Origin: Devosia faecipullorum
GTDB taxonomy: Bacteria > Pseudomonadota > Alphaproteobacteria > Rhizobiales > Devosiaceae
Direction: 5' to 3'
Length of the DNA stretch: 64,000 nucleotides
Assembly: GCF_015158295.1 (NCBI RefSeq)
Contig: NZ_JACDXV010000006.1
Span: forward strand, 1 to 64,000
In this document: positions 1-64,000 of the stretch, piece by piece
Position numbering within the stretch: position 1 is the first letter of the stretch
Layout of the letters: each line of letters begins with the position of its first letter
Notes under the pieces: generated by a model
The model's input: only the letters and a program-made list of their open reading frames with translations
Databases searched by the model: none
What the model was told of the DNA's origin: nothing
Program-made: the position numbers and the translations under genes

Positions 1-124
1 CGGAAAAACCCAGCTGGAAGTTCGAGACGGGTGCAGAACCCGTATTGGTCAGCTCGATCCCATAGCCAAGCGGCTCATGAGCGCTCGCAGGCGACCAGGT
101 GGTGACGAGGGAAAAAGACGGCAT
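1..124 (-). CDS. Partial CDS, possible N-terminus of a glycoside hydrolase (GH20-like)
   Basis: Only the first 41 codons lie in the window; the gene runs off the left edge. The start ATG at 122-124 is preceded by AGGAT at good spacing. The reading frame begins MPSFSLVTTWSP and contains GIELTNTGSAPVSNF, a pattern typical of a beta-sandwich domain at the N-terminus of bacterial beta-N-acetylhexosaminidases. There is no signal peptide in what is visible. It follows the RpiR regulator and sugar ABC genes on the same strand, which fits an oligosaccharide hydrolase. The GH20 assignment is a guess from a very short stretch; that it is a real start is better supported than the function. Confidence 0.45.
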   Translation of the reverse strand, partial: MPSFSLVTTWSPASAHEPLGYGIELTNTGSAPVSNFQLGFS

Positions 125-153
125 GGCGGGATCCTAAAACAATCATTGACTTT

Positions 154-200
154 GGGATGATCGTCATTGCCCGGCTCGTCCGGGCAATGACGATCATCCC
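154..200. repeat. Perfect 21-bp inverted repeat (REP-like palindrome)
   Basis: Arms 154-174 and 180-200 are perfect reverse complements with a 5-base loop (CTCGT). The core ATTGCCCGG/CCGGGCAAT recurs at about 16.97 and 47.24-47.30 kb, so this is one copy of a dispersed palindrome. It lies between the rpiR-like gene and the partial hydrolase gene and could also act as a transcript-stabilising or attenuating hairpin. Confidence 0.75.
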
Positions 201-246
201 GACAAGCCGGGTGACGACGAATGGGGAAAAGGTCGGAGGACGTCCA

Positions 247-1113
247 TCAATCCCCCAGCGGCTGGGCATCGTCTCCATCGCGGTTGACGACGAGCTGGTG
301 CTTGATGCGGCGCATGGAGGCCACCGCCGTGGAGCCGAGCCGGGCCGCCATGGTCTGGGACAGGATGTCGAGAATGGCGAGGAATGCGTAGCGCGCCGGG
401 GTGGGGCGCAGGATGTCCTGGTTCTCGCGCCAGGCGATGGGCAGGAAGATATCGCCCTGCTCGGCCATGGCCGATCCGGCGCGGGACATGACGATACGCG
501 TCAGCCCATATTCTCCCGCCACCGACAGCGCCTTGACCAGGGGCAGATTATTGCCCGAAAGCGAAAAGGCGATGATGGCGGTATTGGAGGCAGCGGAGGC
601 TGCCCGCATCATCTGCACCTGATGGTCGGTGGACGAGGAGACCCGGAGCCCCAGCCGGAAAAACCGCGCCTCGGCTTCCACGGCCAGCATGGAGGAGGAG
701 CCGCCAGAGCCGAAAGCAAGGATGAAATTCGACTTGACCAAGGATTCCGCCGCGCGTTCGACTGCGTCGAAATCGCATTGATCGAAGGTGTCATAAATGG
801 TGGACTGGATGCCGTTGACCACGCCCTGAGCGATTTCGCGCACGCTGGCGGGGCCCGAAGCGGGAGCGAAATAGCGCTGGCCGACAAAGCGCGACTGGGC
901 CAGCCGCACCTTGAAATCGGCGTAGGAATTGCAGCCCAATCGGCGACAGAAGCGCGTAACGGTGGGCGGCGACACCTCGGCCTGGGCGGCCAGATCGACG
1001 ATGGACATCTTGAGCACAGAGTCCACATCAGAGAGCACGATCTCGGTGAGGGCGCGTTCAGACCGGGTAAAGGCGTCTTTCTCCGTCTGCAAAAGCCCAA
1101 CGATATCGAGCAT
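247..1113 (-). CDS. RpiR/MurR-family transcriptional regulator
   Basis: 288 aa. An N-terminal RpiR helix-turn-helix (around residues 5-75, with VSPPTVTRFCRRLG as the recognition-helix region) is followed by a SIS phosphosugar-binding domain (about 125-260, glycine/serine-rich FGSGGSSSM). The open frame extends upstream into the ATPase gene, but ATG at 1113 begins the family-typical MLDIVGLLQ and has a purine-rich site before it. It is the gene after the ATPase in a leftward sugar transport operon, so it probably senses a phosphorylated sugar derived from the imported substrate and controls this operon. The ligand cannot be read from sequence. Confidence 0.9.
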   Translation of the reverse strand: MLDIVGLLQTEKDAFTRSERALTEIVLSDVDSVLKMSIVDLAAQAEVSPPTVTRFCRRLGCNSYADFKVRLAQSRFVGQRYFAPASGPASVREIAQGVVNGIQSTIYDTFDQCDFDAVERAAESLVKSNFILAFGSGGSSSMLAVEAEARFFRLGLRVSSSTDHQVQMMRAASAASNTAIIAFSLSGNNLPLVKALSVAGEYGLTRIVMSRAGSAMAEQGDIFLPIAWRENQDILRPTPARYAFLAILDILSQTMAARLGSTAVASMRRIKHQLVVNRDGDDAQPLGD

Positions 1114-1144
1114 CGCACCTTCCCCCAGCGGCGGTCTGCCGCGC

Positions 1145-2221
<1,077 letters not shown>

Positions 2222-2255
2222 TTTTCGCGTCTCCGGCGATGCATTTGTCTGGGAC

Positions 2256-2279
2256 GCCGCCGCCCCGAAGGGCGGCGGC
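2256..2279 (-). promoter_or_regulatory. Intercistronic GC-rich stem-loop after the binding-protein gene
   Basis: Ten perfect pairs (2256-2265 with 2270-2279) close a CGAA tetraloop. It lies between the stop of the binding-protein gene (2301) and the ATPase start (2221) on the transcribed strand. There is no U-run straight after it, so it is more likely a 3'-end stabiliser or partial attenuator than a full terminator. Confidence 0.6.
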
Positions 2280-2300
2280 CAGTTCGGTCGGAGGACGACC

Positions 2301-3521
2301 TTACTTGTACTGCTCGAGTTCGGCAGCGGCGCGCTCAAGGGCGGCCTGCGGCTCGGCGGCGCCGGTCACGACCGACTGGACCATTTCGATCATGGTGTTC
2401 TGCAGACCGATATAGTCGTTGAACAGCGGCTCGGGACCACCGAACTCGATGCCGTCCAGGAACGGCTTCCAGTAGGGCTTTTCGGCGACCAGCTCGGAGG
2501 TGTTTGGCTCGAGCGGACGCAGCGGGGTCAGGCCCTGCAGCATCTCAGCATCCCACTGGCGCTGACCATCGGTGAGGAACTTGGCGAGGCTGATCGCCTG
2601 GTCCTCGACGCCGGTGCCCTTGAAGATGGCGAGGGCGTCGGTGATGAGCAGCGTACCCGGGCCCTTGGCGTCGGGGCCGAGCGGCAGGTTGGCCACGCCC
2701 CAGTTCATGCCGGCTTCTTCGGCGCGGATAGCGGCACCGGGGGAGGCTTCGATCATGGCCACGCCACCATCGAGCCAGATGGCGCGCACTTCGTTCTGCT
2801 CGTAAGCGGTCGGACCTTCTTCCGAATAGGGAATGATGTCGCGCAGGGCAGTCAGGGCCGCCAGAACCTGAGGCGAATTCAGCGTGATATTGCCATCGGC
2901 GTCGATCACCAGGCCGTCATTGGTGTAAACCCAATGCAGGAACTGGTGCATGGTGTTGTCGAAGGTCTTGGCGACCGCACCATAACCGGCGGCATCGGTA
3001 TTTTCGGTGATCTGCTTGGCGAAAGCGATCTTTTCTTCCCAGGTCTTGGGCGGGGTCTCGGGGTCGAGGCCGGCGGCGGCGAAAAGATCCTTGTTCCAGA
3101 ACAGGGCCTTGGTGGAGAAGGCAACCGGAATGCCCCACTGGGTGCCGTCGAAGGTGACGGTATCGGGGACGTAATTGTAATAGGCAGCCTTTTCAGCGTC
3201 GGTCATCGGCACGGGGACGATGAGATCGTTCTGGGCGAACTGCTTGAGGGTGCGCGAGCCGACGTAGGCCAGCGCGACCGGGGTGCCGGCGGCGGCGAGA
3301 GTGGTCACCTTGTCCTGGCACTGGCCCCAGCCGACGAGCTCGGGCACAACCTTGAAACCGGGATTGGCGGCTTCCCATTCGGCGAAGCTTTCGGCATAGC
3401 CTTGGGTCAGCGTGTCACCGCAATTGATGAAGGTGATTTCCTGGTCCTGAGCGTAGGCCGCCGGAGCGGCGCTGGCCAGCGCCAGCACCGAAACGGCCAG
3501 CAAACCGATAGTCTTTTGCAT
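2301..3521 (-). CDS. Sugar ABC transporter substrate-binding protein (CUT1)
   Basis: 406 aa with a clear Sec signal peptide (residues 1-25, cleavage after AYA-Q), so it is periplasmic. The mature sequence is of the MalE/UgpB type: ITFINCGDTL at the start, an internal WGIPVAFSTKALFWNKDLF segment, and a C-terminal bacterial SBP_1 fold. Two cysteines at about 34 and 68 of the precursor could form a disulfide. It captures the sugar for the permease pair encoded just upstream on the same strand. The start has a purine-rich site at 3526-3532. Substrate is not identifiable. Confidence 0.92.
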   Translation of the reverse strand: MQKTIGLLAVSVLALASAAPAAYAQDQEITFINCGDTLTQGYAESFAEWEAANPGFKVVPELVGWGQCQDKVTTLAAAGTPVALAYVGSRTLKQFAQNDLIVPVPMTDAEKAAYYNYVPDTVTFDGTQWGIPVAFSTKALFWNKDLFAAAGLDPETPPKTWEEKIAFAKQITENTDAAGYGAVAKTFDNTMHQFLHWVYTNDGLVIDADGNITLNSPQVLAALTALRDIIPYSEEGPTAYEQNEVRAIWLDGGVAMIEASPGAAIRAEEAGMNWGVANLPLGPDAKGPGTLLITDALAIFKGTGVEDQAISLAKFLTDGQRQWDAEMLQGLTPLRPLEPNTSELVAEKPYWKPFLDGIEFGGPEPLFNDYIGLQNTMIEMVQSVVTGAAEPQAALERAAAELEQYK

Positions 3522-3553
3522 GTTTAGTCTCCCTTGATGTGGCCCGAGGGCCT

Positions 3554-4489
3554 TTACTGCTTCACGGCTCCGGCGGTGAGGCCGGCGACGAGATAGCGCT
3601 GCAGGAACACGATGACGATCATGACCGGCAGGATTCCGACGAAAGAGGCAGCCATCAACTCATTCCAGATCACTTCCTGTTTGCCGAAGAAGGCGAAGAG
3701 CCCGATCGGCAGCGGCATGAACTCGGTCTTTGAGTTGAAGGTGAGGGCGAAGATGAATTGCTGGGCATAGGCGCCAATGAAGGTCATGATGGCGACCACG
3801 ACGATACCCGGCATGGCCAGCGGCAGGATGACCCGGCGCAGGGTATAGAGACGCGAAGCGCCATCGACCCAGGCAGCCTCGTCCAGTTCGCGGGGAATGC
3901 GCAGCATATAGGTGCGCAGCAGCCAGACCGAGGACGGAATGAGGAAAGCGGCGCCCGGTACGATCATGGCCCAATAGGTGTTGAGCAGGCCCATGGTCCG
4001 CATCAGGCGGAACAGCGGGATCAGCAGCACCGCGCCGGAGAACATGTTGACGGCGAGGAACCCGCCCAGCATCAGCCCGGCCCCGGCGAAATTGAAGCGG
4101 GCAAAGGCATAGGCGGCGGGCACCACGATGACGATGACGATCAGCGTCACCACAGTGGAGATGAAGAAGGAATTGAAGATGTGCAGGCCCAGAGCCGGCA
4201 CCGATTCCCACATGCTGAAATAGGCGTCGAAAGAGCCGTTCTTGGGAATGAAGCTGTAGGGCGTGGAGAAAAGCTGCGCCAGCGGCTTCAGCGACACGAG
4301 GAAGCCCTCGATGAACGGTGCCAACACGAAGAACAGGAAGACGGCAATGCCAGCATAAAGACCCAGGATTTCATACCATCTGTAGCGGTCGATCATCGGC
4401 CGGGAAGTGGCGAAAAGGCGGCGCTTGGGCTTGACGCTGGCGGGGCTTTCCACGGCCGCGATCTCGGTGGTGCGGGCGACGTCGCTCAT
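3554..4489 (-). CDS. Carbohydrate ABC transporter permease (MalG type)
   Basis: 311 aa inner-membrane subunit with six predicted membrane segments (the first around residues 40-62) and the ATPase-docking EAA loop EAAWVDGASR. The ATG at 4489 overlaps the stop of the upstream permease gene in an ATGA arrangement, indicating translational coupling; the longer open frame is a shadow of that gene. It forms the translocation pore with the partner encoded at 4486-5373. Confidence 0.93.
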   Translation of the reverse strand: MSDVARTTEIAAVESPASVKPKRRLFATSRPMIDRYRWYEILGLYAGIAVFLFFVLAPFIEGFLVSLKPLAQLFSTPYSFIPKNGSFDAYFSMWESVPALGLHIFNSFFISTVVTLIVIVIVVPAAYAFARFNFAGAGLMLGGFLAVNMFSGAVLLIPLFRLMRTMGLLNTYWAMIVPGAAFLIPSSVWLLRTYMLRIPRELDEAAWVDGASRLYTLRRVILPLAMPGIVVVAIMTFIGAYAQQFIFALTFNSKTEFMPLPIGLFAFFGKQEVIWNELMAASFVGILPVMIVIVFLQRYLVAGLTAGAVKQ

Positions 4490-5373
4490 TTGGCTTCTCC
4501 CTGCTGGAGCTTGCGGACAGCCCGGAAGTAAACGAGGCAGAAAATGGTCACGAAGATCGAGATGACCACGGCGCGGGCGGCGCCTTCGCCATATTTCCGC
4601 GATCCCATGGCGGTCTTGTAGGTGTCGATGATCATCGTCGTGGTCGAGCCGGACGGACCGCCCTGCGTCAGGATCCAGATGATGTCGAAGGAATTGAAGG
4701 TGGCGATGAGCGAGAGCAGGCTCATGGTGATGATGGCCGGCACCATCAGCGGCACGGTGATGCGGCGGAAGCGGTAGAAACGCCCTGCCCCGTCGGTCCA
4801 GGCAGCCTCGTGCAAATCCTTGGGAATGGACTGCATGGCGGCGAGGAAATAGATGGTGACCATGGGCACGCCAATCCACACGTCGGTGACGACGGTAGCC
4901 CAGAAGGCGGTATTGCCATAGGCGAGGAAGGCGATGGGGCCTTTGGTCAGGCCGAAATTCTGCAACAGGCCGGAAATCATTCCGAACTGGCCGTTATACA
5001 TCCAGCCCCACATGAAGATGCCGATGGCCATGGGCACGACCCAGGGTGGCATGGTGAGAATGCGGAACAGGGTCTGGCCGGGAATGGCGGCATTGAGCAG
5101 CACCGCGCCACACATGCCGATGATCATTTTCAAGGAGACCGAAAAGAAGGTCCAAATGAAGGTGCGGATGATGACTTCGGTAAAATTGCCCGCGCCGAAA
5201 ATGCGCTGGTAATTGGCCCAGCCGACGAAATCGTATTCGGCGCGCAAGGAGGCGTTGGTGAAGCTGAGGATGATCGTATCGACCAGTGGATAGGCCACGA
5301 TGGTCAGTATATAGATCAGGGCCGGAGCCAGCAAAGCGAGAGCAAAGAGGGTGGCGCTGCGGGTGCTGGTCAT
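4486..5373 (-). CDS. Carbohydrate ABC transporter permease (MalF type)
   Basis: 295 aa with six membrane segments and the docking loop EAAWTDGAGRFYRF. The start ATG at 5373 follows GGGAGAACGCCG, a good ribosome-binding site, and lies 12 bases after the oxidoreductase gene. It pairs with the MalG-type permease whose start overlaps its stop codon. It is shorter than E. coli MalF because it lacks the large periplasmic P2 loop, as is usual for CUT1 permeases of rhizobia. Confidence 0.93.
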   Translation of the reverse strand: MTSTRSATLFALALLAPALIYILTIVAYPLVDTIILSFTNASLRAEYDFVGWANYQRIFGAGNFTEVIIRTFIWTFFSVSLKMIIGMCGAVLLNAAIPGQTLFRILTMPPWVVPMAIGIFMWGWMYNGQFGMISGLLQNFGLTKGPIAFLAYGNTAFWATVVTDVWIGVPMVTIYFLAAMQSIPKDLHEAAWTDGAGRFYRFRRITVPLMVPAIITMSLLSLIATFNSFDIIWILTQGGPSGSTTTMIIDTYKTAMGSRKYGEGAARAVVISIFVTIFCLVYFRAVRKLQQGEAK

Positions 5374-5385
5374 CGGCGTTCTCCC

Positions 5386-6540
5386 TTACCGGCCGCGTCC
5401 GAGCGCTGCATCGAAGCGCTGCCAAATCGGGCCCATGTCCACCACGGACTTGTTGCGCATGGCCTCGTCCATGGAGAGCGCCAACAATCCCGCCTCGAGC
5501 GCATCGGTGACCGACACCGGCAGCGGTGCGCCTTCGAGCACATGCTTGAGAATATCTTCGGCCATCTGCTCGTCGGCGCCGTAATGCTGGGACAGGCCTG
5601 AGGTCTGGTAGGTCTTGTCTTCCAGACGGTCCTTGGTCCGCGCATCGGTGATGTGGAGATAATTGCGGATGAAGTCGCCTTCCGCCATGCCCTTGGCCCC
5701 GATCACCGCGAAGCGGCGGAAATCGTCGGGCACATTCATATTGGTGTGGAAGGTCAGCGCCGCGCCGTTTTCGTATTGTACGATGGCGGTCTGGAAATCG
5801 ATGATGTCGCCGTCGCTGTCGAACACCTTGTCCGAACCCTGCCAGCCGGACGGCTTGCGGTAATATTCGGTCAGGTCATTGGCGCCCTGGTCCTGGGGCG
5901 CATTTTCGGGCGTGAAGGAGCGGCGACCGCCAAAGCTGGCGACATAGCGCGGGCGGCATCCCATGACGCCATTATAAAGATCGAGGTCGTGGCAGCACTT
6001 TTCGAGCATGAAGCTGCCTGAATATTTGGCGTAGCGCCGCCAGTCGCGCATGAAGAAAGCGCCGTGATAGGGCGGAATGTGCTCGGACGCCTCGATCGAG
6101 GCGATGTCGCCCAATTGCCCCGCAGCCTGCGCCCTGCGCAGATCGACATAGAGCGGAGCATAACGCAGCACCAGGCCCACCATGACATTGTCGGAGCCAT
6201 ATTTGGCGATCAGCTCGGCGAGAGCCATGGTATCATCCACCGAGGTCACGACCGGCTTTTCGGCAAAGATCTTCATGCCGCGCTCGAGCCCGATGCGGAT
6301 ATGGTCGAGATGCAGGTGATTGGGCGAGCCGACCATGAGCAGGTCTAGATTGCCCTCATCGATCAGGGTCTCGAGGCTGTCAAATTGGCGACCGACGGGA
6401 ACGCCGTGCTCAGTGGCATAGGGAAGTCCGGCAGGCGCGGGATCGACATAACCGACGATCTCGAAATCGCTCCGCGCCGCGGAAAACACTCGCGCGAGAT
6501 AACCCAGCCGAAAACCCAGGCCGATAATACCTACCCGCAT
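5386..6540 (-). CDS. Gfo/Idh/MocA-family oxidoreductase
   Basis: 384 aa. The N-terminal Rossmann fold starts at once (MRVGIIGLGFRLGYLAR) for NAD(P) binding, and the family motif AEKPV (usually EKP) lies near residue 93-97. The C-terminal half is the alpha/beta substrate domain. It is the first gene of the leftward sugar transport operon, so it probably oxidises or epimerises the imported sugar or a derivative. Candidate promoter elements lie 75-105 bases upstream. It is one of four family members in this window, each placed next to a different transport or sugar-related locus. Confidence 0.88.
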   Translation of the reverse strand: MRVGIIGLGFRLGYLARVFSAARSDFEIVGYVDPAPAGLPYATEHGVPVGRQFDSLETLIDEGNLDLLMVGSPNHLHLDHIRIGLERGMKIFAEKPVVTSVDDTMALAELIAKYGSDNVMVGLVLRYAPLYVDLRRAQAAGQLGDIASIEASEHIPPYHGAFFMRDWRRYAKYSGSFMLEKCCHDLDLYNGVMGCRPRYVASFGGRRSFTPENAPQDQGANDLTEYYRKPSGWQGSDKVFDSDGDIIDFQTAIVQYENGAALTFHTNMNVPDDFRRFAVIGAKGMAEGDFIRNYLHITDARTKDRLEDKTYQTSGLSQHYGADEQMAEDILKHVLEGAPLPVSVTDALEAGLLALSMDEAMRNKSVVDMGPIWQRFDAALGRGR

Positions 6541-6592
6541 AACGCTGCTATTCCCTACCCTGCCAAACCCCGACCTCTTGCGGGCCGGTGAA

Positions 6593-6604
6593 GTTTGTGT
6601 AAAC
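6593..6604. promoter_or_regulatory. Candidate operator GTTTGTGTAAAC
   Basis: GTTT and AAAC form an inverted repeat around GTGT. The site lies a few bases downstream of the predicted -10 element of the leftward sugar operon, where a bound repressor would block initiation. The RpiR-like regulator of this operon is the natural candidate; this is inference from position. Confidence 0.4.
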
Positions 6605-6613
6605 GATTTTCAA

Positions 6614-6642
6614 GACTAGGCACCTTGATGTCACAATGTCAA
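6614..6642 (-). promoter_or_regulatory. Predicted promoter of the leftward sugar operon
   Basis: On the minus strand TTGACA (6642-6637) is followed after exactly 17 bases by CTAGTC (6619-6614). The -35 is a consensus match and the -10 resembles the relaxed -10 of alphaproteobacterial housekeeping promoters. The predicted transcript would start about 65 bases upstream of the oxidoreductase ATG. Confidence 0.5.
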
Positions 6643-6663
6643 CACACATTCGACGCCAATACA

Positions 6664-6800
6664 ATACCAATTTAAGCCACCCTGAGCGCAGGCCGGAATG
6701 GGCGGCGCTTCGCCCTGTTTCTAGGCGAAAATCCACGATTTCAGCCGCATCAGGGTGTGGACAAAATCGCCTTTACCGGGCAGCATGTCGCAATTGGTAT
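6664..6800. repeat. Nested inverted-repeat element in a 407-bp intergenic region
   Basis: ATACCAATT (6664-6672) pairs with AATTGGTAT (6792-6800), and inside it CACCCTGA (6678-6685) pairs with TCAGGGTG (6750-6757); a small GGGCG/CGCCC hairpin sits inside near 6700-6714. The 137-bp unit is bounded by its outer arms and contains no plausible gene. It looks like a non-coding palindromic repeat unit or a miniature insertion. The rest of the 6541-6947 interval holds the leftward promoter (6614-6642) and the leader of the MFS gene. Confidence 0.5.
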
Positions 6801-6947
6801 CCATGTGGCCTCTTTCATGGGGCGGCGATTATGTGGAATGCCTGAAAATTTGAAACACACTGGGGGAACGTGCGTCAGGCACATCGCCGCATCGGCCGAG
6901 AAGCGGATATGCGGACGGCCAGCGCACAAAGAAATTTTTGGTAGCAA

Positions 6948-8138
6948 ATGCCTTTTCTCACGCCACAGCGCCTGATCATGCTGATCTTCTTTCTGCAGCC
7001 CGTCGCCTTCGGATCATGGTTGCCGCGCATTCCGGAGGTGCAGGCCGGATTGGGCCTCGGCCCGGCAGCGCTGGCGCTGGCCCTGCTCGGCATGCCTTTG
7101 GGCACGCTGATCACCCTGCCTTTTGCCGGGCCTCTGGTGGGCCGGATCGGGGCGCGCACCACCATTATTGTCGGCTTTGTCTATTACGCCCTGGCGGTGA
7201 GCCTGCCGGCCTTCGCACCCGATCCGATCATGCTGTTCATCGCGCTGATGCTGGCGGGATCGACCATTTCGTTTCTTGAACTGGGCCTCAATGTCGGCGC
7301 CGACGAGATCGAGAAATCCGGCGGCGTGCTGATCATGACCAAATCGCATGGCTTCTGGTCGGTGGGCATCATGGTCGGCAGCCTGATCGGCTCGGGCATG
7401 GCCGGCCTCGGGATCGAGGCGAAATGGGCCATTCTGGGCGCGGCGCTGATCACCATGCCTATGGGCATGGCGGCGGGCAGGGCGCTGCCGCAGATGGCAA
7501 GCGATGCTCCCGCCGCCACGGGCAAGCCGCGCTCCTCCTGGTCGCTGCCCAGCCCGGCGCTTATCGGGGTCTGTCTCTTCGTCTTCGGCATCACCATGAC
7601 CGAAGGCGCCATGGCCGACTGGTCGGCCATTTTCCTGCGCGACGCGCTGGCCGCCGAAGGCGGGCTGGTGGGTCTGGGCTATTCCATCTTTGCCTTCATG
7701 GTGGCGGCGGGCCGGTTCGGCGGCGACGCACTCAAGGCGCGCCTCGGCGGCATCGCCACGGCCCGACTGTGCGGCGCCATGGCCGTCGCCGGAGCCATCC
7801 TGCTCTATTTCGCGCCCAGCGTGACCATTGCGCTGATCGGCTTCGGCACGATTGGCTTCGGCGTCTCGGTCGGCTTCCCGCTGGCGGTGACGGCGGCGGC
7901 GGGGATCGGAGATCGCGCCGCCTCCGCCAATGTGGCGGTCCTGTCCTTCGTGGCGCTGACTGGGTTTCTCATCGGCCCGCCGATGATCGGCTTTGTCGCG
8001 GAGCACAGCGACATCCGCTTCGGCATTGCCTGCGTGGTGCCGTTCTTATTATTGAGCCTGTTGCTCGCCGGACATCTCCGGCCCCGTCCCGCGCCCGCGC
8101 GCGCCGAAATCGAAGCTGAAAGCCCCGGAGTCGCATGA
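6948..8138 (+). CDS. MFS transporter
   Basis: 396 aa with about twelve hydrophobic segments, the length of a standard 12-TM major facilitator. The first segment begins within ten residues of the start (LIMLIFFLQPVAFGSW), and the sequence resembles the YbjJ-like MFS group. Its stop overlaps the start of the M81 metallopeptidase gene, so the two are translationally coupled and probably handle the same compound. No strong ribosome-binding site is visible before ATG 6948. Substrate and direction of transport are unknown. Confidence 0.88.
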   Translation: MPFLTPQRLIMLIFFLQPVAFGSWLPRIPEVQAGLGLGPAALALALLGMPLGTLITLPFAGPLVGRIGARTTIIVGFVYYALAVSLPAFAPDPIMLFIALMLAGSTISFLELGLNVGADEIEKSGGVLIMTKSHGFWSVGIMVGSLIGSGMAGLGIEAKWAILGAALITMPMGMAAGRALPQMASDAPAATGKPRSSWSLPSPALIGVCLFVFGITMTEGAMADWSAIFLRDALAAEGGLVGLGYSIFAFMVAAGRFGGDALKARLGGIATARLCGAMAVAGAILLYFAPSVTIALIGFGTIGFGVSVGFPLAVTAAAGIGDRAASANVAVLSFVALTGFLIGPPMIGFVAEHSDIRFGIACVVPFLLLSLLLAGHLRPRPAPARAEIEAESPGVA

Positions 8139-9571
8139 TGCGCATCGCCGTTGCCGGCCTGCATACCGAATGCAGCACCTACAATCCCGTTTTCGCGCGG
8201 GAAGCCGATTTCCGCGTGCTGCGCGGCCCCGCCATGCTCAAGGATGCCTATTTCGACTTCCTGACGCATTTTCCCGCCGAGTTCATCACTGTTCTGCACG
8301 CCCGCGCCATTGCCGGGGGGCCGGTGGAAGCGGCGCTCTATCAGCGCTGGAAAGCGGAAATCCTTGAGGGGATCAAGGCTGCCCTGCCGCTCGATGGCGT
8401 CTATCTGGCCCTGCACGGGGCGATGTTCGTAGACGCCATGTTCGATGCCGAGGGCGATCTGATCGCTTCGGTGCGCGAACTGGTCGGTCCCGATGTGCTG
8501 ATCGCCACGAGCTATGACCTGCACGGCAATGTCAGCCAGAAGATCATCGACAATCTCGACATTTTCTCCACCTATCGCACCGCGCCGCATATCGATACGC
8601 CCGATACGATGCGCCGCGCCGTCACCATGCTGGTGCGCGCCCTCAAGACCGGGGTCAGGCCGAAACTGGCCTGGGCGCCGATTCCGGTACTGCTGCCGGG
8701 CGAGCGGACATCCACCCAGGACGAGCCGGCCCGCAGCTTTTACGCGCAGATCCATGAAGTTGAAGAACCGAGCGGCATCTGGGACGCCTCCTTCCAGGTC
8801 GGCTATGTCTGGGCGGACGAGCCACGCGCCACGGCCTGCGCCATCGTCACCGGCACCGACCGCGCCGCGATCGAAAACGCCGCATCGCATCTGGCGCAAA
8901 ACTATTGGGACATCCGCCAGGAATTCGTCTTCGGCATGGAAACCGGCTCGATCGAGGAGTGCGTGGACCGGGCCCTTGCCAGCCCGACCCATCCGGTGGT
9001 GCTGGCCGAATCCGGCGACAATCCAACCGGTGGCGGGGTCGGCGACCGCGCCGAAGTGCTGGCGGCGCTGATGGCGCGCGACGCACAGGACGTGATCTTT
9101 GCCGGCATTGCCGACCAGGCCGCGACCGATGCCGCCTATGCCGCTGGCATCGGGGCACGGGTGCAGCTTCATATCGGTGCCAGCCTCGACCCCTCCAGCA
9201 CGCCGGTCGATGCCGAGGCCGAAATTCTGTTCCTCGCCGAAACCGAGGACAGGCGCCTGCGCGAGGCCGTGGTGCGCATTGGCGGCATCGCGCTGGTGCT
9301 GACGGCCCGCCGCCGGCCCTTCCACAATCTGGTGGACTTCACCCGGCTGGGCCTCGATCCCAAGGCGGCAAGGATCATCGTGGTGAAATCGGGCTATCTC
9401 TCGCCGGAACTGGGCCCCTTGGCCAATCCCGGCATCATGGCTCTCTCGCCCGGTGTCGTGGACCAGTTCGTCGAGCGCACCGAACGCCGGCACACGCCGC
9501 GGCCCAGCTATCCGTTCGACAAGGATTTCGCGTTCACGCCCCTGGTGAAGTGGTCGGCGCGGGCGGGTTGA
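8135..9571 (+). CDS. M81-family metallopeptidase (MlrC/microcystinase-C-like)
   Basis: 478 aa covering the MlrC N-terminal and C-terminal domains. Conserved metal-site features include HTECSTYNP near the start, TSYDLHGNVS around residue 128 and the ESGDNPTGGG loop around 290. Known members cleave linearised microcystin or other peptide-like small molecules, but most homologues in soil alphaproteobacteria act on unknown substrates. The ATG pair at 8135/8138 overlaps the MFS stop. With the coupled transporter and downstream DeoR regulator this forms a compact uptake-and-hydrolysis unit. Cytoplasmic, no signal peptide. Confidence 0.88.
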   Translation: MMRIAVAGLHTECSTYNPVFAREADFRVLRGPAMLKDAYFDFLTHFPAEFITVLHARAIAGGPVEAALYQRWKAEILEGIKAALPLDGVYLALHGAMFVDAMFDAEGDLIASVRELVGPDVLIATSYDLHGNVSQKIIDNLDIFSTYRTAPHIDTPDTMRRAVTMLVRALKTGVRPKLAWAPIPVLLPGERTSTQDEPARSFYAQIHEVEEPSGIWDASFQVGYVWADEPRATACAIVTGTDRAAIENAASHLAQNYWDIRQEFVFGMETGSIEECVDRALASPTHPVVLAESGDNPTGGGVGDRAEVLAALMARDAQDVIFAGIADQAATDAAYAAGIGARVQLHIGASLDPSSTPVDAEAEILFLAETEDRRLREAVVRIGGIALVLTARRRPFHNLVDFTRLGLDPKAARIIVVKSGYLSPELGPLANPGIMALSPGVVDQFVERTERRHTPRPSYPFDKDFAFTPLVKWSARAG

Positions 9572-9592
9572 GCCGCCCTCGTCTTCCCCCTG

Positions 9593-9629
9593 CCCTCGCT
9601 TTCGGTTAAGCACGAAGCGAAAGCGAGGG
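9593..9629 (+). promoter_or_regulatory. 12-bp perfect hairpin covering the DeoR ribosome-binding site
   Basis: CCCTCGCTTTCG (9593-9604) pairs perfectly with CGAAAGCGAGGG (9618-9629) around a 13-base loop. The right arm includes GAGGG, the probable ribosome-binding site of the DeoR gene starting at 9637. As DNA it is a palindrome with CTTTCG half-sites, similar in style to DeoR-family operators; as RNA it could hide the ribosome-binding site. Confidence 0.6.
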
Positions 9630-9636
9630 AGCAGCG

Positions 9637-10404
9637 ATGAATCCGGCGATGCGGCAGGCGAAAATCATCGAGCTTGCCCATCAGCAGGGCGAGGTGCTGG
9701 TCGATGCGCTGGCCGCCCTGTTCGAGGTGACGCCGCAAACCATCCGCAAGGATCTCAATGCGCTCTGCGAGCGCGGAGCGCTCCGCCGCAGCCATGGCGG
9801 GGCCATGCACCCCTCGCGCATCGAGAATGTGGAATATGAGGCGCGCCGGCAGATCGCCACCGCCGAGAAACACGCCATCGGCCAGGCAGCGGCGGCGCTG
9901 ATCCCCGACAATGCCTCGCTGTTCATCAATATCGGCACGACCACGGAGGCGGTGAGCCAGGCTCTGGTGAACCATCGCGGCCTCATGGTCATCACCAATA
10001 ATATCAATGTCGCAAATCACCTGCGGGCCGTGCCGGCAATCGAAGTGGTGATCGCGGGGGGCGTGGTGCGCCCCTCCGATGGCGGCATTGTCGGCGAAGC
10101 GGCGGTGGATTTCATCCGCCAGTTCAAGGTGGATTTCGCGGTGATTGGCGTATCGGCCATCGACCAGGACGGGGCGCTGCTCGATTTCGACTATCGCGAG
10201 GTCAAGGTGGCGCAAGCGATCATCGCCAATGCCCGGCATGTGATCCTGGTTTCGGACGCAACCAAGTTCACCCGCACCGCGCCTGTGCGGATCGGGCATA
10301 TCGAGCAGACTCACAGCTTCATCACCGACCATTGTCCGCTGGCATCGATCCGTCAGCTCTGCGTCGATGCCGGCATTCGGCTGGTCGAGACCGGCCTGGC
10401 CTGA
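9637..10404 (+). CDS. DeoR-family transcriptional regulator
   Basis: 255 aa. N-terminal DeoR helix-turn-helix (about residues 6-58; QTIRKDLNALCERGALRRSHGG is the classic pattern, shown here as its recognition region) followed by the DeoRC sugar-phosphate sensor domain. ATG 9637 sits 7 bases after the purine-rich arm of a hairpin at 9593-9629. It follows the MFS-M81 pair by 65 bases on the same strand, so it probably regulates them and itself. Its 3' end abuts the convergent dehydratase gene with a 3-base gap. Confidence 0.9.
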   Translation: MNPAMRQAKIIELAHQQGEVLVDALAALFEVTPQTIRKDLNALCERGALRRSHGGAMHPSRIENVEYEARRQIATAEKHAIGQAAAALIPDNASLFINIGTTTEAVSQALVNHRGLMVITNNINVANHLRAVPAIEVVIAGGVVRPSDGGIVGEAAVDFIRQFKVDFAVIGVSAIDQDGALLDFDYREVKVAQAIIANARHVILVSDATKFTRTAPVRIGHIEQTHSFITDHCPLASIRQLCVDAGIRLVETGLA

Positions 10405-10407
10405 ACC

Positions 10408-11682
10408 CTATCCCCGAAAGGTATTTTCGGTGATCGAAGCCGGTTTCATCTCGATGGAAAAGCCGGGGCGCTCCGGCGGCATATAGGCGGCGTTCTCGAT
10501 GATGCAGGGATCGATGAAATGCTCATGCAGGTGGTCGACGAACTCGATCACGCGGCCATCCTTGGTGCCGGAGACGACGAGATAGTCGATCATCGAGAGA
10601 TGCTGGACATATTCGCAAAGGCCCACGCCGCCCGCATGGGGCCATACCGGCTTGCCGTATTTGGCGGCCATGACCAGCACCGAGAGCACTTCGTTCAAGC
10701 CCCCGATGCGGCAGGCATCGATCTGCACCACGTCGATGGCCTCGCGGGTGATGAATTGCTTGAACAGGATGCGGTTCTGGCACATCTCGCCGGTGGCGAC
10801 CTTGACCGGGCCAATGGCCTCGCGAATCTTGCGATGGCCTTCCACATCGTCGGGGCTGGTGGGCTCCTCGATGAAGAAGGGGTTGAAGCGCTTGAGCTGG
10901 TTGACCCATTCGATGGCCTGATCGACCTCCCAGACCTGGTTGGCGTCGATCATCAGATAACGGTCCGGCCCCATGATCGAGCGGACGATTTCCAGCCGGC
11001 GGATGTCATCGTCCAGATCGCGGCCCACCTTCATCTTGATATGGGTGAAGCCGCTATCCACCGCCTCCTTGGCGAGGCGGGTCAGTTTCTCGTTCGAATA
11101 GCCCAGCCAACCGGCCGAAGTGGTGTAGCAGGCGTAGCCCTCCTGGCGCAAAGTGGCAATGCGCTCGACCTTGCCCGGTTCGGCGGCGCGGAAAATGGCC
11201 AGCGCCTCCTCGGGGGTGATCGCATCGGTGAGGTAACGGAAATCGATGATGGAAACGAGCTGTTCGGGGCTCATTTCTGCGACATAGAGCCAGACCGGCT
11301 TTCCTGCCTCCTTGGCCAATAGATCCCATACGGCATTGACCACGGCGCCGGTCGCCAGATGCATGGCGCCCTTGTCCGGGCCGATCCAACGCAATTGGCT
11401 GTCGCCGGTGACGTGTCGCCAGAAACGGCCCGGATCGGCGGCGATCCAGTCGAGTTCGAGACCGAGGACACGACCGCGCAGCGCCTCGATGGCGGCGACC
11501 ACAACTTCATTGCCCCGGCCGATGGTGAAGGTCAGCCCATGGCCCTCATGCGCGCCATCGGTCCCCAACACCAGATAGGCGGCGGAATAATCGGGATCGG
11601 GATTCATCGCATCCGAGCCGTCAAGCGACTGGGAGGTGGGGAAACGCAGATCGTGGGTTTTGAGCGAAGTTATCTTGGTCAT
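10408..11682 (-). CDS. L-fuconate dehydratase (enolase superfamily)
   Basis: 424 aa. The enzyme dehydrates L-fuconate to 2-keto-3-deoxy-L-fuconate. The enolase-superfamily site is complete: KxK (K216 and K218 in IKMKVG), metal ligands D246 (IDANQ), E272 (IEEP) and E299 (TGEMCQN), and the general acid/base H349 (WPHAGG). The N-terminus (TKITSLKTHDLRFPTS) and overall length match characterised L-fuconate dehydratases. It follows the SDR gene by 5 bases at the end of the CUT2 transport operon. Other acid sugars accepted by FucD enzymes (L-galactonate, D-arabinonate) are possible. Confidence 0.9.
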   Translation of the reverse strand: MTKITSLKTHDLRFPTSQSLDGSDAMNPDPDYSAAYLVLGTDGAHEGHGLTFTIGRGNEVVVAAIEALRGRVLGLELDWIAADPGRFWRHVTGDSQLRWIGPDKGAMHLATGAVVNAVWDLLAKEAGKPVWLYVAEMSPEQLVSIIDFRYLTDAITPEEALAIFRAAEPGKVERIATLRQEGYACYTTSAGWLGYSNEKLTRLAKEAVDSGFTHIKMKVGRDLDDDIRRLEIVRSIMGPDRYLMIDANQVWEVDQAIEWVNQLKRFNPFFIEEPTSPDDVEGHRKIREAIGPVKVATGEMCQNRILFKQFITREAIDVVQIDACRIGGLNEVLSVLVMAAKYGKPVWPHAGGVGLCEYVQHLSMIDYLVVSGTKDGRVIEFVDHLHEHFIDPCIIENAAYMPPERPGFSIEMKPASITENTFRG

Positions 11683-11687
11683 GGCAA

Positions 11688-12419
11688 TCAGGCCGTCCAG
11701 CCGCCGTCGATGATGTGGATTTGTCCGGTCGTATAGGTCGCGCCACCGAGATAGACCGCCAGGTCGGCGACCTCTTCGGGCCGGGCGATGCGCCCGATGG
11801 GCTGGCGGGCGATGAAGGCCTTGCGCGCCGCCTCGACATCGCCGGTCGCGGCCCAGCGTTCATGCAGGCTGGGTGAATCCACCGTGCCGGGGCAGATGGC
11901 GTTCACGCGGATATTGGATGTGGTGTAATCGGCGGCGATGGCTTTGGTCAGCCCGACCACAGCGGCCTTGGAAATCGAATAGGCGGCGCGGTTGGGCACG
12001 CCTTTGATCGAGGAGGCGACGGTGGCCATATTGATGATAGCGCCGTCCTTGCGCTCCAGCATTTGCGGCAATACCGCCTTGATGGTGCGGACCTGGGCCT
12101 TGACGTTGAGATCGAAGGCAAAGTCGAGATCGGCCTCGCTCATTTCCAGCACCGTGCCGGAATGGACCACACCGGCGCAATTGAAGAGAATATCGATACG
12201 CCCGATCTCGGCCACGGCATTATTGACCGCTGCATCGGAGAGCACATCGAGCAGCTGCGTGCTCACCCCATCCACGCCGTCGAGTTCGGCCAGTTTCGCC
12301 TGATTGATGTCGGTGGCGATCACCCGAGCTCCGGCGCGGACAAAGGCGTCCACCGAGGCGCGGCCTATGCCTTGCGCGGCGGCGGTGATGAGAACGGTTT
12401 TTCCGGTGAGGTCGGCCAT
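11688..12419 (-). CDS. SDR dehydrogenase, likely 2-keto-3-deoxy-L-fuconate dehydrogenase
   Basis: 243 aa classical short-chain dehydrogenase: cofactor motif TAAAQGIGRA near residues 11-20, NCAG at about 81, catalytic S-YxxxK (YSISKAAV near 150). ATG 12419 is preferred over the longer frame because MADLTGKTVLITAAAQG starts in the family manner and AGGATAAC precedes it. The position directly before L-fuconate dehydratase and the C-terminal HIIDGGWTA support the next step of the pathway, NAD-dependent oxidation of 2-keto-3-deoxy-L-fuconate. Substrate assignment is from context. Confidence 0.85.
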   Translation of the reverse strand: MADLTGKTVLITAAAQGIGRASVDAFVRAGARVIATDINQAKLAELDGVDGVSTQLLDVLSDAAVNNAVAEIGRIDILFNCAGVVHSGTVLEMSEADLDFAFDLNVKAQVRTIKAVLPQMLERKDGAIINMATVASSIKGVPNRAAYSISKAAVVGLTKAIAADYTTSNIRVNAICPGTVDSPSLHERWAATGDVEAARKAFIARQPIGRIARPEEVADLAVYLGGATYTTGQIHIIDGGWTA

Positions 12420-12438
12420 GAAGTTATCCTGGAGAAGC

Positions 12439-12462
12439 GGGCCGGGCAAACATGCCCGGCCC
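12439..12462 (-). promoter_or_regulatory. Intercistronic stem-loop after the CUT2 binding-protein gene
   Basis: GGGCCGGGCA (12439-12448) and TGCCCGGCCC (12453-12462) form ten perfect pairs around AACA. It lies between the stop of the binding-protein gene (12471) and the SDR start (12419). No U-run follows, so stabilisation or attenuation is likelier than termination. Confidence 0.6.
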
Positions 12463-12470
12463 TTGAGGCG

Positions 12471-13418
12471 TCAATCGTAGAGAACAGCCGCGATTTCGGG
12501 GTTGTTCATGTTTTCGGCGTCGTAGAAGTAAAAGCCGGTATCGATGATCGGGGGCAATTCCTCGCCCTTGAGCGCGGCCACGGCGGCCTGCACGGTCTGG
12601 TAGCCGATGCCCACCGGGTTCTGGGTGATGGCGCCAGCCATCAGCCCCGAGGCGACCATGCTCTTCTGCGCGGCGCCGGAGTCGAAACCGATGACCACGA
12701 CGTCGCTGCCCAATTCCTGCTTGCCATTGGCAACGCCGATGGCAGAGCCCTCATTGGTGCCAAAAATGCCCTTGAGGTCGGGATTGGCCAACAGGATCGA
12801 CTTGGTGATCTCGGTCGATTGCAGCTGGTCGCCGCCGCCATACTGAACCGAGACGATCTCGATATTGGGATAGGCTTCGGCGATGCGATTGACGAAACCG
12901 TCGCGGCGGTCGATGCCGGTGCGGCTGGTCTGGTCGTGGGCCACCACAGCGATCTTGCCTTCGCCACCAATCAACTCGGCCATGACGTCGGCGGCCAGCG
13001 CGGCAGCGGCGACGTTATCGGTGGTTGCGGTGGTCAGGGGAATGTCGCTTTCAACGCCGGAGTCGAAGGCGATGACCGGGATGCCCGCGGCGTCGGCCTG
13101 TTGCAGCAAAGGCGTAGCGGCCTGGCTGTCGAGCGCGGCGAAACCGATGGCGTCGGGATTGCGCGACAGGGCGGCGGCCAGCATATCCATCTGCCGGTCG
13201 ACCTGGGTTTCACTTTCCGGGCCTTCAAAGGTCACCGACACGCCGAGATCGGCGGCGGCCTGGTCGGCGCCGGCCTTCACGGCCTGCCAGAACTGGTGCT
13301 GGAAGCCCTTGGAAATAAGGGCGATATCATAATTTTCCTGCGCAAAGGACGGCGCGCCGGTGGACGCCAACAGGGCCACGGCGCTGATGGCGCCAAGCAG
13401 GGTACGACGATTGAGCAT
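12471..13418 (-). CDS. Sugar ABC transporter substrate-binding protein (CUT2, RbsB-like)
   Basis: 315 aa, Peripla_BP_4 fold. The signal region MLNRRTLLGAISAVALLAS contains a twin arginine, so Tat export is possible, with cleavage near SFA-Q at about residue 27. ATG 13418 is preceded by GGGAGGATTACC, a strong ribosome-binding site, which decides against the longer frame. It would deliver a pentose, 6-deoxyhexose or similar sugar to the permease encoded upstream (13503-14498). Association with L-fuconate dehydratase points to L-fucose, L-galactose or D-arabinose, by inference. Confidence 0.92.
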   Translation of the reverse strand: MLNRRTLLGAISAVALLASTGAPSFAQENYDIALISKGFQHQFWQAVKAGADQAAADLGVSVTFEGPESETQVDRQMDMLAAALSRNPDAIGFAALDSQAATPLLQQADAAGIPVIAFDSGVESDIPLTTATTDNVAAAALAADVMAELIGGEGKIAVVAHDQTSRTGIDRRDGFVNRIAEAYPNIEIVSVQYGGGDQLQSTEITKSILLANPDLKGIFGTNEGSAIGVANGKQELGSDVVVIGFDSGAAQKSMVASGLMAGAITQNPVGIGYQTVQAAVAALKGEELPPIIDTGFYFYDAENMNNPEIAAVLYD

Positions 13419-13502
13419 GGTAATCCTCCCAGATTTTGCTCGTGGACTATCGGGCATTGAAAACCTCTTTTTGGCGCGGGACGCGCTGGGGGAAGCCGGC
13501 GC

Positions 13503-14498
13503 CTAAAGTGTGCGGCGCCGCAGTATGTCGGCGTAGACGGCCAGGATGATGATGGTGCCGGTCACCACCGTCTGCCATTCCTGGGCCACCGAAAGAATGC
13601 GCAGGCCATTGGCCAGCACGGAAATGATGAGCGCGCCGATCAGCGTGCCGAGCACGGTGCCGCGTCCGCCCGAAAGCGAAGTGCCGCCAATGACCACGGC
13701 CGCGATGGCGTCCAGTTCATAGCCCTGCCCCAGCGCGGGCTGCGCCGAATTGAGACGGGAAGCGATGAGCAGGCCCGCCACGCCACAGATCGAGCCGGCG
13801 GTGGCATAAACGGCGATCTTCCAGCGATCGACATTGACGCCAGAGAGCCGCACCGCCTCCTCGTTGGAGCCCAGCGCAAAGGTGTAGCGGCCAAGCGCGG
13901 TCTTGCCGAGCACGAAGGCGGCGATCAGCGCCACGCCGAACAGGATCAGAACGCCGTTGGGAATGGGCAGGGCCGGGATCAGGGCGCCGATCAGCGATCC
14001 CTGCGAAATTTGAGTGAAGCCCGGCGTATCGTTGAAATAGATCGGTCTCGTTCCCGAAATCACCAGCGACAGGCCCTTGAGGATCAGCATCATGCCGAGC
14101 GTGGCGATGAAGGGCGGCACTTTGAGCTTGGCGATGACCAAGCCCGAAACGAGGCCGCTGGCGGTGCCCGCCAGGATGGCGCCGAGGACACCGAAGGGCA
14201 GCGGCAAGCTGAGATAGGTGAGGATCACCCCGGTGATCACCGCGCAGAAGGTCATAAGCGTGCCCACCGACAGATCGATGCCGCTGGTGATGATTACCAG
14301 GGTCGCGGCGATCGCCAGAACCCCATTGACCGAGGTCGCCTGCAGGATGGCCAGGATATTCTGGGTCTGCATGAAATTGGGCGAGGCCAGCGAAAAGACC
14401 ACGACCAAGGCGATCAGGCCGGAAAAGGCCAGAAGGCGATGGAAGGCGCCGGAAATGCGGATGCCGGATTTTTGCGCCGGAGCAATGGTGTCGGTCAT
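13503..14498 (-). CDS. Sugar ABC transporter permease (CUT2, RbsC-like)
   Basis: 331 aa with 8-10 hydrophobic segments and the BPD_transp_2 signature ([19 protein letters not shown]-like region around residue 75 and [11 protein letters not shown] around 265). The ATG at 14498 overlaps the ATPase stop as ATGA, so translation is coupled. It forms a homodimeric pore energised by the double ATPase encoded upstream. Confidence 0.93.
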
Positions 14499-16057
14499 GC
14501 GGTTCTCCTGTCGGCATCGGGCGTCATGGCCGGCTCGCGCAGCGTTGCCAGGTGCATGATCTCTTCCTGGCTGGCGCCGCCGGGCAGGATGCCGGTCAGG
14601 CGTCCCTCGCACATCACCGCGATGCGGTGGGAGAGGCGCAGCACTTCTGGAAGTTCGGACGAAATGACGATGATGGCCTTGCCGTCCTCTACCAGGCCAT
14701 AGAGCAATTTGTAGATTTCGGACTTGGCGCCGACATCGATGCCGCGCGTGGGTTCATCGAAGATCAGGATGTCGCAATCGCGAAGCAGCCATTTGGCGAT
14801 CACCACCTTCTGCTGGTTGCCGCCCGAGAGCAGCCGCGCTTCCTGCGCGTCGCTCGGCGTCTTGATGGCCAATTGGCGAATGTAGTTTTCGGCGGCCTCG
14901 TGCATGGCGCGGTCATTGAGGACGCCGCCTGGACCGGTAAAGCGATCAAGGCTGGCCAGGGCGATATTGTTGCGCACGTCCATGCCGGTGGCGAGGCCGA
15001 AGAGCTTTCTATCCTCGGACAGATAGCCGATGCCCATGGCAACAGCATCGCGGGGGGAGGCAATGCCCACCCGCTTGCCATGGACCCAGATCTCGCCGCT
15101 TTCGCGCCGGTCGGCCCCGAAAATGGCGCGCGCGACTTCGGTGCGCCCAGCGCCCATCAACCCGGCAAAACCGAGGATTTCGCCCTTGCGCAAAGAGAAG
15201 CTGACATCGCGAATTTCCCGACCACGGCTGAGATTGCGCACTTCGAGCGCCACCGGAGCATCGGCAATATTTGGAATGATCAGCGCGTCATTGGTCAATG
15301 TGCGCCCCACCATCATGGAAATGATGGTGTCGATGGGCGTATCGGCTGCCGGCACGGTGCCGACATATTCGCCGTCCCGCATCACCGTCACCCGGTCGGA
15401 GATGCGTTTAATCTCGTCCATCTTGTGACTGATATAGACGATGCCGACGCCGTCGGCCTTGAGCCTGTTGATGATGGCGAACAATTCGGCGATCTCGGCA
15501 TCGTTGAGGGCGGCGGTCGGCTCGTCCATGATCAGCACGCGCGAGCGATAGGACAGGGCCTTGGCGATCTCGACCATCTGCTGCTTGGCGATGGTCAGTG
15601 TCTCCACCCGCACATCGGGCTCGAGCCGGAGATTCATCGACTTGAAGATGGCCGCCGCGTCGCGATTGAGCTGGCCCTCATCGAGAATGCCGAAACGGCG
15701 CGGCTCGCGGCCAATGAAAATGTTCTGCGCGGCGGTGAGGTCGCGCATCAGGGCCAGTTCCTGATGGATGATCGAAAGGCCCAGATCCTGTGCCTGGCGC
15801 GGCGAAATGATATTCGCTGGATTGCCGCCGAGCTTCACCTCTCCGGCATCGCGCGAATAAACCCCGGACAGGATCTTCATCAATGTCGATTTGCCGGCGC
15901 CATTCTCCCCCATCAGGGCGTGCACTTCGCCGGGCATGAGGTCGAAGCGGGCGCCGGACAGGGCGCGCACACCGGGAAAGGACTTGTCGATGCCGCTCAT
16001 TTCCACGAGCGGAACGACAGCGGCAGGCATGGCCGATAGAGGCTTTGCTGATGCCAT
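14495..16057 (-). CDS. Sugar ABC transporter ATP-binding protein (CUT2, RbsA-like)
   Basis: 520 aa with two ATPase halves, as in RbsA/XylG. The first half has an intact Walker A (GENGAGKST, about residues 52-60); in the second the equivalent is [10 protein letters not shown], the degenerate form normal for this family, with a signature LSGGNQQKV near 405. It starts the leftward operon ATPase-permease-binding protein-SDR-dehydratase and diverges from the GntR gene, with 145 bases between their starts. Confidence 0.93.
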
Positions 16058-16202
16058 CCTGTCCCTCCTTCCTCCGGCCGGCCCATCGGACCTGGCTCGT
16101 CAATGCCGCGACAAGTAAGGACAAGTCCATCAGGCTGTCAAGTGGTCAGGCCAGTAGACAGGCGATGAGGAGACGGCTATTGAGAATGGCAAAGGGGGCG
16201 CG

Positions 16203-16895
16203 ATGAAACTTCAGGCCGTATCCAACCGCAAACTCTATATCCAGATCGCCGACCAGATCCGCGACCAGATCAATGCGGGAGCAGTGGCGGCAGGTCGCCA
16301 ATTGCCATCCGAGCGCGAATTGGCGCAGAGCCTGGGCGTCTCTCGTCCCACGGTGCGCGAGGCGCTGATCGCGCTGGAAGTCGCCGGGCTCGTCGAAGTG
16401 CGGGTCGGTGTCGGGGCTTTCGTGCGCAAGCGCGGTGACGATCAGGCCGCCCTGCCCGAAATGAGCGCATCCCCGCTCGAAATTATGGCGGTTCGTCGGC
16501 TGCTGGAACCGGAAGCGGCGGCGCTGGCCAGCCAGCAGGTTTCGCCCGAAGGCACGGCGCGGCTGGCCGAGACCTTGCGCCGGATGCGCAGCGAGACTGC
16601 CGCCGGGCAATGGTCCTCGGACAGCGACCGCATGCTGCACATGACCCTGGCCGATGCCTGCGGCAATAATGTGCTGCGCGAGACGCTGGACGGGCTATGG
16701 AATTCGCGGCTGGGCGAAGTGGATACGCGCTTCCATCAGCACCTGGCCGATATCAGCCAGGTCCGCGACCATATCCTGGCCGATCACGAGGCCATCGTCG
16801 CCGCCATTGTCAGCGGCAATGCCGAAGCGGCGCGCGGCGCGATGAGCCGTCATCTCGATTTCGTGTCGGCCGCCATGCTGGAGGCATGGGAATAG
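16203..16895 (+). CDS. GntR-family (FadR subfamily) transcriptional regulator
   Basis: 230 aa. Winged helix at about residues 8-75 (LPSERELAQSLGVSRPTVREAL is the HTH region) and an all-helical FCD ligand domain at about 90-220. AGGGG precedes ATG 16203. It is divergent from the CUT2/fuconate operon, so it probably represses it in response to a sugar acid, as FCD-type GntR proteins often do. TGGTCAGGCCA at 16143-16153 in the shared intergenic region is a weak match to a FadR-type site (TGGT/ACCA). Confidence 0.9.
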   Translation: MKLQAVSNRKLYIQIADQIRDQINAGAVAAGRQLPSERELAQSLGVSRPTVREALIALEVAGLVEVRVGVGAFVRKRGDDQAALPEMSASPLEIMAVRRLLEPEAAALASQQVSPEGTARLAETLRRMRSETAAGQWSSDSDRMLHMTLADACGNNVLRETLDGLWNSRLGEVDTRFHQHLADISQVRDHILADHEAIVAAIVSGNAEAARGAMSRHLDFVSAAMLEAWE

Positions 16896-16961
16896 ATCTT
16901 GTTCCCAAGCGGCGCAGATTTATGCGAAAACGCTCTCGCCCCGCGGCTCCGTTCCATCGTC

Positions 16962-16984
16962 ATTGCCCGGCTTGTCCGGGCAAT
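16962..16984. repeat. REP-like palindrome, second copy
   Basis: ATTGCCCGG (16962-16970), loop CTTGT, CCGGGCAAT (16976-16984). The unit starts with ATCGTC as in the copy at 154-200 and lies in the 152-base convergent gap between the GntR gene and a Gfo/Idh gene, where it could form a bidirectional 3'-end hairpin. Confidence 0.65.
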
Positions 16985-17047
16985 CCGGTTCACCAATCCA
17001 TTGCATGGTCGATGCAGGAATGACCGGCGCCAACAGACCGGAAAGCC

Positions 17048-18064
17048 TTAATCCGCCTGCACTGCCGCCCAGGAGCCGGTGCGCTCGCTCTCGAAAATTG
17101 CATCGAGCACATGCATCGAGCTGATGGCATCCTCGACGCCGTAATCGAGCTGCCCTTCCCCCAGCACGGCCAGCGCGAAGGCTTCGGCCATTTCGGTATA
17201 TTGATCGGATGGCGGGAAGATTTCGCGGCGAGAGAGGCTGGCGTCCAGCGACTGGCCGTGATCGACCAATAGCGCCGTGGCCAGCCCCTGCGGCGCGTTG
17301 AAGGGAATGACGATTTCCACCCGGCCCTTGGTGCCGAGAATTTCGACCGATTGGTTGGGCACCATCTGGGTCGATACCAGGAGATTGAGTTGCCTGCCGC
17401 CGCCGAAATCGGCGATGACGCTGGCCAGCCTGTCGGTGCCGAAATCAGGGTCGCGGTCCACCAAAGCCACGACGCGAAGCGGCTCGGCCTCGAAGACGAA
17501 CCGGCCCGCCGTCACCGGATAGCAACCGATGTCGAGAATGCCGCCGCCACCGATATCGGCCTGGTTGCGCACATTTTCGGGATCGACATTGTGATAGGAA
17601 AAGACGGCGCGCACGGCGCGGATATCGCCCAATTCGCCCGAGCGGGCAATCTCGCGGGCGCGGTGCCATTGGGCATGGAAGCGCACCATGAAGCCTTCCA
17701 TGATCAGTCGATCACGGCGCGCGCCGCGCAATTTCTTCGCTTCCTCGGCGGTGATGGCGATGGGTTTTTCGCACAGCACATGCTTGCCCGCCGCATTGGC
17801 TTTCAGCGTCCATTCGACATGGAGGTGATTGGGAAGCGGGTTATAGATGGCGTCGATGTCGGGATCGGCCAGCAGGTCCGCATATGAGCCATAAGATTTG
17901 GTGATGCCGAGCCTGTCGGCGGCGCTGCGAGCCGCGTCGGCATGGCGCGAGGCGATGGCCACGACTTCCGAATGAGGCGACTTCATGATCGCCGGGATCA
18001 CCTTGCCCATGCCGATATTGGCGGTGGAAAGAATACCCCAGCGGATTTTTTGGATCTCGGGCAT
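17048..18064 (-). CDS. Gfo/Idh/MocA-family oxidoreductase
   Basis: 338 aa. NAD(P)-binding Rossmann domain at the N-terminus (GILSTANIGMGKVIPAI), EKP motif in HVLCEKPIA near residues 94-102, and a C-terminal substrate domain with ADIGGGGILDIGCYP, as in xylose/glucose dehydrogenase-like and dihydrodiol-dehydrogenase-like members. AGGAG precedes ATG 18064. It is the last gene of a leftward set ROK kinase-cutC-oxidoreductase. The substrate is probably a sugar but cannot be named. Confidence 0.88.
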   Translation of the reverse strand: MPEIQKIRWGILSTANIGMGKVIPAIMKSPHSEVVAIASRHADAARSAADRLGITKSYGSYADLLADPDIDAIYNPLPNHLHVEWTLKANAAGKHVLCEKPIAITAEEAKKLRGARRDRLIMEGFMVRFHAQWHRAREIARSGELGDIRAVRAVFSYHNVDPENVRNQADIGGGGILDIGCYPVTAGRFVFEAEPLRVVALVDRDPDFGTDRLASVIADFGGGRQLNLLVSTQMVPNQSVEILGTKGRVEIVIPFNAPQGLATALLVDHGQSLDASLSRREIFPPSDQYTEMAEAFALAVLGEGQLDYGVEDAISSMHVLDAIFESERTGSWAAVQAD

Positions 18065-18085
18065 CGAAATCTCCTTGTTCTATGC

Positions 18086-18808
18086 TCAGCCGCGCGCCGA
18101 CAGCGCGGCCCGCAGCGCGGCCACATTTGCAAGGCTTGTCGCCTTGCGGGACGGTGAGGCAAAGCCCAGCCGCAAGGCCGGTGCACTCGCCTGAGCCGCC
18201 GCCACACCGCAGGAGGCGTGGAGCGCGGGAAGCGGCACGCGGTCCAGAAGTGCGGCGGCATTGCCCGCATGCAATCCCGAACCCGCCATGATGGCAATGC
18301 GCCCGGCAGCAATCCGATGAGCCAGAGCCAGGATCTCGATTCCCTCGGGCGCGGTATGGGCGCCCCCTGCGGTCAAAATGGTATCGAAGCCCAGCGCAAT
18401 GGCCTGTTCCACCGCTGCTTCCATGTCGGGCACGAGGTCGATCGCCCGGTGCAGCGTGCGCTTGAGGCCGGATGCGGCCTGCGCCAGCCGCTCCAGCATG
18501 GCGAGGTCGAGCCGCCCATCGGGGAGACTGGCGCCCAGCACCACGCCTTCGAGCCCTGAGGCGCGCACATGGTCGATATCGGCCAGCATGGCCTGAAAAT
18601 CACTTTCGGAAAACACGAAATCGCCGGGGCGCGGACGGATCATGGCCCGCACCGGCACATTGGCATGGCCCGCCAGGGCGATCAGGCCCGGCGTCGGCGT
18701 CAGCCCGCCCAGTTCAAGCACGGAGCACAATTCTACCCGGTCGGCGCCGCCCTCGATCGCTGCTTCGAGCCCGGAAGCATCATCCACGCAAATCTCGAGC
18801 ACAGTCAT
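18086..18808 (-). CDS. cutC: CutC family protein
   Basis: 240 aa TIM-barrel protein of the CutC family (EICVDDASGLEAAIEGG at the start, ADRVELC, and GSGLHAGN near residue 185). The family was named for copper homeostasis in E. coli, but its biochemical role is unsettled and it often lies in sugar operons. Here it is translationally coupled (ATGA overlap at 18805-18808) to a ROK kinase and followed by a Gfo/Idh oxidoreductase, which argues for a carbohydrate-linked role in this organism. Confidence 0.88.
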   Translation of the reverse strand: MTVLEICVDDASGLEAAIEGGADRVELCSVLELGGLTPTPGLIALAGHANVPVRAMIRPRPGDFVFSESDFQAMLADIDHVRASGLEGVVLGASLPDGRLDLAMLERLAQAASGLKRTLHRAIDLVPDMEAAVEQAIALGFDTILTAGGAHTAPEGIEILALAHRIAAGRIAIMAGSGLHAGNAAALLDRVPLPALHASCGVAAAQASAPALRLGFASPSRKATSLANVAALRAALSARG

Positions 18809-19719
18809 GCCAGCGTCTCCGAATAGAACAGATTGGCCGCGCCGAGCAGGCCCGCATCAACGCTCAATTGCGCCGGGACCACCAGCGGACAGTCGATACG
18901 GCGCAGGATGATGGCGCGCACGGCCTCATCGATCCGGGCGATCAGCGGGGCGCTGTTTCCCAGCCCGCCGCCGACCGGCACGATATCGGGGCCGATGATA
19001 TTGATGGTCAGCGCCAGTGGCCGGGCCACCAGCTCGACATAAAGCGCGATGGTCTGGCTGGCCGCATCCTCTCCCAGCGTCCAGCGCTCGACGATTTCGG
19101 TGCTGGGCAGGCCCGCGCCATGCAGGTGCTGGTGCAGCTTTTCCAGCCCGCGCGCGCCGCCCACGGTGTCGAGGCAGCCGCTGAGCCCGCAGCCGCAGGG
19201 GAAAGGCGGCAATTCATAAGGGGGCATCGAGACCGAGGTGGCAACGATGGTGCCGTGGCCCCATTCGCCCGAAAGACCGCCCGCCCCGCGAAACAATTTG
19301 CCATCGGCGACGATACCGCCGCCGACGCCAGTGCCCAGAATGGCCCCGAAAACCACGCGATGCCCCTTGCCCGCGCCGGCATGGGCCTCGGCGAGGGCGA
19401 AGCAATCGGCGTCATTGGCGACGCGCACCGGCCGGCCGAGCGCCGCGCCCAGATCGGCCGCGAGATTGCGCCCGTCGATACAGGCAATATTGGCGACGGT
19501 GACGGAATCGCTTTGCGGATCGACCACTCCGGTGACGGAAATGGCGACCGGGGTGCCCGAAGGTGCGCCGCCCTTCTCGATTAGGCCGGCAATGGCGGCG
19601 GTGAAATCTTCGAAATTATCACGCGGCGTTGGCACGCGGCCCAGCGCGACGACGCTCTGCCCGTCGCTGGCCAGTCCACCCTTGATCGTGGTGCCGCCAA
19701 TATCGAAACAGGTGATCAT
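18805..19719 (-). CDS. ROK-family sugar kinase
   Basis: 304 aa. N-terminal phosphate-binding loop FDIGGTTIKGG, catalytic aspartate region VANDADCFAL, GTGVGGGI, and the zinc motif CGCGLSGCLDT (ROK consensus CxCGxxGCxE, with D for E). ATG 19719 is preferred over the in-frame TTG at 19725 because AGGG lies 7 bases before it. No N-terminal HTH, so it is an enzyme rather than a repressor. Likely glucokinase, fructokinase or N-acetylhexosamine kinase. First gene of the set with cutC and a Gfo/Idh protein. Confidence 0.88.
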   Translation of the reverse strand: MITCFDIGGTTIKGGLASDGQSVVALGRVPTPRDNFEDFTAAIAGLIEKGGAPSGTPVAISVTGVVDPQSDSVTVANIACIDGRNLAADLGAALGRPVRVANDADCFALAEAHAGAGKGHRVVFGAILGTGVGGGIVADGKLFRGAGGLSGEWGHGTIVATSVSMPPYELPPFPCGCGLSGCLDTVGGARGLEKLHQHLHGAGLPSTEIVERWTLGEDAASQTIALYVELVARPLALTINIIGPDIVPVGGGLGNSAPLIARIDEAVRAIILRRIDCPLVVPAQLSVDAGLLGAANLFYSETLA

Positions 19720-19860
19720 GCCCAAACCCTTTGCCCGGCATCTCGAATCCGCGCCAGTCTCATAGCATCCGGCTGGGGCCGTATCATCTCGATTTGTCGT
19801 GGCGCCAAACGGGAATGGCCAAGGTCGTGCCGGGTCACGTCCGGCCTGTAAATTCCCCGC

Positions 19861-20892
19861 TCAGCCGGGGAAAAGCTGCCAGCGCTTGGGGCGAAAGGCG
19901 ATGCGGCTACGCTCCCCGGCGGGATGATCGAAGGGCAGGTCGATCTCGACCCTTGCGCCCCCGCCCCCCAGTTCCAGTTCCACCCGGCGGGTGCCGCCGA
20001 CGCGGCGGCTCGAGGCGACGACGCCGGCAAGGGCCGCATCGTCCTCCACCAACTCGATATCGTGCGGGCGGAAAAACAGCCGCGCCGGACCGACGTCTTC
20101 CGCTCCCGAAATGCCGATGGCGCGGTCGCCCAGCCAGATGTCGCTTCGGTCGACATTGACCGCCAGCTCGCTGGATTCGCCAATGAAACCAAAGACAAAG
20201 GGTGAGGTAGGCGTGTCATAGACGCTGTCGGGCGTGCCCACCTGTTCGATCCGGCCCTGGCTCATGACGCAAAGCCGGTCGGCCAGTTCGAGCGCTTCTT
20301 CCTGGTCATGGGTTACAAAGACCGTGGTGTGGCCGGTGCGGTCGTGGATTTCGCGCAGCCATTTGCGCAATTCGCGCCGCACCTGAGCGTCCAGCGCCCC
20401 AAAGGGTTCGTCGAGCAGCAGCACTTTGGGCTCGATGGCAAGGGCACGGGCCAGCGCCACGCGCTGCCGCTGGCCGCCGGACAATTGGTTGGGATAGCGC
20501 TTTTCAAGGCCGGAAAGCTGCACCAGATCAAGCAATTCCAACGCCCGGCGGCGGATTTCATTGGCCGGTGGCCGGCGCGAACGCGGCCGGACCTTGAGGC
20601 CGAACGAGACGTTTTCAAGGATCGTCATATGCCGGAACAGGGCATAGTGCTGGAACACGAAACCGATATTGCGCTCCTGCACGCTCTTTTCGGAGGCATC
20701 CTCGTCGCCGAAGAAAATCCGCCCCGATGTCGGCCGTTCCAGCCCGGCAATGAGCCGCAGCAGCGTGGTCTTGCCGGAACCCGAAGGGCCCAGCAGCGCG
20801 ATCAGCTCACCCGAAATCACGTCCAGCGACACATCGTGCAGCGCTGGAAACAGGTCGAATTCCTTGCGAACGTTTTGTACCCGAACTTGCAT
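19861..20892 (-). CDS. cysA: Sulfate/thiosulfate ABC transporter ATP-binding protein CysA
   Basis: 343 aa. Walker [10 protein letters not shown], signature [15 protein letters not shown], Walker [14 protein letters not shown] and a C-terminal TOBE-like domain, all in the order of CysA. ATG 20892 is preceded by AGGGAAG; an in-frame TTG lies one codon upstream. It is the last gene of sbp-cysT-cysW-cysA and powers sulfate import for cysteine synthesis. Confidence 0.93.
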
Positions 20893-20904
20893 CAATCTTC
20901 CCTG

Positions 20905-21780
20905 TCAGTGCCCCCGGCCGATGGCGGCGAGCTCATCGCCATAGCGCCATTCCAGGGCCGACTTGAGCACAAGCGTCACCAGCGCCAGCAAGGCCAGCAG
21001 CGAGGCCAATGCGAAGGCCGCATTGCCCTGATATTCATTGTAGAACATTTCCACCTGCAAGGGCATGGTGGTGGTCTGGCCGCGGATCTTGCCCGAAACC
21101 ACGGCCACGGCACCGAATTCGCCCATGGCGCGGGCATTGCAGAGCAGCACGCCATAGAGCAGGCCCCATTTGATATTGGGCAGGGTAACGCGCCAAAACG
21201 TCTGCCAGCCCGAAGCCCCCAGCGAGAGCGCCGCCTCCTCGTCGCCGTTGCCCTGGTCCTGCATCAAGGGGATCAATTCACGGGCAACGAAAGGGAAGGT
21301 GACGAAAATTGTCGCCAGCACGATTCCGGGCACGGCAAAGAGGATTTCGATATTATTGGCGCGGAGCCAGGGGCCAAGCAGGCTGCCACTGCCGAACAGC
21401 AGCACATAGACCAGGCCCGAAATTACCGGGGAGACCGAAAAAGGCAGGTCGATCAGGGTGGTGAGGAAAGCCTTGCCCCTGAACTCGAACTTGGCGACGG
21501 CCCAGGCGGCGCAAATGCCGAAGACGACATTGAGCGGAACGGCGATGGCAGCGACGATCATAGTCAACCTGATAGCCGAAAGCGCATCGGGGCTTTGCAG
21601 CGCCGCGGCATAGGTGCCGACGCCATTCCTGAGCGCCTCGGCAAAAACCGCAACCAGCGGCAGGCCGAGAAAAAGCACCATGAAGACGAGACCGACAAGG
21701 ATCAATACCCGGCGCAGCCAGACGGGCTCGTCGGTGGGCGAGACGCGGCGGCGCGCCAAGGTTTCAATTGCCATGGCCAT
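20905..21780 (-). CDS. cysW: Sulfate ABC transporter permease CysW
   Basis: 291 aa, six membrane segments, with the conserved [20 protein letters not shown] docking region typical of CysW. Its start overlaps the end of cysT by 17 bases (ATG 21780; a second ATG at 21774 would reduce the overlap to 11). It forms the transmembrane heterodimer with CysT. Confidence 0.93.
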
Positions 21781-22609
21781 ATCTCCTGCGGCTCCAGGCC
21801 TGAATGAGATTGATGACGAAAAGCATGATGAAGGAAATGGCGAGCATGACCGTGGCGATGACGGCAGCGCCGGAATAGTTGAACTCCTCGAGCCGGATCA
21901 CGATCAGCAGCGGCGCGATTTCGGAGACGAAGGGAATATTGCCGGCAATGAAGATGACCGAGCCATATTCACCGGCGGCCCGGGCGAAGGCGAGGGCGAA
22001 GCCGGTGAGAATGGCGGGGGCCAGGCCGGGCAGGATGACGCGTGAAATGGTCTGCACCCGGCTGGCGCCAAGCGTGGCGGAGGCTTCTTCGACATCCTTG
22101 CCGGCCTCTTCGAGAATGGGCTGGATAGTGCGCACCACGAAGGGAAGGCCGATAAAGATCATGGCGACGGTGATGCCGATGGGCGTATAGGCAATGCGAA
22201 TGCCCCAAGGCGCGAAGAGCTGGCCGATCAGGCCATTGGGTGCGTAGATGGCGGTCAGCGCAATACCGGCGACCGCCGTGGGCAGGGCAAAGGGCAGATC
22301 GACCATGGCGTCGAAAATCCGCCGGCCGACGAAGCGGTAGCGCACCAGAAGCCAGGCGATCAGCGTACCGAAAACCACATTGATGCCGGCGGCGATGAGA
22401 GCGGTGAGAAAACTGGTACGCAGCGCCGCAAGGACGCGCGGATCGAGCGCGGTGGACCAGAAGCCGTTCCAGCCCAGCCCCGCCGAGCGCAGCACCAGCG
22501 CCAGCAGCGGAATGAGGACAATGAGGGAGAAATAGGCGATGGTGAAACCCAGCGTCAGCCCGAAGCCGGGCAGGACGCTGGGCTGGCGAAAGCGCGGGCG
22601 GAGGCTCAT
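21764..22609 (-). CDS. cysT: Sulfate ABC transporter permease CysT (CysU)
   Basis: 281 aa, six membrane segments, docking loop with [20 protein letters not shown] 22609 is chosen because [22 protein letters not shown] starts in the CysT manner; the longer frame reads through the 231-base gap after sbp, in which I see no gene and only a weak GCGGG/CCCGC hairpin at 22696-22708. Confidence 0.92.
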
Positions 22610-22840
22610 GAAGGCCGCCCCGCCGCATGCGGATCGTGTTCTCGGCGCAAGGGACGGATCATGGATCGCGGCCTTTCTCAACTGGCGCAACACTAGCGGG
22701 CCACCCGCGTTTCTCAAGCCGCCGAACAGGCAAGTTTTGGCGCATTTCTAGAAAATCGTTGCGCCTGAAAAGGCAATATGCGCGATCATTTGCGCCATGC
22801 ATGTGAAATGACCTTGCGGACAGAATATGTTGCGTCCGAT

Positions 22841-23869
22841 CTATGGCGTGACGCTGGCATAAATCTGATCGAAAATGCCGCCATCGCCGAAGAAATAGGG
22901 CTGAGCCTGGCGCCAACCACCAAAGTCATCGATGCTGACGAGGTTGACCGCGCCAAAACGGGCAATGTCCTGGGGAGAAGCGGCGGCGGGGTTTGACGGG
23001 CGGTAATAATGCTTGGCCGCCAATGCCTGACCTTCATCGGAATAAAGATAGTCGAGATAGGCCTGGGCGACTTCGAGATTGCCCTTGCGCTCGGCATTGC
23101 CGCGCACCAGGGCGACGGGAGGCTCGGCTAGGATCGAGATCGAGGGGGTCACGATGTCGAAGGCGTCGGGACCCAGTTCCTCGAGCGCCAGATAGGCTTC
23201 GTTCTCCCAAGCCAGCAACACGTCGCCGATGCCGCGCTGCACGAAAGTGGTGGTGGAGCCGCGCGCGCCAGTATCGAGCACCGGGACGTGCTTATAGAGT
23301 TCGGTGACGAAATCCCTGGCCGTCTCGTCATCGCCGCCCTGCTGGGCACGGGCCCAGCCCCATGCCGCCAGCAGGTTCCAGCGGGCGCCGCCCGACGTCT
23401 TGGGGTTGGGGGTGATGACCTCGACGCCATCGGCGATCAGGTCGCCCCAATCGGCGATTTGCCTGGGATTGCCCTTGCGAACGAGGAAGACGATGGTCGA
23501 GGTATAGGGCGCGCTGTTATTAGGCAGCAGGCTGCGCCAGTTTTCCGGGATCAGGTCGGGATTGGCGTCGGCAATGGCGTTGATGTCGCTTTCGAGCGCC
23601 AGCGTCACCACATCGGCTTCCAGACCATCGATGACGGTGCGGGCCTGCGAGCCGGAACCGCCATGGGTAACCTGAACGGCGACGCTTTCACCCCTGGTTT
23701 GCTGCCAATAACTGGCGAAGGCATCGTTGAACTCGCGGTAGAGCTCGCGCGTCGGATCATAGGAGACGTTGATCAACGTCTTGTCCTGCGCATGGGCGGT
23801 GACGGAGAAACCCAGCGCCAATGACGCGACGAGGGCGGTATAGGCGAAAAGCTTGGCTGTCCGGTGCAT
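22841..23869 (-). CDS. sbp: Sulfate-binding protein (Sbp/CysP)
   Basis: 342 aa. Signal peptide of about 27 residues ending AHAQ, then the family opening [13 protein letters not shown] and the [16 protein letters not shown] and [13 protein letters not shown] segments that surround the bound sulfate in Sbp. ATG 23869 has GGGAGGTTCC before it. Periplasmic; the first gene of the sulfate operon. The 250-base region before it, shared with a rightward SDR, carries a 19-bp palindrome at 24006-24024. Confidence 0.93.
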
Positions 23870-24005
23870 CGGAACCTCCCGAATGACGATGCACAAACCC
23901 TATCAATTCAGTCGTCATTGAAAAGGCGCACCGTTGCGTATCGCGGAGGTCATGAAGAAAATTTTGTCATACTCGGACGAAAATCCATGATCTAGCGCAA
24001 GGCAA

Positions 24006-24024
24006 TTCTGGAATTATTCCAGAA
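24006..24024. promoter_or_regulatory. Perfect 19-bp palindrome in the sbp-SDR intergenic region
   Basis: TTCTGGAAT and ATTCCAGAA flank a single central T. The size and symmetry fit a dimeric repressor or activator site. It is 137 bases upstream of sbp and about 60 bases upstream of the predicted ECF promoter of the SDR gene, so it could serve either. Confidence 0.5.
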
Positions 24025-24066
24025 ACAGCTTTCCGCTTGCGCGCAAACAACCGACCGTCGCAGCGG

Positions 24067-24092
24067 ACATCCAAATCCCGATATGGAACGTA
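24067..24092 (+). promoter_or_regulatory. Candidate ECF-sigma promoter of the SDR gene
   Basis: ACATCC (24067-24072), 16 bases, CGTA (24089-24092). It matches the TGATCC-N16-CGTA arrangement of the two promoters near 26.6-26.7 kb at four of six -35 positions and all -10 positions, with the same spacing. Predicted transcription would start about 20 bases before the SDR ATG. Confidence 0.45.
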
Positions 24093-24119
24093 TCCCTCGT
24101 GCATAGAGGAGATTGTTTC

Positions 24120-24848
24120 ATGACCGGCACCGAGAAAATCTGGATCATTGGCGGAAGCAGCGGCATCGGCGCGGCCTTGGCGAAGGCCTTTGCGGAAGAG
24201 GGCGCCATTGTCGTGATCTCGGGCCGCAATCAGGCGTCGCTGCAACAGGTCGTCGCCCCACTGGGCCCGGCCCATGGCGCCATCGCCGCCGATGTCACCG
24301 ATATCGAGAGCCTCGAAAGCGCGGCCCGGGTGCATGGCCCTTTCGACCGCATCATCATCAGCGCTGCCACCTATGATCCCGGCGCGGTGATCGCTGCCGA
24401 TCAGGACAAGGCCGAGGCGATCATCCGGACCAATCTCATCGGCTCTTTCAATGTGGCGCGGGTGGGAACAGGTCATTTACGCAAGGGCGGACAATTGGTG
24501 CTGTTCGGCTCGGCTGCGGCGATTTTCGGCCTGCCGCAGGGGCAGGTCTATTCGGCGACCAAGGCGGGCATCGTCAATCTGGCCGAGAGCCTGCGCGTCG
24601 AACTCTGGCCGCAGGTGGATGTGAGGCTGGTGACACCGGGCTTCGTGCGTACGCCGCTCACCGACCGGAACAGTTTCGACATGCCCGCGATATTGGAACC
24701 CGAAGATGCGGCGAAACGCATCCTGCGGGGCTTGAACGGCAAAGGCTTCGAGATCGCCTTTCCGCGCCGGTTGATCTGGCCGCTCCGGCTTTTGGCCGTG
24801 CTGCCCAAGCCGCTTGCCTTTTCCCTGACCACCCGGCTCAGACAGTGA
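24120..24848 (+). CDS. SDR-family oxidoreductase in the ECF/ChrR cluster
   Basis: 242 aa short-chain dehydrogenase: IGGSSGIGAAL cofactor motif near residues 11-21, and YSATKAG catalytic motif near 143. AGGAG lies 7 bases before ATG 24120, which rules out the upstream in-frame ATG. The 3' end overlaps that of the convergent DUF2177 gene by 11 bases. Genes for SDR proteins of this kind accompany rpoE-chrR in Rhodobacter-type singlet-oxygen clusters; the substrate is unknown. Confidence 0.88.
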   Translation: MTGTEKIWIIGGSSGIGAALAKAFAEEGAIVVISGRNQASLQQVVAPLGPAHGAIAADVTDIESLESAARVHGPFDRIIISAATYDPGAVIAADQDKAEAIIRTNLIGSFNVARVGTGHLRKGGQLVLFGSAAAIFGLPQGQVYSATKAGIVNLAESLRVELWPQVDVRLVTPGFVRTPLTDRNSFDMPAILEPEDAAKRILRGLNGKGFEIAFPRRLIWPLRLLAVLPKPLAFSLTTRLRQ

Positions 24849-25254
24849 GCCGGGCCGCCCAGTAACCGCCCAGCGCCGCCGCGCCGGTGACGCCGCCGCC
24901 CCAGACCAGATCGAGAGCGCTGACCTTCCAGGACCAATCCTTGAGTGTTGCCAGGTTGGTCATGTCATAGGTGCCATAGGCGAGCAGGCCCAGCGCCAAT
25001 CCGGCCAGCAGCGCCCAGAGCCAGGACTGGGCATTGAACGCCGGAACCACGGCAAAGCCGACAATACCAACCACGTAAAAGAGATAGAACGCGCCCGCCG
25101 CCAGCACATTGGGGCGTTCGAGCAGCAATTGGCCGATTTCGGCGCGATAAAAGCCAATGGCCAGAAAGCCCAGCCAGACAAAGTCCAGCGCGAAAAACAC
25201 CAATGCCGCACCGGCATAGGCCGCGAACACAGTACCAAGCGACAATGTGGCCAT
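24838..25254 (-). CDS. DUF2177 family membrane protein
   Basis: 138 aa, four hydrophobic segments (about residues 8-30, 48-70, 78-98, 112-135). LDFVWLGFLAIGFYRAEIG and MTNLATLKDWSW are family hallmarks of DUF2177. It follows chrR by 10 bases on the same strand, so it is co-transcribed with the sigma/anti-sigma pair. Function unknown; the neighbourhood suggests membrane or lipid protection under oxidative stress. Confidence 0.88.
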   Translation of the reverse strand: MATLSLGTVFAAYAGAALVFFALDFVWLGFLAIGFYRAEIGQLLLERPNVLAAGAFYLFYVVGIVGFAVVPAFNAQSWLWALLAGLALGLLAYGTYDMTNLATLKDWSWKVSALDLVWGGGVTGAAALGGYWAARLTV

Positions 25255-25264
25255 TGGGTTCTCC

Positions 25265-25912
25265 TCAAATTCCCAGCATGGGCTGCACCAGCCGCAACAG
25301 GCGGGAGCTGAATTTCAGCGGCGCGTCGGTAACGGCAAGGCAGATGCAGTCTTCTTCGGTGCCGGCAATAGGCTGATGGGTCAGATCGCCATCGGCGTCT
25401 TCCAGATCGCCGGGCCCGAAATGATCGACCTCGTCGTGAAAGCTGCCCCGGAGCACCAGAGTCAGTTCGCGACCCCCATGGCTATGCTCGGGCACCGGCT
25501 TGCCGGCGGCGATCCGCAACAGGCGGGCCTGTGTCTGGCCATCACCGGTCCGGATCAGGACCTGCTTGGCATTACCCATATTGCGCCACTTAATATCGGC
25601 GAGATTGCCCACATAGGATCGCAAGGGCTCAGGCAGTTCGCCGGGTGAAATAGCGGGTTTGGGCACCGGCGGCACCGGCGTATCCGGCATTTCCAGCCGC
25701 GCCAGCAGGCGTTCCCAGGAATCGGCGGGACCGTCGGCGGGAGCCAGATTGTCGATCATGATGCCGGCAGCGGCCTCGATGAGGCTCAACCGCTCGCGGC
25801 AATCGGGGCACATGGCCAGATGCGTCGCCACTGCCAGCGACCAGCCCTCGGCCAGGTGGCCGGCGGCATAATCGAGCAGCAATTCGTCGTTGATGTGATG
25901 CTTGATGCTCAT
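25265..25912 (-). CDS. chrR: ChrR-family zinc anti-sigma factor with C-terminal cupin
   Basis: 215 aa. The N-terminal zinc anti-sigma domain has all four ligands at the positions known for Rhodobacter ChrR: H6, H31, C35, C38 (HLAMCPDC). The C-terminal cupin has H143, H145, E149 and H179, the expected HxH-E-H metal set. It should bind and hold the ECF sigma factor until singlet oxygen or organic peroxide releases it. ATGA overlap with the sigma gene (25909-25912) fixes the start and indicates coupled synthesis. Confidence 0.94.
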   Translation of the reverse strand: MSIKHHINDELLLDYAAGHLAEGWSLAVATHLAMCPDCRERLSLIEAAAGIMIDNLAPADGPADSWERLLARLEMPDTPVPPVPKPAISPGELPEPLRSYVGNLADIKWRNMGNAKQVLIRTGDGQTQARLLRIAAGKPVPEHSHGGRELTLVLRGSFHDEVDHFGPGDLEDADGDLTHQPIAGTEEDCICLAVTDAPLKFSSRLLRLVQPMLGI

Positions 25913-26487
25913 TTAACCGCCTCCAGTGCCGTACGCAGCCGCCCGAAGGCGAGCCGGATGCGCGACTTGACGGTGCCGATGGGCAGTCCAAGCTGCTTGG
26001 CGATGACGCTGTGGGAGGCTTCCTCGAAAAAGGAGAGCCGGATCAGTTCGATCTGTTCCTTGGGCAAAGTTTGCATGGCTTTGTGAAGGGCATCGTGGCT
26101 TTGACGCATTTCCATCTGGTTGGCGGCGTCGGGTTCGGGGGCGGCGGCAAGGGCCGGATCGTTGGGGTCGATTTCGGGGCGGCGCTGCTTGCGCCAGGCA
26201 TCGATCCAGATATTGCGCGCGATGGTGAAGATCCACGCCGAGGCAGTGCCGCGAGCGGGGTCGTATTGTCCCGCCTTGCGCCAGATCGCCAGCATGGTTT
26301 CCTGCATCAGATCCTCTGCGGCCTGAGCGTTGCGCGTCAGCTTCAGCAGGTAGGCGCGGATCCGCGGCGCATAGGATTGGAACAGAGATTGGAACGCATC
26401 CATATCCGCATGATCGGCAATAGCGAGGATTTTCGCACTAAGATCCTCAGCCGGGTCAGGAGCGGCAAGGCTCTGTTCTTTGTTCAC
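25909..26487 (-). CDS. rpoE: ECF-family RNA polymerase sigma factor (RpoE/ECF11 type)
   Basis: 192 aa when started at GTG 26487, which has GGATA 7 bases upstream; the open frame continues further but the predicted promoter at 26596-26621 lies inside that extension. Region 2 (EDLMQETMLAIWRK, TASAWIFTIARNIWID) and region 4 (SHSVIAKQLGLPIGTVKSRIRLAFGRLR) are intact. With the adjacent ChrR it forms a singlet-oxygen-type sigma/anti-sigma pair. It probably drives its own promoter, the divergent flavoprotein promoter and that of the SDR at 24.1 kb. Confidence 0.93.
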   Translation of the reverse strand: MNKEQSLAAPDPAEDLSAKILAIADHADMDAFQSLFQSYAPRIRAYLLKLTRNAQAAEDLMQETMLAIWRKAGQYDPARGTASAWIFTIARNIWIDAWRKQRRPEIDPNDPALAAAPEPDAANQMEMRQSHDALHKAMQTLPKEQIELIRLSFFEEASHSVIAKQLGLPIGTVKSRIRLAFGRLRTALEAVK

Positions 26488-26595
26488 CAACGGATATCCA
26501 TTCTTGACGCGCGCAACAAAGCGGCGGCGCAGAGGTCGCTCCCTATCTTCGCATGGCCCGGCAAGTGGGTAAATCGCAAGTGTCATGCCTGCTGC

Positions 26596-26621
26596 TACGG
26601 CAGCGCCGAAACGGCAGATCA
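26596..26621 (-). promoter_or_regulatory. Candidate ECF-sigma promoter of rpoE-chrR
   Basis: On the minus strand TGATCT (26621-26616), 16 bases, CGTA (26599-26596). It has the same layout as the divergent promoter at 26680-26705. Predicted leader to the GTG start at 26487 is about 100 bases. This implies autoregulation by the sigma factor. Confidence 0.6.
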
Positions 26622-26679
26622 CCGCGCGCGGCAAATTTCCTGTGTCGTCGAAAGACCGGCGATATTTTCGCCATAGCCA

Positions 26680-26705
26680 TGATCCGGCAGCGGGCCCGAA
26701 CCGTA
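26680..26705 (+). promoter_or_regulatory. Candidate ECF-sigma promoter of the flavoprotein-DUF1365 operon
   Basis: TGATCC (26680-26685), 16 bases, CGTA (26702-26705). TGATCC is the -35 element reported for Rhodobacter RpoE targets. The predicted start is about 23 bases before ATG 26735. Confidence 0.65.
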
Positions 26706-26734
26706 GCGCTTTCATATCGTTCGGGACCAATGAC

Positions 26735-28078
26735 ATGTATCACGACCTCGCCGCCTTTTCCGGTTCGCGTCCCATGCGCCAGCGTATTGCCGTCATCGGC
26801 AGCGGCATTTCCGGGCTTTCGGCGGCCTGGCTGCTGTCAAAACGTCATGAGGTGGTGCTCTATGAGGCCGAAGCGCGGATCGGCGGCCATTCCAACACCA
26901 TAGACGTGCCGGGCACCGGGCCGGTCGATACCGGTTTCATCGTCTATAACAACCGCAATTATCCAAATCTCGAAGCCATGTTCGCCCATCTGGGCGTTGA
27001 GAGCATCGCCACCGAAATGTCCTTCGCCGCCTCGCTGGACAATGGCGATTTCGAATATTGCGGGGAAGGTATTCTGGGCATGCTGGGGCAGCGCCGCAAT
27101 GCGTTCCGCCCCCGGTTCTGGAGCCTGTTTCGCGATTTGCTGCGCTTCTACAAGGAAGCTCCCGAAGTCCTCGACCGGCCCGACATGCGCGGGCTGACAT
27201 TGGACGAATATCTGCGCAGCAACAATTATTCGCAGAGTTTCGTTGAAGGCCATCTGCTGCCCATGGCGGCGGCGATCTGGTCGTCCAAGGCCGAAGACAT
27301 CCGCGCCTATCCGCTTCTTGCCTTCGTGCGCTTCTTCGAAAGCCATGGCCTGCTGCAATTGCGCGAACGGCCCAATTGGCGCACGGTCAAGGGCGGCAGC
27401 CGCTCCTATGTCGAGGCCCTGCTCGGCCAGTTTACCGGCGAGGTGCGGCTGGCCAGTCCGGTCGCCAGGGTGCAGCGCGACAAGGCGGGCGTGACCATTA
27501 TCGATCACAAGGGCAATCCGGATCGTTTCGACAAGGTGCTGATCGCCAGCCATGCCGACCAGGCGCTGGCCATGCTCGACCAGCCGGAGACGCAGGAACG
27601 GGCGCTGCTCGGCGCGTTCCAATATACGCGCAACCTTGCCGTGGTGCACAAGGATGCGAGCCTCATGCCGCGCCGCCGGCGCGTCTGGTGCTGCTGGAAT
27701 TATATGTCCAACGGCCGGGAGGCGGAGCAAATGCTTTGCGTCACCTATTGGATGAATGCGCTGCAAAATTTCAATGGACAGGACATTTTCGTCACCCTCA
27801 ACCCGGACCGCAACCCCGAAGACGAGATCGCGCGCTTCGATTATACCCATCCCCTGTTCAACGGCGCCGCCATCCATGCGCAGGAAAATCTCTGGCGCAT
27901 CCAGGGCCACAACAATACGTTCTATGCTGGCGCCTATTTCGGACGCGGCTTCCATGAGGATGGGCTGCAATCTGGCCTTGCCGCCGCCGAGGCCATGGGA
28001 GCGATCCCGCGCCCATGGATGCTGCCAAATCCTTCGAGCCGCATCACCCTGCCGCCACTGGATGAGTTGGTGGCATGA
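26735..28078 (+). CDS. FAD-dependent oxidoreductase (amine-oxidase/desaturase-like flavoprotein)
   Basis: 447 aa from ATG 26735, or 434 from ATG 26774. An N-terminal FAD-binding motif (IAVIGSGISGLSAAWLL) and GGHSNTIDV, typical of NAD(P)/FAD amine-oxidase-like proteins related to carotenoid and fatty-acid desaturases, are followed by the C-terminal FYAGAYFGRGFHEDGLQSG FAD site. It is coupled to the DUF1365 gene (ATGA at 28075) and preceded by an ECF promoter. Homologues in RpoE/ChrR regulons modify membrane lipids. The start is uncertain because neither ATG has a strong ribosome-binding site. Confidence 0.88.
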   Translation: MYHDLAAFSGSRPMRQRIAVIGSGISGLSAAWLLSKRHEVVLYEAEARIGGHSNTIDVPGTGPVDTGFIVYNNRNYPNLEAMFAHLGVESIATEMSFAASLDNGDFEYCGEGILGMLGQRRNAFRPRFWSLFRDLLRFYKEAPEVLDRPDMRGLTLDEYLRSNNYSQSFVEGHLLPMAAAIWSSKAEDIRAYPLLAFVRFFESHGLLQLRERPNWRTVKGGSRSYVEALLGQFTGEVRLASPVARVQRDKAGVTIIDHKGNPDRFDKVLIASHADQALAMLDQPETQERALLGAFQYTRNLAVVHKDASLMPRRRRVWCCWNYMSNGREAEQMLCVTYWMNALQNFNGQDIFVTLNPDRNPEDEIARFDYTHPLFNGAAIHAQENLWRIQGHNNTFYAGAYFGRGFHEDGLQSGLAAAEAMGAIPRPWMLPNPSSRITLPPLDELVA

Positions 28079-28809
28079 ACCTGAACTCGGCCATCTATGT
28101 CGGCCATGTGGTGCATCAGCGGCACCGCCCGAAAAAGCACTTCCTGCGCTATCGGGTGTTCTCGCTGCTGATCGACCTCGAAGAATTGCCGCAGCTCAAT
28201 GGCTTGGCCCGGTTCGGCCACAATAAGCGCGCCCTGTTCTCGTTCCGCGATGCCGACCACGCCGATGGCGGCGATCTGCGGGCCTGGGCCGGTGCGCAAT
28301 TGGCGGCACAGGACCTGCCCACGCCGGGGCGCATCAGGCTGCTCTGCTATCCCCGCATTCTCGGCTATGTCTTCAATCCGCTGACGGTCTGGTATTGCGA
28401 CGATGAGTTCGGCGCGCCATTGGCCAATATCTACGAAGTGCACAACACCTTTCACGAGCGCCATACCTATGTGCTGCCGGCTCGCGCCCCCAAGCAGGAA
28501 GCGGACAAGACCTTCTATGTCTCCCCCTTCATCGACATGAATTGCCGCTATGCCTTCAAGCTGACGCCGCCCGATGAGCGAATCCTGGTGGCGATCAACC
28601 AGACACAGGACGGCGCGCCCCTGCTCCATGCCGCCTTTACCGGCGCGAGGCGCGACTTTACCGATGCCAACCTCATGAAGCTGTTCTTCAGCCATCCGCT
28701 GATGACGCTGAAAGTGACCGCCGGTATCCATTGGGAGGCGCTACGGCTGATCTTCAAGGGGATCAGGATACGCTGGCATAGCGAGCGCAAGACACCGGCA
28801 GCGGATTAA
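28075..28809 (+). CDS. DUF1365 family protein
   Basis: 244 aa. Family signatures YVGHVVHQRHRPKKHFLRYR near the start, NPLTVWYCDD near residue 101 and the FHERHTYVLP stretch are present. DUF1365 proteins are regularly linked to FAD oxidoreductases and cyclopropane-fatty-acid-synthase-like methyltransferases in singlet-oxygen regulons. Here the methyltransferase is absent downstream. No signal peptide or membrane segment; biochemical function unknown. Confidence 0.9.
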   Translation: MNLNSAIYVGHVVHQRHRPKKHFLRYRVFSLLIDLEELPQLNGLARFGHNKRALFSFRDADHADGGDLRAWAGAQLAAQDLPTPGRIRLLCYPRILGYVFNPLTVWYCDDEFGAPLANIYEVHNTFHERHTYVLPARAPKQEADKTFYVSPFIDMNCRYAFKLTPPDERILVAINQTQDGAPLLHAAFTGARRDFTDANLMKLFFSHPLMTLKVTAGIHWEALRLIFKGIRIRWHSERKTPAAD

Positions 28810-28842
28810 CACCGGACGTGATGCGCTTTTCGGCGCTTGATC

Positions 28843-29781
28843 CTACCAGTCGAAGGCCGGTCCGTTCTCTCGTGCCCCCATCAGAAACACGTCGCCCATC
28901 AAGCGGAACGGGGTAGCATCGACATCGCTCTGGCGGGTGTCGAGGAGATCGGCAAAGCGGTCATAAAGTCCGGCATATTCGGCGTCGCCATGCTCCAGAA
29001 CAGTTTTGCCATTGACGCGCAACAGGCGACCGCCGCCTTCGAGGCTGACTGAATTGCCCCGTCCGGTGGTGAAGGCGATAGTCCAGATTTCATCGCTCTC
29101 TTCCAGCCAGTTGAAGCCGGCGGAAAGAACCGGCGCATGCGGCTGGCTTGATTTGAAGCGGATTTCCGCCGCGACCGGAGTCTGCCGGTTTTTCGGAAAG
29201 GTCAGTTTGGCGCCCTCGACGAAGACCGGAAACGGCATGACCTTGGTGAAGATCGAAAAGGCATTGATGCCCGGATCACAAACCCCGAAACCGCCCGGCT
29301 CCCAGACCCAATCCTGCCCCGGATGCCATTTGCGCACGCTTTCGCGCCAGTCGATACGGGCCGATTGCACGCCCTCTTCTGCCAGCAGCGCCTTGGTGCG
29401 ATAGACGGCTTCATTGTATTGGCTGTGCCAGGTCTGGAACAGGACGCGATCGCGCCGGACGGCATGGGCGATGAGATCGTCCAGCTCGGAAATCGTCGTG
29501 GTGGGCGGTTTTTCCATCATTACGTCCTTGCCGGCATCGAGCGCCTCGCGGACATAGGCATGGCGTACGCCCGGCGGCGTGCAGATGGAGACGAGGCCGA
29601 TTTCGGGCATGGCATTGTAAAGTTCGCCCGGGCTGCGAAATACCGGCACATCGCCATATCCGATGCCGCGCGTCGAGACGATGGCGGCCAGTTCGAAATT
29701 GTCCGAGGCGCCGATCACCGGCAGATGCTGGTCCTGCGCGATCTTGCCGATACCGATGACTGCAATTTTACGCCTGGACAT
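28843..29781 (-). CDS. Gfo/Idh/MocA protein, D-galactose/L-arabinose 1-dehydrogenase-like
   Basis: 312 aa. The N-terminus RRKIAVIGIGKIAQDQHLP closely matches the cofactor site of galactose 1-dehydrogenase and Azospirillum L-arabinose 1-dehydrogenase, and EKPP replaces the usual EKP (VMMEKPPTT, near residue 94). ATG 29781 is chosen because MSRRKIAV matches the family start; the frame upstream reads into the VOC gene. It would oxidise galactose or arabinose to the lactone. It is the last gene of a leftward group glycerate kinase-VOC-dehydrogenase. Confidence 0.85.
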   Translation of the reverse strand: MSRRKIAVIGIGKIAQDQHLPVIGASDNFELAAIVSTRGIGYGDVPVFRSPGELYNAMPEIGLVSICTPPGVRHAYVREALDAGKDVMMEKPPTTTISELDDLIAHAVRRDRVLFQTWHSQYNEAVYRTKALLAEEGVQSARIDWRESVRKWHPGQDWVWEPGGFGVCDPGINAFSIFTKVMPFPVFVEGAKLTFPKNRQTPVAAEIRFKSSQPHAPVLSAGFNWLEESDEIWTIAFTTGRGNSVSLEGGGRLLRVNGKTVLEHGDAEYAGLYDRFADLLDTRQSDVDATPFRLMGDVFLMGARENGPAFDW

Positions 29782-29863
29782 GCCGATACTCCGTCGATGG
29801 GCGGGGTTATAGAGCAGGTCGGGGTAGGGTCTGCCAAGAGCGCAAATTCGAATAAGTATGATT

Positions 29864-30214
29864 TTATTGCGCCGGGGGCTCCCAGAGTTCGATCTGGTTG
29901 CCTTCGGGGTCGTGAATGCGAGCGAACCGGCCCGTTTGGGGATTGTCCCATTCGTCCGGCCGCGTTTCCACGGCAATCCCAGCGGCCTCGAGTTGTCCGA
30001 TCATCGCATCGAGATCATCGACGCGGAAATTGATCATCCATTGCTTGTCGGCGGGGAAATAATCGGTTCCGTGCTGGAAGGGCGCAAAAATGGTCATGCC
30101 CGCCTCCTGCGTCCAGACCTCGGTGACGCCCAGATGGGTCTCGTACCAGGCGGCCAACGCCCCGACATCCCGGGCGCGAAAGAAGATACCGCCAATACCG
30201 GTCACCTTGGCCAT
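29864..30214 (-). CDS. VOC (glyoxalase/bleomycin resistance) family protein
   Basis: 116 aa, one vicinal-oxygen-chelate module. GIGGIFFRARDVGALAAWY starts the first beta-alpha-beta unit, and IHDPEGNQIELWEP is the typical C-terminal metal strand with glutamate. CAGGAGGATGTG before ATG 30214 is a near-perfect ribosome-binding site and decides the start. It lies between glycerate kinase and a sugar dehydrogenase; the substrate is unknown. Confidence 0.88.
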   Translation of the reverse strand: MAKVTGIGGIFFRARDVGALAAWYETHLGVTEVWTQEAGMTIFAPFQHGTDYFPADKQWMINFRVDDLDAMIGQLEAAGIAVETRPDEWDNPQTGRFARIHDPEGNQIELWEPPAQ

Positions 30215-30276
30215 CACATCCTCCTGCGAGCAAGCGATTATCGTCCGCCCGGGTCCGGCATCTGTCAAGATCGCCC

Positions 30277-31530
30277 TCAGCGGATCAGGATGGCGCGGAA
30301 ATCATTCACATTGGTGCCCGTGGGACCGGTCATGAACAGATCGTCGATCGCCGCGAAGGCGGAATAGGCGTCGTTGTTGGCCAGCGCCGCCTGCGGGTCG
30401 ATACCGGCCTCGCGCATGCGTCGCGCCGAAGTACCATCCACGCGAGCCCCGGCATTGTCCTCGGAGCCATCGATGCCGTCCGTATCTGCGGCAAGCGCCG
30501 TCACATTGGCAATGCCATCGAGGGCGATGGCAAGAGAGAGCAGGAATTCGCCATTGCGCCCGCCCCTGCCCTTGCCGCGCAAAGTGACCGTGGTTTCTCC
30601 GCCCGAAAGCAGAACCACCGGCTTGGAAAAGGGCCGGTTGCGGGCGGCGATCTCACGGGCCATGGCCGCATGAACCAGCGCCACATCGCGCGCCTCCCCT
30701 TCAATGGCATCGGAGAGAATGGCGGCTTCGACGCCGTTCTCGCGCGCCAGCGCGGCGGCAGCGTCCAGCGACAAAGCCGCCGAGGCGATAATGGCGACGC
30801 TGTTGCGGGCGAACACCTTGTCGTCGATACCGGGCGGCAAATTGTCGTCGCCCGCCAGCAGTTTCGAGGCGGCATGGGGCAGGTCGAGCCGATGGAGCCC
30901 GGCCAGCCGCCTTGCCTTGGCCCGCCCGCCGGCCAGCGGCAGGGTCGGGCCGGAGGCCACCAGCGCCGGATCGTCGCCGGGCACGTCCGACACGATCAGG
31001 CTGGCAACGCGGGCGGGAGCGCAGGCAGCGGCCAGCCGTCCGCCCTTGATGGTGGAAAACTGATTGCGGATGAGGTTCATCACCCCGATGGGCGCGCCCG
31101 ATGCGAGCAGGGCGCGATTGATGGCCTGCTCATCTTCAAGGTTTAGGCCCGGCGCCGGCGCGGGGAGCAGCGACGAGCCGCCGCCTGAAATCAGCGCCAC
31201 GACCAGATCGTCTTCGTTCAGCCCCGACACCAATTGCATCAGCCGCGCGGCGGCTTCGAGTCCGGCCGCATCGGGCACCGGATGCGCCGCCTCGACGATC
31301 TCGATGCGCTCGCAGGCCTCGGCATAACCATAGCGGGTGACAACCAGCCCGCTCACCTCGCCCGGCCAAAATTGCTCGAAGGCGCGCGCCATCTGCGCCG
31401 AGGCCTTGCCGGCACCGATGACAATGGTGCGCCCTTTTGGCACCGGGGGCAGGTGCCGTTCCACCGCCAGCGCCGGCTGCGCCTGCGCCACCGCCCGATG
31501 GAAGAGATTTTCGAGCAGAACATGGTCCAT
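30277..31530 (-). CDS. Glycerate 2-kinase (GckA/TtuD, MOFRL family)
   Basis: 417 aa from ATG 31530 (an in-frame ATG at 31581 would add 17 residues). N-terminal DUF4147 domain with VIGAGKASAQMA and GGGSSLLPAPAPGL, then the C-terminal MOFRL domain with LSGGETTVTLRGKGRGGRN and DTDGIDG. It phosphorylates D-glycerate to 2-phosphoglycerate, feeding tartrate, serine-cycle or glyoxylate carbon into glycolysis. Divergent from the DUF1045/phn genes. Confidence 0.9.
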   Translation of the reverse strand: MDHVLLENLFHRAVAQAQPALAVERHLPPVPKGRTIVIGAGKASAQMARAFEQFWPGEVSGLVVTRYGYAEACERIEIVEAAHPVPDAAGLEAAARLMQLVSGLNEDDLVVALISGGGSSLLPAPAPGLNLEDEQAINRALLASGAPIGVMNLIRNQFSTIKGGRLAAACAPARVASLIVSDVPGDDPALVASGPTLPLAGGRAKARRLAGLHRLDLPHAASKLLAGDDNLPPGIDDKVFARNSVAIIASAALSLDAAAALARENGVEAAILSDAIEGEARDVALVHAAMAREIAARNRPFSKPVVLLSGGETTVTLRGKGRGGRNGEFLLSLAIALDGIANVTALAADTDGIDGSEDNAGARVDGTSARRMREAGIDPQAALANNDAYSAFAAIDDLFMTGPTGTNVNDFRAILIR

Positions 31531-31687
31531 GGGGCGGTCTTTTCCGGCTGCGAGTGAAGGCGCGACTTTTGTCGCCAGCATGGGCTATTTTGTCCAGACC
31601 AAATAGCGGCATGCCCTGGCGGGGCGCCGAAGTGGCTTGCCAAATCCTCATCACATCGCTCCACTAACTCCCCGCGCAGGAGTTTTC

Positions 31688-32383
31688 ATGCCGCATAGAT
31701 TCGCCCTCTACTATGCCCCCGACGTCAACGATCCGCTGTGGGATCGCGCGACGATCTGGCTGGGCCGCGACGCCGCCAGCGGGGCTCGGGTCGAAGGCAC
31801 GGTTGCCGGCATCGATCCAGACCGCCTGCTCAACCTCACGCAATCGGCGGCGCGCTACGGCTTCCACGCCACGATCAAGCCGCCCATGGCGCTGGCGGAG
31901 GGACGCAGCGAGGCGCAATTGCGGGCTTCACTGGAAGAATTTTGCGCCGGGGCAGCGCTGGTCGATCTGGGCAAGCTGCGCATCGCCAATCTGGACGGGT
32001 TTCTCGCCCTCGTGCCGCAGGAGGACAACCCGACCCTGCAAGACTTTGCCGCGCGTGTTGTGACCCATTTTGAGCCCTTCCGCGCGCCGCTCGATGCGGC
32101 GCGCCGCGCCGCAAGGGTTGCGGCGGGCTTGACCGAGCGGCAATTGGAATTGCTCGATGCCTATGGCTATCCCTATGTGCTTGAGCAATTCCGCTTTCAC
32201 ATGACGCTGACCGACCGGCTGCACCCCGAAGATCGCGACGACATGCCGGAAGCCGCCCGCATCTGGTTCGAGCCGGTGCTCACCCGGCCGGTGATTCTGG
32301 ACCGGCTGGTGCTTTATTGTGAGCCGGACTTTGGCAAGCCGTTCCGGCGAGTCGCCGAATTCGGCCTGGGCGCGCCGGCCTGA
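31688..32383 (+). CDS. DUF1045 phosphonate-metabolism-associated protein
   Basis: 231 aa. DUF1045 belongs to the 2H phosphoesterase-like group; the two H-x-T/S-type motifs appear as FHATIKPP (about residue 58) and FHMTLTDR (about 169). AGGAG before ATG 31688 is clear. The family is found almost only next to phn genes, and here phnM and phnN follow 43 bases later. Its reaction in phosphonate breakdown is not settled; a cyclic-phosphate or ribose-phosphonate hydrolysis role is suggested by the fold. Confidence 0.9.
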   Translation: MPHRFALYYAPDVNDPLWDRATIWLGRDAASGARVEGTVAGIDPDRLLNLTQSAARYGFHATIKPPMALAEGRSEAQLRASLEEFCAGAALVDLGKLRIANLDGFLALVPQEDNPTLQDFAARVVTHFEPFRAPLDAARRAARVAAGLTERQLELLDAYGYPYVLEQFRFHMTLTDRLHPEDRDDMPEAARIWFEPVLTRPVILDRLVLYCEPDFGKPFRRVAEFGLGAPA

Positions 32384-32426
32384 AGCAATGCCGGACCGCG
32401 ATCCGCAATCAAGGAGGATGACAGCC

Positions 32427-33563
32427 TTGCCCGAAACCGTCTTCACCAATGCACGGATTGTGCTCGCCGACGAGGTCATTACCGGCAGCGTCAGCCTGAT
32501 CGATGGCCGGATCGCCGCGATCGATTCCGGTCCGGCCCGCCAGGGCGAGGATATGGGCGGCGATTATCTGATCCCGGGCCTCGTAGAACTGCATACCGAC
32601 CATCTGGAAAATCACTATCGCCCCCGTCCCGGCGTGTTCTGGGAGCCGATGGCGGCCCTGCATGCTCACGACGCGCAGATCGCCGGCTCGGGCATCACCA
32701 CGGTGTTCGACGCGGTGCGGATCGGTTCGGACACCGATATGCCCGAAATGCTCGAACATGCCGAAAAGCTGGTGCATGCGGTCCGGCAGGGCGGCGCGGC
32801 GGGCTGGCTGCGCGCGGAGCATTTCATCCATCTGCGCTGCGAATTGCCCAGCCATGACGTGGTGGCCCATTTCGAAGCGCTGGCCGATCATCCCTCAACC
32901 CGGCTGGCCTCGGTCATGGACCATACGCCGGGGCAGCGGCAATTCCGCTCGCTGGCGGACTACAAGAGATTTTATGCACGGCAAATGGGCCGGACGCCCG
33001 AGGAATTGCAGGCCTTTGTCGATGCCCGCCAGGCCGATCACGACCGCTATTCGGCCAGCAACAGAAGAGCCATCGTCGCCCGCGCCCATCTCCTGGGCCT
33101 GGCCATTGCCAGCCATGACGACGCCACGCTTGCCCATGTCGAGGAGGCGGCAGACGATGGCGTGGCGATTTCGGAATTTCCCACCACTCTGGAGGCAGCC
33201 TCGGCGGCCCATGATGCGGGCCTGGCTATCTTGATGGGCGCGCCCAATGTGGTGCGCGGCAAGTCCCATTCGGGCAATATCTCGGCCACCGACCTCGTCG
33301 CGGCGGGCCTGCTCGACATTCTCAGCTCCGATTATGTGCCCTTTGCGCTGTTGCAGGCCGCTTTCCTGTTGCCGCAACGGGTGGAGGGACTTGACCTCAG
33401 CCGGGCGCTGGCTACCGTTACTGCCAATCCGGCCCGTGCCGCCGGATTGGATGACCGGGGCGAGATCGCGCCGGGCAAGAGAGCCGATCTGGTCCGCGTC
33501 GCCGCACATGCGCCGCTGCCGGTGGTGCGGTCGGTGTGGCGCGAAGGATTGCGGGTGAGTTGA
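32427..33563 (+). CDS. phnM: Alpha-D-ribose 1-methylphosphonate 5-triphosphate diphosphatase PhnM
   Basis: 378 aa from TTG 32427, the same size as E. coli PhnM. AGGAGG (32412-32417) abuts the in-frame ATG at 32418 with no spacer but lies 9 bases before the TTG, so the TTG is preferred. Amidohydrolase metal sites: HTDHLENHYRPRPG (about residue 53) and SHDDATLAHVEEA (about 228). It removes pyrophosphate from the ribose-phosphonate triphosphate before C-P bond cleavage. Coupled to phnN. Confidence 0.92.
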   Translation: MPETVFTNARIVLADEVITGSVSLIDGRIAAIDSGPARQGEDMGGDYLIPGLVELHTDHLENHYRPRPGVFWEPMAALHAHDAQIAGSGITTVFDAVRIGSDTDMPEMLEHAEKLVHAVRQGGAAGWLRAEHFIHLRCELPSHDVVAHFEALADHPSTRLASVMDHTPGQRQFRSLADYKRFYARQMGRTPEELQAFVDARQADHDRYSASNRRAIVARAHLLGLAIASHDDATLAHVEEAADDGVAISEFPTTLEAASAAHDAGLAILMGAPNVVRGKSHSGNISATDLVAAGLLDILSSDYVPFALLQAAFLLPQRVEGLDLSRALATVTANPARAAGLDDRGEIAPGKRADLVRVAAHAPLPVVRSVWREGLRVS

Positions 33564-34126
33564 GCGACAGGCCGGCGGGTGTACTGGTACTGGTGGTCGG
33601 CCCTTCGGGGGTCGGCAAGGATACGTTGATCGGCGGGGCCCGCAAGGCGCTCGACGGCGACAAGCGCTTCAGTTTCGTGCGCCGCCTCGTGACCCGGCCC
33701 GCCGATATCGACCTCGAAGACCATGTCAGCCTCGATCTGGAAGAATTCGCCGCGGCGGCGGCGGCGGGCCGCTTCGCCCTCACCTGGCAGGCCCATGGGC
33801 TCGATTATGCGCTGCCCATCGGCGTCGATACCGATCTGACCCTGGGCCGCGTGGTGGTCGCTAATATTTCCCGTCATGCGGTGCCGCAGGCCATCGCCAA
33901 GTATCCGCTCTGCCGGGTGGTGCAGATTTCCGCCGAAATTTCGTTGCGCGCCGCAAGGCTGGCGCAAAGGGGGCGGGAAAGCCGCGACCAGATCGTCGCC
34001 CGTCTGGCGCGCGAGGGCGCTGCGCTGCCGGCCGACATCTCCCCCATCGTCATCGACAATTCCAGCTCGGTGGGGATCGGGGTAACCGCCTTCGTCATGG
34101 CGCTGCGCCAGATCGCCGAAGAATGA
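33560..34126 (+). CDS. phnN: Ribose 1,5-bisphosphate phosphokinase PhnN
   Basis: 188 aa from TTG 33560, which overlaps the phnM stop (TTGA). A GTG further upstream (33536) is in frame but deeper within phnM. Guanylate-kinase-like fold with Walker A VVGPSGVGKDTL near the N-terminus and VRRLVTRPAD. It converts ribose 1,5-bisphosphate to PRPP at the end of the C-P lyase pathway. The core phnGHIJKL genes are not in this window. Confidence 0.9.
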   Translation: MSDRPAGVLVLVVGPSGVGKDTLIGGARKALDGDKRFSFVRRLVTRPADIDLEDHVSLDLEEFAAAAAAGRFALTWQAHGLDYALPIGVDTDLTLGRVVVANISRHAVPQAIAKYPLCRVVQISAEISLRAARLAQRGRESRDQIVARLAREGAALPADISPIVIDNSSSVGIGVTAFVMALRQIAEE

Positions 34127-34185
34127 ACAAATCTGGCGCTGGCGCGTTGCTTGGATTCGGAACCTAAAGCGTCAGGAGCCTGTCC

Positions 34186-34344
34186 GTGTCCCGCAATGGT
34201 CTTTTCGCCGTGATCGCCGTGATCGCCGTGCTGGCCGTCGCCGTCGTGGCTTTCGCCATCTATACCTACCAGCAGCAACAGGCCCGCCCCGGCATCGAGG
34301 TGCGCGTGGATGAAACAGGAATTTCCGTCGATGGGAATGGCTGA
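34186..34344 (+). CDS. Small single-span membrane protein
   Basis: 52 aa from GTG 34186, with AGGAG 7 bases before it. The first 28 residues are one hydrophobic helix built from repeated VIA/VLAV units encoded by a short 9-base tandem repeat (GTGATCGCC-type); then YTYQQQQARPGIEV and a short acidic tail. It resembles small one-TM proteins of unknown role, probably with the tail in the periplasm or cytoplasm. The next small gene overlaps its end. Confidence 0.6.
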   Translation: MSRNGLFAVIAVIAVLAVAVVAFAIYTYQQQQARPGIEVRVDETGISVDGNG

Positions 34345-34537
34345 GCGAAAGACCGGCGGCAGGTTTCAGGCCATCGCCACCGCCCTTGGCGGGGAATTGC
34401 AGCGGCAGGCCGACACCGGCGCGTCGCGCATCGACGTGGAAGCACTGGCCGAAGCCGTGGAGAAGGCGCTCGCCCCATCCCAGCCGCTCTCAGAAGGCAC
34501 GAAGCCCTCTGAGTTGAATGCCGGCAATGATGGTTGA
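34331..34537 (+). CDS. Small hypothetical protein
   Basis: 68 aa from ATG 34331; an ATG at 34310 would give 75. AGGA lies about 10 bases before 34331. The sequence is helical and charged (FQAIATALGGELQRQAD, VEALAEAVEKALA), with no known motif. It overlaps the end of the small membrane protein gene in another frame, suggesting translational coupling. Function unknown. Confidence 0.5.
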   Translation: MGMAERKTGGRFQAIATALGGELQRQADTGASRIDVEALAEAVEKALAPSQPLSEGTKPSELNAGNDG

Positions 34538-34601
34538 GGGAGCGTTTTCCTTCAGCCGATGAAGCGCCTGAAAAGCCGGTGGCGACGCCCCCGGCTATTT
34601 C

Positions 34602-34817
34602 TCAGGCCGCTTCGCCGTTCTCCACCGCCTGGCTCACCGCCAGATGCGCCATCTCGATATTGGGGAAGCGTTGGCCGTCTATGGAGAAGGCCGGCAGCTT
34701 GACGGCAAGGAACCTGTAGCCGTCCGCATCGGGCACGACGACGCCTTGCGGCTCACCACCCACTTCGATGACGACGGGCCTCAGCCTTTCAGCCCGGTTT
34801 AAACTGATTTCCTGCAT
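34602..34817 (-). CDS. Small hypothetical protein
   Basis: 71 aa from ATG 34817, with GGAG about 10 bases upstream. Mixed alpha/beta composition (RPVVIEVGGEPQGVVVPDADGY-type strand pattern followed by VKLPAFSIDGQRFPNIEMA). It is convergent with the preceding small gene. I do not recognise a family. Confidence 0.5.
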   Translation of the reverse strand: MQEISLNRAERLRPVVIEVGGEPQGVVVPDADGYRFLAVKLPAFSIDGQRFPNIEMAHLAVSQAVENGEAA

Positions 34818-35315
34818 TTGTGGGCACTCCACTTGTGCGTCGGGTCAACGACGGCCGCACGTTCCTTTGCGGAACGGCGCCTCGGGCCAGCGACACGGAT
34901 TCTATCTTTTGTGTGAGACGGGGATGTGACGCGGATCACATTCGTTTCGAGCGACAGAACCCTTGCCAGCGTTTGGCGCGATAGTTTCGGAGTACCAGGT
35001 TCGAACACGCGGCATGGAGAGTGAAGGTCGTCGATGTCGTCATCGTCATTCCTTTCCTTGCGGTGTTTGACGGAACGGGTTTGACCACGCCATTGCGGCG
35101 CAGCAAAGGCAAGATAATCAGCCGATGCGGTTTTTGCCAGTGTCGGACGATGCGCAAAGTCGGAAAAAAGCGAAAAAGACTGCTCAACTTTTGTCTAACC
35201 GTAGTCGCTGTCATGTGTTTTCGCGCGCATGGCGCTTGCACAAAGCCTGGCAATCTGGTCTTGTTTTTCTCTTATCGAGCGCCGTTGCCGGCCAGCGGCG
35301 GGTGGGAGGGGAAAC
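34818..35315. other. 498-bp sparse region, possible 37-aa ORF
   Basis: No well-supported gene. On the minus strand 34936-35049 encodes 37 residues (MTMTTSTTFTLHAACSNL and a basic tail) with AAGGAAAGG directly before the ATG; a second ATG at 35043 has better spacing. Several T/A-rich tracts near 35130-35190 lie upstream of the LacI gene and may hold its promoter, but I could not place -35/-10 elements with confidence. Confidence 0.35.
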
Positions 35316-36362
35316 GTGTCCGACCAAGAATTGCCGCCTGTGGCACGCGGCAAGCGGGGAGCCAAGCCGTCTGGCAAGCCCACCCTGAAAACCATTGCCC
35401 AGATGACGGGTTTGGCCGTCACCACCATTTCGCGCGCCCTCAACAACGCGCCCGAACTGGCGCAGGATACCCGCGACCGGGTGCAGAAGATCGCCGCCGA
35501 AATCGGTTATTTGCCGGACCGCGCCGCCCTCCGCCTCAAGACCGGGCGCACCAATGTCATCACGCTGATCCTCGAGCCGGATGAGCAGATCTATGGTTTT
35601 GGCACCAATCTGGTGACCGGAATTACCGAGGCCCTGCGCGACACCGCCTATCACCTCGTCATCACGCCGCTTTTCCGCAATGTGTCCCCGCTCGACCCGG
35701 TTCGCCATATCGTGCGCAACCGCATGGCGGATGGGGTGATTTTCTCCAAGGTCGAGACCTTTGACGAGCGCGTCCGGTTTCTGCTCGACAACGACATCCC
35801 CTTTGTCAGCCATGGCCGCAGCCAATGGCCCGAGCCGCATGCCTATGTCGATTTCGACAATGAGAGCTATGCCTATGCCGCGACGAAGCGGCTGGCCGCC
35901 AAGGGATGCCGGAAGGTTTCGATCATCCTGCCCGATTCGGCGCTCAATTATACCGAGCACCTGCGCAACGGCGTGGCGCGGGGCGCGGCGGAGGCCGGCA
36001 TCGCCTACGAATTCGCCGCCGACGTCAACCTGGCTAGCGCCACCGACGCGATCCGCAATTACGTGATGAAGCGCGCCAAGCGGGCAGAACCGCCGGATGG
36101 CTATGTCTGCGCCTCGGAAATTTCGGCGCTGGCGGTGATCGGCGCCTTGACCGATGCGGGCCTGGTGCTGGGCCAGAACGCCCATGTGGTCACCAAGCAA
36201 TCCACCTCGATGTTCATGCAGTTCCAGCCCAATGCCGAAACCGTGCAGGAAGATTTCGCCGATGCCGGCCGCAATCTGGGGCGCATCCTGCTCCGCCAGA
36301 TCGCCGGGGAGACCGAGGGCCTGAACTATCTGGCGCAGCCCAAATTCGAGTGGAAGGACTGA
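35316..36362 (+). CDS. LacI-family transcriptional regulator
   Basis: 348 aa from GTG 35316, which follows GGGAGGGGAAAC, a strong site that overrides the earlier open frame. HTH at about residues 24-45 (TIAQMTGLAVTTISRALNNA), hinge, then a periplasmic-binding-like sensor domain. It is similar in layout to AglR-type regulators of alpha-glucoside uptake. No target transporter lies directly beside it, so the regulated genes are probably elsewhere. Confidence 0.9.
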   Translation: MSDQELPPVARGKRGAKPSGKPTLKTIAQMTGLAVTTISRALNNAPELAQDTRDRVQKIAAEIGYLPDRAALRLKTGRTNVITLILEPDEQIYGFGTNLVTGITEALRDTAYHLVITPLFRNVSPLDPVRHIVRNRMADGVIFSKVETFDERVRFLLDNDIPFVSHGRSQWPEPHAYVDFDNESYAYAATKRLAAKGCRKVSIILPDSALNYTEHLRNGVARGAAEAGIAYEFAADVNLASATDAIRNYVMKRAKRAEPPDGYVCASEISALAVIGALTDAGLVLGQNAHVVTKQSTSMFMQFQPNAETVQEDFADAGRNLGRILLRQIAGETEGLNYLAQPKFEWKD

Positions 36363-36368
36363 AGCGGC

Positions 36369-38183
36369 TCAGGAGCCCTCCAGTTCCTCGCGCAACATTT
36401 CGAGTTCGAGCCATTGCTCCTCTGCCGCCGCCTTTTTCGTCTCGGCGGCTTCGAGGGCCTTTGACTTGGCGGCAAAGCCCGTTGGATCCTTGGTGTAAAA
36501 GGCCGGATCGGACAGGGTTGCGTTCAGCGTCCTGATCTCGGCGTCGAGCCTGTCGATGTCCTTGGGCAGGGTTTCGAGCGCGTGCTTTTCCTTGAAACTC
36601 AGCTTTCGCTTGGCAGAGGGCGCCGCCGCAACGGCTTCGGCTTTCGGCTTTTCTGGTTTTGCCGGCTTGTCGAGCGTGCGGGCGGCCACGCCCTCTCCGC
36701 GCTGGGCCACCATGTCGGAATAGCCGCCGGCATATTCGGTCCAGCGTCCGTCGCCTTCCGCCATGATCACCGAGGTCGCCACCCGGTCAAGAAAATCGCG
36801 GTCATGGCTCACCACCATCACGGTGCCGGCATAGTCGGACACCATCTCTTCGAGCAGATCGAGGGTTTCGAGATCGAGATCGTTGGTCGGCTCGTCGAGG
36901 ACGAGGAAATTGGACGGCAGGGCCAGCGTCCGGGCCAGCGCCACGCGCGCCCGCTCGCCACCGGAGAGCTTGCCGATCGGGGTATTGGCCTGTTCGGGCG
37001 CGAACAGGAAATCCTGCATATAGCCCATGACGTGCTTCTGCTCGCCATTGATGTTGATATTGTCGCTGCCGCCGCCGGTCAGGGCATCGCGCAGGCGGGT
37101 CTCGGGTTCGAGCTTGGCCCGGCCCTGATCGAGCATGGCCATTTCGATGGCCGCACCGCGCTTGATCGTGCCGCTATCGGGTTCGAGCAGGCCGGTGAGC
37201 ATCTTGATCAGCGTGGTCTTGCCCGCGCCATTGGGACCGACAATGCCGACCCGGTCACCGCGCAGCACGCGGGTGGAAAAATCTTGCACCACAATGCGAG
37301 AGCCGAAGCTCTTGGAGATGTTTTCCGCTTCGGCCACCAGGGCGCCGGACGTGCGCCCTTCGCTGACCGCAAGGGTCACATTGCCGGTGACGCGGCGCTG
37401 GTCGCGGCGATCCTGACGCAGATTGGCGAGCCGTTCGCGCCGGCCGACATTGCGTTTGCGGCGGGCGGTGACGCCATAGCGCAGCCAGTGTTCCTCGCGC
37501 ACGATCTGGCGGTCGAGCTTGTGACGGTCCTTTTCCTCCTGCTCCAGCACCTCGTCGCGCCAGGCTTCGAAGGCGGAAAAACCCTTGTCGATGCGGCGGG
37601 TAACGCCACGATCGAGCCAGACGGTGGAGCGGGTGAGATCAGCGAGGAAGCGCCGGTCGTGGCTGATCAGCACCATGGCCGAGCGCATCTGGCCGAGTTC
37701 GTCCTGCAGCCATTCGATGACCGGCAGGTCGAGATGGTTGGTCGGCTCATCGAGCAGCAGGACGTCGGGACGCGGCGCCAGAACCCGGGCCAAAGCGGCG
37801 CGGCGGCCTTCGCCGCCCGAAAGCGTTTCCGGACGCTCCTCGCCAGTCAGGCCCAGGGCATGAAGCAGATATTGGGCGCGATAGGGATCGTCGCCCGGCG
37901 CCAGCCCAGCCTCGACATAGGCGAGCACATCGGCGAAGCCGCTGAGGTCGGGTTCTTGCGGCAGATAACGGATCGTGGCGCCCGGCTCGGCGAAACGCTG
38001 GCCCGCATCATGCTGGACGAGGCCCGCGGCGATCTTGAGCAGGGTGGACTTGCCCGAGCCATTGCGCCCCACCAGGGCAATGCGCTGGCCGGGCGATACG
38101 ATCAGTTCGGCCGCCTCGAGCAATTGCGTGCCGCCAAAGGTGAGCTGAATGTCCTGAAGGGAAAGAAGCGGGGGGGCTGCCAT
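36369..38183 (-). CDS. uup: ABC-F ATPase (Uup type)
   Basis: 604 aa, two ATPase domains without membrane segments. First Walker A GRNGSGKST (about residues 37-45), signature LSGGEGRRAALARVL; second GPNGAGKTT with LSGGERARVALARTL; the C-terminal coiled coil (about 515-604, KEKHALETLPKDIDRLDAE) is characteristic of Uup. Such proteins act on the ribosome or on DNA-structure resolution. ATG 38183 is taken because it starts the conserved MAAPPLLSLQDIQLTF; a terminator-like hairpin lies 70-100 bases before it. Confidence 0.9.
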   Translation of the reverse strand: MAAPPLLSLQDIQLTFGGTQLLEAAELIVSPGQRIALVGRNGSGKSTLLKIAAGLVQHDAGQRFAEPGATIRYLPQEPDLSGFADVLAYVEAGLAPGDDPYRAQYLLHALGLTGEERPETLSGGEGRRAALARVLAPRPDVLLLDEPTNHLDLPVIEWLQDELGQMRSAMVLISHDRRFLADLTRSTVWLDRGVTRRIDKGFSAFEAWRDEVLEQEEKDRHKLDRQIVREEHWLRYGVTARRKRNVGRRERLANLRQDRRDQRRVTGNVTLAVSEGRTSGALVAEAENISKSFGSRIVVQDFSTRVLRGDRVGIVGPNGAGKTTLIKMLTGLLEPDSGTIKRGAAIEMAMLDQGRAKLEPETRLRDALTGGGSDNININGEQKHVMGYMQDFLFAPEQANTPIGKLSGGERARVALARTLALPSNFLVLDEPTNDLDLETLDLLEEMVSDYAGTVMVVSHDRDFLDRVATSVIMAEGDGRWTEYAGGYSDMVAQRGEGVAARTLDKPAKPEKPKAEAVAAAPSAKRKLSFKEKHALETLPKDIDRLDAEIRTLNATLSDPAFYTKDPTGFAAKSKALEAAETKKAAAEEQWLELEMLREELEGS

Positions 38184-38250
38184 GTCAAATCCGGGAAAAA
38201 CTGGCCCGGATAGAGCATGGCCCGCCCGGCAGATCAATGATGAGGGAAAT

Positions 38251-38288
38251 GAAAAGACCGGCCAGGACGTTGAGGATCCTGGCCGGTC
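38251..38288 (-). terminator. Rho-independent terminator between rirA and uup
   Basis: On the minus strand GACCGGCCAGGA and TCCTGGCCGGTC (38288-38277 and 38267-38256) form 12 perfect pairs, followed by TTTTC. It ends leftward transcripts from rirA. Because it also lies in the leader of uup it could alternatively be a conditional attenuator of that gene. Confidence 0.7.
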
Positions 38289-38431
38289 CGGGGAGACGGT
38301 AGCAGCAAGCCCCGTCGTGGTACAGCGCCCGGACCCACAGGCCCCAAGGGGTCGCCAGCGCCATGGCCAATATCAATCACGCCATAACATGATTGTCAAA
38401 CTCATATTTGAGTTTTGCCGTCAGCTTTATT

Positions 38432-38908
38432 CTAGGCGACCGAGATTGCCGCCAGGCTCTCATTGACCGCCTCGGCGGTGGTGATGCCCAGCCGCTCGCG
38501 GATCGAGCGCTTCTTGCTGGCCAGATCGGCAATGGTATGGCGGCTCAGCACCTCGAAAAACGCGCCGAGCGCTTCGCGCAGCGCGCCATTGAGGTCGCAT
38601 TCCCCAATCAGGGGGCAATCGGAACCATCTTCGAAACATTCCGCCATGGCGAAGTTTTCTTCAGTGAGGCGGATGGTGTCGAGCAGGGTGATCTGCTCGG
38701 CAGGCTTGCCCAATTGGATGCCGCCATGGCGCCCGCGCACCGTCTTGAGCAAGCCGTTTTCCACCAGCGGCTTGATCAGCTTGAACAGGAACAGCTCGGA
38801 AATGCCATAGGCGCGCGCAATCTCTGCAACCCGGCTCAGCCCCGGCTCGTTGACCGCGCAATAGACCAGCGTGCGAATGGCGTAGTTGGATTGGCGGGTC
38901 AATCTCAC
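38432..38908 (-). CDS. rirA: Rrf2-family iron-responsive regulator RirA
   Basis: 158 aa from GTG 38908, which has AAGGA 9 bases upstream; a TTG two codons earlier has too short a spacer. The N-terminus LTRQSNYAIRTLVYCA, winged helix, and the cysteine triad in CFEDGSDCPLIGEC (about residues 90-103) match RirA of rhizobia, whose iron-sulfur cluster allows repression of iron-uptake genes when iron is plentiful. Divergent from the IHF-like gene. The alternative, NsrR or IscR, fits the cysteine spacing less well. Confidence 0.88.
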   Translation of the reverse strand: MRLTRQSNYAIRTLVYCAVNEPGLSRVAEIARAYGISELFLFKLIKPLVENGLLKTVRGRHGGIQLGKPAEQITLLDTIRLTEENFAMAECFEDGSDCPLIGECDLNGALREALGAFFEVLSRHTIADLASKKRSIRERLGITTAEAVNESLAAISVA

Positions 38909-39099
38909 GGGCAAAATTCCTTGGCATTACGGCGCCGTGCGAGCCGGCCCATCTCTCATAATTCGGGTCGCAGCTTATAACCATTCTAAAAAATGTCAAA
39001 TAATCTTGAAATCGAAATTCATATTAACCGGACCCGGCAAATGGCTGGACATCCACTTATGTTCGCTTTAGGAATTTAATGTCTGGGAGGAACTTATCG

Positions 39100-39405
39100 G
39101 TGAATAATACCATCACGCGCGCAATGCTTGCCGATCGGGCCAGCGATGCGACCGAGATCAAACATTGCGATGTATGCCAGATCGCCCAACGCATGTTCGA
39201 ACTGGTCGGCTCGGCCCTGAGGGAGGGTGACAGCGTCAAGCTTACCGGCTTCGGCTCGCTTCAGATCCGGTCACGCGCCGAACGTGTCGGTCGCAATCCG
39301 CGTACCGGCGAAGAGCATCGGATCGCGCCCCGCCATGCGGTAATCTTTATCCCGGGCGCCAGACTGCGCGCAGCGCTCGATGGCATGGATCAGATCAGAG
39401 CCTGA
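39100..39405 (+). CDS. IHF/HU-family DNA-binding protein (IHF-alpha-like)
   Basis: 101 aa from GTG 39100 (GGGAGGA 8 bases before); ATG 39079 with AGGA is also possible and would add seven residues. The beta-arm region VKLTGFGSLQIRSRAERVGRN and the intercalation segment RNPRTGEEHRIAP are clear. Unusually, a CDVC motif (KHCDVCQIAQRM) sits in the first helices. It is more divergent than the usual ihfA and lies next to rirA, so it is probably an extra paralogue with a specialised role. Confidence 0.8.
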   Translation: MNNTITRAMLADRASDATEIKHCDVCQIAQRMFELVGSALREGDSVKLTGFGSLQIRSRAERVGRNPRTGEEHRIAPRHAVIFIPGARLRAALDGMDQIRA

Positions 39406-39420
39406 GGGCGCTGTCCCCAC

Positions 39421-40611
39421 TCAGAAATAGCGATTGAACAGCGGCAGCTCGGCGGCGCCGATGGCTGGTGCCACGGCTCCGTGGCGGCCTGTCGCCACCA
39501 TGGGCGGCGCAATGCCGAGTACCGGCAATGCTGCCAGTTCGCTCCGGAACCGCGTGACCAGCCTTTCGGTAATGGCCGGCCCGAGTACGGTATCGATGAC
39601 AACCAGAGGGGCATCCACGACGGTACTGGTATTGAACGCGACACGAGCCAGCACCTTGGCGCTGTCGACAATCCAGCTGTCCACCTCGCTCTCGATTTCA
39701 TCCCAATCCCAATGCGCAAGTGCCGCAATGTCTCGCGGCTTGCCCGCCTCCGCCAACCGCTGACCCAGGGCCCAGAGGGAAGCGATATGATAGGCCTGTT
39801 GCGGCCCCCTGCCATCGAGCTGCACCAGCATCATGCCCATATCGGCGGCATTGCCATTATGCCCGCTCCACAACGCGCCGTCGCCGATCACGCCGGCCCC
39901 GATAAAGTGGGATACGAGAAAATAGATGATGCTGGCCGGTCGTGGCGGCGTCAGCGCGATCAGTTCGGCCCAACAGGCGGCATTACCGTCGTTGATGAGC
40001 GTGACTTCGAGCCCGGTGCGCGTCGCAAGTTCGGCCTGGGCGTCGAGCCCCTGCCATTGCATTACCTGCTCCTGCGGCGCGCCGATCCGCCTGATCCCGT
40101 CAGCCAGCCCCGCGGGCATGGCCAATCCCAGATCGAGGAGCCGATCGAGATGGTCCTGCGGCACTAGCGCCTTGAGGTCTTCGACGCATTGGCCAATGAA
40201 ATCGAAGATGCCGCCCGCATCGGGATAGTCGTAGTCGACATGGCGATGGCCGAGCACTGTGCCATGCAGGTTGAGAAGCATGACGTCGGCGTGTCGCCAG
40301 CCCAGTTCCACACCGATGGCATAGCCGCCATCCTTGTTCAGGAGAATGGGCGTTGCCGGCTGGCCGCGCCGGCCGCGCAGCGCCGCGCCCCTTTCCACCA
40401 GACCTTCTTTTTCGAGCTTGGTGAGAATAGCCGAAACGGTCTGGGGCGCGAGGCCCGACATGCGGGCGATCTCGGCATTGGAAACGCCCGACGCATTGAA
40501 GCCTACCACCGTCAATACGGTCTTTTCGTTGGCCCGCCTCAGCCCTTCATGCCGCAAGGCCCGTCCATTTGTATCAAAAATATCCCGCGTGGGTCCGGCG
40601 GAAACAGACAT
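39421..40611 (-). CDS. ROK-family transcriptional regulator
   Basis: 396 aa from ATG 40611 (ATG 40629 would add six). N-terminal winged helix (about residues 35-80: SNAEIARMSGLAPQTVSAILTKLE pattern) joined to a ROK domain, as in NagC/XylR repressors. The ATP loop is weak and the zinc cysteine motif is missing, so it should not be a kinase. Upstream of it on the same strand is an aldo/keto reductase, and beyond that the divergent Dpp-type transporter operon, its likely target. Confidence 0.88.
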   Translation of the reverse strand: MSVSAGPTRDIFDTNGRALRHEGLRRANEKTVLTVVGFNASGVSNAEIARMSGLAPQTVSAILTKLEKEGLVERGAALRGRRGQPATPILLNKDGGYAIGVELGWRHADVMLLNLHGTVLGHRHVDYDYPDAGGIFDFIGQCVEDLKALVPQDHLDRLLDLGLAMPAGLADGIRRIGAPQEQVMQWQGLDAQAELATRTGLEVTLINDGNAACWAELIALTPPRPASIIYFLVSHFIGAGVIGDGALWSGHNGNAADMGMMLVQLDGRGPQQAYHIASLWALGQRLAEAGKPRDIAALAHWDWDEIESEVDSWIVDSAKVLARVAFNTSTVVDAPLVVIDTVLGPAITERLVTRFRSELAALPVLGIAPPMVATGRHGAVAPAIGAAELPLFNRYF

Positions 40612-40786
40612 GGCCAAAAGTCCAAGCATTCATTCCGCCAGCCGGCAATGCCGGCGGACGCGATGAGACCAGATCGGAAGGTTCGGTCGGGGCGGACTGA
40701 AACCGGGGTGAATAGTCCATATCATCATGGCCGCGGGATTACGCCAAGCGCTGAATTAAGAGCGGCCCGATGCGTCCCGCACCCGT

Positions 40787-41725
40787 TCAGGCGCCCGCTT
40801 TGCTCAGCATGGTCAGCGCGGCTTGCGGCAGGTTGAGCCGCACGCCTCGTGCCAGGCTCTCAAGCTGCGCCACCGAACTCGCCGAGGCAATGGGGGCGCT
40901 GACGCCTTCCTGCGCCACGACCCAGGCCAGCGCGATTTCGGCCGGGGTCGCTTCCATCTCGGACGAAACCTGATCCAGGGCCGCCAGGATAGCCATTCCC
41001 CGCGCGTCGAGATAACGCCCGATGCCACCGCCGCGCGGCGACTGGCCGAGATCGGCCTCGCTGCGATATTTGCCGGTCAGAAAGCCGGAGGCGAGGCTGT
41101 AATAGACGATGGCGCCGACTTCATTTTCGAGGAGATAGGGTCGCAGGGCATCGAACTCGGCCCGGTCATAGAGATTGTAGCGCGGCTGGGTCACTTCGTA
41201 GCGCTGCAGGGATTTGACTATGGCCGTCTGCTGGGCCGCCGCCATCATCTCGGCATTGTAGTTGGAAGCGCCGATGGCCCGCACCTTGCCAGACCGGATC
41301 AGCCCATCATAGGCCGAAAGCGTTTCCTCGTGATCGGTCTCGGGGTCCGGCCAATGGCTGAAATAAAGATCGATATAGTCGGTCTGCAGACGCCGCAGCG
41401 AATCTTCGACGCCTTGCCGGATGGCATCGGCCTTGAGCCCGCCCGGCCGCTTGGCCGAATTGACCTTGGTGATGACATGCACCTCGTGGCGATTGCCGCG
41501 CGCCTTGAGCCATTTGCCAATGATCGTCTCGCTCATGCCCGGCGGATTGCCCGGCACCCAATTGGGATAGCCTTCGGCCGTATCGATGGCGCTAAATCCG
41601 GCGGTTATGAAGGCATCGAGGATGGCGAATCCGGTATTTTCATCCACCGTCCAGCCAAAGACATTGCCGCCCAGCACAAGCGGTTCGATTACCAGGTCGC
41701 TGCGTCCGAGGGGGCGACGGTTCAT
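40787..41725 (-). CDS. Aldo/keto reductase
   Basis: 312 aa (beta/alpha)8 NADPH-dependent reductase. Active-site residues D (SAIDTAEGYPNW, about 50), Y in the same motif, K (VITKVNS, about 82) and H (LYFSHWPDPETD, about 122) are present. AGGAGA lies 7 bases before ATG 41725, but touches the ATG at 41731, so the former is chosen. Similar to YajO/YhdN-type reductases of sugar aldehydes. Divergent from the ABC operon, with a TGACCA/TGGTCA palindrome between. Confidence 0.88.
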   Translation of the reverse strand: MNRRPLGRSDLVIEPLVLGGNVFGWTVDENTGFAILDAFITAGFSAIDTAEGYPNWVPGNPPGMSETIIGKWLKARGNRHEVHVITKVNSAKRPGGLKADAIRQGVEDSLRRLQTDYIDLYFSHWPDPETDHEETLSAYDGLIRSGKVRAIGASNYNAEMMAAAQQTAIVKSLQRYEVTQPRYNLYDRAEFDALRPYLLENEVGAIVYYSLASGFLTGKYRSEADLGQSPRGGGIGRYLDARGMAILAALDQVSSEMEATPAEIALAWVVAQEGVSAPIASASSVAQLESLARGVRLNLPQAALTMLSKAGA

Positions 41726-41863
41726 TGACATTCTCCTTTTTGGTGCCAGGGGCTCAACGCACATAACATGGATTTGTTCTCCCGGTCGGCATCTTCGCGG
41801 CACCGAACCGATTTGTAAAAAACCGTCCATACTTGTGGATAGCCATTCGGCAGGCCCTTAAAT

Positions 41864-41877
41864 TGACCAAATGGTCA
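41864..41877. promoter_or_regulatory. Candidate operator TGACCAAATGGTCA
   Basis: A perfect 14-bp palindrome (six-base arms around AA) midway between the aldo/keto reductase start (41725) and the ABC binding-protein start (41979). It is the only clear symmetric site in the 253-base divergent region and could bind the ROK or another regulator of both genes. Confidence 0.45.
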
Positions 41878-41978
41878 GTGAAACTCGTTGCGCTCCCTTC
41901 CATTCTAGGCTTTTGTGTGCCCCAAGCCTCCGGCGCAAGCGCTGAGAAGGCGTTGATTAAAGGAACGGGAGACTATCC

Positions 41979-43556
41979 ATGCACTCATCACTGACCCGCA
42001 TCGCGGCGGTACTTGTCGCCTCGACGATGCTTGCCGGTGTTGCAAATGCCGAAACGATCCGCTGGGCGCGTTCGTCCGATGCGCTGACTCTGGATCCGCA
42101 TTCGCAGAACCAGGGCAATACGCACACGGTCGCTCACCACATCTATGAAACCCTGCTCGGCCGCGACAATGACGGCAGCCTGACGCCGCGTCTGGCCACC
42201 GAATGGGCGCTCAAGGACGGCGACCCGACCGTCTGGGTGTTCAAGCTGCGTGAAGGCGTCAAGTTCCACAACGGCAATGATTTCACCGCCGAGGACGTGA
42301 TCTACTCGATCACCCGCGCCAAGAGCGAATTCTCCAACATGAAGCAGCTGCACGCCGAAGTGCAGTCCGTGACCGCCATCGACGATCATACCGTCGAATT
42401 CCAGATGACCGGCCCGGCGCTGATCTATCCGAACAACCTCACCAATACTTTCATCATGGACAAGACCTGGTCGGACGAGCACGATCTCGCCGTCGTCCAG
42501 GATTTCGCCAGCGGCGCCACCAATTACTCGGTGCTCAACACCAATGGCACTGGCCCCTATACTCTGGTGTCGCGTGAAGTCGATGTGAAGACTTCGCTGG
42601 CCTATAATGAAGGCTGGTGGGGCGACAAGCCCGAAGTCACCGCCATCGAATATCTGACCATTGCCGATGCGCAGACCCGTATCTCGGCCCTGCTCTCGGG
42701 CGAAATCGACATCGTCCAGGACGTGCCGCCGCAGGACATCGAGCGCCTCAGCAACACTGCCGGCTTCAAGGTCGAGATCGGCCCGGAAAACCGCTTCATC
42801 TATTTCGGCTACCGCTTTGGCGATGAGCCGCTGAAGTCCTCCAACATCACCGATTCCAACCCGTTCAACAGCCCGCTGGTTCGCGAAGCCATGGAGCTGG
42901 CGCTCGATCGTGACGCCATCAAGCAGGTGGTGATGCGTGGCCAGTCGATCCCGACCGGCATTCCCAACCCGCCCTTCGTCAATGGCTGGACCCCGGAACT
43001 GGACGCCTATCCGCAGCCCGACATCGCCAAGGCCAAGGCCCTCATGGCCGAAGCCGGTTATGCCGATGGCTTCTCGGTGACGCTCGACACCCCGAACAAC
43101 CGCTATGTCAACGACGAAGCCATCTCGACGGCCTATGTCGGCATGCTCGGCCAGATCGGCATCAACGTCACCCTGGCTTCGCGCCCGGTTGCCGAACACA
43201 GCCCGATCATCCTGGCCAACAATTCCGACTTCTACCTGCTCGGCTGGGGCGTCCCGACCTTTGACTCGGCCTATGTGTTCAACGACCTGATCCACTCCAA
43301 GACCGATCTGCACGGCACCTATAACGTCGGTCTTTATTCCAACCCCGAGCTGGACGAGAAGATCATCGCTCTCGGCACCATGGACGACATCGCCGCCCGC
43401 GACGCGACCGTCGCCGAGATCTGGGAAGTGGTGAAGGCCGACCGCGTGCTGCTGCCGATCCACAACCAGGTTCTCGCCTACGCCATGCGTGAGGGTGTGA
43501 CCCTGCCGGTGCAGCCGGAAAACCAGCCGAACATGACCACGGTCACTTTCGACTAA
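41979..43556 (+). CDS. ABC transporter substrate-binding protein (family 5, DppA-like)
   Basis: 525 aa. Signal peptide residues 1-24 ending VANA-E, then the SBP_5 fold (RWARSSDALTLDPH, LATEWALKDGD, VKFHNGNDFTAEDVIYS). GGGAG lies before ATG 41979. Family 5 proteins bind di/oligopeptides, opines, nickel complexes or oligosaccharides; the aldo/keto reductase and ROK regulator nearby favour a carbohydrate or opine. First gene of a four-gene operon. Confidence 0.92.
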   Translation: MHSSLTRIAAVLVASTMLAGVANAETIRWARSSDALTLDPHSQNQGNTHTVAHHIYETLLGRDNDGSLTPRLATEWALKDGDPTVWVFKLREGVKFHNGNDFTAEDVIYSITRAKSEFSNMKQLHAEVQSVTAIDDHTVEFQMTGPALIYPNNLTNTFIMDKTWSDEHDLAVVQDFASGATNYSVLNTNGTGPYTLVSREVDVKTSLAYNEGWWGDKPEVTAIEYLTIADAQTRISALLSGEIDIVQDVPPQDIERLSNTAGFKVEIGPENRFIYFGYRFGDEPLKSSNITDSNPFNSPLVREAMELALDRDAIKQVVMRGQSIPTGIPNPPFVNGWTPELDAYPQPDIAKAKALMAEAGYADGFSVTLDTPNNRYVNDEAISTAYVGMLGQIGINVTLASRPVAEHSPIILANNSDFYLLGWGVPTFDSAYVFNDLIHSKTDLHGTYNVGLYSNPELDEKIIALGTMDDIAARDATVAEIWEVVKADRVLLPIHNQVLAYAMREGVTLPVQPENQPNMTTVTFD

Positions 43557-43570
43557 TTATCATCAATCCA

Positions 43571-43607
43571 GAACCGCCGCGTGCAGCCCTGTCTCACGCG
43601 GCGGTTC
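43571..43607 (+). promoter_or_regulatory. Intercistronic stem-loop after the family-5 binding-protein gene
   Basis: GAACCGCCGCGTG (43571-43583) pairs perfectly with CACGCGGCGGTTC (43595-43607), 13 pairs with an 11-base loop, followed by only a short T-stretch. It fills the 68-base gap between the binding protein and permease genes. Confidence 0.65.
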
Positions 43608-43624
43608 GTATTTGCGGGGGTGCC

Positions 43625-44605
43625 ATGCTCGCCTTCATTGCCCGGCGGCTCGTGCAGTCCGTCATCGTCATGCTCGTCGTGGCGTTCATTGCCTTCCTGG
43701 TCTTCCGATATGTCGGCGATCCGCTGGCCGCCCTGCTCAGCCAGGATGCCAAGCAGGCCGATTACGACGCCGCCCGCGAGCGTCTCGGGCTCGATCAGCC
43801 CTTCTATGTCCAGTTCTATTATTTCGTGCTCAACGCGCTGCAGGGCCAGTTCGGCATTTCCTACCGGCTGCAGCAGCCGGTCAGCCAGTTGATCCTCGAA
43901 CGCCTGCCGGCGACCATCGAGCTTGCCTTCGCCTCGGCGACTATTGCCCTGGTCTTCGGCGTGCTGCTCGGCATCTATACGGCCCTGAGGCCCCGCGCCT
44001 TTTCCTCCGGCTTCATCATGACCGCCTCGCTGGTCGGGGTGTCGCTGCCCACTTTCCTTATCGGCATCGGACTCATCTATATCTTTGCCGTGGAGCTGAA
44101 ATGGCTGCCCTCGTTTGGGCGCGGCGAGGTGGTGCAGATCGGCTGGTGGCGCACCGGATTGCTCACCCAATCGGGCCTCAGATCGCTCATCCTGCCGGCC
44201 ATCACCCTGTCGCTGTTCCAGCTGACGCTGATCATGCGCCTGGTGCGGGCGGAAATGCTCGAAGTTCTGCGCACCGATTATATTCGCTTCGCCAAGGCCC
44301 GCGGCCTCAGCAAACGCGCGATCAATTTCGGCCATGCACTCAAGAACACCATGGTGCCGGTGATCACCATTACCGGGCTGCAACTGGGTTCGGTGATCGC
44401 CTTTGCCATCATCACCGAGACGGTGTTCCAATGGCCGGGCGTCGGCTCGCTCTTCGTCAATTCGGTGGCGGCCGTCGACGTGCCGGTCATGGCGGCCTAT
44501 CTGGTTTTCGTCGCCCTGGTCTTCGTGGTGATCAACCTCATCGTCGACATCCTCTATTTCATCGTCGATCCGCGCCTGCGCGACGGCGCCAAATCCGGGA
44601 GGTAG
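43625..44605 (+). CDS. ABC transporter permease (DppB-like)
   Basis: 326 aa, six membrane segments, first segment near residues 9-30. LGLDQPFYVQFYYF and the docking loop RTDYIRFAKARGLSKR are DppB hallmarks. It pairs with the DppC-type protein encoded four bases downstream. Confidence 0.93.
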   Translation: MLAFIARRLVQSVIVMLVVAFIAFLVFRYVGDPLAALLSQDAKQADYDAARERLGLDQPFYVQFYYFVLNALQGQFGISYRLQQPVSQLILERLPATIELAFASATIALVFGVLLGIYTALRPRAFSSGFIMTASLVGVSLPTFLIGIGLIYIFAVELKWLPSFGRGEVVQIGWWRTGLLTQSGLRSLILPAITLSLFQLTLIMRLVRAEMLEVLRTDYIRFAKARGLSKRAINFGHALKNTMVPVITITGLQLGSVIAFAIITETVFQWPGVGSLFVNSVAAVDVPVMAAYLVFVALVFVVINLIVDILYFIVDPRLRDGAKSGR

Positions 44606-44609
44606 CATC

Positions 44610-45568
44610 GTGACCGATCTGCCCCATTCCCCCGAACAGCCGGTCGTGGCTGTCAAAACCTCGCGATGGAAGACTTTCCTCAAGTCCGACATCTTCTGGT
44701 CCTACCGGCATTCGCCGGTGACCATCATCGCTTCGATAGTGGCGCTGCTGCTGATCCTGATGGCGGTATTCGCGCCCTGGCTGGCGCCCTATAATCCGTT
44801 CAATCCGGCGACGCTCAACCTGATGGACGGCTTCACGCCGCCCAATTCATCCTCGTTCTCCGGCAAATATTTCGCGCTCGGCACCGACAGCCAGGGCCGC
44901 GACATGCTCTCCACCATCATGTATGGCTCCCGGGTCTCGCTGTTCGTCGGCATCATGGCGACGCTGTTCGCCATGGTCATGGGTGTGGGTCTCGGCCTCG
45001 TTTCGGGCTATGTCGGCGGCATCGTGGACACCATAATCATGCGCGTCGCCGACGTGCAGCTGAGCTTCCCCGCCATCCTGATCGCCCTGCTGATCTTCGG
45101 GGTAGCCCGCGGCATCATCCCGCCCAACCAGCAGGAAGGCGCGGCCGTCTGGGTGCTGATCATCGCCATTGGCCTTGCCAACTGGGCCCAGTTCGCCCGC
45201 ACCGTGCGCGGCGCGACCATGGTGGAGCGGCAGAAGGATTACGTGGCGGCCGCCCGCATCCTGGGCGTCAATCCGCTCGTTATCCTCTTGCGCCACGTGC
45301 TGCCCAATGTCACCGGCCCAGTTCTGGTGATCGGCACGATCGGCCTGGCTCTGGCCATTATCGAGGAAGCCACGCTCTCCTATCTCGGCGTCGGCGTACC
45401 CCCGACCCAGCCCTCTCTGGGAACGCTGATCCGCATCGGCCAGCAATTCCTGTTCTCGGGCGAATGGTGGATCATCCTCTTTCCGGCCATCACCCTCATT
45501 CTGCTCGCTCTGTCGGTCAACCTTCTGGGCGACTGGCTGCGCGATGCCCTCAATCCGAAGTTGCGCTG

Positions 45569-45569
<1 letters not shown>
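44610..45569 (+). CDS. ABC transporter permease (DppC-like)
   Basis: 319 aa from GTG 44610, with GGGAGG in the correct place. Six membrane segments after a 40-residue cytoplasmic N-terminus; GTDSQGRDMLSTIMYGSR and DYVAAARILGVNP (docking loop) are DppC features. Its stop overlaps the start of the ATPase gene (TGATG). Confidence 0.93.
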
Positions 45570-47209
<1,640 letters not shown>

Positions 47210-47236
47210 GCGCCACCGGCAGGCCCCCCATCGTCA

Positions 47237-47297
47237 CCACCCGGCTTGTCCGGGTGGTCCATAAGGATGGATTGGTCACCCGTATTGCCCGGGCAAT
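47237..47297. repeat. REP-like double palindrome, third copy
   Basis: CCACCCGG-CTTGT-CCGGGTGG (47237-47257) is followed, after 26 bases, by the perfect palindrome ATTGCCCGGGCAAT (47284-47297). The ATCGTC lead-in and CTTGT loop are shared with the copy at 16962-16984. It follows the ATPase gene and lies in a convergent gap with the small gene at 47352-47627. Confidence 0.65.
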
Positions 47298-47351
47298 GAC
47301 AATGGAGCAGAGCACGCCCTTCTTGGCCGGGCGCGCAGGGGGCGTCGCGTT

Positions 47352-47627
47352 TTAATGCGCCGCGTGGCTTACCGGGCTTGGCACAGGCAAAGTTTCAGCG
47401 ACCGACACGACAAAATCATAGGTCTTGCGGCTCTCCATGATCGCCATGTCGATGTCGCCATCTTTGAGATTGTCAATCAGGGCTTCTCGCGCTTCCGCCG
47501 CGGCGGCCTTGCCGGCGCTGTCTTCGATCCGCTGAAGCAGAAAGGCCATCGACAAATAGAGCGCGTTGACGACGATCTTCATTTCCTCAACTGGCGCCCC
47601 GGCACGAATTTCACTGGTATCGAGCAT
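47352..47627 (-). CDS. Small hypothetical protein
   Basis: 91 aa from ATG 47627, with AGGAG 6 bases upstream. Predominantly helical (VVNALYLSMAFLLQRIED, AAAEAREALIDNLKDGDIDMAI), no signal peptide or known motif; the ILxLAFLLQRIE stretch could be an amphipathic dimerisation helix. Unrecognised family. Standing alone between convergent and divergent neighbours. Confidence 0.6.
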   Translation of the reverse strand: MLDTSEIRAGAPVEEMKIVVNALYLSMAFLLQRIEDSAGKAAAAEAREALIDNLKDGDIDMAIMESRKTYDFVVSVAETLPVPSPVSHAAH

Positions 47628-48359
47628 TTCAAGCTCCTCATGCTTTGACTCTAGCTGCAATGATGCCCGGGAGACATTCGTTCCATTTCGCCCCCTCAAC
47701 CAGCCGCGCTGCGAAGGACATGCGTCTCCAAGCCCCCATCCAACCACTCCTGCGCTTCAAAAAGACACCGAGTCCCAGCGGGCTCACAAACACTCTCACC
47801 CTCGCTCGTCACCCTCGGGCTTGCGTGAACTGAACCAAGACTTATCCCCTCTATCCCCCTCCCCCGAAACCTCAGGCACATTGTCCGCACTCCTGCACAG
47901 GCTGCGCGGTCGCGACGAACAATCGGTGTGGGGGACCGGATGGAGAAGGGGTCGCCTTTCTTCCGTTCGCGCGAATGGACGGACCCCCGGTACTCTCCCC
48001 GGGGAACCATGTCGGGCCCTTCCGGCTGCACCGGATCGGCAGCTGCCACGTCGCCAGCAGGGCGAAGACGAAGCAGTCCCTCATGGATCGGAGCGGACGT
48101 AATTCCGCCGGACCCAGCGCGTTGAACGAGCCGCCGGTGCGTGGGGCGAGGTTTTCCTCAACCTATACCTTTGCCGGACCACCGGCACCGAGGCGAATTT
48201 CGCCCCACGCCGCAGCTTCGAGTTGTGCGGCGAAGCCGACATATCGGTCCGGTGGACCGATATGAACGAGAAGGCCATGAGCGCCAAGCGCGAATGGCAG
48301 TCTCTCTCCACAGCAAACCCGGAGGCGCCTCGCCGTCCGGCGTTTTGTCATGCCGGCGG
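47628..48359. other. 732-bp region without a convincing gene
   Basis: No frame has a good start with ribosome-binding site. Frame 48103-48363 on the plus strand is open for 86 codons (SFELCGEADISVRWTDMNEK in the middle) and has protein-like composition but no ATG before 48262; it ends inside the 3' end of the convergent oxidoreductase gene. The stretch 47640-47900 is C/T-rich. A perfect palindrome lies at 48240-48264. Possible decayed gene or non-coding RNA locus. Confidence 0.4.
48240..48264. repeat. Perfect 11-bp inverted repeat, 3-base loop
   Basis: CATATCGGTCC (48240-48250) and GGACCGATATG (48254-48264) around GGT. No U-run follows on either strand within a few bases, so a terminator is unlikely; a DNA operator or RNA hairpin is possible. 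Confidence 0.6.
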
Positions 48360-49394
48360 CTAGACCTCCACCCGCCTTCCCTCCCGGCCCGAGCGGACAA
48401 GCGCATCGATCAGCCGGTGCACATTGAGGGCGGTATGGCCGGTCGATCGCGGCTGGCGATCCTCGCGGATTGCCGCGACAAAATCCTCGATCTGGGCCTG
48501 ATGCCAATCGAAGGGAAAGGCCATGGGGTTGGCGCCTCCTCCGGAATTGCTGGCTTCGCCCACGATTTCGTTGCGCCCGTCCATCCAGTGCAGCGTCAGG
48601 CTGCCGCCGGTGAGAACGGCGCTGGCCTGTTCGAAATTGAGCGTCAGGCTTTCCGCCGCACCGGGGAAATTGGCGGTGCTGGCCATCAGCGCCCCGACCG
48701 CGCCATTGGCGAATTCCAAACCGCCGGCGACGAAATCCTCGGCCTCCATCTCATGGAGGGCCGTGGTCGCCGACAGAGCCGTGACCGCCTTCACCGGCCC
48801 GGTCAGGCTCAGCATCAGGTCCAGCGAATGGATCGCCTGGGTGATGAGGACGCCGCCGCCATCCTGGGCAAAGGTGCCGCGCCCCGGCTTGTCGTAATAG
48901 CCCTGTTGCGGCCGCCACCAGGGCACAACCAGATGCGCGGCGCACAGCCGGCCCAGGCCGCCGCCCCGCACCGTGTCGGCCAGGGCAAGGGACGCCGCCC
49001 GGAAACGATGCTGGAAAATGATGCCGAGCTTCACCCCGCCCTCGTCGCACAGCTGGACGATGCGCTCGGCGGCTGCGGTCGAGCGTTCGACCGGCTTTTC
49101 CATCAGCACATGCTTGCCGGACTTGACGGCGGCTGCCACGATGTCCTCGCGGGCATTGGGCGGGGTGAGCACCAGAATGGCCTCAATGGCCGGATCGGCC
49201 AGCAGCGCCTCGTAGCTTGCGGCCATTGGGAAATCATATTGGGTGCAGAAGCGCTCAAGCTCCTCCCTGTTCCGCCGCCATACCCCCCGAACATCGACAA
49301 GGTCGCGCAGCGCATTCAGCGCCAGGGCATGGGGCTTGGCCCCCATGCCCGCTCCGACCACACCCAGTCCGAACCATGCCTGTTCATCCGTCAT
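48360..49394 (-). CDS. Gfo/Idh/MocA-family oxidoreductase
   Basis: 344 aa. Rossmann domain GLGVVGAGMGAKPHALAL near residues 8-25, EKP motif in HVLMEKPVER near 95, and C-terminal domain with GGGVLITQAIHSLDLML. Fourth member of the family in this window. It stands alone, divergent from the SIMPL-domain gene, with no transporter adjacent. Substrate unknown. Confidence 0.88.
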   Translation of the reverse strand: MTDEQAWFGLGVVGAGMGAKPHALALNALRDLVDVRGVWRRNREELERFCTQYDFPMAASYEALLADPAIEAILVLTPPNAREDIVAAAVKSGKHVLMEKPVERSTAAAERIVQLCDEGGVKLGIIFQHRFRAASLALADTVRGGGLGRLCAAHLVVPWWRPQQGYYDKPGRGTFAQDGGGVLITQAIHSLDLMLSLTGPVKAVTALSATTALHEMEAEDFVAGGLEFANGAVGALMASTANFPGAAESLTLNFEQASAVLTGGSLTLHWMDGRNEIVGEASNSGGGANPMAFPFDWHQAQIEDFVAAIREDRQPRSTGHTALNVHRLIDALVRSGREGRRVEV

Positions 49395-49474
49395 TCAGCC
49401 GCTTCCTTCTATGCCTTCACCGCGCTATCGTCGCGGCGTTCCATCCCCGGCAGGGGCATCATGAGGGAATTAAC

Positions 49475-50200
49475 ATGAAATTCGTGGGTGTTGTTGCAGC
49501 GCTTCTGCTGGGGGCCGGCATTGCGCTGGCCGGCTGGTTCGTCGGCACGTCGCTGGTGGAGAGCAGGCAGCCCTTGCGCACGGTGACGGTCAAGGGCTTG
49601 TCGGAACGCGCCGTGCAGGCCGATCTCGGATTCTGGCCGATCCGGTTCGTGGCCACCGGGCCGAGCCTGGAGGCCGCGCGGGCCAGCCTGGAAAATTCGG
49701 AAAGCGCCGTCCGCAGCTTCCTCGATGCGCGCGGCTTCTCGGAAGATGAAATCCAGGTCCAGAACGTCTTGGTCGAGGACCGGGCCGCCGGCTACAATTC
49801 ATCCTCGATGAACGACGATTATCGGTTCGTTTTGACTGAAGACATGCTGGTGACCACGTCGAAGGTGAGCGAACTGGCCGATGCCAGCCGTTCGGTTGCC
49901 GACCTGTTGCGCCAGGGCGTGGTGTTCTCCTCGGACAGCTACAGCGCCGGCGCCTCGTTCGTCTTTACCAATATCAACGACCTCAAGAGCGAGATGCTGA
50001 CCGAAGCGACCACCCGCGCCAAGGAAACGGCGGCCCAGTTCGCCACTGAATCAGGCGCCCGGGTCGGCGATATCCAGAGCGCCAATCAGGGCGTGTTCGA
50101 AATCCTGCCCGCCGTGGACATTCCCAATGACCGGCCGGAAAAGCAGATCGACAAGAAGGTCCGCGTGGTGACGACGATCACCTATTTCCTGGTGGATTGA
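49475..50200 (+). CDS. SIMPL-domain (YggE-like) envelope protein
   Basis: 241 aa. One N-terminal hydrophobic helix (residues 3-25) that is a signal anchor or uncleaved signal, then the SIMPL/DUF541 domain (VTVKGLSERAVQADLGFWPI, AIKSEMLTEATTRAKETAAQ-like repeat with DLKSEML). GAGGGA before ATG 49475 selects this start. Homologues reduce oxidative stress effects or form oligomeric rings in the periplasm; mechanism not known. Confidence 0.88.
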   Translation: MKFVGVVAALLLGAGIALAGWFVGTSLVESRQPLRTVTVKGLSERAVQADLGFWPIRFVATGPSLEAARASLENSESAVRSFLDARGFSEDEIQVQNVLVEDRAAGYNSSSMNDDYRFVLTEDMLVTTSKVSELADASRSVADLLRQGVVFSSDSYSAGASFVFTNINDLKSEMLTEATTRAKETAAQFATESGARVGDIQSANQGVFEILPAVDIPNDRPEKQIDKKVRVVTTITYFLVD

Positions 50201-50222
50201 CACCAATAGGGCGTGCGGGGCA

Positions 50223-52883
50223 CTACCCCGCGCGCCGCCAGTCCTCCCCGGCGACGAAGGCTGCAAAGGCTTCGGAACTCATCGGCCGGGCAAAGGCATA
50301 GCCCTGCAGGATGTCGCAGCCCAGATCGGCGAGAATATGGGCATGCTCCATGGTCTCGACGCCTTCGGCGACGATCTCGATATCCATGCTCTTGCCGATA
50401 TCGACGATGGAAGCCACGAGCTGGCGCTGCGCCGGTTCATCAAGGATCGGATTGACCAATTGCCGGTCGATCTTGAGCCGGCGCGGATGCAGTTTCTGCA
50501 GCGAGACGATGGAGGCATAGCCAGTGCCGAAATCATCGATCTCCACGTCGATCCCCATATCCTTGATCTGGTCGATGTTCCAGGCGACCAGACCGTCGTT
50601 TTCATCAAGATAGATCGATTCCACCAATTCAAAGGCCAGCCGGCCCCGCGGCAGGTCCAGTCGTCGGAGCGCGGCGACCAGCCCTTCGTCATTGAGCCGT
50701 CTCAGCGAAACATTGACCGAAACGCGGGGCACGACGAGCCCCATTTGCTCCCAGCGCCGCAAGTCGGCCAGCGTCTGGTCCAGCACGATCTCGTCGATCT
50801 GGGCCATGACATTGAGCTCTTCGGCGACGGCCATGAAGCTGTCGGGGGTCTTTATGCCCTCGGCAGGATGCTGCCAACGCGCCAGGGCCTCGACACCAAC
50901 GAGATCGAGCGTCTGTGCAGCGAATTGGGGCTGGTAATAGGCAAGGAACGCGCTCTCATCGAGCGCCGTCAGCACCTCATCGGCGGTCCGCTTGGTGCGA
51001 ACCACTTCCGCCTGCAACGCTTCGGAGAAAAATTCATAGCGATTGCGGCCCCTGGCCTTGGCGCGATATAGGGCGATGTCGGCATTGATCAGCAATTGCT
51101 TGACGTCGGTGCTGGAAGTCCGGCTAACCGCCACCCCGATGCTGACACCGAAGCGGCATTCATGCCCTTCATGGCTGGCTGGCTTGCGCATGTCCCGAAC
51201 GATGCGATCCGCCATCAGATCGAGCCGCTCATCACTGGCCCCGGCAGTGGAGACGATGACGAATTCATCACCGCCAATGCGTGCGACGAAATCAGTTCCC
51301 CGGCAATGCGTGCGCAGAACCCGACTGGCATGGACCAACATGGCATCGCCGGCGGCGTGGCCGAGTGTGTCATTGATCTGCTTGAACCGGTCCAGATCGA
51401 TATGCAGCAGCGCGATCGAGCCGCTGCCGAAATAGCCATCTTCGGCGTGGCGGGAGAGGAAATCGTCAAGATAGCGGCGATTGGGCAGGCCGGTCAGGCT
51501 GTCGTGCAGGGCATTGTGCTCGATGCGGCTGCGGGCCAGTTCCAGTTCACTGGCCCGGGCCTCGGCCTGGCGCTTGGCGAGCCGCAGGTCTTTGTTCAGC
51601 AGAATATCGGCCGTGACGTCCCAATTGACGCCGATGACCTTGTCGGGCTGTCCCGCCTCGGAAAACATGGCTGCGATCGAGCGGACATAGCGATAGCTTC
51701 CATCCGGCAGGACCACGCGGTAGTCGGATTCATAGCGTCCACCGGCGGCCATGAAGCGGAAATCGGCATCGGCACGGTCCCGGTCCTCCGGATGAACCTT
51801 CTCACGCCAATGATCATGGCTGCGCGGACTATTGTCGGGGGGGAGCCCATAAAGTTCGTTGGTGCGTGAATCCCAGATCTCGAAACCGGTGGCGGGGTCC
51901 ATCTCCCAGACGCCGACTTTGGAGACATCCAGCGCCAGGTTGAAACGCTTGGTCAGCTTGGCAAGTTCGGCCTCGCGGCGGGCCAGCTCACGGATATGGT
52001 TGTGCCGCTGCCCGATCATGCGGCCTGTCAGCACTATGGGAAAAAGAATAAACCCGCCGGCCACCAGAATGGCGGCCCGCAGCGCCCAGATCAAGCCGGG
52101 ATTAGGCAGCCAGCCGGTGGAGGGGACCGCCGCGATCTGCCATTGCCCCGAGGGCAGGACCACATCGACGGTAACCGGCTGCCTGCCGGACAGATCGGGG
52201 CCGTAGAAGCGCTGGCCATCGCCACCCAGTCCATCGACGCCGGTAATGGAAATATCGAGATCCAGAGCCGTATGGGTCAGACCGCTGGCCGAATAAAGAC
52301 GATCCACATCCACCACGGCGGCGACCAATCCCCAGAAATGGCGATTCTCGCCTTCCCCGGCATAGACCGGGAAGCGCCCGACGATGCCCTTGCCGCCCTG
52401 AACCAGATCGACCGGACCAGCGATGTTGAGCTGGCCGGTGGCCAGAACCTGTTCGACCGCCGGCCATTGGCCGGGCGTGGCGCGATAATCCAGACCAATG
52501 GCGCGCTCATTGCCGCTCAGAGGATAGGTCATGCGGATGACCAGGTCAGGCGCCGCCGCAACCGAGCGCAATTGACTGTCGGCCTCGAAGAGATTGCGCA
52601 CCAAGGTATCATAGCGCGCCTGATCCATGTCCGGCTCGGTGCTGATGGTAGAGACCAGCCCTTTGATCAATTGGATATTGCTGGCGATATTGCCTTCCAG
52701 CTTGGCCCGGATCACGGAAATCTCGGCCAGCGTCTCGGCGCGCATGCGGCTTTCGGCAAGCTGCAAATTCTGCCGGTCAAGCAGCACGCCAGCCACCAGG
52801 ATCAAACACAAGGCCACCAGAACCGGGCCCAGCATGGTGCGCCGCCAGTCTGCGCGGTGTCTGTCGCTACCGGATTCGGACAT
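50223..52883 (-). CDS. Membrane CHASE-PAS-GGDEF-EAL c-di-GMP turnover protein
   Basis: 886 aa from ATG 52883. Membrane segment near residues 18-38, a periplasmic CHASE domain (about 60-240, with GLDYRATPGQWP), a second segment near 268-290, a PAS fold (about 315-440, WEMDPATGFEIWD), GGDEF (ARIGGDEFVIV) and EAL (GVEALARW). Both catalytic motifs look intact: EAL with DDFGTGYASI, LKID and EGVET. It may make and break cyclic di-GMP in response to an external ligand. Downstream of mce by 132 bases, probably independent. Confidence 0.92.
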   Translation of the reverse strand: MSESGSDRHRADWRRTMLGPVLVALCLILVAGVLLDRQNLQLAESRMRAETLAEISVIRAKLEGNIASNIQLIKGLVSTISTEPDMDQARYDTLVRNLFEADSQLRSVAAAPDLVIRMTYPLSGNERAIGLDYRATPGQWPAVEQVLATGQLNIAGPVDLVQGGKGIVGRFPVYAGEGENRHFWGLVAAVVDVDRLYSASGLTHTALDLDISITGVDGLGGDGQRFYGPDLSGRQPVTVDVVLPSGQWQIAAVPSTGWLPNPGLIWALRAAILVAGGFILFPIVLTGRMIGQRHNHIRELARREAELAKLTKRFNLALDVSKVGVWEMDPATGFEIWDSRTNELYGLPPDNSPRSHDHWREKVHPEDRDRADADFRFMAAGGRYESDYRVVLPDGSYRYVRSIAAMFSEAGQPDKVIGVNWDVTADILLNKDLRLAKRQAEARASELELARSRIEHNALHDSLTGLPNRRYLDDFLSRHAEDGYFGSGSIALLHIDLDRFKQINDTLGHAAGDAMLVHASRVLRTHCRGTDFVARIGGDEFVIVSTAGASDERLDLMADRIVRDMRKPASHEGHECRFGVSIGVAVSRTSSTDVKQLLINADIALYRAKARGRNRYEFFSEALQAEVVRTKRTADEVLTALDESAFLAYYQPQFAAQTLDLVGVEALARWQHPAEGIKTPDSFMAVAEELNVMAQIDEIVLDQTLADLRRWEQMGLVVPRVSVNVSLRRLNDEGLVAALRRLDLPRGRLAFELVESIYLDENDGLVAWNIDQIKDMGIDVEIDDFGTGYASIVSLQKLHPRRLKIDRQLVNPILDEPAQRQLVASIVDIGKSMDIEIVAEGVETMEHAHILADLGCDILQGYAFARPMSSEAFAAFVAGEDWRRAG

Positions 52884-53015
52884 TCTGTCGCCTGTGCGAG
52901 CCAACGGCTCTCCCCCTGTTCAGCGACGAATATTATGCGGCAGAAATTGACGAGTGCCTTACCGAGGGCCTCAAGTGTCTTTTTGGTAAATGGGGAGGAA
53001 ATTCGAGGCCGAATA

Positions 53016-53426
53016 TTATTCCCCCATCTCCTCAAGCTCAATTAAGGTGCCGTCGAAATCTTTGGGATGGAGGAAAATCACCGGCCGGCCATGCGCCCCT
53101 ATCCTGGGTTTGCCATCGCCCAGGACTCTCGCGCCATCCTGGCGCAATTTGACGATTGCAGCGTCAATGTCGGGCACCTCGAAACAGATATGATGCATCC
53201 CTCCGACCGGGTTCTTGGCGAGAAAGGCCGCTATGGGGGAATCCGCGCCCAAGGGCTCGAGCAATTCGATCTTGGTGTTGCCCACATCGATGAACACCAC
53301 CGTGACCCCATGATCGGGCAGGATCTGTGGCGACCCGGTTTCGGCGCCGAGCTGGTCGCGATATTTCGCGGCGGCGGCGGTGAGGTCAGGCACGGCAATG
53401 GCAATGTGATTGAGACGGCCGATCAT
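53016..53426 (-). CDS. mce: Methylmalonyl-CoA epimerase
   Basis: 136 aa VOC-fold enzyme converting (S)- to (R)-methylmalonyl-CoA. Metal ligands are seen as H in [12 protein letters not shown] (H7), H in [11 protein letters not shown] (about 80) and the C-terminal glutamate in GTLIELEE (about 132). The ATG overlaps the mutase stop (ATGA at 53423-53426). Last gene of the propionate operon. Confidence 0.93.
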
Positions 53427-55533
53427 CTGTTGGAGAGCCTTCCCTCGATCTCGTTAAGCACGGAAAAAGCCGCGTCGAGCACATTGGTGCCGGGGCCAAA
53501 AATGGCGGCGACGCCGGCCTCGTAGAGGAAGTCATAATCCGGTTCGGGGATGACGCCGCCGACGATGACGGTCACGTCTCCCAGTCCCCGGGCCTTCAAC
53601 GCCTCGACCAGTTCGGGCACCAGCGTCTTGTGGCCCGCCGCGAGTGAGGACACGCCCACTGCATCGACCTTGAATTCGTCGGCATGGGCAGCGACTTCCG
53701 GGGCGGTTTCGAACAGGTCGCCCATATGGACGGTGAAGCCCAGATCGGCAAAGGCCGAAGCGATGATCTTGGCGCCGCGATCATGACCATCCTGACCCAT
53801 CTTGGCGATGAAGATGGCCGGCTCCCGGCCCCGCGACGCCTTGAACGCGGCAATGCGATCCGAGACGGACTTGAGCTGGGGGTCGTCGCCATAGCCCTCG
53901 GCATAGACGCCCGAAATCACTCGGGTAACGGCCCGATGGCGACCGAACACGTCTTCCATGGCCGAAGAAATTTCGCCCAGCGTGGCGCGAGCCCGCGCTG
54001 CCTCGATGGCTGCTTCCAAAAGATTGCCTTCATCCTTGGCCGCATATTCGCGCAGGGCGGCGAGCATGGACTGGCACTTCTCCTCGTCGCGTGTCGCCCG
54101 AATATGCTGCAATTGCGCCACCTGTTCGGCGCGCACCATGGCATTGTCGATCTCGCGAACTTCGATCTCGTCCTCGACATCAAGCCGGTAGCGGTTGACG
54201 CCGACGATCACGTCCTCGCCACGGTCCACCCGGGCCTGACGCAAGGCGGCGGCCTTCTCGATGGCCATTTTCGGCGCGCCGGTATTGACGAAGGCGGTCA
54301 TGCCGCCCTGGGCTTCGGCTTCTTCGATCAGGGCACGGGCGCCGTTGACCAATTCAGCAGTCAGCGCTTCGACATAATAGGAGCCGCCCAGCGGATCGAC
54401 CACGTCGGTAATGCGGCTTTCATGCTGAAGGATGAGTTGGGTATTGCGGGCGATACGGCTCGAAAATTCGGTGGGCAGCGCGATGGCTTCGTCGAAGGAG
54501 TTGGTATGCAGGCTCTGCGTGCCGCCCAGCGTTGCTGCCAAAGCTTCGATCGTGGTGCGGATGACGTTGTTATGCGGGTCTTGTTCGGTCAGCGACACGC
54601 CCGAGGTCTGGCAATGGGTGCGCAGCATCTTGGAGCGCGGATCCCTGGCCCCCAGCGCCGTCATGATCTCGCTCCAGAGCTGGCGGGCGGCGCGGAGCTT
54701 GCTGGCTTCGAGAAAGAAGTTCATGCCGATGCCGAAAAAGAAACTGAGGCGCCCGGCAAAGGCGTCGATGTCGAGCCCCTTGCGCTGGGCGGCGCGGACA
54801 TATTCCATGCCATCGGCCAGGGTATAGGCCAGCTCCTGCACCGCGTCGGCCCCGGCCTCGTGCATATGATAGCCGGAAATGGAGATCGAATTGAACTTGG
54901 GCATGTGGCGGGCCGTATGGGCGATGATGTCGCCGATGATCCGCATGCTGGGTTCGGGCGGATAGATATAGGTGTTGCGGACCATGAACTCCTTGAGAAT
55001 GTCGTTCTGAATGGTCCCCTCCAATTGCTCCTGCCTGACGCCCTGCTCCTCGGCCGCGACCACGAACATGGCCAGGACCGGAATGACCGCGCCATTCATG
55101 GTCATGGACACGCTCATCTGATCGAGCGGAATGCCGTCGAACAGCACTTTCATATCCTCGACCGAGTCGATGGCGACCCCGGCCTTGCCGACATCACCGA
55201 CGACGCGGGGATGGTCGCTGTCATAGCCGCGATGGGTGGCCAGATCGAAGGCCACGGAGAGCCCCTTCTGCCCCTTCTGCAAGGCCGCACGATAAAAGGC
55301 ATTGGATTCGCGGGCGGTCGAGAAGCCGGCATATTGGCGGATGGTCCAGGGCCGGTTGGCATACATGGTGGCCCGTACGCCGCGAGTAAACGGCTCGACG
55401 CCCGGGATTTCGCCGCCCTCGCCGAGATAGACCGGGCTGACCTTGATGCCACCATAGTCACGATCCAGCGCGGACAGTGGCGTGTCACGGAGTTCCTTCT
55501 GGGCGAGCTTGGCCCATTTCTCATGACCGCTCA

Positions 55534-55534
<1 letters not shown>
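53423..55534 (-). CDS. mcm: Methylmalonyl-CoA mutase
   Basis: 703 aa, single-chain adenosylcobalamin enzyme. The N-terminal barrel has [14 protein letters not shown] and the C-terminal B12 domain has DGHDRG (H584 as lower cobalt ligand), SSLAAGH and VIVGGVIP. It isomerises (R)-methylmalonyl-CoA to succinyl-CoA. ATG 55534 overlaps the pccA stop (TGATG); a GTG one codon earlier is also in frame. Cobalamin is required, but no B12 gene or riboswitch is visible here. Confidence 0.94.
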
Positions 55535-57516
<1,982 letters not shown>

Positions 57517-57526
57517 GAGCCTCTCC

Positions 57527-59059
57527 TCACAGCGGAATGTTGTCGTGCTTCTTCTTCGGCCCCTGAACCGCCTTGTGGCGCAGGGTGGAGAAGGCACGGA
57601 TGACGCGGCGTCGGGTGCCATGAGGCATGATGACGTCGTCGATGAAGCCGCGCTCAGCGGCGACGAAGGGATTGGCGAAGCGGGCCTCGTAATCGGCCGT
57701 GCGCCGGGCGATCTTGTCCTTGTCGCCCAGTTCCGAGCGGTAGAGAATTTCGGTCGCGCCCTTGGCGCCCATGACGGCGATTTCGGCGCTGGGCCAGGCA
57801 TAATTGACGTCGGCCTTGATGTGCTTGCTCGCCATCACGTCATAGGCGCCGCCATAGGCCTTGCGAGTAATGACCGTGACCAACGGCACGCTGGCCTCGG
57901 AATAGGCAAAGAGCAGCTTGGCGCCATGCTTGATGATGCCACCATATTCCTGCGCCACGCCGGGCAGGAAGCCGGGCACGTCCACGAAGGTCAGGATCGG
58001 GATTTCGAAGCTGTCGCAGAAGCGGATGAACCGCGCCGCCTTCTTCGAGGCATTGATGTCGAGGCACCCGGCCAGGACCAGGGGCTGATTGGCGACGACG
58101 CCGATTGTGTTGCCGTCGAGCCGGATGAAGCCGCACAAAATATTGCCGGCGTGATCCTTCTGGATTTCCAGAAACTCCCCCTCGTCGGCGACGGTGGTGA
58201 TGACCTCGCGCATGTCATAGGGCTTGTTAGCGCTGTCGGGAATGATGGTATCGAGCTTGTCGTCGCGTCGGTCGATCGGATCGTGGGTGGGCAGACGCGG
58301 CGGCTTCTGCCCAGCCGCCAGCGGCAGATAGGAAAAGAGCCGCCGCACTTCGAGCAGCGTTTCGATGTCATTGGCAAAGGCCGCGTCGGCCACCGAGGAA
58401 ATCCTCGTATGCGTCGAGGCGCCGCCCAATTCCTCCTGCGTCACGATTTCATTGGTGACGGTCTTGACCACATCGGGGCCGGTGACGAACATGTAGCTCG
58501 AATCCTCCACCATATAGATGAAGTCGGTCATGGCGGGGGAATAGACCGCGCCGCCGGCACAGGGCCCCATGATCACCGAGATTTGCGGCACCGCGCCCGA
58601 GGCCTGCACATTGCGCCAGAACACGTCGGCATAGCCGCCGAGCGCTGCCACGCCTTCCTGAATACGCGCGCCGCCGCTGTCGTTGAGCCCGATCACCGGC
58701 GCGCCATTCTGCATGGCGAGATCCATGATCTTGCAGATCTTTTGCGCATGGGTTTCGCTGAGCGAGCCGCCGAAGACGGTGAAATCCTGGGAAAAGACAT
58801 AGACCAGCCGACCATCGATGGTTCCCCAGCCGGTCACCACGCCATCGCCGGCAATGATCGTCTCATCCATGCCGAAATCGCGGGCGCGATGGGTGACGAA
58901 CATGTCGTATTCTTCGAACGAGCCCGGATCGAGCAGCACGTCGAGGCGTTCACGAGCCGTGAGCTTGCCCTTGCCGTGCTGGATGTCGATGCGCCGCTGC
59001 CCACCACCCAGCCGCGCCTCTTCGCGCTTGTCTTCAAGGGCGGAAATGATGTCCTGCAT
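57527..59059 (-). CDS. pccB: Propionyl-CoA carboxylase, carboxyltransferase (beta) subunit
   Basis: 510 aa crotonase-fold carboxyltransferase: [20 protein letters not shown] at about 30-50, GGARIQEGV oxyanion region at about 150, and GGAYDVM in the C-terminal half. GGGAGA lies before ATG 59059. It transfers the carboxyl group from biotin to propionyl-CoA. First gene of the propionate operon and divergent from the regulator; the inverted-repeat operator is 78-119 bases upstream. Confidence 0.94.
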
Positions 59060-59136
59060 GCGCGATCTCCCGGATTGACCTGTGTGACTTTACCCTTGGC
59101 GGGCCAAGCCCCCAAGACAGGAAAGCGCGGAGCTGC

Positions 59137-59178
59137 TACAATCACACAAAACTTGATCTGTAAATTTGTGAGATTGTA
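59137..59178. promoter_or_regulatory. Long inverted-repeat operator between pccB and its regulator
   Basis: TACAATCACACAAA (59137-59150) and TTTGTGAGATTGTA (59165-59178) are reverse complements at 13 of 14 positions, spaced by 14 bases. It ends four bases before the regulator's TTG start, so binding would directly repress the regulator and could control pccB. The centre also contains a direct repeat-like GATCTGTAAA/GATTGTAAA. Confidence 0.7.
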
Positions 59179-59181
59179 AAC

Positions 59182-60594
59182 TTGGCAGCGAAAAAGGTCT
59201 TTGCCGGCGCGAGGCTGCGGGCATTGCGGGCCCAGCACCGTCTGACCCAGGCCGACCTGGCGGCGCGGCTCGAAATTTCCTCCTCCTATGTTAACCAGAT
59301 CGAATCCAACCAACGTCCGTTGACGGCGTCGGTGATGCTGGCCTTGTCGGAGCATTTCCAGCTCGATCTGGCGAGCCTGGCGACCGACGTCTCGGACCGG
59401 CTGGTCATCGACCTGCGCGAGGCGCTGGCCGACCCTGTATTCGGCGAGGCCATGCCCAATCTGCAGGAGCTGAAAAGCGTCGCCAGCAACAGCCCCGACA
59501 TGGCCCGGGCCCTGCTGGCGCTATATGGCGCCTATCGCAAATCCAATGAACAATTGGCGGGGATGGATGCCGCGCTGTCCCGCGATCCGCAAAGCGGCGT
59601 AACCACCGCCTATGAGGAAGTGCGCGACTTCTTCCACTACGCCGACAATTATATCGACCCGCTCGATCGGGCCGCGGAGACCCTGGCGGCCGAGCTGGGT
59701 GAATTCGGGCCCGTCCGCTTGCGGCGGCTGATCGATTACTGCGCGGACATGCACCATATCCGCGTCGTCGTCAGCCCCGCCGCCAATAACGAGAAACTGG
59801 CCGAGTTCGACCGGGGCAATCGCACGCTCTGGATCAATGGCCATCTCGATCCAGCGAGCCAGTTTTTCCGCATCGCCGCCATGCTGGGCGGGCTGGAACA
59901 GGCCACCGTCCTGAATCAGCTCCTAGACGACGCCCATTTCAAGGCCCCGGAATCCCGGGCCATTGCCCGGATGGGACTGACCAATTACTTCGCCGGCGCG
60001 CTGCACATGCCCTATGGCGCCTTTCTCAAAGCCGCCGACGGCTATCGCTTCGACGTCGAGGAATTGGCCCGCGTGTTCGGGGCCAGCCTCGAACAGGTGG
60101 CGCATCGCCTCTCCACCATGCAGCGGCCACGTGAACGGGGCGTGCCGTTCTTTTTCGCACGCGTCGATGCCGCCGGCACCATCACCAAGCGCCATTCGGC
60201 GACGGCCATGCAATTCGCCCGCTTCGGCGGCGCTTGCCCCCTATGGAACGTGCATCGGGCCTTTGAGGCACACGGACAAATCATTCGCCAATTGGCCGAA
60301 ACCCCGGACGGCAAGCAATATCTCTGTCTCGCCTGGAGCCACGAGAAACGCATGGGCGGCTTTCGCGGCACGACGCGCCGCTATGCCTATGCGCTGGGCT
60401 GCGAAATCAGCCATGCCGGGCGGCTGGTCTATGCCGACGACCTCGATCCGGGCAAGGCCGGGTTCGAACCGATCGGCATATCCTGCCGCATCTGCGAACG
60501 GCGCAATTGCCCGCAACGCTCGGTGCCGCCGCTGGCGGCGAGCATCACCGTGCCGGCGGACCGGCGCAGCGTCGTGCCCTATGAGATCGGGTGA
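59182..60594 (+). CDS. ScfR/PccR-type XRE regulator with ImmA/IrrE-like domain
   Basis: 470 aa from TTG 59182 (no nearby ATG in frame, and an upstream stop closes the frame). XRE HTH at about residues 8-62 (LTQADLAARLEISSSYVNQIE), a central ImmA/IrrE-like domain (about 190-310) and a C-terminal short-chain fatty acyl regulator domain with cysteines (ISCRICERRNCPQRS). Proteins of this group (PccR, MccR, RamB) sense acyl-CoA and control propionyl-CoA assimilation. The position opposite pccB supports the same role. Confidence 0.9.
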   Translation: MAAKKVFAGARLRALRAQHRLTQADLAARLEISSSYVNQIESNQRPLTASVMLALSEHFQLDLASLATDVSDRLVIDLREALADPVFGEAMPNLQELKSVASNSPDMARALLALYGAYRKSNEQLAGMDAALSRDPQSGVTTAYEEVRDFFHYADNYIDPLDRAAETLAAELGEFGPVRLRRLIDYCADMHHIRVVVSPAANNEKLAEFDRGNRTLWINGHLDPASQFFRIAAMLGGLEQATVLNQLLDDAHFKAPESRAIARMGLTNYFAGALHMPYGAFLKAADGYRFDVEELARVFGASLEQVAHRLSTMQRPRERGVPFFFARVDAAGTITKRHSATAMQFARFGGACPLWNVHRAFEAHGQIIRQLAETPDGKQYLCLAWSHEKRMGGFRGTTRRYAYALGCEISHAGRLVYADDLDPGKAGFEPIGISCRICERRNCPQRSVPPLAASITVPADRRSVVPYEIG

Positions 60595-60626
60595 CCCGGA
60601 CCATGTGGCCGACCGGGAACGGCAAA

Positions 60627-61181
60627 TCAGGCCGGCTCGAATTCGGGCCCTGCGCCCCCAACCGGTTTCATTCCGGCGGCGAAGCGCCGGGCGTTTTTGA
60701 CATAACGCTCGGCGGAAGCGGCCAGCGCCTCGACGCCTTCGGCGTCAATCTCGCGCACCACTTTGGCCGGCGCGCCCATCACCAGGGAATTGTCGGGGAT
60801 GACCTTGCCCTCGGTAACCAGCGCATTGGCGCCGATGAGACAATTCCTGCCGATCCTGGCGCCGTTAAGCACGGTCGCGCCCATGCCGACAAGGCTGTTG
60901 TCGCCAATGGTGCAGCCATGGACGATGGCCGAATGGCCGATGGTGACATTGTCGCCGATGACCAGAGGATGGCCCGTATCGGTGTGCAAGACGCAGTTTT
61001 CCTGCACATTGGTGCGGGCGCCGATGGAAATGCGCTCAATATCCCCCCGCGCCACGACGCCGAACCAGATTCCCACTTCCGGGCCCACGACGATGTCGCC
61101 GACCAGAACCGCGTCGGGCGCGATGAAACCCACATCGGGGTCGATCCGGGGCGCAACGCCATCGAGTGCATAGACGGGCAT
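60627..61181 (-). CDS. Gamma-class carbonic anhydrase family protein
   Basis: 184 aa left-handed beta-helix (hexapeptide repeats: VGDIVVGPEVGIWFGVVARGD). Histidines positioned as metal ligands occur in VLHTDTGHP (about 66-72) and IGHSAIVHG (about 83-89). Members include Cam, CaiE/PaaY and YrdA; some are thioesterases or have no known activity. Transcribed leftward, following the SelO gene by 10 bases, so the two are probably co-transcribed. Confidence 0.9.
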   Translation of the reverse strand: MPVYALDGVAPRIDPDVGFIAPDAVLVGDIVVGPEVGIWFGVVARGDIERISIGARTNVQENCVLHTDTGHPLVIGDNVTIGHSAIVHGCTIGDNSLVGMGATVLNGARIGRNCLIGANALVTEGKVIPDNSLVMGAPAKVVREIDAEGVEALAASAERYVKNARRFAAGMKPVGGAGPEFEPA

Positions 61182-61191
61182 GATAGTCTCC

Positions 61192-62601
61192 TTATGGCCT
61201 TATCCTATAGGCATCGCGCATCTGCGCAATTTCGGAAAGTGCACTTTCGAACAAGGTCCAGTCATCCCGCTCGGCAATCGGCGCCCAGACAGCCTCCACT
61301 TCATCGATCAACATGGTGCGCGGCACTTGTCGCGCGAAATAGGGATGATCGAGATTGATTGCATCGGCGGGCTCATAGGCTTTCATCAGCCCGGCCAACG
61401 GACGGAATGCGTCGTCGGCGTAATGATCCGCTGCCGGGCTGCGCGCCGCGCGTTCGGTACTCAGAGCGCCGCCGCGCCAATCAAAGAAGAATTGCTCATA
61501 GCGGGCCTTGCTTGCGGATAAAAAGCCGAACAGCGCAGTGATGAAAGCGCTGTCCTCTTCAATGTCACGCGGACGCAAGCCGAGCCGGCGCAGCATTTGC
61601 CGGGGCAATTGCTCGCGGAAAACCGGCCAGACCGTGTTGAGAGCGGGTTCAAGATTTTCGATGGACGACAGGGGCACAAGGCACTCGGCGAGCCTTGTGA
61701 GGTTCCAGGCCAGCGTATCGGGCTGGCGGCCAAAGGCATAAAGGCCGGTTTCGTCGAAATAGGCCGCGGTGAAGCCGGGATCGTATTGGGGCAGAAAGCG
61801 CCAGGGGCCGTAGTCGAAGCTTTCTCCTGTGATGTTGATATTATCGGTATTGAGCACGCCATGGACGAAGCCGGCGGCAATCCATTGCGCGCCCAATCGG
61901 GCGACATTTCCGGCGACCGCTTCCAGAAACGCTGCCGCTTTATCCTCTGCGCCAGCGAGTTGGGGATAATAGTTGGCGATGCAGAAATCGAGCAGGCGCC
62001 CGAGGTTTTCATGATCCTCCAGATAGGCCAGGCGCTGAAAGGTGCCGATACGGACATGGCTGTGGCTCAGCCTGGTCAGCACCGACGACCGCGCCGGCGA
62101 AGGCTCGTCGCCGCGATAAAGCTGTTCGCCGGTTTCGATCAGGGCGAAAGACTTTGACGTATAGACGCCGAGCGCCTCCAGCATTTCGGTGGCCAGCACT
62201 TCACGCACGCCGCCCTTGAGCGTGAGGCGGCCATCGCCGCCCCGCGAATAGGGGGTCTTGCCGCTCCCCTTGGTGCCGAAATCGAGCAGACGCCCATCCT
62301 CGGGATCGGTGCATTGGGCAAAGAGGAAGCCGCGGCCATCACCCAGATCGGGATTGTAAGAGCGGAATTGATGGCCGTGATAGCGCAGGGCCAGGGGATG
62401 AGGAAGCGAGCCGGGCAGCGGTTCAAAATGCCCGAAATGGGTCAGCCATTGCGCGTCGGAAAGCCCGCCCAATCCGACATGCTCCGCCCAGCGGTTATCG
62501 CGATGGCGCAGGATTGTCTGGGGAAAATCGGCAGCGGCGACGCGATCGTAAAACGCGGAGCCCAAATCCTCGTGGCGGCGGCTGGGGCGGAAATCAGGCA
62601 T
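61192..62601 (-). CDS. selO: SelO (YdiU/UPF0061) protein AMP transferase
   Basis: 469 aa pseudokinase-fold AMPylator. YHGHQFRSYNPDLGDGRG and the active-site NTDNINITGESFDYGPW (about residues 240-256) match SelO enzymes that adenylylate proteins in redox stress. No C-terminal cysteine or selenocysteine near the end (RDAYRIRP), so it is the cysteine-free bacterial form. ATG 62601 starts MPDFRPSRR with weak upstream purines. Confidence 0.9.
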   Translation of the reverse strand: MPDFRPSRRHEDLGSAFYDRVAAADFPQTILRHRDNRWAEHVGLGGLSDAQWLTHFGHFEPLPGSLPHPLALRYHGHQFRSYNPDLGDGRGFLFAQCTDPEDGRLLDFGTKGSGKTPYSRGGDGRLTLKGGVREVLATEMLEALGVYTSKSFALIETGEQLYRGDEPSPARSSVLTRLSHSHVRIGTFQRLAYLEDHENLGRLLDFCIANYYPQLAGAEDKAAAFLEAVAGNVARLGAQWIAAGFVHGVLNTDNINITGESFDYGPWRFLPQYDPGFTAAYFDETGLYAFGRQPDTLAWNLTRLAECLVPLSSIENLEPALNTVWPVFREQLPRQMLRRLGLRPRDIEEDSAFITALFGFLSASKARYEQFFFDWRGGALSTERAARSPAADHYADDAFRPLAGLMKAYEPADAINLDHPYFARQVPRTMLIDEVEAVWAPIAERDDWTLFESALSEIAQMRDAYRIRP

Positions 62602-62704
62602 GATGGGCCAAGGCTAACACGGTGAGGCCGCTCCGTCGCCATGCAAGTCGGCCTTGCATTCCCGCGTCTGGCGATGGCGATGAAATCGGCCTATAGGAGT
62701 GAGA

Positions 62705-63388
62705 ATGACGCTTCTTTCCGACACGCTCCGACTTCGCCCCTTCCGGGCCGCCATTTTCGACATGGACGGCACCCTGCTCGACACCGAGGCTGTTTTCCGC
62801 GACATCGTCTATGATGTGTGCACCGATCTCGGCTTCGAAATGACGGACGATGTGCATCGCTCCATGGTCGGCTCCAGCCATGAACGCACCAGCCAATTGC
62901 TGATCGAAGCCTATGGCGTGGCCTTCCCCTATTCACTGTTCGACGAAAAATGCCGCGTCATCATGCGCGAACGCAGCCATTCAGGTGTTCCGGTCAAGGC
63001 GGGCGCGCGGGAATTCGTCACCGAGCTGCGCGAGCGCGGCATTCCCACCGCCGTCGCCACCTCATCGCGCAATCCCCATGCCGCCCATCATCTGGGTGCG
63101 GCTGGCTTGCTGGACCTGTTCGAAACCGTGGTCACGCGGGACGATGTCGTGCATCCCAAACCGCATCCCGAACCCTATCTGATCGCGGCGAAGCGACTGA
63201 GGATCGAGCCGGCGGCTTGCCTGGCGCTCGAGGACAGCCATGCCGGCGTCCATGCGGCCCATGCGGCGGGCATGCAGACCATCATGGTGCCGGACCTGGT
63301 CGATCCGGATGCGCAGATCGCCGCTTTGGGCATCCAGGTTGTCCGCAATCTGACCCTGGTTCATCATGCGGCGTTTCCTCGCGACTAA
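62705..63388 (+). CDS. HAD-superfamily hydrolase (beta-phosphoglucomutase/phosphatase type)
   Basis: 227 aa from ATG 62705, with AGGAG five bases upstream (an in-frame GTG at 62699 lies inside that site). HAD motif I FDMDGTLLDTE (D19, D21), motif II VATSSRN, motif III/IV HPKPHPEPYL and EDSHAGVHAAHAAG. Subfamily IA with a helical cap; likely a sugar-phosphate phosphatase or phosphoglucomutase-like enzyme. Divergent from selO. Confidence 0.9.
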   Translation: MTLLSDTLRLRPFRAAIFDMDGTLLDTEAVFRDIVYDVCTDLGFEMTDDVHRSMVGSSHERTSQLLIEAYGVAFPYSLFDEKCRVIMRERSHSGVPVKAGAREFVTELRERGIPTAVATSSRNPHAAHHLGAAGLLDLFETVVTRDDVVHPKPHPEPYLIAAKRLRIEPAACLALEDSHAGVHAAHAAGMQTIMVPDLVDPDAQIAALGIQVVRNLTLVHHAAFPRD

Positions 63389-63677
63389 GATGTGATTAAC
63401 CATCCGCGCTAATAGATAAAACCTTATCCAAACGGGTAAGGCGCGGTTCAGCATCTTTAAAATCCATTCAAATCAAGGGTTTCCTTGCTTGGCGGCCTCC
63501 GTTAACCCTGCCTTAAGTTGCTAAGGGCTATGGTTAACCAGCCGTAAATTTCGACTTCCATCCCGGCCAAGGCTTGGCTAGTGTGCAGCCGGGAAGTGAC
63601 GGGGCCCGCCTGAGGGCACCCCCGTGAAGAAGGTCCACCGGATATGGCCGGCTGGGCTCAGGGGCAAGGACTGAGCA
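63389..63677 (+). promoter_or_regulatory. Leader region of the exported-protein gene, A/T-rich with TTAACC repeats
   Basis: No gene. TTAACC occurs at about 63396, 63502 and 63534, and one pair forms a full CtrA box. The region is distinctly more A/T-rich than neighbours and probably carries the promoter and a long 5' leader of the gene starting at 63678. Confidence 0.5.
63502..63516 (+). promoter_or_regulatory. CtrA-type binding site TTAA-N7-TTAA
   Basis: TTAA (63502-63505), seven bases, TTAA (63513-63516). This is the exact spacing of the Caulobacter CtrA consensus. Additional TTAACC half-sites flank it. It suggests that the downstream exported protein is under cell-cycle control. Confidence 0.5.
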
Positions 63678-64000
63678 TTGAGATCGAAAAGGCAACAGAT
63701 CGTCGCGCGTACCCTGTCGCCCGTGCTTGCCGTTTGTGCTGCTGCTCTCGTGCTGTTTGTTACCTTCTCGCCCGCCCATGCCGATACCAGGCTGGCGCTG
63801 CCCGATCCGATTCCCGAAACCATCGCCGAGCTGCGCCTGCAACCGGCGCTGGGCCCGGAACTTGTGCCGCTGGCGCCGGGCGAGCAGCCTCTGACCCCGG
63901 CATTGCTGGCCAATTATGTCAAACGCCAGCAATCCCTGCGTTCCGTGGACGTGACGCTGACCGGGCCGCAGCCGGACCTGACGCCCGACATGCTGATGGG
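63678..64000 (+). CDS. Partial CDS, exported protein (cell-envelope, possibly M23 peptidase N-terminus)
   Basis: The gene runs off the right edge; 107 codons are visible from TTG 63678, with AAGGA seven bases upstream. A signal peptide with a basic N-region (RSKRQQ) and a hydrophobic core ends at about SPAHA-D (residue 37). The mature part is proline-rich (LPDPIPETIAELRLQPALGP) with a coiled start (LANYVKRQQSLRSVDV). I cannot assign a domain; a cell-wall peptidase regulator is a guess from the CtrA site and this kind of leader region. Confidence 0.6.
   Translation, partial: MRSKRQQIVARTLSPVLAVCAAALVLFVTFSPAHADTRLALPDPIPETIAELRLQPALGPELVPLAPGEQPLTPALLANYVKRQQSLRSVDVTLTGPQPDLTPDMLM

Follow-up and report, generated by a model that had tools for sequence, protein, structure and literature searches.

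An ECF11 RpoE-ChrR system of Devosia, probably for oxidant stress, with a putative variant promoter at an SDR gene and a predicted leaderless rpoE start

We describe here a gene cluster of Devosia faecipullorum that, as judged by sequence comparison, can be assigned with a probability of about 0.88 to an ECF11 RpoE-ChrR stress system, in which an oxidant would lead to the release of RpoE, and the released sigma factor would read TGATCY-N16-CGTA at rpoE and at a flavoprotein gene and a variant -35 element at an SDR gene, with like sites at the genes of a photolyase and a UfaM/Cfa-like enzyme. The analysis was centered on a stretch of 64,000 nucleotides, which is referred to as the window, and the features found in it are listed in Table 1. 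A known oxidant-stress regulon is supported in Devosia by this comparison, and two loosely annotated genes are tentatively tied to the making of furan fatty acids. The kind of system is already known; of greater interest are the leaderless start predicted for rpoE and the zinc-less ChrR found among relatives.

Table 1. Genes and putative promoter sites of the rpoE-chrR cluster in the window.
Feature	Position	Strand	Remarks
rpoE, ECF11 sigma factor, 225 aa when read from the ATG that follows CGTA by 9 nt	25909..26586	-	Possible shorter form from about 26490
chrR, zinc anti-sigma factor with cupin domain	25265..25912	-	TIGR02451; 2z2s_B; ligands
Membrane protein with DUF2177, third in the rpoE operon	24838..25254	-	PF09945
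SDR oxidoreductase, by family a core regulon gene of the RSP1087 type	24120..24848	+	PF00106
Protein of the flavin amine-oxidase family, resembling UfaD (RSP1091) in family and context	26735..28078	+	PF01593
DUF1365 protein, resembling UfaO (RSP1090) in family and context	28075..28809	+	PF07103
rpoE autopromoter, TGATCT-N16-CGTA	26596..26621	-	Exact TGATCY match; kept in named relatives and Devosia lineage A
Promoter of the flavoprotein (ufaD-like)-DUF1365 operon, TGATCC-N16-CGTA	26680..26705	+	Divergent from the rpoE promoter; kept in Devosia lineage A
SDR promoter, ACATCC-N16-CGTA	24067..24092	+	Reads GCATCC in 15 of 17 SDR-bearing loci of Devosia lineage A

The RpoE translation carries ECF sigma regions 2 and 4.2 (PF04542 and PF08281; Pfam), and its top PDB match is R. 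sphaeroides RpoE (2q1z_A, E 1.2e-40). ChrR scored 218 bits with the NCBIfam model TIGR02451, the cut-off of which is 124.5, contains a cupin-like domain (PF12973; Pfam) and has R. sphaeroides ChrR as its best PDB relative (2z2s_B, E 1.8e-52). The zinc ligands of the ASD are present (H6, H31, C35 and C38; HHCC), as are the cupin ligands H143, H145, E149 and H179, which align with those of 2z2s_B; in R. sphaeroides ChrR, E147 and H177 are described as required for the response (PMC6852236). Another NCBIfam model, for ChrR responsive to cadmium, peroxide and UV, was also matched, below its cut-off (152 of 300 bits). Taken together, the TIGR02451 assignment, the two structural matches and the conserved ligands support the identity given in a preliminary description of this DNA, namely an ECF11 RpoE held by ChrR.

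The same description had placed promoters of identical spacing before rpoE, the flavoprotein-DUF1365 operon and the SDR gene, and all three were found in the window with the sequence, coordinates, strand and spacing claimed. Exact TGATCY-N16-CGTA occurs twice in the 64 kb against 0.16 expected, and none of 100 shuffled sequences reached two. The SDR site has two mismatches to the consensus, and 84 sites with at most two mismatches were counted in the window (expectation, 72.5; sd, 8.6), a number equaled in 11 of 100 shuffles, so that the spacing of the SDR site by itself proves nothing; ATCC-N16-CGTA likewise occurs twice against 0.96 expected, which was equaled in 26 of 100 shuffles. The argument that chance is unlikely therefore holds for the divergent pair and fails for the SDR site taken alone. 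With respect to placement, the flavoprotein ATG (26735) and the SDR ATG (24120) lie 29 and 27 nt, respectively, downstream of the end of CGTA, and the in-frame rpoE ATG (26586, minus strand) lies 9 nt downstream of it.

To assess conservation, the best site within 300 bp upstream of each gene was scored by its matches, of 10, to TGATCC and CGTA at N16, and the motif with shifted spacing, reversed or complemented served as control. Among the named relatives (best 80 of 589 loci, mostly Hyphomicrobiales, with Devosia as the nearest), rpoE had a site of 9-10 in 69 of 80 loci, with the controls at no more than 1 of 80, and was without a site of at least 8 in nine; the -35 element of the autopromoter reads TGATCC in 63 of the 71 having a site of at least 8. 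In the same best 80 of 589, a site of at least 8 precedes the flavoprotein gene in 66 of 74 loci (controls, 4-13 of 74) and the SDR gene in 29 of 44 (controls, 1-5 of 44), being absent in the remaining 15, and the genes for DUF2177 (74 loci) and UfaO (68 loci) had no upstream site above 8, the same as the controls, which is expected of positions inside operons. ChrR was present in 41 of the 61 genomes searched, the window's own included. Within the genus, we designated as lineage A nine genomes (own included) with a ChrR identity of 69-75%, as A2 three genomes at 51-60% and as B those near 40%; with ten loci found later, Devosia lineage A comprises 19 loci, in which the rpoE site scores 9-10 in all 19 and the flavoprotein site at least 8 in 18. 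Thus, the three promoters claimed are conserved in place well above all three kinds of control.

In the named relatives, the target promoters tend to lie further from the consensus than the autopromoter. Of the named loci (best 80 of 589) having both sites at 8 or more, 54 have an rpoE site nearer the consensus than that of the flavoprotein gene, 10 have the two on a par and none has rpoE further off (32, 8 and 0 after thinning at 80% ChrR identity); for the SDR site, the respective numbers are 24, 5 and 0 (13, 5 and 0 after thinning), although part of this gradation is built in because the published consensus derives partly from autopromoters. In the 66 flavoprotein sites, the mismatches at T, G, A, T, C, C and C, G, T, A number 50, 31, 0, 5, 0, 3 and 0, 0, 0, 1, respectively. 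Within the 19 loci of Devosia lineage A, rpoE was nearer than the flavoprotein gene in eight, equal in nine and further in two, and nearer than the SDR gene in 17 of 17. The strength of the target promoters may be tuned. That the non-consensus -35 elements reflect relaxed constraint, that is, drift, is almost as probable, being only slightly short of even: flavoprotein promoters of other genera vary at positions 1-2 (CAATCC, CGATCC, AGATCC and AAATCC), position 1 of the Devosia CMAS site is variable, and the two lineage-A exceptions, one of which is the window itself (TGATCT at rpoE, TGATCC at the flavoprotein gene) and the other genome G081, have an rpoE site of 9 of 10 and a flavoprotein site of 10 of 10. 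Against drift stand the order in the named loci, which is never reversed, the recurrence of TGAACC at the photolyase gene in lineages A and B, and the fixed letters at the SDR gene, where the 17 Devosia lineage-A loci with that SDR read GCATCC in 15, ACATCC in one (the window) and GCGTCC in one. The putative SDR promoter, hence, has a fixed non-consensus -35 element, and the earlier wording of the SDR copy as the weaker one is not borne out, because the deviating positions 1-2 are themselves conserved.

As for the mechanism, ChrR would keep RpoE bound and let it go in response to an oxidant, for which singlet oxygen or organic hydroperoxides are the probable candidates. RNA polymerase with RpoE would then read the two TGATCY-N16-CGTA sites that face away from each other between the rpoE and flavoprotein genes, by which rpoE-chrR-DUF2177 would be amplified and the ufaD-ufaO-like genes, putatively for furan fatty acids, switched on; it would also read the GCATCC-type -35 element at the SDR gene and, outside the window, may read the like sites at the photolyase gene (TGAACC-N16-CGTA) and the UfaM/Cfa-like methyltransferase gene (GGATCC-N16-CGTA). 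Singlet oxygen as the signal is carried over by analogy from R. sphaeroides. Devosia is not known as a phototrophic genus, and an organic hydroperoxide, UV-A or metal stress could be the signal in its place. In R. sphaeroides, sigma-E responds to t-BOOH as well, and additional inducers are described for the system of Caulobacter (PMC6852236). Against another signal, our ChrR retains the cupin residues on which the response to singlet oxygen depends, and we put the probability of such a signal at about one in three.

It is rather improbable that a different ECF sigma factor sharing the CGTA -10 element reads the SDR promoter, as could be supposed from its positions 1-2, which are fixed as GC and not TG. 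A search for GCATCCA-N15-CGTA in eight Devosia genomes gave 15 matches, seven of which are SDR promoters (in all seven genomes with GCATCC there), and, as judged from the sequences of the matches, no second GCATCC regulon is visible, because the remaining eight differ; furthermore, a P. syringae site with gcATCC is listed with a 7.15-fold induction (PMC5507510). Recognition by RpoE is the reading that we prefer. A chance resemblance, for which the unenriched window counts given above might speak, is very improbable, since every one of the 17 loci of Devosia lineage A that have this SDR shows CGTA at N16 at the same place before the gene and the GCATCCA columns are conserved at 0.94-1.0 against a spacer mean of 0.53, both of which indicate that the site is real and its deviation from TGATCC itself kept, in line with the excess over controls in the named loci. 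The SDR site was also found in all eight Devosia loci that were inspected once the first nine had shown the pattern, two of these eight genomes (G082 and G091) being already among the named loci as L118 and L119. SDR matches downstream of chrR in lineage B have 25-43% identity and best scores of 7-8 and were not counted as the same SDR.

The regulon had been described as local, which is too narrow: in the own genome, TGAACC-N16-CGTA stands directly before the start of a photolyase gene, and GGATCC-N16-CGTA about 200 bp before that of a CMAS-family (UfaM/Cfa-like) gene. Each of these two sites is one mismatch off TGATCC. Among the gene kinds contained in the published core regulon (PMC5507510, PMC6852236), the flavoprotein gene has an exact promoter, the photolyase and CMAS genes have one with one mismatch and the SDR gene has one with two. 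A genome-wide search for TGATCY-N15..17-CGTA gave 22 matches (one for the backwards pattern), 14 of which lie inside other genes by a rough codon-bias ORF call. Sites were also observed before genes that by eye resemble a histidine kinase (L006), a PadR/RND operon (L012) and gcrA (L020, N15).

The photolyase site scores 9 of 10 in eight of nine lineage-A genomes, in one of two usable A2 genomes and in 10 of 12 lineage-B genomes, the row of locus L072 (G017) being void, as the locus is cut at the contig end; four ChrR-lacking genomes with the gene, in which one site scored 9 and two scored 8, do not make a clean control. The CMAS site (8-9 of 10) was found in nine of nine lineage-A loci and 0 of 11 lineage-B loci (30 of 36 genomes), with the top-scoring match of G009 and G011 in another register and their CGTA-bearing site at 8; among eight ChrR-lacking loci of the same 30 genomes, G022 carries a full 10 of 10 match at 339 bp upstream, and in one other the site scores 8 of 10. 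In the named loci (best 80 of 589), 0 of 7 photolyase genes and 3 of 58 CMAS genes reached 8, the latter not above the controls, and many of these genes may be operon-internal. In some lineage-B loci, the stretch before the CMAS gene reads by eye as the end of a DUF1365 gene, as in a ufaO-ufaM operon.

In R. sphaeroides, UfaD is RSP1091, UfaO is RSP1090 (DUF1365) and UfaM is RSP2144 (PMC7380195). The flavoprotein and DUF1365 genes of the window match the families of the furan fatty-acid enzymes UfaD and UfaO; these putative assignments, and that of UfaM, are made by family and context. The candidate families of the furan pathway (methyltransferase, flavoprotein desaturase and DUF1365) are all present, with sites. 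One described Devosia contains 4.7% 11-methyl C18:1, a fatty acid resembling the product of UfaM (PMC5644702).

The more useful by-products of the analysis include the start of rpoE, which, lying 8-9 nt after the -10 element, predicts a leaderless message and a second form of RpoE. The in-frame ATG at 26586 in the window is upstream of GTG and TTG starts near 26490. An in-frame ATG, open into rpoE, was found at +8 to +10 after CGTA in 99 of 102 A-type loci with an exact site, at +8 or +9 in 98 of them and at +10 in L124; after exclusion of 32 of 153 loci without the exact motif before rpoE, some genomes were still counted twice, and the count thinned at 80% ChrR identity is 52 of 55. B-type loci had no such in-frame ATG (0 of 19), with one out-of-frame ATG nearer than +10. 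If transcription starts 6-8 nt after CGTA, the leader is about 0-4 nt long and, hence, too short for a Shine-Dalgarno site, so that the rpoE mRNA is predicted to be leaderless and RpoE longer. The N-terminal extension is nearly constant in length and variable in sequence. Three annotated plasmid relatives have three other starts, one upstream at the promoter, and none has this ATG as the annotated start. Internal in-frame ATG codons occur in 46 of 51 thinned loci, but a second, internal start is unsupported because any start with a Shine-Dalgarno-like word was present in only 14 of the 51. We consider it an even chance that, in this ECF11 branch, the promoter fires at the start codon and the leaderless rpoE gives a longer RpoE (about 30-36 extra residues) as an auto-activation isoform, in parallel to SigR' of Streptomyces, with a regulon graded by fixed gene-specific -35 departures, which are sharpest at the SDR gene. 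A search of a limited collection found no paper joining leaderless mRNA with ChrR/RpoE, nor a relevant one on Devosia ChrR.

In ChrR of Devosia lineage B, both ASD cysteines are replaced (S..G) and the cupin ligands are kept. In a tree of 147 different ChrR, 29 of which have lost at least one of the two cysteines, no fewer than four changes are required to explain the loss, a figure that is subject to a long-branch warning and to the inclusion of the cysteine columns themselves in the tree. Such zinc-less ChrR are worth testing because zinc binding is needed for R. sphaeroides ChrR to inhibit sigma-E (PMC6852236), and as natural variants, they bear on the question of whether the zinc site or the cupin domain is the singlet-oxygen sensor.

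Separately, a candidate small RNA was observed, for which a 10 of 10 site faces the tolB end in eight of nine lineage-A genomes (own included). The site was present in 2 of 10 further lineage-A genomes, and most of the follow-up prediction thus failed; over both sets, it occurs in 10 of 19 in lineage A, 0 of 3 in A2, 1 of 19 in B and 0 of 17 in ChrR-lacking genomes. With no Rfam match above the gathering score, this candidate may serve as a lead for a subclade.

Compared with the sigma-E-ChrR system (ECF11) of R. sphaeroides, the cluster has a homologous sigma and anti-sigma factor with the ligands kept, and SDR, flavoprotein, DUF1365, photolyase and cfa-type genes with sites. The two differ in that ufaD, ufaO and RSP1087 form one operon in R. 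sphaeroides (PMC7380195), whereas the SDR gene here is a separate unit with its own putative variant promoter, and in that the RpoE described here is predicted to start leaderless and to be extended at its N terminus. The PSPTO_1043/1042 regulon of P. syringae shares the TGATCC-N16-CGTA consensus, autoregulation and variant -35 elements (gcATCC and aGATCC), but its core-regulon relatives lie at a locus other than that of the sigma gene, and its extended genes are others (PMC5507510). Finally, the flavoprotein gene followed by the DUF1365 gene beside an ECF11 system is common to our cluster and to the ufaM-ufaD-ufaO genes of R. sphaeroides and R. palustris; the methyltransferase gene is elsewhere in the genome here, as in R. 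sphaeroides, whereas ufaM-ufaD-ufaO of R. palustris are neighbors by locus number (PMC7380195).

The distance from the CGTA element to the ATG of rpoE was 8-9 nt in 98 of the 102 A-type loci with an exact site. Because the ATG lies so close behind the -10 element of rpoE's own promoter, the rpoE mRNA is predicted from sequence to be leaderless and RpoE to be longer.

In the genome of this strain (G000), a perfect site was also directed toward the tolB end; behind it lie a short segment in which no ORF is conserved and a hairpin. This arrangement, present in 10 of 19 lineage-A genomes, is a candidate small RNA. An AAACT-N16-CGTA-like element, recognised by eye, was directed toward a FAS1-like gene, also named by eye, in 7 of 8 aligned genomes. 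Separately, TGATCC-N16-CGTA was located 47 bp upstream of an ORF in one genome (G002, L217); judged by its motif, this ORF resembles a methionine sulfoxide reductase.

Coordinates and loci of the features
Feature	Location	Remark
rpoE ATG and own CGTA	window 26584-26599	same arrangement in A-type related loci
Perfect TGATCC-N16-CGTA toward tolB end	G000:C2:727284-727309	(-)
Perfect TGATCC-N16-CGTA toward tolB end, loci	L293-L296, L298-L301	
AAACT-N16-CGTA-like element	L293-L296, L298-L301	between tolB-end-facing site and FAS1-like gene
ChrR without zinc cysteines	L038-L049, L051-L052, L225-L244, L246, L253	Devosia genomes

In the ChrR tree, the window's clade (20 Devosia rows; L023-L031 and relatives) joined 12 Rhizobiaceae-type rows (98/89), and B-type Devosiaceae ChrR were separate from both, a grouping behind which transfer is possible. 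One genome (G034) carried two copies of lineage-A chrR. In one Devosia clade, several genomes of which are represented twice, the anti-sigma domain of ChrR has neither of its zinc cysteines, with the cupin ligands being retained. The second zinc cysteine was also missing in an Agrobacterium/Rhizobium group, Nitratireductor and R. lemnae.
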